Positions 1 through 40,926 of a DNA stretch of 40,926 bases are shown here, one piece after another. How positions within the stretch are numbered: position 1 is the first letter of the stretch; each line of letters begins with the position of its first letter. This DNA is from Gammaproteobacteria bacterium (lineage in GTDB: Bacteria; Pseudomonadota; Gammaproteobacteria; Thiohalomonadales; Thiohalomonadaceae). Both the position numbers and the translations under genes were made by a program. The stretch spans positions 1 to 40,926 of the forward strand of contig JAPHTQ010000020.1 of NCBI GenBank assembly GCA_026196275.1. The letters are read 5' to 3'. Below the pieces are notes generated by a model. That model made no database searches and was not told the DNA's origin. It worked only from the letters and a program-made list of their open reading frames with translations.

Positions 1-219
1 CACCATGCATGTCTTCCTCTAATTTCAAAATCACAATAAGTGACTGAATTTATTGGGTGATTCGTGGGAATTCCTCAGGGTCAGTACCCTTAAGCCGTTG
101 CTTGCTGCCTTGCCCAAGGGCACCGCGCCCCCCTTTACCCCCCATCTCGATTGAAATGACTATACTGTCCAGAGTTACTCTTTAGTTACGGCAACGGCCC
201 TAACAACAAGCGAGGCGCA

Positions 220-1329
220 ATGACGAACAGACGCGACGTGGTCGTATTCCACGACGAGCGCATGCAGGCGCATCAACCCGACAGCAATGTCGATTTTCTG
301 CCCGGACGGCTCGACAAGCGCATCAGAGAGATCCTGGCGGGGCTGAATGTACAGTGGAAATACCCGGAGCACCCCGGCAGGCTCACCGCCATTATGGACC
401 GACTGAGGCTGGAGCCCGTCCCGGGCGTGCGGTTCGAGCCAGGAAAGGCGGCGACACGAAAGCAGCTCGCGCGGGTCCACACCACCTCTTTCCTGGAACA
501 CATTTTCGCGTTGCGAGACAAAAACGCGTGGCTGGATGTGGATACCACCGCCGTGTCGCCGGGCAGCGTCAAAGCCGCGGAGGTCGCGGCAGGTACCTCT
601 ATCGCGGCCGTCGAGGCCGTCATGGAGGGGCGCGCAGACAGCGCATTCGCGATGGTTCGCCCTCCGGGGCATCATGCCGAGCCTGCGCGCGCACGTGGTT
701 TCTGCCTGTTTAACAATCTCGCCGTCGCTGCCGCCCACGCGCAGGCCGAGCTGGGCTGCAGGCGGGTGCTGATCCTGGATTGGGACGTGCACCACGGCAA
801 TGGCACCCAAAACATCTTCTGGGCCGACCCGGATGTGATGTTCATCGACATCCACCGTGCATCGCCCTTCTACCCGGGCTCCGGCGTCCTGCAGGAGACC
901 GGGGCCGGGCTAGGTGAAGGCACCACGGTGAACGTACCCCTGCCGGCCGGTACCGGCGACAGTGTTTACATGAAGGCGATGCGCGAGATCGTGGCGCCGG
1001 CGGCCGACTACTTCAAGCCGGACCTGATCCTGGTCTCCTCCGGGTTTGACGCGCACGCGTACGACCTGGCAATGAACGTATCCTATGAAGGATTCGCCGC
1101 GATGACCGGTATCGTGCAGCAACTCGCAGACCGACACTGCGGCGGCCGGCTGGTATTTATACTGGAAGGGGGTTACAACCTCGAATCACTCTCCCGGGGC
1201 GCACATTCAGTGCTCAGAGTGCTGGCGGGCGAGCAGCCACCCGAACCGAGCGTCTGTGGCCTGGAAGAAATCGAGGCGGCGATCGCATACCACCGCGAGG
1301 CCTTCATCGCGCTGGATCCGGATCACTGA
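220..1329 (+). CDS. Histone deacetylase family protein (acetylpolyamine amidohydrolase/AcuC-like)
   Basis: 369-aa zinc-dependent deacetylase of the arginase/deacetylase fold; bacterial members remove acetyl groups from polyamines, small amides or acetyl-lysine. The catalytic set is visible: tandem His151-His152 in PGHHAEP, the zinc ligands Asp189 and His191 in DWDVHHGNG, a third ligand Asp277 in SSGFDAH, and the catalytic Tyr319 in EGGYN. The phrase GFCLFNN (about 160-166) is typical of class II-like bacterial members. No signal peptide, so cytoplasmic. The ATG at 220 has a GAGG ribosome site about 7 nt upstream. The substrate cannot be told from sequence. The next plus-strand item is a uvrA remnant, so it appears monocistronic. 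Confidence 0.93.
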   Translation: MTNRRDVVVFHDERMQAHQPDSNVDFLPGRLDKRIREILAGLNVQWKYPEHPGRLTAIMDRLRLEPVPGVRFEPGKAATRKQLARVHTTSFLEHIFALRDKNAWLDVDTTAVSPGSVKAAEVAAGTSIAAVEAVMEGRADSAFAMVRPPGHHAEPARARGFCLFNNLAVAAAHAQAELGCRRVLILDWDVHHGNGTQNIFWADPDVMFIDIHRASPFYPGSGVLQETGAGLGEGTTVNVPLPAGTGDSVYMKAMREIVAPAADYFKPDLILVSSGFDAHAYDLAMNVSYEGFAAMTGIVQQLADRHCGGRLVFILEGGYNLESLSRGAHSVLRVLAGEQPPEPSVCGLEEIEAAIAYHREAFIALDPDH

Positions 1330-1362
1330 AACAACTGAAGCGTAAGTAATAACTCCTTTAGT

Positions 1363-1470
1363 TTGGACGTCATCGCCGAGGCCGACTGGTGCATCGACAT
1401 GGGCCCCGAGGGCGACGATGCCGGGGGGAAAGTGGTGGTTGAAGGTGCGCCTGGGAAGCTGATTAAGGCA
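1363..1470 (+). pseudogene. uvrA: uvrA C-terminal remnant
   Basis: About 36 codons starting LDVIAEADWCIDMGPEG and continuing through GGKVVVEG match the extreme C-terminus of UvrA, the ATPase subunit of the excinuclease, where the usual text is close to NLDVIKTADWIIDLGPEGG. The match stops abruptly on both sides: the preceding bases (1330-1362) do not encode the expected VEHN and the reading frame runs on into unrelated sequence. There is no start codon or ribosome site of its own. This is a decayed 3' end left by deletion or rearrangement, not a working gene. Confidence 0.8.
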
Positions 1471-1512
1471 TGGAAGCGGTCGGAGACGGAGAAGGCAATC
1501 CCGATACCCATC

Positions 1513-1532
1513 ATTCCCGCGGGCGCGGGAAT
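1513..1532. repeat. REP-like palindrome (ATTCCCGC / GCGGGAAT)
   Basis: Perfect 8-bp inverted repeat ATTCCCGC (1513-1520) and GCGGGAAT (1525-1532) around a 4-nt loop, followed by CCAGAA. This resembles a small dispersed palindrome seen between genes in many beta- and gammaproteobacteria. It lies just past the uvrA remnant. Confidence 0.55.
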
Positions 1533-1799
1533 CCAGAACCGCAGGATGCGGCAAACTAAACAGGGGCAAAAGGACCTTTATCGGAGTAAAATGTATGTTA
1601 TTGATTTAATGATATTTTTCCTGTATAGTATCGCGCTTGCATGAAATAGTCTCGAATATCCCCGCTAAATATAAGTGCTCTGATATCCATCTTATCCCTC
1701 ATCCAAACCTTCCCCCTCAGTGGTAGAAAGGACTTAAAGAGGGTTACCGTTTCGGAACACTTTTTGTATTTACACCCTTTCCAGCCCCAAGGAGAACCA
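1533..1799. other. Intergenic, AT-richer, no gene seen
   Basis: The stretch between the uvrA remnant and the coiled-coil gene is AT-richer than its surroundings. I see no convincing gene, RNA or terminator. It must hold the promoter of the gene starting at 1800, but no clear -35/-10 pair stands out. Confidence 0.4.
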
Positions 1800-2402
1800 A
1801 TGGCCGCACCCGATACAGACGTACAGCTCAAAGTATGGAAAGAACTCGCGATCAGCAAACAGGTGCTGATGAACGCTGCGACAGCCGCCCTGAAACTGGA
1901 CAAAGAGTGCAGCCAGGAAGAGCTGAAGCAGGCGCTTGAGACAACCATCAGCCGCGCTGCCGAGGCCGAAGCTGAAATCAACAAGATTCAGGAACAGGCC
2001 TCGCTCGATATTGTGGCGGTGGAAAAGAAACTGGCGGAGAGCCAGAAAGCCCTGAGTGAGGTTGAGGCCAGCCTTGCCGAGGCACAGGAAAACCAGCAGA
2101 AGTTGGAGCAGAAGCTCACCAACGAGCGCGCCAATAATGAGCGCCAACAGAAAAAACTCAAGGAGAGTCTGGCGGAGAAGGAACGCGCCATCAAGGCCAT
2201 CACCACCACCCTGTCCGACAAGCCGGAAAACGTGGTGAAGAAGCTCAAGACATTGAAAAAACAGAAGATGGATGAGTCGGATGCCCGCAAAAAGGCGGAA
2301 CAGGCCCTTTCCGTCTTGCGCAAGGAAAAGCAGCAACTGGAGCAGGAACTGAAAGCGGTGCAGACGGCAGAGGATAAGCCCGAGGAAGTGAAGGCCGCAT
2401 AA
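1800..2402 (+). CDS. Coiled-coil protein of unknown function
   Basis: 200-aa protein that is almost entirely charged, Glu/Lys/Gln/Ala-rich heptad sequence from about residue 30 to 195, so it is expected to form a long alpha-helical coiled coil. No signal peptide, membrane segment or catalytic motif is visible. The ATG at 1800 is chosen because AAGGAG (1789-1794) lies 5 nt upstream; a TTG at 1764 in the same frame has no ribosome site. I do not recognise a family. Low-complexity coiled coils match many proteins weakly (tropomyosin- or SMC-like), so such similarity should not be read as function. Confidence 0.8.
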   Translation: MAAPDTDVQLKVWKELAISKQVLMNAATAALKLDKECSQEELKQALETTISRAAEAEAEINKIQEQASLDIVAVEKKLAESQKALSEVEASLAEAQENQQKLEQKLTNERANNERQQKKLKESLAEKERAIKAITTTLSDKPENVVKKLKTLKKQKMDESDARKKAEQALSVLRKEKQQLEQELKAVQTAEDKPEEVKAA

Positions 2403-2488
2403 GCTAAAGATGCAGGCGTTGAGTTAAAGAGGGCAGGAAAAGGCAAGCGGATACTGCCCCAGGAATTGCCGCTCTTTTGTGGAGATTG

Positions 2489-3778
2489 TTACAGCGTTCC
2501 GTCCGAGCTGAAGCTGTAACCATCGCGTCCCCGCTGCTTGACGGTATACATGGCCTTATCGGCAGCCTGAAGCAAGCCGTCGGCATCCATTGCATCATGC
2601 GGATAGAATGCCAGGCCGATACTCATGGTCAAATGCCAGGTTGTATCGTCCAGGGTAAAGGGCGTTGCGAAACATTCGCGTAATTTTTTCAAGGTGACGC
2701 GTGCCTCATCCGGCGTACCGACATCGGGAAAGATACCGACGAACTCATCGCCGGCATACCGCGCCACCGTATCGCTTTTCCTGATGGCGCGACGGAAGCG
2801 GTTGGCCACCTCCACGAGCAACTGGTCGCCGGCGGCATGGCCGTAGGTATCGTTCACCTGTTTGAAATTATCCAGGTCAATCAGGGCAACGGCGAAAGCT
2901 CCACCCCGGCGCTGTGCAAAACTGATCGCCTGGTTTAACCGATCCAGAAAAAGACCACGATTGGGCAGGCCTGTGAGGTGATCGTGATGTGCTATCTCCC
3001 AAAGCTGCGCCGTGCGCTCGGTCACCTCCTTTTCCAGGCCAACACTCAAGGCACGCAATTCGTCCTCGGCCCGGCGACGGGTTTCTATTTGGGCAACCAG
3101 CCGGCGCCGATCCCGTTGGCTGCGCGATACGACCAGCGTTGCCGTCACTACGACGAGTGCCAGCGCCACAATGCTGAGACCGATAACCGTATTGAGAGCC
3201 CGGCCATAAGCCTGTCGTGCATGTGAAACAATCTCCTCTCCGCGCCGTTCGTAGATGTGATGCAACGCATCGGCGGCATGGATGACATTCTCCTGCGCAG
3301 GCACCGCCCGATCCAGCATGTGGCGTCGACCTTGTTTCATTAGCCCTTCTTGATAAAAGGCGATGGAATCCTCAACAACAGCTGTGGCGCGGACAGTTTC
3401 CCGGTGAAAATCCGCAAGGGCCTCACGTTCTGCCGATTCATCGGCGACGGCTTCCAGCTCAGCGCGCAGGACAATAAAGCGATTGCCCAAAGACAAAAAC
3501 TCCTGAAACAGCTCATCCTGCATAAACGGATCATTTTCAAGATATATCCAATTCAACCGCACCATGCGCTCACGGACGATGGTATGCATATCATGCACCC
3601 GATCAATGCGCCGGATATGGCTATCGACCACCTCCTCCAGATGATCGTGCATCAGGTTGAGATAGAACAGGCTCACCCCTGTACCCGCCAGTGTAAGAAG
3701 AAACAGAAAACCGAACCCGGCAATCAACAGGCGCGGTTGCGCCAACCGAGCGAAACCTTGCTCTGTATCATTCATCAA
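2489..3778 (-). CDS. Membrane-anchored diguanylate cyclase (4-helix-type sensor + GGDEF)
   Basis: 429-aa predicted c-di-GMP synthase. Order: membrane segment (about 15-37), an alpha-helical periplasmic region rich in His/Glu/Arg (about 38-190) resembling four-helix-bundle sensors, second membrane segment (about 195-215), a signalling coiled coil (about 218-262), then the GGDEF domain. The active-site motif is AGDEF rather than GGDEF, a substitution usually compatible with activity. An inhibitory RxxD site (RKSD) sits five residues upstream. Its ATG overlaps the stop of the upstream cyclase (ATGA, 3775-3778), so the two are translationally coupled. Catalytic output is inferred; the input signal is unknown. 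Confidence 0.92.
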   Translation of the reverse strand: MMNDTEQGFARLAQPRLLIAGFGFLFLLTLAGTGVSLFYLNLMHDHLEEVVDSHIRRIDRVHDMHTIVRERMVRLNWIYLENDPFMQDELFQEFLSLGNRFIVLRAELEAVADESAEREALADFHRETVRATAVVEDSIAFYQEGLMKQGRRHMLDRAVPAQENVIHAADALHHIYERRGEEIVSHARQAYGRALNTVIGLSIVALALVVVTATLVVSRSQRDRRRLVAQIETRRRAEDELRALSVGLEKEVTERTAQLWEIAHHDHLTGLPNRGLFLDRLNQAISFAQRRGGAFAVALIDLDNFKQVNDTYGHAAGDQLLVEVANRFRRAIRKSDTVARYAGDEFVGIFPDVGTPDEARVTLKKLRECFATPFTLDDTTWHLTMSIGLAFYPHDAMDADGLLQAADKAMYTVKQRGRDGYSFSSDGTL

Positions 3779-5010
3779 ACCAGCTCACTCTTTTCCACCC
3801 CAGACCGGGCGAATCTAAAGCAGTTGCTCCCCGCCTGTTTAGCTTGATACATGGCGTTGTCACTCAAATCTATCAGGCTTTCCATATCTGTGGCGTGAAA
3901 CGGGTAGAGGGCAATACCCAGGCTAATACTTACATTGAGACAGCGATCGCGATAGCAAATCGGTTCACTGATTACGGCAATAATTTTGCTCGCAATCCCG
4001 GATGCAACCTCTTCACTTTCGACTCGCCTTAACAGGGCGGTAAATTCATCACCCCCCATCCTGAATACCTGATCGGATTCCCGTATATTGGTACGCAAGC
4101 GGTTGGCGACTTCGTGCAGGACATGGTCACCGACAGCATGGCCATATTGGTCATTTATTGCCTTGAAACCATCGAGGTCCATATAGAACAACGCGAATCC
4201 ACCACCCTCACGCCGTTCCTGGGCAATTTCCCGTCTCAGTGAGTCATCAAAACTGTTGCGGTTGGGCAACCGGGTTAGACTATCCAGATAAGCCAGTCGA
4301 TGAATGGTCCCGTTGGCATTGACCAGTTCCGCATATTGCTGGCGGATAATCCTCTCTCCGCGTCGCATGAGCAAAAAAAGACCGGCGGAAATCAGCAGAA
4401 AACACGCCAGTGCCACTGCAAGTATCAAGTACCGGTTCTTGTCAATCCGCCGAACCATGCCGGTGACATCGGAATAGAGTTCGAATACGCCGACAACCTG
4501 CCTGGTCTCAGGATGATAGAAGGGAATGTAGGTCGATAGCAGACTGCGATCGGAGACGGTCTGCTCAAAGCTGTGGAACTGATTACGATGGTTCAGGAAA
4601 CTTAGTGGTTCGCCGCGCATTGCAGACTGAAACCCCGGATTGTCCGTCTTTTCCTGACCAATCTGGCTATGTTGGGTTGAATAGATGACAAAACCCTGGC
4701 TGTTGTAGATTTTGACCTTGAGGATCCCGTTACCATCCAGAAGCTCTGCCATAATCTCATCCAGTGGCCCAACCTCCGGCGCTTGCTGCATTTCGGTCCG
4801 TGAGCGGGCATGCCCCCGTGTAATAAATTCGCCCGCTTCCTCCCAGACAAGTTTGCCCAGCACCTGGGTCATATATGCATTGGCACGCGTTTCCTGATTG
4901 AGCAACAACTGCTTGGTGAAATACGCATACCAGACAACCGACAAAACCAGCACGAGCAGCACTGCAGACAAACTTGACAACAAAAAATAACGTTTAATAC
5001 GAAACTGCAT
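3775..5010 (-). CDS. Membrane-anchored diguanylate cyclase (periplasmic sensor + GGDEF)
   Basis: 411-aa predicted c-di-GMP synthase. N-terminal membrane segment (about 9-30), a periplasmic domain of about 150 residues with Cache-like features (KVKIYNSQGFVIYST, then a conserved FELYSDVT near its end), a second membrane segment (about 192-215) and a C-terminal GGDEF domain with intact MGGDEF. The inhibitory site RESD lies five residues upstream. It is first of two overlapping cyclase genes and lies 76 nt downstream of the MerR-family gene on the same strand, so all three may share a transcript. The ligand sensed outside the membrane is unknown. Confidence 0.92.
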   Translation of the reverse strand: MQFRIKRYFLLSSLSAVLLVLVLSVVWYAYFTKQLLLNQETRANAYMTQVLGKLVWEEAGEFITRGHARSRTEMQQAPEVGPLDEIMAELLDGNGILKVKIYNSQGFVIYSTQHSQIGQEKTDNPGFQSAMRGEPLSFLNHRNQFHSFEQTVSDRSLLSTYIPFYHPETRQVVGVFELYSDVTGMVRRIDKNRYLILAVALACFLLISAGLFLLMRRGERIIRQQYAELVNANGTIHRLAYLDSLTRLPNRNSFDDSLRREIAQERREGGGFALFYMDLDGFKAINDQYGHAVGDHVLHEVANRLRTNIRESDQVFRMGGDEFTALLRRVESEEVASGIASKIIAVISEPICYRDRCLNVSISLGIALYPFHATDMESLIDLSDNAMYQAKQAGSNCFRFARSGVEKSELV

Positions 5011-5086
5011 AACCGGCTCTCTCGCAAATCACAGATCCCTCAACGCCAATACAATCACCGATTTCGTTGCGAGGAAATTAGTTGTA

Positions 5087-5521
5087 TTAGTTAGTGTCAT
5101 TGTCCAAACTTTTTTTGAATCGCTTATAAAGCGGGCAATTATCATGACAATACGAGGGGCACTCCTTCAATATGGTTTTCAGAGCCCCTTTCCGGTTATT
5201 GAGCGTTCGAATCTGCGTTGTCACTGCATCCAACTTGTCCTGGGCAAGCTTCCGAACCGCATCGAAGTCCTCCGCCTCGACACTCCTCATCAATCGTGCA
5301 ATCTCACCAAGCGTAAAACCCAGGTCCTTTGTGTATTTAATGAGCAGTAGTTGCTCCAGATCCCGCTCACTATAAGATCTGAATCGCCCTGTAGAGGGCT
5401 TCCTGGGCTCTCGCAGGAGCCCGCGCCGCTGGTAGTACCGCACCGTTGCAACACCAACCCCGGCGGCTCTGGCCAGCCGCCCAATCGTAAGCATCCCTCT
5501 TTTATTGTTATTGCTGCCCAT
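5087..5521 (-). CDS. MerR-family transcriptional regulator
   Basis: 144-aa MerR-type activator: winged HTH at residues about 11-50 (LTIGRLARAAGV, then VRYYQRRGLL), the usual FRSYSERDLEQL segment, a long dimerisation helix (about 85-118) and a C-terminal cysteine cluster C121-x3-C125-H-x2-C129-P-L. The tail recalls the metal loop of MerR/ZntR-type sensors, but the cysteine at the start of the dimerisation helix (MerR Cys82) is missing. Metal or thiol sensing is possible but not shown. A MerR-type promoter lies just upstream (5560-5591), implying autoregulation. Two cyclase genes follow on the same strand. Confidence 0.9.
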   Translation of the reverse strand: MGSNNNKRGMLTIGRLARAAGVGVATVRYYQRRGLLREPRKPSTGRFRSYSERDLEQLLLIKYTKDLGFTLGEIARLMRSVEAEDFDAVRKLAQDKLDAVTTQIRTLNNRKGALKTILKECPSYCHDNCPLYKRFKKSLDNDTN

Positions 5522-5559
5522 TGCTCACACCGTTGCCGACCATATGCCCATCCTTTTGG

Positions 5560-5591
5560 AGTATAAACGCTGCACTATGGTGCAGAGTCAA
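5560..5591 (-). promoter_or_regulatory. MerR-type promoter with 20-bp spacer and dyad operator
   Basis: On the minus strand, a -35 TTGACT (5586-5591) and a -10 TATACT (5560-5565) are separated by 20 bp instead of 17. The spacer contains a perfect dyad CTGCAC-CATA-GTGCAG (5570-5585). An overlong spacer with a central dyad is the signature of promoters that MerR-family proteins untwist. It points at the MerR-family gene about 40 nt downstream. Confidence 0.72.
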
Positions 5592-5669
5592 TAACGATAA
5601 AAACCGTAAACCCATTTAAAACAATAAGATAGGCACCCCTCCTTGTTACATCATTGACGGGCATGGGCG

Positions 5670-5846
5670 ATGGCGGATGGATTCAGCGTAAAAGGAGCTA
5701 AGGATTCCTTAGTATCACCGGGGCAACTTACTAAGAATCTCTTTTTCTATTGTGAGGATGAGCAGCTTGCCCGGTTGATACGTGGCTATGGGAAGTTGTC
5801 CCCCGGAGAGAAAAACCGGCTAATTGAGGAGCTCGAACCGAAATAG
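5670..5846 (+). CDS. Small hypothetical protein (58 aa)
   Basis: ATG at 5670 to TAG at 5844-5846 gives 58 residues beginning MADGFSVKGAKDS and ending LSPGEKNRLIEELEPK. The C-terminal half (FYCEDEQLARLIRGYGKL then the charged helix) looks like real protein: amphipathic, no odd codons. No family is recognised. The ribosome site is poor (GACGGG region), and an in-frame stop at 5655-5657 rules out a longer form. It sits alone between the MerR-type promoter and the antiporter. It could also be the tail of a lost larger gene. Confidence 0.4.
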   Translation: MADGFSVKGAKDSLVSPGQLTKNLFFYCEDEQLARLIRGYGKLSPGEKNRLIEELEPK

Positions 5847-5898
5847 AACGCCGTGAATTTAAGGAGTCAAAGCTGTACAAGTTCGGCATCATGGCCCA

Positions 5899-7635
5899 CT
5901 AGCGCCGTACCGCCGCCAGTTCCTGCTCGCGCTGGGCATCGATGCGCCGGTGTGAGACCTCCTCCGGGGTGCCTACCAGCTGCAGGATGCGACCGGATAG
6001 CTGCAGGCTGGCCTCGATTGTCTCCATGATGACCTCCGCTGCGCCACAATCCAGCAGACGGCTGGCATGTTCCGCATCACGGGCGCGGGCGACGATCGCC
6101 AAGTGCGGCCACTCGGCATGCACCACCTTGACCACATGCTCGGCCGCTGAGGCGTTATCCATCGTCACCACCAGGGCGCTGGCTTTGTCCAGATGGGCGC
6201 GGCGCAGCATCTCCAGGCGCGAGGCATCACCGTAATAGACCGGCATGCCCTGCTCACGTACTGCAGCCACGCTGTTTGGGTCGGTGTCGATCGCTACATA
6301 GGGAATCGCATCGGCATCCAGCGTGCGCCCCAGAATGCGACCCACGCGGCCAAAACCGGCCACCACCACGTGGCCCTCCATACCGCCGATTTGTTCGATG
6401 TTTCCCTCATGGGAAGCTGTTGTGCTGCTCGGCTCCAGCCGTTTGATCAGATGGCTGGAGGCACTGGCGACCAGCGGGGTAATCACCATCGAGATCCCCG
6501 TCACGATCAACATAAATTGGCCGACCTCACCCGGGATCAGGCCGAGCGTCATCGCCAGACCCACCACGACAAAGGCAAACTCCCCTCCCTGCCCCAGCAG
6601 CAGGCCGGTCTCCAGTGAGGTGTGGCGGGGCAGGCCAAACACCAGGCAGAGGCTGGCGGTGATCGCCGTCTTCAGTGTGAACAGACCAACGACCGAGGCG
6701 ATGATCCAGAACGTCTGCTCGCCCACCACCCGGTAATCGATCCCCATCCCCACCGACATGAAAAAGAGTCCGAGTAACAAGCCCTTGAACGGCTCAATGT
6801 CCACCTCGATCTCATGGCGAAATTCGGTCTCGGCCAGCAGCAAACCCGCCAGGAAGGCCCCCAGCGCCATCGACAGCCCGGCCATGCCGGTGACCGCCGA
6901 GGCGCCGATCACCATCAGCAAGGTCGCCGCCATGAACATCTCGACACTACGAGTACGGGCCACCATGTGAAACAGTGGTCGGATCACCAGTCTGCCCAGT
7001 ACATAGATGCCTACAATGACCAGCACGGCCTTACCGAGCGATAACAAAAGGGCCATGCCGACGCCATCTTGTGCCTTGCTGCCCAGCACCCCGACCATGA
7101 ACAGGATGGGCACCACCGCCAGGTCCTGCATCAACAGGATGGAGAAGCTGGAACGGCCCATTGGCGAGGCCAGCTGACGACGCTCGATCAACAGCTGCAT
7201 AACAATGGCCGTTGATGAGAGCGCCAGACAGGAACCCAATACGATCGATGCCGCCGGAGTGTTACCAAAGCCCCAGGCAATCGCGCCGATAATCGTGCCG
7301 GTAATGAGGATCTGAAGACTACCCAAACCGAATACCCAACGACGCATCGCCCACAATCGATCCAGGGAGAGATCCAGACCGATCATGAACAGCAGGAAGA
7401 TCACCCCCAACTCGGCCAGTGCCGACACCCCTTTGAGGTCGCTGATCACCGCATAGGAGAGCCAGCCGATATCTTCAACAAACATCCCCAGCCCAAACGG
7501 GCCGATAATCCCGCCGATGATCAGGTAACCCAGCACCGGGCTGACGCGCAAGCGATGCAGAATCGGCACGATAATGCCGGAGGCGATCAGAAACAGTACG
7601 ATCTCGCGCAGGTAAGGGATGCCATGCTCTTCCAA
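5899..7635 (-). CDS. CPA2-family cation:proton antiporter with RCK/TrkA-N domain (KefB/KefC/YbaL-like)
   Basis: 578-aa inner-membrane antiporter expected to exchange K+ or Na+ for H+. Residues about 1-390 form some 12 hydrophobic helices of the Na+/H+ exchanger fold, including LLGQGGEFAFVVVGLA, typical of Kef/YbaL proteins. Residues about 415-530 are a cytosolic RCK N-domain with the nucleotide-binding GFGRVG motif and an acidic IDTD about 20 residues on. Start is TTG at 7635, with GGAG 7 nt upstream. There is no KefF/KefG-like partner nearby, so glutathione gating is not supported. The C-terminus lacks an obvious second RCK_C domain. Confidence 0.92.
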   Translation of the reverse strand: MEEHGIPYLREIVLFLIASGIIVPILHRLRVSPVLGYLIIGGIIGPFGLGMFVEDIGWLSYAVISDLKGVSALAELGVIFLLFMIGLDLSLDRLWAMRRWVFGLGSLQILITGTIIGAIAWGFGNTPAASIVLGSCLALSSTAIVMQLLIERRQLASPMGRSSFSILLMQDLAVVPILFMVGVLGSKAQDGVGMALLLSLGKAVLVIVGIYVLGRLVIRPLFHMVARTRSVEMFMAATLLMVIGASAVTGMAGLSMALGAFLAGLLLAETEFRHEIEVDIEPFKGLLLGLFFMSVGMGIDYRVVGEQTFWIIASVVGLFTLKTAITASLCLVFGLPRHTSLETGLLLGQGGEFAFVVVGLAMTLGLIPGEVGQFMLIVTGISMVITPLVASASSHLIKRLEPSSTTASHEGNIEQIGGMEGHVVVAGFGRVGRILGRTLDADAIPYVAIDTDPNSVAAVREQGMPVYYGDASRLEMLRRAHLDKASALVVTMDNASAAEHVVKVVHAEWPHLAIVARARDAEHASRLLDCGAAEVIMETIEASLQLSGRILQLVGTPEEVSHRRIDAQREQELAAVRR

Positions 7636-7845
7636 GATAAGACTCCAGAAAGCTGTTTAAACAACGAACGTGGTTGCTCACCCCTCAAAGCTAACCGCAG
7701 AGGCGCCAAGGCGCAAAGAATTTCCGGTATGCCATGCCACCAAAGGTGGCACTGGAATTATCGGAAACCGGCAGGGCGTAGGTTGTGCCGTTATTCAGCG
7801 GCTATAACGCGAGGAGATTTCTGCTTGGCGAATGGGGGGTGGGGA

Positions 7846-8454
7846 CTATTCCGCCACCGCCTTCTGAATAAGGGGTATCAGCGGTTCCGGCAGTGTGATG
7901 CCGCCAGTCAGCGCAAACTGCTGGGCGTGCTCTGACATCTTCCTCCAGGTCTTGCGGATGATGTCGATCCATTTGGCCTCATCATACTCCGGATGCCTGG
8001 CAGCGAAATCGAGCATGTAGTGTTCGATAAAGTTCAGTGCCGCCACATCCTCCAGCAGCTGGGTGTCAGGATTGCGCTTGAGCGCCCGCTTGCCCACCGC
8101 CTGCATGACCCGTTCAATAACATCCTCGCTGCAGCCGGCCTGCACCAGCAAGCTGGCGGCGGTCTCTGCGTGGAACTTGTAGAGCTGCGTGCGCCACTGA
8201 TGATAGCCGCTACGGTTCATGGGGTAGTCACTGCGCGGCGATTTCCAGCGCTGGATGTGTTGTGCGCGTATCGCCAGTTGCTGCGCCTCATCGGCCTCCG
8301 GGGTATAGCGGTGCAGGATATCGGACATGCGATGGGAGTAGAGCAGCTCTTTGGGCCAGGCCTTACCGTCCACGGTCTCGCTATTGGGGTCTTCGGCATT
8401 GGCCGCATCAATCAGCTCAATGGCGCGGGTGAACGCTTGTGATGGTGTTGACAT
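7846..8454 (-). CDS. DUF4202 domain-containing protein
   Basis: About 202-aa soluble protein with the features of DUF4202: N-terminal FTRAIELIDAANAEDPN, then ELLYSHRMSDIL, AIRAQHIQRWKSPR and a central YHQWRTQLYKFHAE. Several conserved His, Arg and Asp residues suggest an HD-like helical fold, but no activity is established for the family that I know of. The ATG at 8454 is preferred over an upstream in-frame start at 8469 because GAGGAAA lies 6 nt before it. It is 48 nt upstream of no partner and downstream of aroG on the same strand; a functional link is not evident. Confidence 0.88.
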   Translation of the reverse strand: MSTPSQAFTRAIELIDAANAEDPNSETVDGKAWPKELLYSHRMSDILHRYTPEADEAQQLAIRAQHIQRWKSPRSDYPMNRSGYHQWRTQLYKFHAETAASLLVQAGCSEDVIERVMQAVGKRALKRNPDTQLLEDVAALNFIEHYMLDFAARHPEYDEAKWIDIIRKTWRKMSEHAQQFALTGGITLPEPLIPLIQKAVAE

Positions 8455-8501
8455 GTGGTTTCCTCGCACAAAAGATTCAGGAACAAGAGAGATGATGCGC
8501 T

Positions 8502-9560
8502 TTAACTCTTTTTGCGGCGCACTTTTACCGCTTCGGCCAGCTCCCGCAGCAGGCCTTCGGTGGTCTCCCAGTTAATACAGGCGTCGGTGACGCTCTGGCC
8601 GTAGGTGAGCTCCTTGTCGGGATCGACGTCCTGGCGGCCTTCCACCAGGTGGCTCTCCAGCATCACGCCCATGATGCGCTGCTCGCCGGCCTGGATCTGG
8701 CCGGCGACGTCACGGCAGACATCGACCTGGCGCAGATACTCCTTGTTGCTGTTGGCGTGGGAGCAGTCGATCATGAGATTGGGGCGCAGACCGCTCTTTT
8801 CCAGCTGCTCTGCGGCACGCTGTACGCTCTTTTTGTCGTAATTGGGCTCTCTGCCGCCGCGCAGGATGATGTGGCAGTCGTCGTTGCCGGTGGTGGAGAA
8901 GATGGCCGAGTGGCCATTCTTGGTCAGCGACATGAAGACGTGCGGGCGCGAGGCGGCGTGCACCGCGTCGATGGCGATCTTGAAACCGCCGTCGGTGCTG
9001 TTTTTGAAGCCGATGGGGCAGGAGAGGCCGGAGGCCAGTTCACGGTGGCCCTGACTCTCTGTGGTGCGGGCGCCGATGGCCCCCCAGCTGATGAGGTCGG
9101 CGATATACTGCGGGCTAATGAGGTCGAGGTACTCGGTGGCGGCCGGTACGCCCTCCTTGTTCAGGTCCAGCAGTAGACTGCGGGCGAGGCGCAGCCCCTT
9201 GTTGATATGGAAGCTCTCGTCCATATCGGGGTCGTTGATCAGTCCCTTCCAGCCGACGGTGGTGCGCGGCTTCTCGAAGTAGACCCGCATGACGATGCAG
9301 AGCTCCCCCTCCAGCTCGTCGATCAGCAGCTTGAGACGTTTGGCATACTCCCGCGCGGCGTCGACGTCATGGATCGAACAGGGACCGACGATAACCACCA
9401 GACGGTCGTCCTCGCCGTGCAGGATCTGGTGAATCGTCGTGCGGTGGTGAAATACCGTCTCCGATGCAATGTCGTCGATGGGAAGCTCGGCATGCAGGTC
9501 TGCCGGGGGGCTGACCTCCTGAATGCCGCTGATGCGAACGTCGTCTGTTTTGTAGTGCAT
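8502..9560 (-). CDS. aroG: 3-deoxy-7-phosphoheptulonate synthase (class I, AroG/F/H type)
   Basis: 352-aa DAHP synthase, the first enzyme of the shikimate pathway, condensing phosphoenolpyruvate with erythrose 4-phosphate. It is closely similar along its whole length to E. coli AroG (350 aa): GPCSIHD with the metal-binding Cys, MRVYFEKPRTTVGWKG, WGAIGARTTESQ, LRGG, DCSHANS with the metal His, and SVTDACI with the metal Asp. Residues 6-7 are Asp-Asp as in the Phe-sensitive isozyme, so Phe feedback is plausible but the isozyme class is not certain. No leader peptide or TyrR/TrpR box was recognised upstream. Confidence 0.95.
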   Translation of the reverse strand: MHYKTDDVRISGIQEVSPPADLHAELPIDDIASETVFHHRTTIHQILHGEDDRLVVIVGPCSIHDVDAAREYAKRLKLLIDELEGELCIVMRVYFEKPRTTVGWKGLINDPDMDESFHINKGLRLARSLLLDLNKEGVPAATEYLDLISPQYIADLISWGAIGARTTESQGHRELASGLSCPIGFKNSTDGGFKIAIDAVHAASRPHVFMSLTKNGHSAIFSTTGNDDCHIILRGGREPNYDKKSVQRAAEQLEKSGLRPNLMIDCSHANSNKEYLRQVDVCRDVAGQIQAGEQRIMGVMLESHLVEGRQDVDPDKELTYGQSVTDACINWETTEGLLRELAEAVKVRRKKS

Positions 9561-9643
9561 GCTGTCGTCTTGGGGGTAGTTGTCTGGTAATAACAGTGGC
9601 TGCTTGTAATGATATACCCAAGCAGGTTCACTATCTATTGCTG

Positions 9644-10297
9644 CTATAAAAAGGTAAAAACCTCATCTTCCAACAGGCGCGACTTGGGCAGCTCCGCGTT
9701 GAGATCCTTATCACTGCGATAGCCGAGGGCCACCAGCACAACCGACCGCAGCTCCCGCTCGTTCAGGGCAAGCGCCTTGTCCACGGTTTCCCGGTCGAAT
9801 CCCTCGATGGGCGTGGCGTCGATCGCCAGTGTGGCAGCACCGAGTAACAACGTGCCGAGGGCGAGATAGACCTGTTTTTCCATCCACTCCTGCGTGTCAT
9901 GCAGCGTGTTGCGGTGCAGATCAACATAGAAGCCACGGCCCTTTATCTGCGCCGCCCTGGCCTCCGGGCCCGGAAACCGTCCGTCCGCCTCTTCCTGCGC
10001 CAGTACCCGCTGCAGATGAGCATCGTCCAGCTCGGCACGTCGGCACAGGACCACCACATGGGAGGCGTTCAACACCTTCGCCTCGTTGCCGCTGTAGGGG
10101 CCGGTGGTGGCTGTGGCGATCTTCTTCCTGGCCTCGTCGCTGGCGGCGATCACGAAGTGCCAGGGCTGGGAGTTGACCGAGGAGGGCGCGTAGCGCAACA
10201 GTGTTTTCAGTTGCTTCAGCTGCGCCGCACCAATACGCCGGTGCGGGTCGTAGGCCTTGGTTGCATAACGGGTGGTGGCGATCGTGTCGATATCCAT
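9644..10297 (-). CDS. nfsB: NAD(P)H nitroreductase, NfsB-like
   Basis: 217-aa flavoprotein, the same length as E. coli NfsB, an oxygen-insensitive FMN-dependent nitroreductase. Matching blocks: MDIDTIATTRYATKAYD, LLRYAPSSVNSQPWHF (FMN-contacting), LNASHVVVLCR, EEADGRFPGPEA, WMEKQVYLALG, and C-terminal LPKSRL. The start at 10297 is chosen for the length match and a GGAG about 6 nt upstream; the frame stays open to 10372 but that extension is not conserved. It lies close to the arsenic operon but on the other strand. Confidence 0.93.
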   Translation of the reverse strand: MDIDTIATTRYATKAYDPHRRIGAAQLKQLKTLLRYAPSSVNSQPWHFVIAASDEARKKIATATTGPYSGNEAKVLNASHVVVLCRRAELDDAHLQRVLAQEEADGRFPGPEARAAQIKGRGFYVDLHRNTLHDTQEWMEKQVYLALGTLLLGAATLAIDATPIEGFDRETVDKALALNERELRSVVLVALGYRSDKDLNAELPKSRLLEDEVFTFL

Positions 10298-10367
10298 GGA
10301 CGACTCCATTTGATTGACTTGATGGTCTACTCGCTCCGGTCGCACAGAGACCACAACCTGGGATTTA

Positions 10368-10463
10368 CTCATAGGTTAGTTCTTAAGGTTCAAGTCGATA
10401 AACGAAGGGTCCCCTCTCCCGGAGAGAGAGGGAGCTAATCCGCTTAAAGACTAACCTATGAGC
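10368..10463. repeat. MITE-like element with terminal inverted repeats
   Basis: CTCATAGGTTAGT at 10368-10380 is matched by its reverse complement ACTAACCTATGAG at 10451-10463. The pairing continues inward imperfectly (TCTTAAG against CTTTAAG). The 70-bp interior carries a C/T-rich against G/A-rich hairpin (around 10408-10434). No coding sequence. It could be a small non-autonomous transposable element or a large structured RNA or terminator between nfsB and the ars operon. Confidence 0.5.
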
Positions 10464-10660
10464 AAGGGTCGTAATTTATCGCATCCGTTGCCAAGTTTCA
10501 CGTTGCGTCAGCCAAATCGGGAACGGGTGCGTTCCGGCGCTCTCCAATAGCCTCGACAAGCCGGACGAGTGCCGGCCGGTGAACGTATACCGGTGAGTAG
10601 CGCAAAACAGCAACCTGAACAGTTTAGGCCGGCACGGCTCGCGCCGTGCCCGATCCCGGG
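10464..10660. other. Intergenic with one strong hairpin
   Basis: Upstream of arsR. It holds a perfect hairpin, GGCACGGC (10631-10638) and GCCGTGCC (10643-10650), with a TCGC loop and no T-run, so it is not a standard terminator. It lies 11 bp before the arsR -35 box. No gene is supported here. Confidence 0.45.
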
Positions 10661-10708
10661 TTGCCAATGGGCCGCTTTACAACTATAATTCGAAACATGT
10701 CGAATTAT
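10661..10708 (+). promoter_or_regulatory. arsR promoter and overlapping ArsR-type operator
   Basis: A -35 TTGCCA (10661-10666), a 17-bp spacer and a perfect -10 TATAAT (10684-10689). A perfect 8-bp inverted repeat, ATAATTCG (10685-10692) and CGAATTAT (10701-10708) around AAACATGT, covers the -10, the predicted start of transcription and the ATG at 10697. Transcription would begin at or within a base or two of the ATG, suggesting a leaderless mRNA. A repressor bound here would block RNA polymerase, which suits ArsR autorepression relieved by arsenite. Confidence 0.75.
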
Positions 10709-11032
10709 CGAACTATCAGTGACTCTTTGCCGGCCATGTTCAAGGCCCTGAGCAATCCGCACCGCCTGGCGCTGTTCCGGCGCATGCTGGCCTGTTGCAG
10801 CCCGGGTACCGTCTGTCCGGTGCAGGGCGAACTGAGCGTAAGTGAATTGGCTGAGGGGTTGCGTATCGCCCCCTCCACCCTCTCGCACCACCTCAAGGAA
10901 CTGCACCAGTGCGGCCTCATTGGCATGGAGCGGCGTGGCAAACGGGTCTTCTGCCGGATCGAACCCGATGCGGTCACCGCGCTGGCACAACTCTTTTCTC
11001 CCCCTGAACACCAACCGGAGTGTAAACCGTGA
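10697..11032 (+). CDS. arsR: ArsR-family arsenic-responsive repressor
   Basis: 111-aa winged-helix repressor of the ArsR/SmtB family. HTH at about 47-75 (VSELAEGLRIAPSTLSHHLKEL), followed by the wing (MERRGKRVFCRIE). Cys33, Cys34 and Cys40 (CC-x5-C) near the N-terminus could form a three-thiol arsenite site; other ArsR proteins place a similar trio near the C-terminus. It overlaps arsM by 4 nt (GTGA, 11029-11032). The ATG at 10697 has no ribosome site and fits leaderless translation; an in-frame ATG at 10736 also lacks one. That the ligand is As(III) is inferred from arsM. Confidence 0.92.
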   Translation: MSNYRTISDSLPAMFKALSNPHRLALFRRMLACCSPGTVCPVQGELSVSELAEGLRIAPSTLSHHLKELHQCGLIGMERRGKRVFCRIEPDAVTALAQLFSPPEHQPECKP

Positions 11033-11853
11033 GTGATACAGACAAGCATACCCACCATGACAGCCACCGCAATCAGGTACGTGATGCCTACTCCCAGGTG
11101 GCCGAGGCGAACAACGCCGGCAGCTGCTGCGGCGAGGTATCCAGTTGCTGCGGCACCGGCGACGATGCGGCCATCAACACCCTGATCTCCACCCGCCTCG
11201 GCTACAGCGAGCAGGATCTCCTTCAGGTGCCGGGCGGTGCCGACATGGGCCTCGGCTGCGGCAATCCGCAGGCGATCGCCGCGCTGCAGCCGGGAGAGGT
11301 GGTGGTGGACCTGGGCGCCGGCGGCGGTTTCGACTGCTTCCTCGCCGCCGCCCAGGTGGGGGAGAGAGGCCGGGTGATCGGCGTCGACATGACCCCGGCG
11401 ATGCTCTCCAAGGCGCGGGCCAACGCCGGGAAGGGAAACTATCATAATGTGGAATTCCGCCTCGGCGAGATCGAGTATCTGCCGCTGGCCGACGCCAGCG
11501 CCGATGTGATCATCTCCAACTGTGTGATCAACCTCTCGCCGGACAAGCCGCAGGTCTTCCGCGAGGCGTTCCGCGTGCTCAAGCCGGGCGGTCGGCTGGC
11601 GATCAGTGATGTGGTCGCCACCGTAGAGCTGCCGGAGGCGATGCGTACCGACGCCGCGCTCATCGCAGGCTGCATGGGCAACGCCTCGCTGATCGAGGAT
11701 CTCGAACGGATGATCGCCGAGGCGGGCTTCACCGACGTGCGTATCGCCCCCAAGGACGACTCCCGCGAATTCATCCGCGACTGGGCGCCGGGGCACGGGG
11801 TGGAGGAGTACGTCGTCTCCGCCACCATCGAAGCGGTCAAACCGGCAGCGTGA
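11029..11853 (+). CDS. arsM: Arsenite S-adenosylmethionine methyltransferase
   Basis: 274-aa cytosolic enzyme that methylates As(III) using S-adenosylmethionine. The SAM-binding motif [12 protein letters not shown] starts at about residue 92. Substrate cysteines are present: Cys77 in GLGCGNP, Cys165 in SNCVINLS and Cys215 in AGCMGNAS; the 50-residue gap between the last two matches characterised ArsM enzymes. The N-terminus adds two Cys pairs (Cys33-34 and Cys40-41) and a His-rich leader. Start is GTG overlapping the arsR stop, with CGGAG 8 nt upstream. Products would be mono- to trimethylated arsenicals, the last volatile. Confidence 0.96.
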
Positions 11854-11884
11854 GGCACCGGGGAAACCAAAGCAGATAGTCGGT

Positions 11885-11909
11885 GGTGGCGGTGTCGATC
11901 GCCGCCACC
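11885..11909. other. Hairpin between arsM and the OYE gene
   Basis: Perfect 8-bp stem GGTGGCGG (11885-11892) and CCGCCACC (11902-11909) with a 9-nt loop, and no T-run after it. A TATACT (11932-11937) follows and could be a -10 for the downstream gene, without a clear -35. The hairpin might lower read-through from arsM. Confidence 0.35.
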
Positions 11910-11975
11910 GGCAGCAACAAGGCGCCTCGACTATACTCTGCCCCTGTAATACACCCGAATGAGAGGAGCAGAGCA

Positions 11976-13064
11976 ATGAGCGGCACAGAGCGCGACATCT
12001 TCGCCCCCGTCACCCTCGGTTCACTGCAGCTGCAAAACCGCATCGTCATGGCACCGATGACCCGCAACCGTGCCACCGACAACACCCCCAACGCGCTGAT
12101 GGCCGAGTACTATGGCCAACGTTCGAGCGCCGGGCTGATCATCACCGAGGGCACCTCCCCCTCCCCCAACGGCCTCGGCTACCCGCGCATCCCAGGGCTC
12201 TTCTCAGCGGGGCAGGTGGCGGGGTGGCAAGCGATCACCGGGGCGGCCCACGCCGGCGGGGCGAAGATCTTCGCCCAGCTGATGCACTGCGGCCGCATCG
12301 CCCACCCGCTCAACCTGCCGCCCGGTGCCGAGGTACTCGCCCCCTCGGCCATCGCCGCCGAGGGGGAGATCTACACCGATGCCGAGGGGCTGCAGCCCCA
12401 CCCGACACCAAGGGCGATGAGTGCCGAGGATATCCGCACCGCCCGCGAGGAGTTCGTCAATGCGGCGAAGAACGCGATCGAGGCGGGCTTCGACGGCGTG
12501 GAGCTGCACGCCGCCAACGGCTACCTGCTGGAGCAGTTCCTCCGCCCCACCTCCAACCGGCGGCAGGATGACTACGGCGGCCCCATCGAGAACCGTGCCC
12601 GCCTGGTGCTCGAGATCGCCGGCGAGAGCGTCGCCACCATCGGCGCCGATCGTGTCGGCATACGCCTCTCCCCCTACGGCGTATTCAACGACATGCCCCA
12701 CTACGAGGGGATGGATGAGGACTATAGCTGGCTGGCCCAACAGCTCGGCGAGCTGGGCCTGCTCTACCTGCACATCGTCGACCACTCGGCGATGGGCGCG
12801 CCGGAGGTACCGGAGGCGATCAAGCAACGCATGCGCGAACGCTTCGCCGGTGCGGTGATCCTCTCCGGCGGCTACGACGCGCAGCGCGCCCAGACCGATA
12901 TCGACGTCGGCCGCGGCGAGCTGGTCGCCGTCGGCCGCGACTTCCTCGCCAACCCCGACCTGCCGGCCCGCTGGCAGAAGGGCGTCGCACTCAACCCGCC
13001 CGACTACGATACCTTCTATACACCGGGGAAGAAGGGCTACACCGACTATCCAACCATGGAATAG
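11976..13064 (+). CDS. Old Yellow Enzyme-family alkene reductase (NemA-like)
   Basis: 362-aa FMN-dependent NAD(P)H oxidoreductase, close in length to E. coli NemA (365 aa). TIM-barrel markers: N-terminal LGSLQLQNRIVMAPMTRNRA, the substrate-binding pair His178 and Asn181 in ELHAANGYL, the family text RRQDDYGGPIENRARL, and the phosphate-binding end GRDFLANPDLPARW. Such enzymes reduce activated C=C bonds, nitrate esters and N-ethylmaleimide. Start at 11976 has GAGGAG about 8 nt upstream. It sits 122 nt downstream of arsM on the same strand, so a role in arsenic-linked redox stress is possible but unproven. It ends 6 nt from the convergent minus-strand gene. Confidence 0.94.
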   Translation: MSGTERDIFAPVTLGSLQLQNRIVMAPMTRNRATDNTPNALMAEYYGQRSSAGLIITEGTSPSPNGLGYPRIPGLFSAGQVAGWQAITGAAHAGGAKIFAQLMHCGRIAHPLNLPPGAEVLAPSAIAAEGEIYTDAEGLQPHPTPRAMSAEDIRTAREEFVNAAKNAIEAGFDGVELHAANGYLLEQFLRPTSNRRQDDYGGPIENRARLVLEIAGESVATIGADRVGIRLSPYGVFNDMPHYEGMDEDYSWLAQQLGELGLLYLHIVDHSAMGAPEVPEAIKQRMRERFAGAVILSGGYDAQRAQTDIDVGRGELVAVGRDFLANPDLPARWQKGVALNPPDYDTFYTPGKKGYTDYPTME

Positions 13065-13070
13065 GCAGCT

Positions 13071-13454
13071 CTAGCGAAGGGAGAAGCCGCGCACCCGTCC
13101 CGGGGCGTGGGCGATCAGCGCGGAGAGTAGCACCACCAGCAGAAACAGCTCGGCACGCAGCACAGGGATGACAACGGCCAGCGCGAGCAACAGCAGCTTG
13201 AACAGGATCACCACCCCCTTCAGCTGAAACAGCCAGCGCCCATCGGACCAGAGGTAGAGCAGCGACAGGGCGATACCGCTGCCGAGGGTGAGATACCAGT
13301 AGGGCCGCCACAGCACCTCATCCAACGCGAAGAGAAAACTGCCGCCGATCCCGGCCACACCCACCAGATGCAGCGCACGCAGGACGATATTGAGCCAGCG
13401 CTGGCCGGCAAAGTTGCGCGGCTGGTGAGGAAAGAGCCAGTCGAAACCTGTCAT
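13071..13454 (-). CDS. Small integral membrane protein downstream of modC
   Basis: 127-aa protein with about four hydrophobic segments (roughly 20-45, 48-66, 72-95 and 98-115). The segment ALHLVGVAGIGGSFLFALDE recalls CopD-type four-helix proteins, but the copper/heme histidine pattern is not evident. Start at 13454 has GGAG 8 nt upstream; the frame stays open further upstream without coding character. It begins 44 nt after the modC stop on the same strand, so it is likely cotranscribed with the molybdate transporter. I do not recognise an assigned function. Confidence 0.7.
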   Translation of the reverse strand: MTGFDWLFPHQPRNFAGQRWLNIVLRALHLVGVAGIGGSFLFALDEVLWRPYWYLTLGSGIALSLLYLWSDGRWLFQLKGVVILFKLLLLALAVVIPVLRAELFLLVVLLSALIAHAPGRVRGFSLR

Positions 13455-13498
13455 GGACACTCCACAAAATTTAGGAGAGATCTGCCGCACAACCGGCA

Positions 13499-14572
13499 TC
13501 ACTCCAGTAGCGCCACCGATTTGATCAGGGCGTAGAGCCGCTGCCCCACCGCCAGACCAAGCAGCCTGACCGCACGCGGGGTCACCTCGGCCAGCAGTAA
13601 CTGTCCGTCGGCGGTATGACAGGCCACCACGATGCGGTTGTGGCGGGGAGGGTCGATGCGTTCGATGGTGACCGGCAGGTGGTTCTGGATGCTGATGCGC
13701 TGCGGGTCGTCGAGGGCCAGGCTGACGTCGCGCGCCAGGATACGCAAGCGCGTAGTCCGATCGCCCGCCCTCTGTTCTGCACCGGATAGCCACAACCGCG
13801 CCTCGGGCGGTCCGAACGGTCGCAGACCATCCTCCCCGGCCTCACCCACGCGCCCCTCCAGTACCGAGACAGCGCCCTCGTCGGCAAACAGCGGCGAGTC
13901 GGAGCGGGCCAGCGCCTCGTGCAGGGAGTCGATGCGCTCGATGCGACCGGCCTGCATGAAGGCCACCCTGTCGGCCAGACGTTCCACCTCCTCGGGGGCG
14001 TGGCTGACCAGGATGATCGGCACCTGGGACTCCTCCGCCATGCGCGAGAGAAACGGCATGATCTCCCGTTTGCTCTGGGTGTCGAGCGCGGAGAGCGGCT
14101 CATCGAGCAGCAACAGTTGCGGCGTGATCAACAGGGCGCGACCCAGCGAGATCCGCTGGCGCTCTCCGCCCGAGAGCTGATCGATGCGCCGGTCGAGCAG
14201 GCCATCGATGCCGAGCATCGCCGTCACCTCCGGGGGGTGCAGGCGACGCAGCGACTCTGGAGTGCGCCGGTAGCCATAGAGCAGGTTCTCCCGCGCCGAG
14301 AGGTGGGGCAGCAGGCTGTGCTCCTGAAACACCAGGCCGATGCGCCGCCTGTGGAGCGGGACGAAGCGACGTCCCGCCTGCCACACCTCCTCGCCAAAGC
14401 GCACCGTGGCGCCCGGCACCCGCTCCAGCCCGGCGATGATGCGCAGCAGGGTGGTCTTGCCGCAACCGGAGCGGCCGAACAGCGCGGTGACGCCGTCGAG
14501 CGGCAGCGCCGTATCGATCCGGAGCTCGAACTCATCGCCGTGGCACAGGCGGGCCTGGAGCTGTAGCGTCAT
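13499..14572 (-). CDS. modC: Molybdate ABC transporter ATP-binding protein
   Basis: 357-aa ATPase that powers molybdate uptake. Walker A GRSGCGKT at 33-40, Q-loop in VFQEHSLLPHLSAREN, signature LSGGERQR at 133-140, Walker B LLLLDEP at 153-159 with ALD following. The C-terminal third (about 290-355) is a Mop/TOBE-type molybdate-binding domain (LPVTIERIDP, then the VGQRLYALIKS end). Its start overlaps the modB stop by 4 nt. Order is modA-modB-modC as in E. coli. Confidence 0.96.
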   Translation of the reverse strand: MTLQLQARLCHGDEFELRIDTALPLDGVTALFGRSGCGKTTLLRIIAGLERVPGATVRFGEEVWQAGRRFVPLHRRRIGLVFQEHSLLPHLSARENLLYGYRRTPESLRRLHPPEVTAMLGIDGLLDRRIDQLSGGERQRISLGRALLITPQLLLLDEPLSALDTQSKREIMPFLSRMAEESQVPIILVSHAPEEVERLADRVAFMQAGRIERIDSLHEALARSDSPLFADEGAVSVLEGRVGEAGEDGLRPFGPPEARLWLSGAEQRAGDRTTRLRILARDVSLALDDPQRISIQNHLPVTIERIDPPRHNRIVVACHTADGQLLLAEVTPRAVRLLGLAVGQRLYALIKSVALLE

Positions 14573-15255
14573 ACCCTGGCCACCTGGAAGCGACGATTGA
14601 TGCTGTAGACCACGAACAGGGTGACGAAGGCGAACAGCAGCAGCATTAACGAGAGGCTGTGGGCAGCCTCGTAGTTCATCGCCTCGGCATGATCATAGAT
14701 CAGCACCGACAGCACCTTGGTCTCACCGGGAATACTGCCGCCGAGCATCAGGATCACACCAAACTCGCCCAGCGTGTGGGCAAAGGTGAGGGTCGCCGCT
14801 ACCACGAAACCGCCGCGAGTTAGCGGAAAGATCACGCTGCGGAAGCGATCCAGCGCACCGGCACCGAGGCTGCTGGCCACCTCCACCGGACGGCGCCCCA
14901 GGCTGGCGAAGGCCTCGCTGAGCGGCTGCACCGCAAAGGGCATCGAATAGAGCACCGAGGCGAACAGGATCCCCTCGAACGAGAAGGCCAGGTGGTGCAG
15001 CCCCATGCTCTCCAGCGTACCGCCCACCACCCCGCGCGGCCCCAGTGCCACCAGCAGATAGAAACCCAGCACGGTCGGCGGCAGCACCAGCGGCAGGGCG
15101 ACGATGGCCTGAACCACCACGCGGGCGGTCGAGCGCCCCTGCGCCAGCCACCAGGCCAGCGGCGTGGCCAGGGTGAGCAGGATGAGGGTGGTGTAGAGGC
15201 AGAGCCTGAAGGTGACCTCGATCGCCTGCCACTCCGCCGGTCCCAGTGCTGACAT
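14569..15255 (-). CDS. modB: Molybdate ABC transporter permease
   Basis: 228-aa inner-membrane channel subunit with five to six membrane segments. The conserved EAA-type loop that docks on ModC is visible as EAFASLGRRPVEVASSLGA (about 112-130). FAHTLGEFGVILMLGGSIPGETKVLS is the typical ModB/CysW-family text. It overlaps modC by 4 nt and starts 22 nt after modA. Confidence 0.96.
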   Translation of the reverse strand: MSALGPAEWQAIEVTFRLCLYTTLILLTLATPLAWWLAQGRSTARVVVQAIVALPLVLPPTVLGFYLLVALGPRGVVGGTLESMGLHHLAFSFEGILFASVLYSMPFAVQPLSEAFASLGRRPVEVASSLGAGALDRFRSVIFPLTRGGFVVAATLTFAHTLGEFGVILMLGGSIPGETKVLSVLIYDHAEAMNYEAAHSLSLMLLLFAFVTLFVVYSINRRFQVARV

Positions 15256-15277
15256 CGTTTTCCCCTATTATGGCCGG

Positions 15278-16060
15278 CTACTTGTCACGGCCCGGCAATA
15301 CAAAGCCGTAACGCTCCATGATCCGGTGCGCCTCGGCGGTGGTCATAAAGTCGGCGAAGGCCATCACCCCGGGCTTCTCACCACCACGCCGGGTGACGAT
15401 ATACCCCTGGGTCAACGGTTTGTGCCGGTCCTGGTCGATAAGGTGATAAGCGTGGCTGGCCAGATCGGGGAATTTGGCCAGTGAGAGGGCGATAATGCCG
15501 ACCTGGGCCGCGCCGGAGCGGGTCATCTGCGCGGTATGGGCGATATTCTCGCCAAAGACCAGCTTCTCCTGGACCGCCTCCCAGACGCCCGCCGATTGCA
15601 GCGCCTCCCTGGCACGCCGACCGTAGGGGGCATGGGCCGGCTGGGCGATGGCGATCCGTCGGACGGTATCGGAACCCAGATCCTCAAGCGTGAGACGCGA
15701 GGCGTCGATGCTGTTGCTCCAGATCACGATGCGACCGATGGCGTAGACAGTCGGTTCGGTCGCCGTCAACCCGTGCCGCTTGAGCTTCTGCGGGTAGGCG
15801 ATGTCGGCGGAAAAGAACATATCGTAGGGGGCGCCGTTGATGATCTGCGTGGTCATCTTGCCGGAGGAGCCGTAGATCACCTCGATATCGGCACCGGGCT
15901 GCGTCTGACGATAGACCTCGATTATCTCATCCAGTGCGTAGCGCAGATCGGAGGCAGCGGCAACACGCAGCGGTTCCGCTACGGCCGGAGTAACCACCAA
16001 TAGCAGAGCACCCAAGCAGAGGGTGGCTACCCGGTAACAGACTCTTCTCAAATTGTGCAT
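15278..16060 (-). CDS. modA: Molybdate-binding periplasmic protein
   Basis: 260-aa solute-binding protein with a Sec signal peptide (about 1-28, LCLGALLLVVTPAVA then the AEPLRV mature start). Mature text VAAASDLRYALDEI and YGSSGKMTTQI contains the Ser residues that coordinate the oxyanion in ModA. PYDMFFSADIAYPQKL is also characteristic. Ribosome site AAGGGG lies about 10 nt upstream of ATG. A perfect ModE box lies 31 nt before the start. First gene of the mod operon. Confidence 0.96.
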   Translation of the reverse strand: MHNLRRVCYRVATLCLGALLLVVTPAVAEPLRVAAASDLRYALDEIIEVYRQTQPGADIEVIYGSSGKMTTQIINGAPYDMFFSADIAYPQKLKRHGLTATEPTVYAIGRIVIWSNSIDASRLTLEDLGSDTVRRIAIAQPAHAPYGRRAREALQSAGVWEAVQEKLVFGENIAHTAQMTRSGAAQVGIIALSLAKFPDLASHAYHLIDQDRHKPLTQGYIVTRRGGEKPGVMAFADFMTTAEAHRIMERYGFVLPGRDK

Positions 16061-16090
16061 CTAAGGCGTATCCCCTTCACAGGCACTTTA

Positions 16091-16116
16091 TCGCTATATT
16101 CAGATAAATATAGCGA
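16091..16116. promoter_or_regulatory. ModE box upstream of modA
   Basis: Perfect 10-bp inverted repeat TCGCTATATT (16091-16100) and AATATAGCGA (16107-16116) with a 6-nt spacer. It closely matches the known ModE operator (ATCGCTATATA, 6-7 nt, TATATAACGAT). Position between modA and the modE-like gene fits molybdate-dependent repression of modABC. Confidence 0.85.
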
Positions 16117-16169
16117 AAGGCTATACTGCGCCCCCCAAGGCGTCAATGCCTCGCCGGAGGTACCTCCTG

Positions 16170-16559
16170 TCAGTGTGGTTCGAGGGGAGGTGCGGGTGCG
16201 ATCAGTCGCTCCAGTGCCGCCAGTTCATCGGCCACGGCCGCCTCGGCCAGCTGCTGCATCCGCCGGTAGTGCTCCAGCACCTGTAACCCGAGTGGGGTGA
16301 CCACAGCACCACCACCACCCTTTCCACCCGCTGCGGTCTCCACCAGGGGGGAGCGGAAACAGTGGTTCATGGTATCCACCAGCAGCCAGGCGCGACGATA
16401 GCTCATGCCCATCTGCCGGGCAGCGGCAGAGATGGAGCCGCCCTCGGCGATATGTTCGAGCAGTTGCGCCTTTCCCGGGCCGATGGCGATGGCATGGCCG
16501 AACAGCAGCCGCAGGCGCGGCCTGGTTGGGGCGTCATGGTGGCGGGCGTTGCGGCTCAT
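16170..16559 (-). CDS. modE: ModE-type regulator, DNA-binding domain only
   Basis: 129-aa protein equal to the N-terminal half of ModE: LysR-like winged HTH with ISAAARQMGMSYRRAWLLVDTMN (about 41-63), then SPLVETAAGGKGGGGAVVTPLG. The two molybdate-binding Mop domains of full ModE (262 aa in E. coli) are absent, and there is no sign of them downstream. It must sense molybdate another way or act as an unliganded repressor; ModC's Mop domain or a ModG-like partner could contribute. Start at 16559 is preferred; a likely -10 TATACT (16597-16602, minus strand) lies about 38 nt upstream. Confidence 0.88.
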   Translation of the reverse strand: MSRNARHHDAPTRPRLRLLFGHAIAIGPGKAQLLEHIAEGGSISAAARQMGMSYRRAWLLVDTMNHCFRSPLVETAAGGKGGGGAVVTPLGLQVLEHYRRMQQLAEAAVADELAALERLIAPAPPLEPH

Positions 16560-16707
16560 CGGTTCAGCGTCTCTGTCGCAAGAAAAAGAGTGTCGCAGTA
16601 TAGCAATGCAGCGCCCCATCGGCGATCGCCGTTGCCCCACGCCGCTTGACCCAGGCACCGCCCCGCGTCACCCTTATTCACCTCAAAGCAAAAGGAGTTT
16701 GCGAACG

Positions 16708-17553
16708 ATGACCTTTTCCCCCCTTCACCCGTTATCCCTCACTCTTCTCCTGCTCGGCCTGTTTACTATCGCTCCTCTTCATGCCGAGCCTCCGCAACTG
16801 ATGCTCGCTACCGTCTGGGATCGCAGCGACAACCCCGCCGGCTGGTGGATGAGCGAGAAGTATGACGGGGTGCGCGGCTACTGGGACGGCAAACAGATGG
16901 TCAGCCGCGGCGGCGGGCCCATCGTCCTGCCGCAGAGCCTGCAGCACGCCCTGCCCCCCTTCCCCCTCGACGGCGAGTTGTGGGCTGGACGCGACCGCTT
17001 CGCCCACACCCTCGCCACGGTACGGGATCGGCAGCCAGGCGAGGGGTGGGCCGATATCCGCTACCTGGTTTTCGATGCCCCGGCGATGGATGGCACGTTC
17101 GAGGCGCGCCTGGCGATGGTGGAGCAGTGGCTCAGCGAGAACCCGGCAGAGACGATCCGCACGGTAAAACAGATCCGTTGCCGGGGCGAAGGGCACCTGC
17201 AGCAGTTTCTCGACGGGATAGAGGCGAGGAGCGGCGAGGGGGTAATGCTGCGCGCCGCCGCCTCACCCTACCAGGCCGGCCGCAGCCCGCACCTACGCAA
17301 GGTCAAGCGCTTTGATGATAGTGAGGCGGTGGTAGTGGGCTACAACCCCGGCAAGGGCAAATATACGGGGATGGTCGGTTCACTCCAGCTGGAGTTGGCC
17401 GACGGCACCCGCTTCGCCGCCGGCTCGGGGCTAAGCGATGCCGAACGACAAAATCCGCCACCTATCGGCGCCACCATCACCTTCAAGCACCACGGCTGGA
17501 CCCGTCACGGCAAACCACGGTTTCCCGTATTCTGGCGGGTGCGTGCGCCGTAG
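16708..17553 (+). CDS. Periplasmic-type ATP-dependent DNA ligase (LigE-like)
   Basis: 281-aa minimal ATP-dependent DNA ligase with a Sec signal peptide (about 1-25, LTLLLLGLFTIAPLHA). Adenylation lysine Lys51 lies in motif I SEKYDGVRGYW; motif III is around LVFDAPAMDG; motif IV EGVMLR and motif V LRKVKRF follow. A short OB-fold domain ends the protein, with no extra DNA-binding domain. This is the layout of Lig E enzymes, found mainly in Gram-negatives and proposed to act outside the cytoplasm on nicked DNA, for example during uptake or in extracellular DNA. ATG at 16708 has AAGGAG at 16692-16697. Confidence 0.92.
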   Translation: MTFSPLHPLSLTLLLLGLFTIAPLHAEPPQLMLATVWDRSDNPAGWWMSEKYDGVRGYWDGKQMVSRGGGPIVLPQSLQHALPPFPLDGELWAGRDRFAHTLATVRDRQPGEGWADIRYLVFDAPAMDGTFEARLAMVEQWLSENPAETIRTVKQIRCRGEGHLQQFLDGIEARSGEGVMLRAAASPYQAGRSPHLRKVKRFDDSEAVVVGYNPGKGKYTGMVGSLQLELADGTRFAAGSGLSDAERQNPPPIGATITFKHHGWTRHGKPRFPVFWRVRAP

Positions 17554-17654
17554 TGGCGGATATGCCGGCGACGATCGCCCTCACTGTGGATGACCGGGAA
17601 ACGCGCAGCGTCCTCTTTACCTATCTCAAGTCAGACCCGCCTTCAGTGTACAGG

Positions 17655-17808
17655 TCGAACGCCTGCCACTGACCGCGTCCACCGTATCGGTCAGGAGAAC
17701 CCGGTTTTCATCTACAAATGGTTCACCGAAGGGAAGAGCGAGGAGAGGATTCTGGCACTCAGGGCACACGCTACAGAACACATCTTCCCACTCAGAGTTT
17801 CACACTGA
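17655..17808 (+). pseudogene. SNF2 helicase C-terminal remnant
   Basis: Residues DRVHRIGQENPVFIYKWF and TEGKSEERILALRA correspond to helicase motif VI and the C-terminus of SNF2 ATPases. They align closely with the end of the intact SNF2 gene in this window (nt about 31908-32020). The upstream remainder of the gene is missing, and the tail is joined directly to sequence matching about 32233 onward, so about 210 bp are deleted relative to the intact copy. It is not functional as a helicase. Confidence 0.82.
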
Positions 17809-17880
17809 AGCGACATCTCTACTCCCGCAAATAGACGCCCCCTCCGGGGTATGGCAAGGTTTCTGTTATGTTATGTCACG
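17778..17880. repeat. Copy A of a duplicated noncoding segment (partner 32233-32336)
   Basis: This stretch aligns with 32233-32336 at roughly 85-87% by eye, for instance CACTGAAGCGAC, CCCGCAAATAGAC and GTATGGCAAGGTTT. In copy B it is the 3' flank of the SNF2 gene and runs into the start of the DUF2238 gene. Here it follows the SNF2 remnant and precedes the methyltransferase gene. Confidence 0.8.
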
Positions 17881-17922
17881 CCCCCATCATCGCGACGGGG
17901 CGAAACCAACCAGGTCGGTAAT

Positions 17923-18441
17923 ATGAAAGCATCCGCAGTATGCATCGGTCTTAGCAACCCCAAGAGTCCGGAGAACGTCGGTGCGGTAATGCGTGCCGCC
18001 GGCTGCTACCGGGTGGATACGGTATTTTATACCGGTAAACGCTATCCGCTCGCTGCACGTTTCAATACCGACACAAAAAGTGTCCGCCAGAGGATCCCGT
18101 TGAACGGTGTCGACTCGCTGCTGGATGCCGTCAATAAAACGATGAAGGTTGTTTGTGTTGAGCTGGTGGAAGGGGCAACGCCATTGCCTGCGTTCGTGCA
18201 CCCGGACCAGGCGTTCTATATCTTCGGCCCTGAGGACGGTACGCTCCACCAGGAACTGATCGACCGGGCCCATGCGGTGGTCTATGTGCCGACGGTGGGC
18301 TGCATGAATCTTGCCGCCACGGTCAACGTGGTGCTTTACGACAGGCTGGCCAAAACGGACAGCAGCGTGGCCAGCGACACGCTGATCCGCCAGAGCCGTG
18401 ATACCAACAATCGGGTCAGGGTGAAACGCGTTGCCAAGTGA
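17923..18441 (+). CDS. SpoU/TrmH-family RNA 2'-O-methyltransferase
   Basis: 172-aa SPOUT methyltransferase. The three family motifs are present: motif 1 NPKSPENVGAVMRAAGC (about 10-26) with the Asn and Arg that handle SAM and RNA, motif 2 FYIFGPEDGTL (about 99-109), and motif 3 VVYVPTVGCMNLAATVNVVLYD (about 118-139), forming the trefoil knot. It lacks an N-terminal L30-like extension, so it is a minimal form; tRNA or rRNA ribose methylation is expected but the target site is unknown. ATG at 17923 is chosen because conserved text starts there; the upstream open frame is the duplicated noncoding segment. Confidence 0.9.
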   Translation: MKASAVCIGLSNPKSPENVGAVMRAAGCYRVDTVFYTGKRYPLAARFNTDTKSVRQRIPLNGVDSLLDAVNKTMKVVCVELVEGATPLPAFVHPDQAFYIFGPEDGTLHQELIDRAHAVVYVPTVGCMNLAATVNVVLYDRLAKTDSSVASDTLIRQSRDTNNRVRVKRVAK

Positions 18442-18472
18442 AAGGGTTATTCTGTCAACGCGAATAAATAAT

Positions 18473-18542
18473 GGGGTCAAGTCTAGCGACATATAGTAAT
18501 TAAACCCTATTTTATTATATGCATGATGCTAGATTTTACCCC
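18473..18542. repeat. REP/MITE-like element related to the adjacent RAYT element
   Basis: GGGGTCAAGTCTAGC at 18473-18487 and its near reverse complement GCTAGATTTTACCCC at 18528-18542 bound a 70-bp AT-rich segment. The same termini bound the RAYT element at 19456-20461. It has no coding capacity and looks like a non-autonomous relative that the nearby transposase could act on. Confidence 0.7.
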
Positions 18543-18648
18543 TTAACTCTTTGACCCTTTAACTTTGCACGACACACAGCGGCAAGCTAACACAGAGACA
18601 GCGCGGTTTCTCTGTGCCTGCTGTAGCGGCTCATGCGCCGCCTGCGCT

Positions 18649-19386
18649 TTATCGACGGCGCAGCACCCAGGCCAGCGCCGACCACACTGTCGCCAGCAGC
18701 GCCAGCGCACAGACCAGCCAGAGCACTGCGATCGGGCCGAACAGGTTGGGCGCCTGCATCATCATCGACATCAGCGACTCATCATAATAGAAGAACCACT
18801 GGTGATCCGGCGGAAAGACCATCTCGTGCAGGGCATAAAAAACCCGCACCGGACCGGCTGCCGCCAGCAGCAGTACCGCGCCCCCCAAGCCTATGACAGA
18901 ACCGAGGGCTAGCCGCCCCGCCGATGGAGGTGACATACGCCGCCAGACAGCCATCAGCGACAGTGCTACTGCCAGCCCCAACGCAATCCAGGCAGCCGTC
19001 CGGAAGCGGCCAACCAGGTGAGCGACATCCTGTAAGTGCACCACTTCGGCACGGGTCAGCAGCGGTCCCAGCCCCATACCGTCGGGTGTGTGGTAAACGA
19101 GCGCGGAGAGCCCTTCACCACCATGGTTAATCGCATCGACAATACCGCTGAACAGGCGCTCCCGCTCCGCCCTGTCGGTAAGCTCGAACTGCGTCCGAAA
19201 CCGGTTGCGCGGGGCCTCCGACTCGATGGTGGCCTCGATATCCAGCAGGTCGTACCAGGCAGAGTAGCCATAATCCACCTGCGCCAGCCCCTGCCACGAG
19301 AGATACAGTGAAGCCAGCAGCATCGACAGCAGCAACAGCGACCACTGCAGCGCATTGACGAGCCGAAGAATCATGCGACTACTCAC
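18649..19386 (-). CDS. DUF1461-like integral membrane protein
   Basis: 245-aa protein with membrane segments at about 10-30, 129-148, 160-180 and 215-240. Features matching DUF1461 proteins: the loop LTRAEVVHLQDVAHLV, and the later FYALHEMVFPPDHQWFFYYDESL with conserved His, Phe and Trp. Function of the family is not known to me. It lies between the two REP/RAYT repeats, on the opposite strand to the methyltransferase gene. Confidence 0.78.
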   Translation of the reverse strand: MSSRMILRLVNALQWSLLLLSMLLASLYLSWQGLAQVDYGYSAWYDLLDIEATIESEAPRNRFRTQFELTDRAERERLFSGIVDAINHGGEGLSALVYHTPDGMGLGPLLTRAEVVHLQDVAHLVGRFRTAAWIALGLAVALSLMAVWRRMSPPSAGRLALGSVIGLGGAVLLLAAAGPVRVFYALHEMVFPPDHQWFFYYDESLMSMMMQAPNLFGPIAVLWLVCALALLATVWSALAWVLRRR

Positions 19387-19451
19387 CCTGCATATTTCCT
19401 TAACTCTCTCATCGTCATCATCCCTATAGCGATTTTCTCATCGAGAATGCA

Positions 19452-20414
19452 TCAAGGGGTCAAATCTAGCATTATAGAGTTAATATCTCTCTCCAACCCC
19501 TTGTCACCCCGTAACCGTTGCTTGATCGACCGTATCGTCGAACCAGCGCCAGCGTAACCTGACAGGCCAAATACCTTGGCAATGTCGCTTAGACGCATTC
19601 CCCCTGCCTGCTGGCACAGATACATGGCCACCGAGCGTGCAGGCGTTTGCACCGCCTTTCCGCGCCTGGACCGCCAGATCTCCTCTTCAGAAAGGCCATA
19701 GTGGCTGACCACCGCTGAAACGATTGCCGCCACACCGGGCCTTGGCTGCACCCGGGCCAGTTCTGGCACGTCGATAGAATGCGCCCTGCCGGCCAGCACA
19801 CGTTGCTTGAACGCGTCGTCACCCAGTATCGGCTCCATGCGCGCCTGCCGGTAATATTCCCCCAGCGCCGCATCGCTACCCCCGGCGACATAGGCCTTGT
19901 ACCGCGCATGACGACTACGCTTTCCGATGGCATTCAAAACATAGTCGGTCGTGAGCCACGCTGGCGGGCGACGTTTACCGATATAGTCCGGATAGCTCGA
20001 CCAGTGGTACCGTTCCAGACTATCGATCAGACCCGCTTCCAGCGGGTTGCGATGGATGTAACGCGACAGTTGTAGCCAATAGGCGTCCGCATCGACCAAG
20101 ATCGCCTTGTAGCGTCCGCGGAACAGCGGGCCGTCCCGGCGAGTCGAGCGATTGAAATATTGGGTATACAGGCCGTTGATGTGTCGCATGATGCGCTGGA
20201 GGTTGCCCTCCGGTGTGCGGACCAGGAGATGGTAGTGGTTACCCATCAAACAATAGGCGTGCCATTCGGCGCCAAAACGCTCCTTCGTCTCAGCAAGCAG
20301 GCTAAGGAAGTGCCGGTAATGATCATCATTTTTGAAGATCTGCTGTCTTCCAGCGCCCCGGTTCATCACGTGATACCAGGCGCCTGGATATTCGATGCGT
20401 AGAGGTCTGGCCAT
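19452..20414 (-). CDS. REP-associated tyrosine transposase (RAYT, Y1/HUH family)
   Basis: 320-aa transposase. N-terminal Y1_Tnp domain with MARPLRIEYPGAWYHVMNRG, the HUH motif His60-Tyr-His62 in GNHYHLLV, and catalytic Tyr119 in LSRYIHRNP. RDGPLFRGRYKAILV is typical of RAYTs. A C-terminal HTH region (about 255-310, DnaA-like) likely reads the REP ends. The stop and last codons (ending IMLDLTP) lie within the terminal repeat itself. RAYTs are usually single-copy, immobile or rarely mobile, and process REP-type DNA as single strands. Confidence 0.93.
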   Translation of the reverse strand: MARPLRIEYPGAWYHVMNRGAGRQQIFKNDDHYRHFLSLLAETKERFGAEWHAYCLMGNHYHLLVRTPEGNLQRIMRHINGLYTQYFNRSTRRDGPLFRGRYKAILVDADAYWLQLSRYIHRNPLEAGLIDSLERYHWSSYPDYIGKRRPPAWLTTDYVLNAIGKRSRHARYKAYVAGGSDAALGEYYRQARMEPILGDDAFKQRVLAGRAHSIDVPELARVQPRPGVAAIVSAVVSHYGLSEEEIWRSRRGKAVQTPARSVAMYLCQQAGGMRLSDIAKVFGLSGYAGAGSTIRSIKQRLRGDKGLERDINSIMLDLTP

Positions 20415-20461
20415 GAGATAAAGTATAGGATCAATTACTTTATGTTACTAGACTTGACCCC
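19456..20461. mobile_element. RAYT element with GGGGTCAARTCTAG ends
   Basis: About 1.0 kb bounded by GGGGTCAAATCTAGC (19456-19470) and, inverted, CTAGACTTGACCCC (20448-20461). The right end is followed by a second TTGACCCCTTCCC (direct repeat at 20454-20466 and 20468-20480). It carries the transposase and abuts a recQ gene that is cut off at 20481. No target-site duplication could be assigned. Confidence 0.78.
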
Positions 20462-20480
20462 TTCCCCTTGACCCCTTCCC

Positions 20481-20934
20481 CTCTGAAGTTGTGGCCCCAC
20501 TCGGAGATGCAGTGCGCCTCATCCACGGCGAACAGCGACACCGGCACCCGGGCGATGGCGGCACGAAAGCGCTCGTTATTGAACCGCTCCGGGGCGACGT
20601 AGAGCAGCCGCAACGAACCGTCGCGCAACCGCTCCATCACCTGGCGGTAGGCGTCGGCATCGAGGCTGGAGTCGAGACGCGCCGCGGCGATACCGCGCCG
20701 GGTCAGGGCGTCGATCTGATCCTTCATCAGCGCGATCAACGGCGAGACCACCAGCGTCACCCCCGGCAACAGCAACGCCGGGAGCTGATAACAGATCGAC
20801 TTGCCGCCGCCGGTGGGAAAGACCGCCGCCGCCGAGCGACCGTCGAGCAGATGAGCAATCACCGCCTCCTGACCGGGGCGGAACGCGTCGTAACCAAAGT
20901 GCGCCTTGAGCGCCTCAAGAGTCCCTTCCTGCAT
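20481..20934 (-). pseudogene. recQ-family helicase, 5' fragment truncated by RAYT element
   Basis: The first ~151 codons of a RecQ-family DNA helicase remain: [18 protein letters not shown], Walker [29 protein letters not shown] and the DEAH box in [13 protein letters not shown]. The match stops at 20481 and the frame continues 14 codons through repeat DNA to a stop at 20440. All later motifs, the zinc-binding and HRDC domains are gone, and none of them reappears beyond the element. The start is strong (AGAGGAGG 6 nt upstream), so a truncated peptide may still be made. It is only about half identical to the intact RecQ at 33-35 kb. Confidence 0.88.
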
Positions 20935-21030
20935 GCCAAACCTCCTCTGTTGTTTTATGGCTCCGTACAGTCTATCAACGACATAGGGTAACGTGGAACC
21001 GACTGCTCATAGGCATTAGACTGCGACACA

Positions 21031-22578
21031 ATGACCCGGCGGCGCAGCCGCCCCATCCACCGCAGCGGGACGACAGGAACCTTGGACGACGACAGCCGCG
21101 CCCTCAGCCAGAGCTATCTCAACGCCCGGCGCCAGCATCCGGCGTGGCTGCTGCTCGCCTCGCCGCGGGCGCCGCTGCTGCTCAGCTGCCTCAAGCCGCT
21201 GTTCGAGGTGGGCCACGGCAGCATCGAGATGGAGGAGGCGCTGCAGCGGTTGGCCGGTTTGTTAGCGCGCCACGGCGGGGATGCGGATCTGGCGGTGGAG
21301 GGCGACGACTACGCCGCCATGGCGCGGCGCGAGCTGCGCGGTTGGATCAAGCGCGGGCTGGTGGTGGAGCGTGAGGGACGGCTCAGCGCCACCGATGCGC
21401 TGCAGCAGGTGATGCGCTTTATCGAGGGGCTGGGCGAGCGGGCCATGACCTCCACCGCCTCGCGCCTGGCGACGGTGCAGCGCGAGATCGAGAATCTGGA
21501 GAGCCGCCTCAACCCCGAACGTGAGAGCCGCGCCGCCCATCTGCGGCGCAAGATCGCTGCGTTGCAGCAAGAGCTGGAGGAGGTCGAGGCGGGCCACTTC
21601 GAGGTGCTCGACGGCAGCGCCGCCGAGGAGGGGATCCGTGAGGTCTTCAACCTCGCCCAGAGCCTGCGCGCCGACTTCCGCCGCGTGGAGGACTCCTACC
21701 GCGAGGCGGACCGGTGCCTGCGCCACGCCATCATCAGCGAACGTCACCACCGCGGCGAGATCGTCGACAACCTCCTCGACAGCCACGCAAGCCTGCTGGA
21801 GACGGCGGAGGGGAAGGTCTTTCACGGCTTCTACGAGCAGCTGCACCAGAAGGTGGAGCTGGAACAAATGAAACAGCGGCTGCGCAACATCCTGCGCACC
21901 CCCGCCGCCGCCACGGCGCTCAGCCGGCCGCAGCAGTCGGAGCTGCGCTGGCTCATCGCCCGGCTGGTGGGCGAATCGGGCAACGTCATCCGCGCCCGCG
22001 CCCGCAGCGAACGGGACGTAAAGGGCTTTCTCAAGACAGGCCTGGCCGCCGAGCACCACCGAGTGGGCGAACTGCTTAATCAAATTCTGGAAAGCGCCCT
22101 GCATATCGACTGGTCCCGTGCCGCTACCCGCCGTGCCGCCGCCCCGCTGCCGCCGGTGGGGGTGGCCGCCGGCCCGCTGCCGCTGGTGGAGCGGCTCCGC
22201 TTCAAGGTGGTGGAGGGCGACGAGGAGGAGGCCCTCGATTTGCGCCAGCAGGATGTGGATCTCGACGAGGTGGACGAGGAGTTCTGGCAGGCGTTCGACG
22301 ACCTCGACCGCCAGGCGCTGCTCGACGAGACCCGCCAGCTGCTGGACGAGCGCGGCGAGGCGCTGACCGTCGGCCAGCTGAGCGAGGCCCTGCCGCCGCG
22401 CCACGACCTGGAGACCCTGGCGCTGTGGCTCAGCCTGGCCCGCGAGGCGGAGCTGCCCATCGGCGACAGCCGCGAGCAGGTAACGCTGGAGGACAGCGAC
22501 GGCCAGCGCCTGCGCTTTACCATCCCCCGGGTGGCCCTTTCCGCCGCCGCCTTGGAAAATATTGAGTGGGAGGTTTAA
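21031..22578 (+). CDS. jetA: Wadjet type I subunit JetA (DUF3375, kleisin-like)
   Basis: 515-aa DUF3375 protein, the MukF-like kleisin of the Wadjet anti-plasmid complex. Recognisable text: SYLNARRQHPAWLLLASPRAPLLLSCL near the N-terminus, a central region rich in Arg/Glu helices (about 150-290), and an acidic C-terminal winged-helix region (VGQLSEALPPRHDLETLALWLSLA). First gene of jetABC; the next start follows the stop by 2 nt. Start is uncertain: ATG 21031 has no ribosome site, while TTG 21082 has AGGA close upstream and fits where the family usually begins. JetA bridges the SMC heads and recruits JetB. Confidence 0.92.
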   Translation: MTRRRSRPIHRSGTTGTLDDDSRALSQSYLNARRQHPAWLLLASPRAPLLLSCLKPLFEVGHGSIEMEEALQRLAGLLARHGGDADLAVEGDDYAAMARRELRGWIKRGLVVEREGRLSATDALQQVMRFIEGLGERAMTSTASRLATVQREIENLESRLNPERESRAAHLRRKIAALQQELEEVEAGHFEVLDGSAAEEGIREVFNLAQSLRADFRRVEDSYREADRCLRHAIISERHHRGEIVDNLLDSHASLLETAEGKVFHGFYEQLHQKVELEQMKQRLRNILRTPAAATALSRPQQSELRWLIARLVGESGNVIRARARSERDVKGFLKTGLAAEHHRVGELLNQILESALHIDWSRAATRRAAAPLPPVGVAAGPLPLVERLRFKVVEGDEEEALDLRQQDVDLDEVDEEFWQAFDDLDRQALLDETRQLLDERGEALTVGQLSEALPPRHDLETLALWLSLAREAELPIGDSREQVTLEDSDGQRLRFTIPRVALSAAALENIEWEV

Positions 22579-22580
22579 TC

Positions 22581-23279
22581 ATGGAAAACCTGTTCGATAA
22601 ACGCGCTGCCGAGAAGCAGAACGATCCGGACACCACCAATGAGGGGCAGACCGATACCACCCCGACGGAGGCGGACAGCGGTTACACCGCGCGCGAGGTC
22701 AAGGGCGCGGTGCAGGAGTTGCTGCGCAGCGGCCTGCTGGAGGCGGAGCGCAAACCCAACCTCTACCGCACCGCGCTAACCCACCGCGATGCCATCGCCG
22801 CCATCCTCGAGCCGCTCGACCTGCTACTGCGCATCGACGATGTACGCGGGCTGGCTTTCCTCACCGTGACCGAGGCGCTCTTCGGCGACGAGCTCGAGCA
22901 GTGGTCCCACCCGCTGGTGCGCCGCCAGCGCCTCACCCTGGAGCAGTCGCTGCTGGTGGCGATCCTGCGCCAACAGTACATCGCCCACGAGCAGGAGGCG
23001 GGGGCCGGCGCCGGCGATGCGGTGGTGGAGCTGGAGGAGCTACTGCCGCAGCTGCAGGTCTATCTCGGCGACAGCGGCAGCGAGATGAAGGAGCAGAAGC
23101 GGCTGCGCAGCCTGCTCGAAGCGCTGCGCGGTCACGGCATCGTCTCCGAGGTGGACGAGCGCGAACAGAAGGTGAAGATCCGCCCCCTCATCACCCACCT
23201 GGCCAATCCGGAGAGCCTGCAGAGCCTGCTGCACCACTTCCGCACACTGGCCGCCGGCGGAGGAGACGAGTGCGAATGA
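22581..23279 (+). CDS. jetB: Wadjet type I subunit JetB (DUF4194, KITE-like)
   Basis: 232-aa DUF4194 protein, the MukE-like winged-helix (KITE) partner of JetA. Core text: AREVKGAVQELLRSGLLEAERKPNLYR, later LLLRIDDVRGLAFLTV, then PLVRRQRLTLEQSLLVAILRQQY and SLLEALRGHGIV. ATG at 22581 follows GGGAGG (22567-22572). Its stop overlaps the jetC start (ATGA, 23276-23279), giving translational coupling. The Asp/Thr-rich first 40 residues look disordered. Confidence 0.93.
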   Translation: MENLFDKRAAEKQNDPDTTNEGQTDTTPTEADSGYTAREVKGAVQELLRSGLLEAERKPNLYRTALTHRDAIAAILEPLDLLLRIDDVRGLAFLTVTEALFGDELEQWSHPLVRRQRLTLEQSLLVAILRQQYIAHEQEAGAGAGDAVVELEELLPQLQVYLGDSGSEMKEQKRLRSLLEALRGHGIVSEVDEREQKVKIRPLITHLANPESLQSLLHHFRTLAAGGGDECE

Positions 23280-26200
23280 ACGATACCGCCGAACTCTTCC
23301 CCGAGACCGCCGCCGGCCCCGCCCTGCTGCGGGAACTGGAGGTGTTCAACTGGGGCCCCTTCGGCGGCCTCCACCGCGCCGTGATCGACCCGCGCGGCAG
23401 CGCCATCATTGGCCCCACCGGCAGCGGCAAGACCACCCTGGTCGACGCGCTGATGACCCTGCTGGTGCCCCAGCCGCGCTACAACCTCGCCTCCACCGGC
23501 GGCCACGAGAGCGACCGCGACCTGCTCTCCTACGTCCGCGGCGTCACCGGCGCGGGCAACGAGAGCGGCGACAACGAACACATCGCCCGCCCCGGCAAGA
23601 CCGTCAGCGCCATCCACGCACGCTTCGGCGAGGGCGAACAGGCGCTGAGCATCGGCGCCCTGCTCTGGCTCGACGGCACCAGCAACGCCCCCTCCGATCT
23701 CAAGCGGCTCTGGCTCTTCGCCCGGCGCGACGACCAGAGCCTGGCCCACTGGCTCGGCCTGTTCGAGGAGGGCGGCGCCCGCGCGCTCAAGCAGTACGCC
23801 AAAGAGGGCGAGGCGCTGCGCGCCCACGACAGCAAGAAGGCCTTCCTGGCGCAGCTGCGCCGCCACTTCGAGGTGGGCGAAAACGCTTTCACCCTGCTCA
23901 ACCGCGCCGCCGGTCTCAAACAGCTCAACAGCATCGACGAGATCTTCCGCGAGCTAGTGCTCGACGACCGCTCCGCCTTCGCCCGCGCCGCCGAGGTGGC
24001 CGCCGAGTTCGACGACCTGGCCGCCATCCACGCCGAGCTGGAGACGGCGCGGCGCCAGCAGCACTCCCTCGCCCCTATCGAACCGCTGGATCGCGACCAC
24101 CGCCAATGCCGTGAGGAGCTGGAGCGGCTGCAGCGGCTGCAACGGATCCTGCCCACCCACTACGCCCTGCACGGCCGGCGCCTCTGGGGCGAGGAGGTGA
24201 GCCGGCTGGAGCAGGCCATCGCCGGCCACGACGCCCGCATCGCCGAACTGACGCAGGAGGAGCGGCAGCGCCGCCGCGAGGCCGACACCCTCAAGACGCT
24301 CTACCTGCAGGCCGGCGGCGCCGGCATCGAACAGCTCAAGGAGCTGATCGACAAACAGCGCCAGCAGCTCGAACAGCGCAAGCATGCCGCCGCCCAGTAC
24401 ACCACGCTCTGCGCCAACCTGTCGCTGGACGATACCCTCAGCGCCGAGGCCCTGCAGGCCAACCAGCGGCAGGTGGCGGAACGGCAGGAGGCACTGTCGC
24501 AGGAGCAGCAGACACTCGAGGAGCGGCAACTGCAATCGGGCGCGGCACTGGTGGAGCAGCGCCGACGCCGCAGCGAGGCGGAGGACGAGTTGGGCAAGAT
24601 CCGCGCCCGCCCCGGCTCCAACCTCCCCGGCCGCTACCAGGACTTTCGCGCCGAGCTGGCCCGTGCGCTCGACCTGGACGAAGAGCAGCTGCCCTTCCTC
24701 GCCGAGCTGGTCGAGGTCCAGGCGGCGGAGAGCCGCTGGCGCGGCGCCGTCGAACGCGCTCTGGGCGGCCACCGCCTGCGCATCCTGGTGCCGCCGGAGG
24801 CGATGCGGGCGGCGCTGGCCTGGGTCAACCACCGCGACAACCGCCTGCACGTGCGCCTGCTCGAGGTGGAGGCACCGGCGCAGGCGCCCCGCTTCCACGA
24901 CGACGGCTTCTGCCGCAAGCTCAACTTCAAGCCCCACCCCCACCGCGAGGCGCTGAAGGGGCTGCTGGCCGGGCTCGACCGCCACTGCGTCGACTCCCCC
25001 ACCGCCCTGCGCGACACCCCCCACGGCATGACCGCCGAAGGGCTGATGTCGGGCAAGATAGGGCTGTTTGAAAAGCAGGACCAGCGCCCGCTGAACGAGG
25101 GCTGGATGACCGGCTTCGACAACCGCGACCGCCTCGCCGAGCTGGAGCGGGAACTGGCACAGCTCAAACGGGAACTGGAGCGCGCCGAAGCCGACCACCG
25201 CCAGACCCGGGACGCACTCAAGCGGATGGCGGAGCAGCAGACGCTGCTCGAGCGCCTCGCGGGGCTGGACTACCCGACCATCGACCTGCCCGGCGCCGAG
25301 GCGGAGCTGGCCAGCCTGCAACAGCGGCTGGAACGGCTCACCGCCCCCAACTCCGACGCCGCCCGCGCCCGACAACAGTACGAAGCCGCCGAAGAGGCAT
25401 TAAAGGCGTTACACGACCGGATCCGCGAGCAGGAGAACAAACGAAGCCGCCTGCTGGAGCGGCGCGACACCGCCGCCGAGCAGCATGACAACGCCTCCTC
25501 CCGCATCGGCGAGGGGCTGAGCGATGCCGACCGGCAGCTCGCCGCCGAGGCGCTGCCCACCCCCGACGCCGCCCAGCTGCGCCAACTCGACAACCTGGAA
25601 CGGGAGGAGGGTCAACGGCTGGGCAGCGCTATCGAGACCGAAGGCAACCGCCTCAAGCGGCTGGAGCAGAAGCTGGTGCGGCAGATGGAGACGGCGCAAC
25701 GGGCCGACACCGGCGCCCTGGCCGAGAGCGGCAGCGAGCTGCAGGACATCCCCGACTATCTGAAGCGGCTGCGCGTACTCAACGAAGAGGCGCTGCCGGA
25801 AAAACAGGCGCGCTTTCTCGACTACCTCAACCAGTCCTCCGATCAGGGGGTCACCCAGTTGCTCAGCGGCATCGACAACGAGGTGGGCATCATCGAGGAG
25901 CGCATCGAAGACCTCAACGCCACCCTGCGCCGGGTCGACTTCCAGCCCGGCCGCTACCTGCAGCTGCAACCGCGCCGGGTGGTGCACGAGAGCCTGCGCA
26001 CCCTGCAGAGCGCCCAGCGCCGGCTCGCCTCCGCCGCCCTGGCCGACGACGGCGGCGAGAGCCACTACCGCGCCCTGGCCGAGCTGGTGGCCCTGCTGCG
26101 CGACGCTGCCGAGAACAAGCGCACCCTCGGCGCCCGCGCCCTGCTCGACCCGCGCTACCGGCTGCAGTTCGCCGTCTCGGTGATCGAGCGTGACGGCGGG

Positions 26201-26575
26201 CGCATCATCGAGACCCGCACCGGCTCCCAGGGCGGCAGCGGCGGCGAGAAGGAGATCATCGCCAGCTACATCCTCACCGCCTCACTCAGCTACGCCCTCT
26301 GCCCCGAGGGCAGCAGCCGGCCCCTGTTCGGCACCATCGTGCTGGATGAGGCCTTCTCCAAAAGCTCCCAGGCGGTGGCCGGGCGCATCGTCTCCGCCCT
26401 GCGCGAATTCGGCCTCCACCCGCTGTTCGTCACCCCCAACAAGGAGATGCGCCTGCTGCGCGCCCACACCCGCTCAGCGATCCTGGTCCACCGCAAAGGG
26501 CTGCAGGCCACCCTCACCGACATCAGCTGGGAGGAGCTGGAGGCGCATGCGAAAAAGAAGCTGCTCCACAAATAG
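23276..26575 (+). CDS. jetC: Wadjet type I subunit JetC (SMC/MukB-like ATPase)
   Basis: 1099-aa SMC-type ATPase, the motor of Wadjet that extrudes DNA loops and recognises small closed circles. Walker A GPTGSGKTT at 46-54 follows VFNWGPFGG; long coiled coils flank a hinge-like region around 440-560 (FLAELVEVQAAESRWRGAVE). ABC signature SGGEKE at about 985-990 and Walker B IVLDEAFS at about 1020 close the head. The frame is open 375 nt upstream of the ATG, but the ATGA overlap with jetB marks the true start. It is followed by 96 nt containing an inverted repeat, not directly by jetD. Confidence 0.95.
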   Translation: MNDTAELFPETAAGPALLRELEVFNWGPFGGLHRAVIDPRGSAIIGPTGSGKTTLVDALMTLLVPQPRYNLASTGGHESDRDLLSYVRGVTGAGNESGDNEHIARPGKTVSAIHARFGEGEQALSIGALLWLDGTSNAPSDLKRLWLFARRDDQSLAHWLGLFEEGGARALKQYAKEGEALRAHDSKKAFLAQLRRHFEVGENAFTLLNRAAGLKQLNSIDEIFRELVLDDRSAFARAAEVAAEFDDLAAIHAELETARRQQHSLAPIEPLDRDHRQCREELERLQRLQRILPTHYALHGRRLWGEEVSRLEQAIAGHDARIAELTQEERQRRREADTLKTLYLQAGGAGIEQLKELIDKQRQQLEQRKHAAAQYTTLCANLSLDDTLSAEALQANQRQVAERQEALSQEQQTLEERQLQSGAALVEQRRRRSEAEDELGKIRARPGSNLPGRYQDFRAELARALDLDEEQLPFLAELVEVQAAESRWRGAVERALGGHRLRILVPPEAMRAALAWVNHRDNRLHVRLLEVEAPAQAPRFHDDGFCRKLNFKPHPHREALKGLLAGLDRHCVDSPTALRDTPHGMTAEGLMSGKIGLFEKQDQRPLNEGWMTGFDNRDRLAELERELAQLKRELERAEADHRQTRDALKRMAEQQTLLERLAGLDYPTIDLPGAEAELASLQQRLERLTAPNSDAARARQQYEAAEEALKALHDRIREQENKRSRLLERRDTAAEQHDNASSRIGEGLSDADRQLAAEALPTPDAAQLRQLDNLEREEGQRLGSAIETEGNRLKRLEQKLVRQMETAQRADTGALAESGSELQDIPDYLKRLRVLNEEALPEKQARFLDYLNQSSDQGVTQLLSGIDNEVGIIEERIEDLNATLRRVDFQPGRYLQLQPRRVVHESLRTLQSAQRRLASAALADDGGESHYRALAELVALLRDAAENKRTLGARALLDPRYRLQFAVSVIERDGGRIIETRTGSQGGSGGEKEIIASYILTASLSYALCPEGSSRPLFGTIVLDEAFSKSSQAVAGRIVSALREFGLHPLFVTPNKEMRLLRAHTRSAILVHRKGLQATLTDISWEELEAHAKKKLLHK

Positions 26576-26631
26576 TTCCCAACCCCGGCAACCCGGACCA
26601 TTCAGACAAAAAGTGGAGAACAATCCCACCT

Positions 26632-26660
26632 TGTGCCACACTTATTGTTCGTGTGACACA
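26632..26660. promoter_or_regulatory. Inverted repeat upstream of vapB, candidate TA operator
   Basis: TGTGCCACAC (26632-26641) and GTGTGACACA (26651-26660) form a 9-of-10 inverted repeat with a 9-nt AT-rich spacer, 11 nt before the antitoxin ATG. AbrB-type antitoxins bind such palindromes over their own promoters. This suggests the toxin-antitoxin genes keep their own control inside the jet operon. Confidence 0.6.
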
Positions 26661-26671
26661 GGCTTTGAACC

Positions 26672-26929
26672 ATGGCAACAGAAAACAATGAGATCCAGAT
26701 TGGCGCCCAGGGAAGGGTGGTCATCCCCGCGGCGCTACGCAAGTCGCTGCAGCTGAAGCCCGGGGATCGGCTGGTCGCCCGGCAGGTGGGCGACTCCCTT
26801 GTACTGGAGCGACGCGAAGCGGTCATCAAGCGGCTGCAGGGGCTGTTCGCACACATTCCGGCAGAGGTGAGCTTGACCGATGAGCTTATCCACGAACGCC
26901 GCGAAGAGGCCGAACGGGAGGAGGTATGA
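26672..26929 (+). CDS. vapB: AbrB/MazE-type antitoxin (VapB-like)
   Basis: 85-aa antitoxin. The swapped-hairpin AbrB/SpoVT DNA-binding domain spans about 5-50 (QIGAQGRVVIPAALRKSL, then LKPGDRLVARQVG). The charged C-terminal helix (about 60-85, ending EEAEREEV) is the usual toxin-neutralising tail. It overlaps the toxin gene by 4 nt (ATGA, 26926-26929). It begins 96 nt after jetC and is preceded by an inverted repeat, so it probably represses its own promoter. Confidence 0.92.
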   Translation: MATENNEIQIGAQGRVVIPAALRKSLQLKPGDRLVARQVGDSLVLERREAVIKRLQGLFAHIPAEVSLTDELIHERREEAEREEV

Positions 26930-27306
26930 GTACAGTAGTCGACGCCTCGGCCCTGCTCGCCTTTCTGCACAAAGAACCGGGTGCCGAAAAGGTGGAGGCC
27001 GCCCTCGACGGTGCGCGGGTCTCCGCGGTCAACTGGGCCGAGGTGGTGCAGAAGGCTCTGCGGCAGAGTGTCGACACTGTCGGCATGCAAGCGGCCTTTA
27101 TCGAGGTGGGCGTGCAGTTCGAGGCGTTCACTCCAACCCAGGCCGAAACCGCAGCCCGGCTGTGGGAGCCTGGGAAAGCCCTCGGCCTGTCGCTCGCCGA
27201 TCGCGCCTGCATCGCCCTGGCTTCAGAGCTCAGCCTGCCAATCCTGACCGGCGATCGCGCCTGGACCCGACTTGATATAGATGTGGAAATCGTGCTTTTC
27301 CGTTGA
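26926..27306 (+). CDS. vapC: PIN-domain ribonuclease toxin (VapC-like)
   Basis: 126-aa PIN-domain endoribonuclease. The four acidic catalytic residues are in place: Asp6 (VVDASALL), Glu39 (NWAEV), Asp92 (LSLADRACIALA) and Asp110 (LTGDRAW). The family usually cuts tRNA or rRNA and halts translation. It overlaps vapB, the standard antitoxin-toxin order. Only 12 nt separate it from the HigA-like gene. All key residues are intact, so it should be active. Confidence 0.93.
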   Translation: MSTVVDASALLAFLHKEPGAEKVEAALDGARVSAVNWAEVVQKALRQSVDTVGMQAAFIEVGVQFEAFTPTQAETAARLWEPGKALGLSLADRACIALASELSLPILTGDRAWTRLDIDVEIVLFR

Positions 27307-27318
27307 GGAGGACGCAAC

Positions 27319-27618
27319 ATGATGGAAAACGGCATGCGCCCGGTTCATCCCGGCGAGATCCTGCGTGAGGATTTCATGCGCCCGCTTGAACTCAGCGCCA
27401 ACGCCCTGGCCAAAGCGCTGCATGTCCCCGCCGGACGTATCAACGATATCGTGCTGGAGCGCTGCGGCATCACCCCCGACACGGCACTGCGCCTGGCCCG
27501 TTACTTCGGCGGCGATGCCCGTTCCTGGCTAAACCTGCAGGCCGAATATGACCTGAAAGTCGCCACCGCAGAGAAGGGTGAGACAATCGTCCGCGAGATA
27601 GATCCCAGAGCGGCCTAG
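27319..27618 (+). CDS. higA: HigA-family antitoxin-like HTH protein, no HigB partner
   Basis: 99-aa HigA/VapI-family protein with the family opening RPVHPGEILREDFMRPL and an XRE-type HTH (about 25-65, LSANALAKALHVPAGRINDIV, then DTALRLARYFG). C-terminal SWLNLQAEYDLKVA is also typical. A strong GAGGAGG (27305-27311) precedes it. No HigB/RelE-type toxin is found on either side; upstream is vapC and downstream jetD. Its stop TAG shares one base with the jetD GTG start (27618), so jetD translation is probably coupled to it. It may act as an antitoxin in trans or as a repressor. Confidence 0.9.
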   Translation: MMENGMRPVHPGEILREDFMRPLELSANALAKALHVPAGRINDIVLERCGITPDTALRLARYFGGDARSWLNLQAEYDLKVATAEKGETIVREIDPRAA

Positions 27619-28787
27619 TGCGCTCCCCCACCGACCTGGCAGAGAAACTTGCCCGCCAGTGGCAACAGGCCGCGCTGCGCGAACGGCGGCTGCTCGACGG
27701 CGAGGGGTGGCCGTTGGAGCTGGCCATCGGCAAGCCGACAGGGCGGCAGATGGCCGAGTCGATTTCCGAAGTACGCCGCCATGTGGCCCGCTGGCGCGAG
27801 GTGACGGTCGGCGAGGTGGTGTGGGAAGCAATACGCTTTCGCGCCGCCGCCGAGGCGGTGGAGCTGCCGGTGGCCTGGCGGCTGCGAAGCCCCAGCGAGT
27901 GGATCGCCGCCACCGGCGATGCCGCCATCAAACAGGAGTACCGCCGCCTGGAGCGGCTGGTGGTCGGCAGCGACGAGCGCTTCCATCGCCTGCTGGTAGT
28001 TCGCCGCCACCTGCACGCCGGCAAACCGGAGGCGGAGGTGTCGCAGGCAACACAGCTGGCCGGGCAGCTGACGCCCGGCTGCGCCGCCGGCGCCCCGCTA
28101 CGGGCTCTGGCACTGGCCGGCATCGACAGCAAGTTCTTCGAGCGCCACCGCCGTCTGGTCACCGCCCTGCTCGACGTCCGCTTCGACGGTGCCGCCAGTG
28201 AGCTGGGGCTGGAGGGCTTTCTCGGCGCCCTCGATGAGCGCGACCACTGGCTGCTGCTGGCCGACCTCGACGGCGGCCTGCTCCCCTTCCGCCAGCTGCG
28301 GGTGCGGGACAAGGAACTGGCAGAGACCCCTCTGCCCGCCGCCAACATCCTGGTGGTGGAGAACGAACAGAGCCTCCACCAGCTGCCGCAAACGCCACAG
28401 ACCATCGCCATCCTCGGTGCCGGCCTCAACCTCGCCTGGCTCGCCGCCCCCTGGCTGGCCGAGCGCCGCCTCGCCTACTGGGGCGACATCGACAGCTGGG
28501 GACTGACCATGCTCGCCCGCGCCCGTCGCCACCAAGGAGCCATCACCCCGCTACTGATAGGCGAGGATCTGTTCGAGTGCTATAAACAATCCGCCGTAAC
28601 CGAGCCCCATCCCGCCGACGCCACACCCCCACAGGAGCTGGACGATGATGAACGCGTCCTCTATCGCCGCCTGCTCGCCGAGGAGAGGGGACGACTGGAG
28701 CAGGAGTTCATCCCGACCGGGCGGGTGGACGAGGCCGTCACCGCCTGGGCTTGTAACACTGCCGCCGGTGCCGGGCGCGCTCTATAG
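27618..28787 (+). CDS. jetD: Wadjet type I subunit JetD (Toprim-type nuclease)
   Basis: 389-aa nuclease subunit that cuts the plasmid once the SMC complex has trapped it. N-terminal DUF3322 region (about 1-180) and C-terminal DUF2220/Toprim domain (about 190-380). Toprim acidic residues are visible: Glu248 in LVVENEQS and the Asp290-x-Asp292 pair in YWGDIDSWG. A late LEQEF (about 360) is typical of JetD. Start is GTG at 27618, overlapping the higA stop by 1 nt, so it needs read-through from the toxin-antitoxin genes. In described Wadjet type I operons jetD normally follows jetC directly. Confidence 0.93.
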   Translation: MRSPTDLAEKLARQWQQAALRERRLLDGEGWPLELAIGKPTGRQMAESISEVRRHVARWREVTVGEVVWEAIRFRAAAEAVELPVAWRLRSPSEWIAATGDAAIKQEYRRLERLVVGSDERFHRLLVVRRHLHAGKPEAEVSQATQLAGQLTPGCAAGAPLRALALAGIDSKFFERHRRLVTALLDVRFDGAASELGLEGFLGALDERDHWLLLADLDGGLLPFRQLRVRDKELAETPLPAANILVVENEQSLHQLPQTPQTIAILGAGLNLAWLAAPWLAERRLAYWGDIDSWGLTMLARARRHQGAITPLLIGEDLFECYKQSAVTEPHPADATPPQELDDDERVLYRRLLAEERGRLEQEFIPTGRVDEAVTAWACNTAAGAGRAL

Positions 28788-28828
28788 CTATTGTTAAACA
28801 ACCTTTAGACGGGTGATCTACGCCACGA

Positions 28829-28857
28829 TTGGCCCAACCTGACAGGCCCGGTATGAT
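28829..28857 (+). promoter_or_regulatory. Candidate sigma70 promoter of the SNF2 gene
   Basis: TTGGCC (28829-28834), 17-bp spacer, TATGAT (28852-28857). Transcription would start near 28864, about 32 nt before the TTG start. This suggests the helicase has its own promoter rather than depending on the jet operon. Confidence 0.5.
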
Positions 28858-28895
28858 CTCCTGCCACTGCATAAAGGGCTAAAGACGAAAAGATT

Positions 28896-31800
28896 TTGAG
28901 CATCGACCCCAAAAAGATCACAGCACAACGACTGCGGGAGGAGTGTGGCCACGGCGCCTACGAGCGCGGGCGCGGCTACTTCAATCAGGGCCGCGCCACG
29001 CTGGTCGAGGCGATTGAAGAGAGCGGTGGCGCACTGCGGCTGCTCACTACCAACCGGGGCCGCCGCGGGCGACTCTACGATCAGGAGATCCTGCTGGAGC
29101 AGACCCGACAGGGGCTGGCGATCGAAGGCTTCTGCGACTGTCCGGTGAGTTTCAACTGCAAGCACGTGGTGGCCGGCTGTTTGGCGTGGAAGGCGCAGGC
29201 CGCGCCGGTTACCGCCGGCGGGGGTGACTTTGAGCAGTGGCTGGCGCAGCTTGAGGCGCCCGCCTCCCTGCCTGTGGAGCAGACGCAGGAGGCGCTGCTC
29301 TACCTGCTCGCCCCGGCCTCCCACCGCCGCGGCCCTGAGGCGGTCATTGAGCTCTATTTCGTTATCGCCAAACGCAAGCGCAACGGCGAGTGGGGCAAGG
29401 GGCGACGCGCCATCCTCTCGACCCTGAGCAACCACTATACCCCGCCGCGCTATATGCAGCCCGTGGACAGCGAGATCGTCACCCTGCTCGGTGCCGGCCA
29501 CCCCTACCATTGGGGTGACGGCATCGAGCTCAAGGGGTCGGCCGATCGCATCGCGCTGGATCTGATGGTGCAGAGCGGGCGGCTCTACTGGGGCCGAGAG
29601 AAGCGGCTGGGCCGCATCCGGCAGGGCGAGCCTCGCCCCCTCGCCCTGCACTGGCACAAGCAGAAAGGGAAATACCGGCTGGAGCTGGAGCGCGAGGCGC
29701 TCGGGGCGATGCTCAGCGTCACCCCACCCTGCTACATCGATCCGGACCGTCTCGAGCTGGGGGAGGTGCAGCCACCCGCAGGCCTCTCTACCGACAAACT
29801 CCAACTGCTCGAACAGGCGCCGCCGGTCAGCGCCAAGAAGGCGGACCGCATCAGCCGCCTGCTGGCGCTGCACCACCCGGCGTTGCCAACGCCGAAAAAG
29901 GTGCCGCTGGAGGAGGTCGAGGCACCACCTCAGCCACGCCTCACCCTGCAGTTCGAGCCGGAACTGCCCACCACCATCATGATGGTGCTCGATTTTCTCT
30001 ACGCCGACACCCCTGTCGACTGGAGCAAACAGTCCGCCACCGTGACCATCGAACGGGGAAAGAAGCTGCTGCGTATCCGGCGTGACCCACAGGCGGAGAA
30101 TGCCGCCCGCGAGACCCTGCTGGCCACCGGCGTGATGCCATTTTTAAGCGAACCCGACACCTATGTGTTCCACAGTATTGCGAGTAACCGTCAGGTGGCC
30201 CTCGGCGAGTGGTTCCGTTTCAGCGAGGAGGTGTTGCCGCAACTGGAGCGGCAGGGGTGGCGGATCGAGCGGACCGAGGCGGCCCCCTTTACCCTGAGCC
30301 ATGCCGATGAGCTCGACGCCGAGATAGAGGAGTCGGAGAACGACTGGTTCGGACTGCGCTTCGATCTAGAGGTGGAGGGAAAGAAGCTGCCGCTGCTGCC
30401 ACTGGTCAGCGACCTGATCGGCGACTACCGCCCCGGCGAGCTGCCCGAGACCCTCTACCTCGACGTCGGCGACGGCCACTATGTCGCGGTACCGGGGGCG
30501 CGCATCGAGCCGGTGCTGCAGACCATCATCGACCTCTACGATCGCGACAGCGGCGACAATCCTGAGAGTCTGCGCCTGTCGCGTCTCGATGCCCCACGAC
30601 TGCTGGAACTGGGCGAGACCCGCGTACGCGGCGGGGAGAACCTGCAGCGAATGGCCCGGCGGCTGCGCAACTTCGACGGCATCAAGGCGGTCAAACCGCC
30701 CACCACCTTCAAGGGGGCGCTGCGCCCCTACCAGCAGCAGGGACTCGACTGGCTGCAGTTCCTGCGAGAGTACGAACTGGCCGGGATCCTCGCCGACGAC
30801 ATGGGGCTGGGCAAGACGGTGCAGGCACTCGCCCACCTGGCGGTGGAGAAGCGTGCCGGGCGGATGACGCGGCCCAGTCTGATCATCGCCCCCACCAGTC
30901 TGATGGGCAACTGGCGGCGGGAGGCGGCACAGTTCACCCCCAAGCTCAGAGTGCTGGTGCTGCACGGCCCCGAACGCGGCGCCCATTTCGACACCCTGGG
31001 CGATTACGATCTGGTGCTGACCACCTACCCGCTGCTGCCCCGCGACGCCGAGGTGCTGCAGGAACAGTCGTGGCACTACCTGATCCTCGACGAGGCGCAG
31101 CAGATCAAGAACCCCAAGTCCCAGGCTGCGCAACTGGTGCGACAGCTTGAGGCCAACCATCGCCTCTGCCTCACCGGCACACCGATGGAGAACCACCTCG
31201 GGGAGCTCTGGGCCCAGTTCGACTTTCTGCTACCCGGCTTCCTCGGCGACCAGAAACAGTTTGTGCAAAGCTACCGCACCCCCATCGAGAAGTTTGGCGA
31301 CAACGACAAACTCAAACGCCTCACCCAGCGCACCGCCCCCTTCATGCTGCGCCGCACCAAGTCGCTGGTGGCCAGCGAGTTGCCGGAGAAGACGGAGCTG
31401 TTGCGCACCGTCCCCATCGAAGGCAAGCAGGCGGCCCTCTACGAGAGCATCCGCCTGACCATGGAGAAGAAGGTGCGCGAGGCGATCGCCAAAAAGGGGC
31501 TGGCGCGCAGCCATATCACCATCCTCGACGCCCTGCTCAAGCTGCGCCAGGTCTGCTGCGACCCGCGGCTGCTGCCCAAGGGGACCCGCGGCGCCAAGGG
31601 GGCCGAATCGGCCAAGCTGAAGATGCTGATGGAGCTGCTGCCGGAGATGCTCGACGAGGGGCGGCGCATCCTCCTCTTCTCCCAATTCACCACCATGCTG
31701 GGGTTGATCGAAAGGGAGCTCAAGGCGCTCGATATCCCTTACGCCAAACTCACCGGCCAGACCCGCAAGCGCGAGGAGGCGATCGCACACTTTCGCGACG

Positions 31801-32120
31801 GTGAGGTGAATCTCTTCCTTATCAGCCTCAAGGCCGGCGGCGTCGGTCTCAACCTCACCGAGGCCGATACGGTGATCCACTACGACCCGTGGTGGAACCC
31901 GGCGGTGGAGGCGCAGGCCACCGACCGGGCCCACCGCATAGGTCAGACCAACCCGGTTTTCGTCTACAAATTGATCACCGAAGGGACCGTCGAGGAGAAG
32001 ATCCTGGCGCTCCAGGCACGCAAACAACAACTGGCTGACAACATCTACGGCAAGGGGGGGAAGGAGCAGGAGCGCTCCATCGACGCCGACACCATCAGCG
32101 CTCTGCTGGCATCAGAGTAG
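28896..32120 (+). CDS. SNF2-family helicase with N-terminal SWIM zinc finger
   Basis: 1074-aa Swi2/Snf2 ATPase, likely a DNA translocase rather than a strand-separating helicase. The SWIM finger CDCPVSFNCKH lies at about 80-90. The bacterial SNF2-associated region (about 150-560) follows. ATPase core: Walker A ADDMGLGKT (about 631-639), DEAQ box (about 732), SLKAGGVGLNL, and motif VI TDRAHRIGQ (about 1009). Start is TTG with a weak ribosome site; no upstream ATG is in frame. It follows jetD by 109 nt with its own likely promoter. Bacterial SNF2 proteins often occur in defence islands; a Wadjet role is unproven. Confidence 0.93.
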   Translation: MSIDPKKITAQRLREECGHGAYERGRGYFNQGRATLVEAIEESGGALRLLTTNRGRRGRLYDQEILLEQTRQGLAIEGFCDCPVSFNCKHVVAGCLAWKAQAAPVTAGGGDFEQWLAQLEAPASLPVEQTQEALLYLLAPASHRRGPEAVIELYFVIAKRKRNGEWGKGRRAILSTLSNHYTPPRYMQPVDSEIVTLLGAGHPYHWGDGIELKGSADRIALDLMVQSGRLYWGREKRLGRIRQGEPRPLALHWHKQKGKYRLELEREALGAMLSVTPPCYIDPDRLELGEVQPPAGLSTDKLQLLEQAPPVSAKKADRISRLLALHHPALPTPKKVPLEEVEAPPQPRLTLQFEPELPTTIMMVLDFLYADTPVDWSKQSATVTIERGKKLLRIRRDPQAENAARETLLATGVMPFLSEPDTYVFHSIASNRQVALGEWFRFSEEVLPQLERQGWRIERTEAAPFTLSHADELDAEIEESENDWFGLRFDLEVEGKKLPLLPLVSDLIGDYRPGELPETLYLDVGDGHYVAVPGARIEPVLQTIIDLYDRDSGDNPESLRLSRLDAPRLLELGETRVRGGENLQRMARRLRNFDGIKAVKPPTTFKGALRPYQQQGLDWLQFLREYELAGILADDMGLGKTVQALAHLAVEKRAGRMTRPSLIIAPTSLMGNWRREAAQFTPKLRVLVLHGPERGAHFDTLGDYDLVLTTYPLLPRDAEVLQEQSWHYLILDEAQQIKNPKSQAAQLVRQLEANHRLCLTGTPMENHLGELWAQFDFLLPGFLGDQKQFVQSYRTPIEKFGDNDKLKRLTQRTAPFMLRRTKSLVASELPEKTELLRTVPIEGKQAALYESIRLTMEKKVREAIAKKGLARSHITILDALLKLRQVCCDPRLLPKGTRGAKGAESAKLKMLMELLPEMLDEGRRILLFSQFTTMLGLIERELKALDIPYAKLTGQTRKREEAIAHFRDGEVNLFLISLKAGGVGLNLTEADTVIHYDPWWNPAVEAQATDRAHRIGQTNPVFVYKLITEGTVEEKILALQARKQQLADNIYGKGGKEQERSIDADTISALLASE

Positions 32121-32122
32121 AC

Positions 32123-32290
32123 TTGGCGAAGAAGATGGGTATGTTCGTCGAGGCCTTCGGCGAGGTGCGTGAGCTGGAGCAGGGGTTCTCACGCCAGCGC
32201 TTGGGGACTTTACCTGGCGGAAAATCCAGACAACACATCTTCCCCACTCCATGCTTCGCACTGAAGCGACGTCTCTATTCCCGCAAATAG
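32123..32290 (+). other. Short open frame after the SNF2 gene, doubtful
   Basis: TTG 32123 (or ATG 32135) to TAG 32290 gives 51-55 residues beginning with MGMFVEAFGEVRELEQGF. The first 20 residues look protein-like, perhaps the end of a lost gene; the last third lies in the duplicated noncoding segment and has no conservation of frame in the other copy. Probably a remnant rather than a gene. Confidence 0.25.
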
Positions 32291-32336
32291 ACACCCCTTC
32301 CGTGGTATGGCAAGGTTTGTGCTATGTCACTTCACT
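32233..32336. repeat. Copy B of the duplicated noncoding segment (partner 17778-17880)
   Basis: Roughly 85-87% like 17778-17870 by eye, extending through the ATG of the DUF2238 gene (32324). It contains the likely ribosome site and leader of that gene, so copy A has carried a promoter-like leader to the methyltransferase gene. Confidence 0.8.
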
Positions 32337-32977
32337 ACCCCATCAGTTTTCTGCTCAAAGCGATCCTGCTGATAGAAGCCGTGGTGGCTGTCTGGGAGCA
32401 GCAGTGGCATACCGCCGGCATCACCGTGGGGATCATCCTGATCACGCTCACTCCACTACTGGTTGGAAGACGTTTTCGCGTATCCATACCACCGGAGTTT
32501 GAGTTGCTCGCCGTCGCCTTTATTTTCGCCTCACTGTTTCTCGGTGAGGTACACAGCTATTACATCCGCTTCTGGTGGTGGGATATTCTGCTGCATGCCA
32601 GTTCCGGACTGCTGATGGGGGTTATGGGGTTTCTTCTGGTACATGTACTTAACGAGACCGAGGACATCAATCTGCACATGACTCCCGGCTTCGTCGCCTT
32701 TTTCGCCTTTATCTTTGCGGTCGGGGTCGGTGCCCTCTGGGAGAACTATGAATTTGCCATGGATAGCCTGTTTGGCACCGACATGCAAAAGGCCATGCTC
32801 GATGATCCCTCCGGCCTGACCGATACTATGTGGGACATGATCGTCAATACACTCGGTGCACTGATCATCTCGGTGCTGGGCTACGGCTACCTCAAGACCG
32901 CCGGTAACGAGTCGTTCCTGTTGCGCTGGATTAACACCTTTATTCAGAGCAATCCACACCTGTTCAAACGCCGCTGA
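32324..32977 (+). CDS. DUF2238 (YjdF-like) membrane protein
   Basis: 217-aa inner-membrane protein with about six hydrophobic segments. Family text: FWWWDILLHASSGLLMGVMGF with conserved Trp, Asp and His, and FAVGVGALWENYEFAMD further on; a second DTMWDMIVNTLGA repeats the W-D-x2 pattern. No function is established for the family to my knowledge. Start ATG 32324 has AAGG about 8 nt upstream. It is convergent with recQ, 42 nt apart. Confidence 0.85.
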   Translation: MSLHYPISFLLKAILLIEAVVAVWEQQWHTAGITVGIILITLTPLLVGRRFRVSIPPEFELLAVAFIFASLFLGEVHSYYIRFWWWDILLHASSGLLMGVMGFLLVHVLNETEDINLHMTPGFVAFFAFIFAVGVGALWENYEFAMDSLFGTDMQKAMLDDPSGLTDTMWDMIVNTLGALIISVLGYGYLKTAGNESFLLRWINTFIQSNPHLFKRR

Positions 32978-33019
32978 ACATTACCCCCTCCGGCGTGAAG
33001 CCCGGGACGGCTGGCGCAC

Positions 33020-34855
33020 TTAGGAGATGAGCCCTCCCTCGTGCTCCCTGACCACATCAAGAAAGGCCTGACCGTAGGCCTCCAGCTTTTTCGCCCCGAT
33101 ACCGCTCAACGTCCCCATCGCCGCCAGCGTGGCGGGGCGCTGCTCCACCATCGCCATCAGGGTGGCGTCGTGGAAGATCACATAGGCAGGCACGCCCTGC
33201 TCCTCGGCCAGTTGCTGGCGCTGCCGGCGTAATGCACTCCACAGGCGGCGCGCATCGGGGTCGGTGATCAGCTCCGCCTTGCCGCTGCTGCGCACGCGCT
33301 GCCGTCCCTTTTTCTGCTTGCGCAACATCAACCTCGTCTCGCCGCGCAGCACCGGCCGGCTCGCCTCGGTGAGGAACAGTCCGCCGTGGCCCTCCACGTC
33401 CGCCGCCAACAGGCCGCGGGCGATGAGCTGGCGAAACAGGCCGCGCCATTCGGTCTGATTCAGCTCATCACCGATACCAAAGGTGGAGAGGGCGTCGTGA
33501 CCGAAACGGCGGATGCGCGCATCCTCCTTGCCCAACAGCACATCGACCAGATAGTTGACGCCGAAGCGCTGACCGGTACGGTGCACACAGGAGAGGGCCT
33601 TTTGTGCCGCCACAGTGGCGTCCCAGGTCTCGGGCGGTTCGAGACAGGTGTCGCAGTTGCCGCAGGGCTCATCCCGCGTCTCGCCGAAGTAGCGCAGCAG
33701 CGTCTGACGTCGACAGGTGATCGATTCACACAGTCCGAGCATGGCATCGAGCTTGGCTCTTTCGATCCGTTTATACTGCTCATCCGCCTCGGAGCCGGCC
33801 TGCATCTGACGCAGGGTGATCACATCCTGCAGGCCGTAGGCCATCCAGGCGTCGGCGGGCAGACCGTCGCGCCCGGCACGACCCGTCTCCTGATAATAGG
33901 CTTCGAGGCTTTTCGGCAGGTTGAGATGGGCGACGAAGCGGACATCGGGCTTGTCGATCCCCATGCCGAAGGCGATGGTGGCGACGATCACCACCCCCTC
34001 CTCGCGCAGGAAACGCTGCTGATGGCGCTGACGTGTCGGCGCATCGAGTCCGGCGTGATAGGGCAACGCCTTGAGTCCCTGCTTCTCCAGCCAGGCGGCG
34101 ATATCCTCTACCTTCTTGCGCGACAGGCAGTAGACAATGCCCGCCTCGCCCTCGTGCTCGCTTTTGATAAACGACAGCAGCCGTTCGCGGGCGTTGCCGC
34201 TGTTCTCGCCGATGCGGTAGCGGATGTTGGGACGGTCGAAGCTGTGGATGAACTGGCGCGCCTGACCCAGGTTCAGCCGCTCGACAATCTCGCGCCGGGT
34301 GGGGCCGTCGGCGGTGGCGGTGAGCGCCACCCGCGGCACCTCGGGGAACCGTTCGTGCAGGATCGAGAGCTCGCGGTACTCGGGGCGGAAGTCGTGGCCC
34401 CACTGCGAGACGCAGTGGGCCTCGTCGATGGCAAACAGCGCCAGCGGCGCCCGCACCAGCAGATCGAGCATGCGCGGTGTCATCAATCGCTCGGGGGCGA
34501 CGTATAACAGGTCCAGCTCGCCGTGCAGCAGCTGCGCCTCCACATCACGGGCGGTGGCGGCAGCCAGTGTGGAGTTGAGGAAAGCGGCGCGCACACCGTT
34601 CTGACGCAGGGCATCGACCTGATCCTGCATCAGCGCGATCAAGGGCGAGACGACGATGCCCACCCCGTTGCGTACCAGCGCCGGGATCTGATAGCAGAGC
34701 GACTTGCCGCCGCCGGTGGGCATCAGCACCAGCGCATCGCCACCGCCGATCAGCGTCTCGACGATCGCCTCCTGACCGGGACGAAAGGCATCATAGCCGA
34801 AGATCTCACGCAGGATTTTACGGGCAGGGGTATCGTTGTTCGGGGAGTCACTCAT
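33020..34855 (-). CDS. recQ: ATP-dependent DNA helicase RecQ
   Basis: 611-aa 3'-5' DNA helicase, the same size as E. coli RecQ (609). Walker [48 protein letters not shown], and [10 protein letters not shown] (motif VI arginine finger) are intact. The RQC zinc site shows as GNCDTC with upstream [11 protein letters not shown]-terminal HRDC domain (about 535-605) ends the protein. Start at 34855 matches the family; the frame is open upstream to 34933 without conservation. Acts in recombination and fork repair. This is the only complete RecQ in the window. Confidence 0.95.
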
Positions 34856-35198
34856 GGGGTGGGCAGGATACCACAACCGACACCCGGTATGGCTGGGTCG
34901 AAGTCCGCCCCCAGGGCAACCGCATACTTTCATTCAGCCACGTTCCGCCCCCGTCTCCTTCAGGGAGAAGGGTTGGGGATGAGGGGGGGGGTAATTAACA
35001 AAAAATCCTGTTTAGATCCCCTCACCCCAACCCCTCTCCCGGCCGGGAGAGGGGCTCGACCGGGCAAACCAAACAAATATTACCGACTATGCGGTTGCCC
35101 TGAGTCCGCCCCAAACACGGCAATAACTTCCGCCAAGACACCGGGACCGATACTGAAGTTTTCTGTGTTCTCGGCGGCTGAACCGGAACAACGCCGGC
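34856..35198. repeat. Intergenic with REP-like inverted repeat (34963-35054)
   Basis: A G-rich arm, GGGAGAAGGGTTGGGG plus ATGAGGGG (34963-34986), is inverted as CCCCTCACCCCAACCCC plus TCTCCC (35018-35040). The right arm continues into a perfect 24-bp palindrome, CCCCTCTCCCGG followed by its reverse complement (35031-35054). This is a common dispersed intergenic repeat of proteobacteria. The rest of the gap, up to the YcbK-like stop at 35199, shows no gene. Confidence 0.65.
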
Positions 35199-35735
35199 TT
35201 ACCAGAAACGTGGACGCCCGGTATCGAGATGGATGAAATCGGATTTGGGGTAATAACCCACGCCACCGGCCTTCTGTGCCAGCGCCGCCTGGCGCAGGGA
35301 CTTCAGCTCCACCCCCGGCAGGCGGATATCGATGGCCCGCCCCTGCATGTGCAGACTGCGTTTGGCCACGCCACTGCTCCTGCTGTTCAGGGCGGCGTTG
35401 GTCTGTGGTGAGCGATAACCGGAGATCACATGGAAAGTATCGTGCTTGCCAAAGTGTCGCTGCAGGGTATGGAGCTGTTCCAGTAACCGGGTGTCGATCG
35501 CCTCCACCTCGTTGCGGCGATGATCGCGCAACAGATGATCGATGGCGGCCAACTCCTCAGCGACATAGTGACCATCGGCCCAGAAGGTGGCGCTGAGACG
35601 CTCGCCGGTGTGCAGATTGTAAAAGTTCAGACGCCGTTCCGCGTCAGCAGAGGCGACTGCAGCATGCAGGCCGGGGGTGGCAACGGCGACAGTGGCGGCC
35701 ACGGCGCCCTGTAGAAAAATTCGGCGTGAGATCAT
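35199..35735 (-). CDS. YcbK-like DUF882 / M15-type peptidase, Tat-exported
   Basis: 178-aa periplasmic protein. Twin-arginine signal SRRIFLQG (residues 3-10) then a hydrophobic stretch to about residue 25. The M15-like zinc site is visible: SGYRSPQTN, HMQGRAIDIRL (His and Asp ligands) and DFIHLDTG (last His). The family is related to D,D- or L,D-carboxypeptidases acting on peptidoglycan. Start at 35735, with a GGGGGA ribosome site; the upstream frame overlaps the neighbouring gene. It lies right after the L,D-transpeptidase, the same order as ycbB-ycbK in E. coli. Confidence 0.92.
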   Translation of the reverse strand: MISRRIFLQGAVAATVAVATPGLHAAVASADAERRLNFYNLHTGERLSATFWADGHYVAEELAAIDHLLRDHRRNEVEAIDTRLLEQLHTLQRHFGKHDTFHVISGYRSPQTNAALNSRSSGVAKRSLHMQGRAIDIRLPGVELKSLRQAALAQKAGGVGYYPKSDFIHLDTGRPRFW

Positions 35736-35778
35736 GATTCCCCCATAAAAACAAAATCTTGCATAATAAGACCACAAA

Positions 35779-37428
35779 TCAAGGGGTTTGTTCCTCAAAT
35801 GGCATGCACGGGCGCAGCATCGCATCCTCGCCATAGATGTCCGGGCGAAAGTGCACTGCCCCATTCTCACCTGCCCAGGCGGTAAGATACAACACGTAGA
35901 CCGGGATGCGTGCGGAGAGCGCCACCTCAAAGGTCTCTCCCTGATCAAAGAGGAACTGCACCATCACCTCATCCCAGTACCAGCCCTCCTCCTCGGCTAA
36001 CACAAAGCTGGCCAGACGTTTCGGCTCCTCCAGTCGGATGCAGCCCGAGCTGTAGGCCCGCTCATGAGACGAAAACAGGCCGGTGTGGGGCGTGTCGTGC
36101 AGATAGATGTCGTGGTGGTTGTAGAACAGGAACTTGACCTTGCCCAGCGCATTTTCAGGCCCGGGGTCCTGGCGCAGCATATAGGGAAAGTAGTTGATAT
36201 TGACCTTACTCCAGTCCACCTGTTGCGGCTCCAGCTCCTCATCTCCGTTCCAGTCGGCAAAAACGCGGATATTCCGAGAAGTCATGTAGTCGGGATTGCT
36301 CCGCTGCCTTGGCACCACATCATACAGGGCAAGATTACGCGGCACGGTCCAGTCGGGGTTGAAGACAACGGTATGCAGCAGACCTGAAATCACCGGCGTC
36401 GACCGCTCCGTGGTACCGATGATGACCGGCATCGCCAATTTCGCCTCACCGTCCTCGAAAGCAGTCAGTTCAAGGGCGGGGATATTGACGATAAGGTGGC
36501 GCCGGCCCAGGTACTGGGGCAACCAGCGCCAGCGCTCCATTGTCAGCACGATCTGCTCAATGCGCTCGGCCACCGTGACGTTCAGCGCCTGCAGCGTCTT
36601 CTCCCCCACCACGCCGTCCACCTGCAGCCCGTGGCGCACCTGGAAACGACGTACGGCATAGGAGAGTGCCTGGTCGAAATAGTCACTCCCGGCCGCATCG
36701 CCCAGCGGCAACTGAAGATCGCCCTCAAGCGCCAGTCGGCGGCGCAACAGCGCCACCCTGGCCCCTTTCATCCCCGGCCTGAGCAACGCTCCGTCAGAGA
36801 TCGTTGGCCACTCCCCCCTCCTCTCGATCGCCCGGTAGCGTGCCAGGGCCTGACGCAGGCGACGATAGCCGGGATGGACCGGTGGTAGCGCATCAAGGGC
36901 GCCATGAAAATCATCCAGCAGCAGTGCCAGCCGCAATATGGTAACGGCATCCGTCGGGACTTTTTCTATTTTCCACAGCGGCGCCACCTGCTGCGGCTCC
37001 AGCTGGCCGCTGCGAACATCTCGGGCGTAGTCAAAAAAGGCGCTGCTCAGCAACAGTTCCAGCTGCAGTCGATCGGTCTCTTCACCGGAATCCCAGAGCT
37101 CCTCGATCAACGCGCTATGGTAGTGCGACGGGACCAGCCCTTCAGCGCCAGCGTGTCGCAGCTGCTCACGAAACTGTTCAGCCCTGCGGTTCGGCCCCTG
37201 CGGCCCCGACCAGACCGGCTGAAAACGCTCTGCGGCGTAGAAGCGGTTGAGCTCCTCCCAATTCAGGGGGGTGTCCTGCTGACCGAGCGGGCGCAACAAC
37301 CCGGTAGCCAGTGAGAGGGCGCCATCCTGTGCCGGCACGACAGCGCCGTACCCCAGGGCGAACAACAACAGGACAGCACCGAGCCCAGTATGCAGGGAGG
37401 ATAGGGGTGAATGGTGCAGAGAAGCCAT
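35779..37428 (-). CDS. YcbB/LdtD-like L,D-transpeptidase
   Basis: 549-aa envelope enzyme that forms 3-3 cross-links in peptidoglycan. N-terminal membrane anchor or signal (about 10-32), scaffold domain (about 60-250), a peptidoglycan-binding motif (RRFQVRHGLQVDGVVGEKTL, about 270-295), and the YkuD catalytic domain with the active Cys at about 462 in SSGCIRLEEP and the conserved His upstream in HDTPHTGLF. E. coli LdtD is 615 aa, so this one is somewhat short at the N-terminus. ATG at 37428 has TAGGTG upstream; a GTG at 37449 is also possible. Confidence 0.92.
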   Translation of the reverse strand: MASLHHSPLSSLHTGLGAVLLLFALGYGAVVPAQDGALSLATGLLRPLGQQDTPLNWEELNRFYAAERFQPVWSGPQGPNRRAEQFREQLRHAGAEGLVPSHYHSALIEELWDSGEETDRLQLELLLSSAFFDYARDVRSGQLEPQQVAPLWKIEKVPTDAVTILRLALLLDDFHGALDALPPVHPGYRRLRQALARYRAIERRGEWPTISDGALLRPGMKGARVALLRRRLALEGDLQLPLGDAAGSDYFDQALSYAVRRFQVRHGLQVDGVVGEKTLQALNVTVAERIEQIVLTMERWRWLPQYLGRRHLIVNIPALELTAFEDGEAKLAMPVIIGTTERSTPVISGLLHTVVFNPDWTVPRNLALYDVVPRQRSNPDYMTSRNIRVFADWNGDEELEPQQVDWSKVNINYFPYMLRQDPGPENALGKVKFLFYNHHDIYLHDTPHTGLFSSHERAYSSGCIRLEEPKRLASFVLAEEEGWYWDEVMVQFLFDQGETFEVALSARIPVYVLYLTAWAGENGAVHFRPDIYGEDAMLRPCMPFEEQTP

Positions 37429-37472
37429 AACACCTACATAGTAGTGCACAAGCGCCTCATTCCGTCACTTAT

Positions 37473-37880
37473 TTAGTTGTCCTTCTGATCGCTATCTCCC
37501 AGCATGGATTTCAGGTCGGCGAAGGGGTTGAAGGTGGCCGGCTTGCTCTCGGGCTCGGGTGCCATACCATCATAACCACGCACAAATTCCTCATAACGCT
37601 GGTGCTCGTTATCGTGGCAATAGAGGCAAAGGTTCTCCCAGTTGCTGCCGTCCGGCGGGTTGTTATCGTGGTTGTGGTCTTTGTGATGCACCGTCAGCTC
37701 GTGCAGATTTTCGCGGCTAAATTCCCGACTGCAACGTCCACAGATCCAGGGATGAATACGCAACGACTGTTCGCGGTAACCCTGCAGCCGCTTCTCCGCC
37801 TGCTGTCTCGCCTCAGAGACGATTTTATCCAGTTTATCAGTGTCGATGGGCGCACCGGCCCGGCGTTTCCTGTCCACCAT
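37473..37880 (-). CDS. yajD: YajD-family HNH nuclease
   Basis: 135-aa HNH-type protein. Two CxxC knuckles, CGRC and CLYC, frame the HNH core HELTVHHKDHNHDNN with the catalytic His pair and DGSNWENLC. Length and text match YajD (E. coli 115 aa) with an extra 20-residue C-terminal tail rich in Pro and Asp. Nuclease activity is assumed from the motif; its biological role is unclear. ATG at 37880 with GTGAGGA upstream. Confidence 0.92.
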   Translation of the reverse strand: MVDRKRRAGAPIDTDKLDKIVSEARQQAEKRLQGYREQSLRIHPWICGRCSREFSRENLHELTVHHKDHNHDNNPPDGSNWENLCLYCHDNEHQRYEEFVRGYDGMAPEPESKPATFNPFADLKSMLGDSDQKDN

Positions 37881-37898
37881 AATTCCTCACCTGTTAAT

Positions 37899-38582
37899 TC
37901 AGTTTGCCTGAAAGACAAGCTCAAAGGTCAGCTTTCCCCGAAACCAGGCATCGAAGTTATCGTCTCCTGCTGCAGCCTCATGGGAAAAGCCTTGAGAGGG
38001 CGACGGCGACACCTCGAACAGGTGCAACCGTTCCGCCGGATAACTGACTGAAAACTGGACATGCAGTGGAAAGTAGCTGTCAAGAAACCTGCGCATAAAA
38101 GGACCGTAGCGCAGGCGATAGTGCCCATTGGAGGAGGGCTGCAGAATCCTTGCTTCCAGCTCGACACAGAGCGAGGCGCCACGGCTGGCCTCCTTGAGCT
38201 GTATCGACTGCCCCACTATGCGCACTGCAGCAATGCCCTCATACGAGGTAATCCTCAGGCCGCGCATCTGACGGAATTTGTATACCACCTCGGCATCGGG
38301 CACCGGGTCAAGCCCGTCATGACACTGGGTCACCGCGACCCAGCCATCCTCCATACTCTGCTCGCTGATATACAAACGGGTACGGGAACGGGGCACCGGC
38401 TTCGCCGGCGGCGGAGCGATAAATTCCAGCTCCTCGCCCGCACCATAGCCGGTCTGCGGCGGCCCCGGCTCATCGCTTTCGAACCAGCGCTGCAGCTCTT
38501 CCTCCGTCGGCTCTATGGCAAAGACCACCGAATGCAGCAGAAACAGAAAAATCGCCAACCCTCTGCCCGGTACCGTAAGCAC
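37899..38582 (-). CDS. Exported hypothetical protein
   Basis: About 227-aa protein with a signal peptide (GRGLAIFLFLLHSVVFA) followed by an acidic, Pro-rich stretch and a beta-rich body. A lone pair of cysteines (in TQCHDGL and LCVELEA) could form a disulphide. I do not recognise a family. The GTG at 38582 (GGGGAG about 9 nt upstream) gives a better signal peptide than the GTG at 38606, which adds a Cys-containing extension. It lies 18 nt upstream of yajD on the same strand, so a shared transcript is likely. Confidence 0.72.
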   Translation of the reverse strand: MLTVPGRGLAIFLFLLHSVVFAIEPTEEELQRWFESDEPGPPQTGYGAGEELEFIAPPPAKPVPRSRTRLYISEQSMEDGWVAVTQCHDGLDPVPDAEVVYKFRQMRGLRITSYEGIAAVRIVGQSIQLKEASRGASLCVELEARILQPSSNGHYRLRYGPFMRRFLDSYFPLHVQFSVSYPAERLHLFEVSPSPSQGFSHEAAAGDDNFDAWFRGKLTFELVFQAN

Positions 38583-38677
38583 CCTGTAGCACTCCCCGCA
38601 AACCACTGACCTTGTCGTTGCAGTTTAGCAGTAACTCCCACATTAGGCGCGGAGAGTATCAGGATGGCAAGAAGGAG

Positions 38678-39016
38678 TTAACCGGTACTCCAGCCCCGCG
38701 GCCGCTTCATTCCTGAAATCTTGCATGCCTGCTTCACATAACCGTAGGGGAAGAGCTTAAACAGGTAGTTGCGCGCCTTTCTGCCCATGCCCATCTCCTC
38801 GTCCATAAACTTGATGGTAAAACGGGCATCCGCGGCAACCCGGTGCTCATCGTAATAGCGACGCATAAACCCGATCACCTGCCAGTGCTCGTCGGTCAGC
38901 GTGACACCCTCTGATTCCGCCAGTTGCCTGGCAGCCTCCTCGTCCCAGCTGTCGGGGTCAACAAGATAGCCCTCGGCATCGGTTTCCAGCACATGCTGTT
39001 CACTATCAAGGATCAT
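38678..39016 (-). CDS. DsrC/TusE-family protein lacking the terminal cysteine
   Basis: 112-aa member of the DsrC/TusE sulfur-carrier family: ETDAEGYLVDPDSWDEEAA, LTDEHWQVIGFMRRYY, and LFPYGYVKQACKISGMKRP. It keeps Cys98 (the DsrC inner cysteine), but the position 11 residues later, normally the sulfur-carrying penultimate Cys, is Trp109 and the chain ends WSTG. It therefore cannot form the DsrC trisulfide, nor act as a TusE-type persulfide relay through that Cys. A regulatory or altered carrier role is possible. Very strong ribosome site AAAGGAGG. Confidence 0.92.
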   Translation of the reverse strand: MILDSEQHVLETDAEGYLVDPDSWDEEAARQLAESEGVTLTDEHWQVIGFMRRYYDEHRVAADARFTIKFMDEEMGMGRKARNYLFKLFPYGYVKQACKISGMKRPRGWSTG

Positions 39017-39052
39017 CGTTTGCCTCCTTTGGCCTAACTTCCAGAAAAACCG

Positions 39053-39847
39053 TTAACCTTCAGCACAACTCAACTGTCGGCAAAGACAGTCGGTATGCTC
39101 ATCACCGCACACCTCGCCCTCTAGGTGACAGCGCACCGGATCGTGGGTGTGGTGTACCGCCAGCGTGTAGATACGGATCAGGTCCTCTTCACTGACGTCG
39201 ATAAACGAGTCGAGCTGCGACAGGGCATAGACCAGATCGCTGTGTGCGATCAGCGCCTTCTCTCCCATTGCCTCCTTCACCTCGGCAGGGCGCGCCAGGC
39301 CTGGCGGAAAACGGCGCTGACGAAACGGCAGGTTCAGCACCACCGCCATGGCCAGGATAATAAGCACATTCTCCAGCACCGGGCTAAAGATAAAGGTGTA
39401 GCCAAGCTCCTGTACCGCCTCACCACCTAATACCGCCACCAGAGCAGTCGCGCCACCCGGTGGGTGCAGGCAGTGCAGGTAATACATTGCACCGATGGAG
39501 AGTCCCACGGCAAGTGCCCCGGCCAGCATGGGATCAGCGATGTGCTGCGCACAACTGACACCGACAAAGGCCGAGATCAGATGTCCGCCAAATACCGGCC
39601 ACGGCTGCGACAGCGCCCCGTGGGGCACCGCAAACAGCAATACCGCGCTGGCCCCCATAGAGCCGACCACCATGGTCGCACCCTGTAGATCCAGCACCCC
39701 GTGGCTGATCCAGAGCACGGCAAGAATGCCGATAAAACCACCGAACGCCGAGATCCACTTCTCGCCGTGGCTGGCCCGATTAGCATCGGAGGGCCAAAGC
39801 AGGGAAAAAATACGCTTCAGGGCCAGCTTCCGTCTATCCGTTGTCAT
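39053..39847 (-). CDS. HPP family membrane protein with cysteine-rich tail
   Basis: 264-aa protein. Residues about 25-175 hold four to five membrane helices with the family motif LHPPGGATALVAVLGG. Plastid HPP relatives carry nitrite; bacterial ones are uncharacterised. Residues about 190-264 form a soluble tail ending GEVCGDEHTDCLCRQLSCAEG (here split at CRQ), with four Cys and several His, a possible metal or redox site not common in the family. The start lies 116 nt from the divergent lysR start. It is followed 36 nt later by the dsrC-like gene on the same strand. Confidence 0.87.
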   Translation of the reverse strand: MTTDRRKLALKRIFSLLWPSDANRASHGEKWISAFGGFIGILAVLWISHGVLDLQGATMVVGSMGASAVLLFAVPHGALSQPWPVFGGHLISAFVGVSCAQHIADPMLAGALAVGLSIGAMYYLHCLHPPGGATALVAVLGGEAVQELGYTFIFSPVLENVLIILAMAVVLNLPFRQRRFPPGLARPAEVKEAMGEKALIAHSDLVYALSQLDSFIDVSEEDLIRIYTLAVHHTHDPVRCHLEGEVCGDEHTDCLCRQLSCAEG

Positions 39848-39904
39848 GGTATTAATCTCACATTAGCCGTCTATTAGAATTAGCTTATGGGCCCACCACA
39901 CCAT

Positions 39905-39951
39905 TTGACAACCGATATTATTTCGTTGTTTATATCGGAATATCCGATATA
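39905..39951 (+). promoter_or_regulatory. lysR promoter with palindromic operator
   Basis: TTGACA (39905-39910) gives a consensus -35, with TTTATA (39929-39934) as -10 at 18 bp. A perfect 9-bp inverted repeat TATATCGGA-ATA-TCCGATATA (39931-39951) overlies the -10 and start region, and a further half-site CCGATAT lies at 39912-39918. The position suggests autorepression of the LysR gene; the divergent HPP gene may be controlled from the same site. Confidence 0.7.
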
Positions 39952-39963
39952 AGGAGCCCTGAT

Positions 39964-40818
39964 ATGGATACTGAATTTGCCCGCACCTTTCTCGCTGTCG
40001 TTGCGGCGGGGAACTTTGTCGGTGCCGCCCAACGACTGCATGTGACCCAATCGACAGTCAGCGCCCGCATCCAGACCCTGGAGCGGCAGCTGGGGACGAT
40101 ACTGCTGCGCCGCGGACGTGGCGGTGCCGAACTCACCCCCGCCGGACAGCGCTTTTTGCGCCATGCCAAAAGTCTGGTACGCACCGCAGAACAGGCGCGC
40201 CACGATGTGGGGCTACCCGAGGGCTTCAGCGGCAGCCTGACCCTGCGCGGGCGCATTGCACTGTGGGATGAGTTCGTTCCGGAGTGGACCGTATGGATGC
40301 GCCAGCAGATGCCGGATATATCGCTGCGCATGGAGATCGGTTTCGAGGAGGACATCATGCAGGGGCTGGTACAGGGCACCATCGATCTGGGCCTGATGTA
40401 TACCCCGGAGAACCGGCCGGGCCTGGGCATTGAATACCTGTTCGATGAAACCCTGCTGCTGGTCACCAGTAACCTGGACAGCCCCTGGTATGACGAGCAT
40501 TTCGTCTATGTCGACTGGGGGCCGGAGTTCGAGGCGCAGTTCACTACCCACTTCCCTGAAATGGAACCACCGGCACTGCTGACCAATGTCGGAGCACTGG
40601 CTATTCAGCAGATCCTGCACTCCGGCGGAGCCGCCTATTTCCCACGCCGCGCAACCCGCAACCTGATTGATAGCGGGCGCCTCTGCCGGGTACCAGATAG
40701 CCCGGAATTCTCACTGCCCGCCTATCTGGTTTACCCCCTGGAACGGCAGGACGAGGCGATGAACCAGGCACTGGAGGGACTGCGTATGCTGGCGCGGCGG
40801 GAGGAGGAGATCAGCTGA
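39964..40818 (+). CDS. LysR-family transcriptional regulator
   Basis: 284-aa regulator. N-terminal winged HTH FARTFLAVVAAGNFVGAAQR and LHVTQSTVSARIQTLERQLG (about 5-45). The C-terminal periplasmic-binding-like effector domain runs from about 90, with the usual IDLGLMYTPENRPGLG segment. Ribosome site AAGGAG at 39951-39956, 7 nt before the ATG. Divergent from the HPP gene with a palindrome between, a layout in which LysR proteins often control the neighbour. The effector is not evident. Confidence 0.94.
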   Translation: MDTEFARTFLAVVAAGNFVGAAQRLHVTQSTVSARIQTLERQLGTILLRRGRGGAELTPAGQRFLRHAKSLVRTAEQARHDVGLPEGFSGSLTLRGRIALWDEFVPEWTVWMRQQMPDISLRMEIGFEEDIMQGLVQGTIDLGLMYTPENRPGLGIEYLFDETLLLVTSNLDSPWYDEHFVYVDWGPEFEAQFTTHFPEMEPPALLTNVGALAIQQILHSGGAAYFPRRATRNLIDSGRLCRVPDSPEFSLPAYLVYPLERQDEAMNQALEGLRMLARREEEIS

Positions 40819-40926
40819 CGGGCTCAATCTAGTGTAGTGTTTCATACTGATTGGCGTTTTCAGAGGCCCGCAAATGCCCCAAGACAAGGCGCAGCCCGCA
40901 GGGAATGGCCCGCCCTTTTCAAGGGG

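Follow-up and report, generated by a model that had tools for sequence, protein, structure and literature searches.

The window analyzed here is a 40,926-nt stretch of a gammaproteobacterial genome (contig JAPHTQ010000020.1, positions 1 to 40,926). On its minus strand a MerR-type promoter precedes the gene of a MerR-family regulator, followed by two co-directional, overlapping genes for GGDEF-domain proteins (Table 1). This gene order, proposed in the initial annotation, is confirmed, the regulator and both GGDEF proteins by Pfam, but the range 3775-5591 given there covers the promoter, merR and cyclase 1 and omits cyclase 2, which extends to 2489.

Table 1. Features of the merR-cyclase locus (window coordinates)
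Feature	Position	Strand	Details
MerR-type promoter	5560-5591	minus	-35 TTGACT (5591-5586), 20-bp spacer CTGCACCATAGTGCAGCGTT, -10 TATACT (5565-5560)
Operator dyad CTGCAC-CATA-GTGCAG	5570-5585		inside the spacer, directly after the -35
MerR-family regulator, 144 aa	5087-5521	minus	C-x3-C-x3-C tail (C121, C125, C129), Phe86
Gap between merR and cyclase 1, 76 bp	5011-5086	minus	terminator-like or sigma70-like site: none on the minus strand
Diguanylate cyclase 1, 411 aa	3775-5010	minus	GGDEF domain with GGDEF signature and RxxD
Diguanylate cyclase 2, 429 aa	2489-3778 (TTG 3778 or ATG 3775)	minus	4HB_MCP_1 sensor and GGDEF domain (AGDEF, RxxD)

Diguanylate cyclase genes

Both enzymes match the diguanylate cyclase domain PF00990 (163.3 and 161.2 bits in the two proteins). 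They look catalytic, since RxxD stands five residues ahead of (G/A)GDEF in both translations. The stop codon of cyclase 1 and the ATG of cyclase 2 share one base (TGATG at 3777-3773), and the genes overlap by four bases if cyclase 2 starts at TTG. No Pfam family matches the N-terminal sensor region of cyclase 1, even with the threshold relaxed to E 10, and the Pfam scan found the CZB domain (PF13682) in neither protein (P0002, P0003), so that they do not belong to the CZB-type cyclases. Relatives of cyclase 1 are present in 3 other genomes of 56, where the open frames are longer (660-705 aa), and there is no MerR match in the sequence stretch around them. The G+C content of merR (51%), cyclase 1 (51%) and cyclase 2 (56%) is lower than that of the window (62%), suggesting acquisition of the block.

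A terminator or a separate promoter between merR and cyclase 1 had been named in the initial annotation as grounds against its reading of the locus. Neither a terminator-like nor a sigma70-like site is found in the gap on the minus strand, also with a looser scan, and the gap folds no better than its shuffles (z 0.52). One promoter-like match within it (5028-5055) is on the plus strand.

Promoter and operator

The 20-bp-spacer promoter with its CTGCAC/GTGCAG dyad, the starting point of the initial annotation, has stood up well. It is the only exact match to TTGAC-N21-TATANT in the window (3 matches with at most one mismatch, 0.34 expected), and the perfect dyad CTGCAC-N4-GTGCAG, with one copy in the window against 0.01 expected by shuffling, is also the single copy across the 2.54-Mb genome. 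A chance promoter match is ruled out by the genome-unique dyad, by the exact-match counts and by conservation in relatives (see below). The arrangement is that of the MerR family, a 19-20-bp spacer holding a dyad, and promoters with such spacers are described as activated by MerR-family regulators (PMC8113463, in excerpt). The dyad centre and the -35 are 8 bp apart, as is given for the MerR group in extracts of PMC5045206, where the value for CueR is 7 bp. From the -10 to the start codon of merR there are 38 bp.

Nine further sites in the same genome match the dyad with one mismatch. As a wider regulon they were rejected on the five contexts inspected by eye (L111, L112, L114 and L117 were left out), none of which has a MerR-type promoter. 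The best near-match, L109, lies within a transporter-like reading frame.

The regulator

The regulator has both domains of the MerR family, PF13411 (MerR_1, 73.2 bits) and PF09278 (MerR-DNA-bind, 37.9 bits), each above the Pfam cut-off, and scores 75.5 bits against the MerR structure 5crl. Its gene is the sole such place in its own genome at E up to 0.001. The C-x3-C-H-x2-C tail noted initially is present and reads C121-PSY-C125-H126-DN-C129.

The metal cysteines of mercury MerR we take to be Cys82, Cys117 and Cys126. The window protein lacks this triad, having at the first place Phe86, which aligns with Cys82. The absence of the first metal cysteine, reported in the initial annotation, is thus real, yet peculiar to the window protein among the members described below. 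The protein (P0001) scores below the NCBIfam cut-offs for mercury MerR (TIGR02051, 95.3 vs 150.85 bits), CueR (71.9 vs 147.4), ZntR (67.4 vs 167.95), CadR-PbrR (62.6 vs 151.45) and SoxR (45.9 vs 116.9), and was rejected as a classical mercury, copper, zinc, cadmium/lead or superoxide regulator. Moreover, the SoxR motif C-x2-C-x-C-x5-C is absent, the tail being C-x3-C-x3-C. The MlrA/BluR type is likewise excluded by score (MlrA model, 16.4 bits vs 417) and by length (144 aa vs 243).

A clade of regulators with the C-x3-C-x3-C tail

A protein search of genome contigs yielded a relative from Rhodocyclaceae (L031), whose tail is C-P-H-G-C-P-D-A-C-P. In total, 12 distinct MerR members with a C-x3-C-x3-C tail were collected from 12 genomes, one per genome. 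Tail-bearing proteins occur in 3 of 297 genomes of the L031 family, in 7 of 399 genomes of its order (G763 being counted again), and in 4 of 22 and 4 of 67 genomes of two further families, counts that overlap with the preceding ones. Besides the window protein, none was seen in 369 genomes of the class, where the best approximately 30 of many matches were read and those below were judged by score, and none in 264 genomes of the phylum. A search of 398 phylum genomes with the operator pattern returned, in addition to the window, only one poor match with 3 mismatches. Among plasmids, 4485 records matched, none reaching 60% identity. Of the 20 listed, which resemble ordinary MerR proteins, nine carry the annotation of a mercury regulator and none that of a c-di-GMP neighbour.

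With a ten-row profile, in the phylum and two-family searches, the members score 205-231 bits and all others at most 141. They form one clade with SH-aLRT 94 in a quick tree of 104 rows and 109 columns, from which the tail columns were excluded and in which many forks are unresolved. The aligned members are 38-45% identical to the window protein; C121, C125 and C129 are invariant in all ten of them, and the tail motif is also visible in the remaining two, L130 and L139. Cys86 is kept by nine of the ten, as well as by L130 and L139, the window protein alone having Phe. None of the ten members scanned (of 12) reaches an NCBIfam cut-off for MerR, CueR, ZntR or CadR, and the closest model is that of mercury MerR, TIGR02051, with 95.3-123.2 bits against 150.85. 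We define the subfamily by the tail, the clade, the type of operator and a c-di-GMP neighbour, all of which the window locus has.

Operators and neighbouring genes

A long-spacer promoter with a dyad resembling CTGCAC-CATR-GTGCAG precedes merR in 11 of the 12 members, the spacer being 20 bp in eight and 19 bp in three. Six of six dyad pairs are matched in six of these promoters, five in three and four in two. In the twelfth member, L097, the contig end cuts the site, with the dyad and the -10 still visible. The promoter of L031, TTGCGT-20-TAAACT, has nearly the same dyad as that of the window.

Domains of c-di-GMP turnover are the usual neighbours. GGDEF or EAL lies within 1.5 kb of merR in 11 of 12 members, compared to 2 of 102 other MerR loci, where the two groups are separated by the tail motif itself and the control set contains three loci fetched twice and some near contig ends. 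The neighbours of G763, G869, G1329, G1357, G1120 and G1163 and the divergent gene of G1381 were scanned with Pfam, those of the remaining members being judged by a home-made GGDEF/EAL profile or by reading. In G763 and G869 merR is followed by a CZB-GGDEF gene (Pfam), and in G1329, G1357, G1271 and G1471 by a GGDEF gene without recognisable CZB (two of the four were scanned with Pfam). Three loci, G1120, G1381 and G1450, combine a NIT chemoreceptor gene after merR with a divergent PAS-GGDEF-EAL gene; G1120 has an additional EAL-CZB gene, and the chemoreceptor frame of G1381 is short. In G1163 the order is merR, EAL-CZB, MCP-CZB. Only G946 departs from this pattern: its merR is an orphan that has the same operator but lacks c-di-GMP genes within 1.5 kb. 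The zinc-binding CZB domain occurs in partner proteins of four loci; the cyclases of L031 (P0005) and L068 have the CZB-GGDEF layout, and there the spacing from merR to the cyclase gene is 4 bp.

The linkage of merR with two GGDEF genes, whose conservation the initial annotation had proposed to check, therefore holds in its general form, between merR and c-di-GMP genes, whereas the exact order merR-GGDEF-GGDEF was not found among the relatives outside the window and the partners vary (GGDEF, CZB-GGDEF, EAL-CZB, PAS-GGDEF-EAL). The 11 linked loci represent about four independent arrangements and do not count as 11 separate events, several of them coming from one taxonomic family. Judging by these comparisons, the window locus is part of a conserved pattern of predicted MerR one-component regulation, with c-di-GMP enzymes as conserved neighbours.

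The strongest sign that the c-di-GMP genes, and not merR alone, are the putative targets comes from the divergent PAS-GGDEF-EAL genes, since in all three loci each is preceded by a separate promoter, TTGACT-20-TAAA(A/T)T, in which four of the six dyad pairs are matched.

Proposed regulation and alternative explanations

MerR-family regulators keep their promoters repressed or poised without ligand and activate them by untwisting the DNA when the ligand is bound. From the promoter, dyad, gene order, lack of a terminator or second promoter on the minus strand of the gap, clade, conserved operator and conserved neighbourhood, as read in sequence, we infer binding, activation, ligand and output at the window locus. 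A MerR dimer bound to the dyad, in a 20-bp spacer of excess length, would keep its own promoter nearly silent. By analogy with the family, binding of a thiophilic metal, or modification of the thiols in the C-x3-C-x3-C tail, would let the dimer untwist the spacer, and RNA polymerase could then transcribe merR together with the two co-directional cyclase genes. Expression of the cyclases would raise c-di-GMP and favour attachment. The locus is probably an operon of the MerR family, with c-di-GMP synthesis under the control of a thiol-rich one-component sensor that responds to a thiophilic metal or a thiol change.

For the subfamily, a thiophilic metal, with zinc as the first candidate, or thiol oxidation is the likely ligand, because the C121-x7-C129 spacing is that of the CueR metal loop (by comparison with the E. 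coli CueR sequence), C125 and H126 offer further donors, Cys86 is mostly kept, and some partners carry CZB. This domain is the zinc/HOCl-sensing module of DgcZ, of a zinc-binding type, according to extracts of PMC8262984, and reports zinc or oxidants such as HOCl according to those of a preprint (PMC13370339). The hint of zinc does not come from the window operon itself, as its own cyclases have no CZB. Since the first cysteine is missing, any metal site of the window protein would have to consist of Cys121, Cys125, His126 and Cys129, and the ligand preference of the protein may differ from that of the relatives. Sensing of something new by the regulator, as suggested initially, is unproven, and what the relatives indicate is a thiophilic metal (zinc being one candidate) or thiol oxidation, not a wholly new ligand.

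The metal-sensor architecture could, on the other hand, hide a redox or iron-sulphur sensor. The tail would then hold an iron-sulphur cluster or oxidisable thiols as its redox-active centre, and the regulator would be a SoxR-like sensor of redox state or HOCl instead of metal. Three invariant cysteines in C-x3-C-x3-C, along with a first cysteine that is not always kept, would suit such a centre, and CZB partners report oxidants too (extracts of PMC8262984 and PMC13370339). It is nevertheless unlikely, given the CueR-like spacing from C121 to C129, the retention in most members of the first cysteine of MerR/ZntR, and both the low SoxR score and the absent SoxR cysteine pattern.

We give still less credence to the cyclases being chance neighbours with promoters of their own, the regulator acting only on itself or on distant efflux genes. 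The 76 bp between merR and cyclase 1 and the lack of a c-di-GMP neighbour in G946 would agree with this, but the linkage in 11 of 12 members vs 2 of 102 controls, the 4-bp gaps in L031 and L068, the long-spacer promoters of the divergent PAS-GGDEF-EAL genes, the absence of a second perfect operator from the genome and a gap with no promoter or terminator on the minus strand all argue against it. Very improbable, finally, is an input by protein contact, with a cyclase or phosphodiesterase binding the MerR protein and expression being secondary, as for BluF-BluR and YdaM/YciR-MlrA in E. coli. The precedents (described in parts of PMC3509220) and the conserved genetic linkage speak in its favour; however, BluR and MlrA are proteins of 243 aa with a different C-terminal domain, whereas the window protein is of the 144-aa metal type with conserved cysteines and far below the MlrA cut-off, and the unrelated kinds of partners (GGDEF, EAL, MCP) argue against one conserved contact.

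Returning to the control of c-di-GMP gene expression by a thiol-rich sensor, it is possible, though we would not yet count on it, that the members form a distinct MerR subfamily dedicated to coupling thiophilic-metal or thiol-redox status to expression of c-di-GMP (and chemoreceptor) genes. Several members would then read one signal twice, the regulator setting the amount of the enzyme and the zinc-binding CZB domain of the same enzyme its activity, and the window branch would have lost the first metal cysteine and shifted to another ligand, keeping the operator and the output.

Relation to known systems

No description of a MerR subfamily dedicated to c-di-GMP genes was found in open-licence papers, where such absence is weak evidence. 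In the available part of a review of c-di-GMP sensing, DgcZ is the mechanistic case for metal ions and the word MerR is absent (PMC8846402), and in that of a comparative study of metal regulators "GGDEF" and "diguanylate" are absent (PMC1526738). The shared operator with c-di-GMP neighbours provides a testable one-component route, as the 32-bp promoter can be moved into a reporter strain, and the one member without a canonical cysteine that the others keep is a clean case for a shift in metal selectivity. The window locus, together with the c-di-GMP genes that lie beside nearly all related regulators, points to a little-studied path by which metal or thiol stress would influence whether cells swim or attach.

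The nearest precedent is the mer operon of Cupriavidus metallidurans with the EAL protein Mrp (Urf2), where a c-di-GMP enzyme gene in the operon is induced by metal (PMC6629876, in excerpt). The same excerpt places this phosphodiesterase within Tn501/Tn21-type mer operons and names cadmium as an inducer, along with mercury, zinc and lead on the basis of citations. Metal-sensing MerR proteins with c-di-GMP output are therefore not unprecedented, and the "unusual target" of the initial annotation is correct with respect to classical regulons but too strong where mer operons can carry a metal-induced phosphodiesterase. The gene of Mrp stands late in an operon for mercury detoxification, and its product lowers c-di-GMP, whereas the window enzymes are predicted synthases, and the window locus has no detoxification gene, the c-di-GMP genes being its only evident targets.

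With mercury MerR (TIGR02051) the subfamily shares the domains, the length, the operator centre 8 bp from the -35 and the 19-20-bp spacer; it differs in the extra middle cysteine and in that no mer genes are seen, and the window protein also in the missing Cys82 equivalent. CueR, ZntR and CadR-PbrR have similar long-spacer dyad promoters, and CueR the same C-x7-C loop spacing, but members of the subfamily have signalling enzymes for neighbours instead of efflux pumps. DgcZ (YdeH), the zinc/HOCl-sensing cyclase, has the CZB-GGDEF layout of the L031 and L068 cyclases, unlike those of the window, and the E. coli dgcZ gene is controlled by CsrA, not by a MerR protein (extracts of PMC8262984). The BluR/BluF and MlrA-YdaM-YciR systems of E. 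coli tie MerR-like regulators to EAL and GGDEF proteins genetically or physically (PMC3509220, in part), while BluR and MlrA differ from the subfamily in lacking metal cysteines and in their protein-protein input.

Genomic context of the merR loci

The merR-cyclase block of the window (2489-5521) has a G+C content of 51-56% against 62% for the window, which suggests that it was acquired horizontally. In the genomes of L031, a Rhodocyclaceae relative, and of the relatives L095 and L105, the merR block is adjoined by a metH-like gene, presumably encoding a cobalamin-dependent methionine synthase, and this hints at an ancestral location common to the three blocks.

In addition to the spacer dyad, the merR promoter of L031 contains an 11-bp inverted repeat (5936-5965), whose arms, CTATGGTGCAG and CTGCACCATAG, flank TGTTTAAA at the -10 box, perhaps forming a second binding site. 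In the L104 relative, the NIT chemoreceptor gene adjoining merR (6585-6893) is cut to about 103 codons, with both ends only retained, an apparent internal deletion.

The orphan subfamily member of L094 has a perfect operator, with no c-di-GMP gene within 1.5 kb, and the next gene, which is convergent, is presumably metalloprotease-like.

Between merR and the kefB-like gene of the window, divergently to merR, lies a predicted 58-aa frame whose sequence has a protein-like look. The ArsR-type regulator gene and the methyltransferase-like gene, which we take to resemble ArsM, probably form an arsenic pair.

Coordinates of genes in the window and in related loci
Feature	Location	Strand	Remark
58-aa open frame	window 5670-5846	+	MADGFSVKGAKD...RLIEELEPK
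ArsR-type regulator gene and overlapping methyltransferase-like gene	window 10646-11853	+	
metH-like gene	L031 7921-11616		adjoins merR block
metH-like gene	L095 11479-15144		adjoins merR block
metH-like gene	L105 8334-11996		adjoins merR block
Orphan subfamily merR	L094 11010-11414
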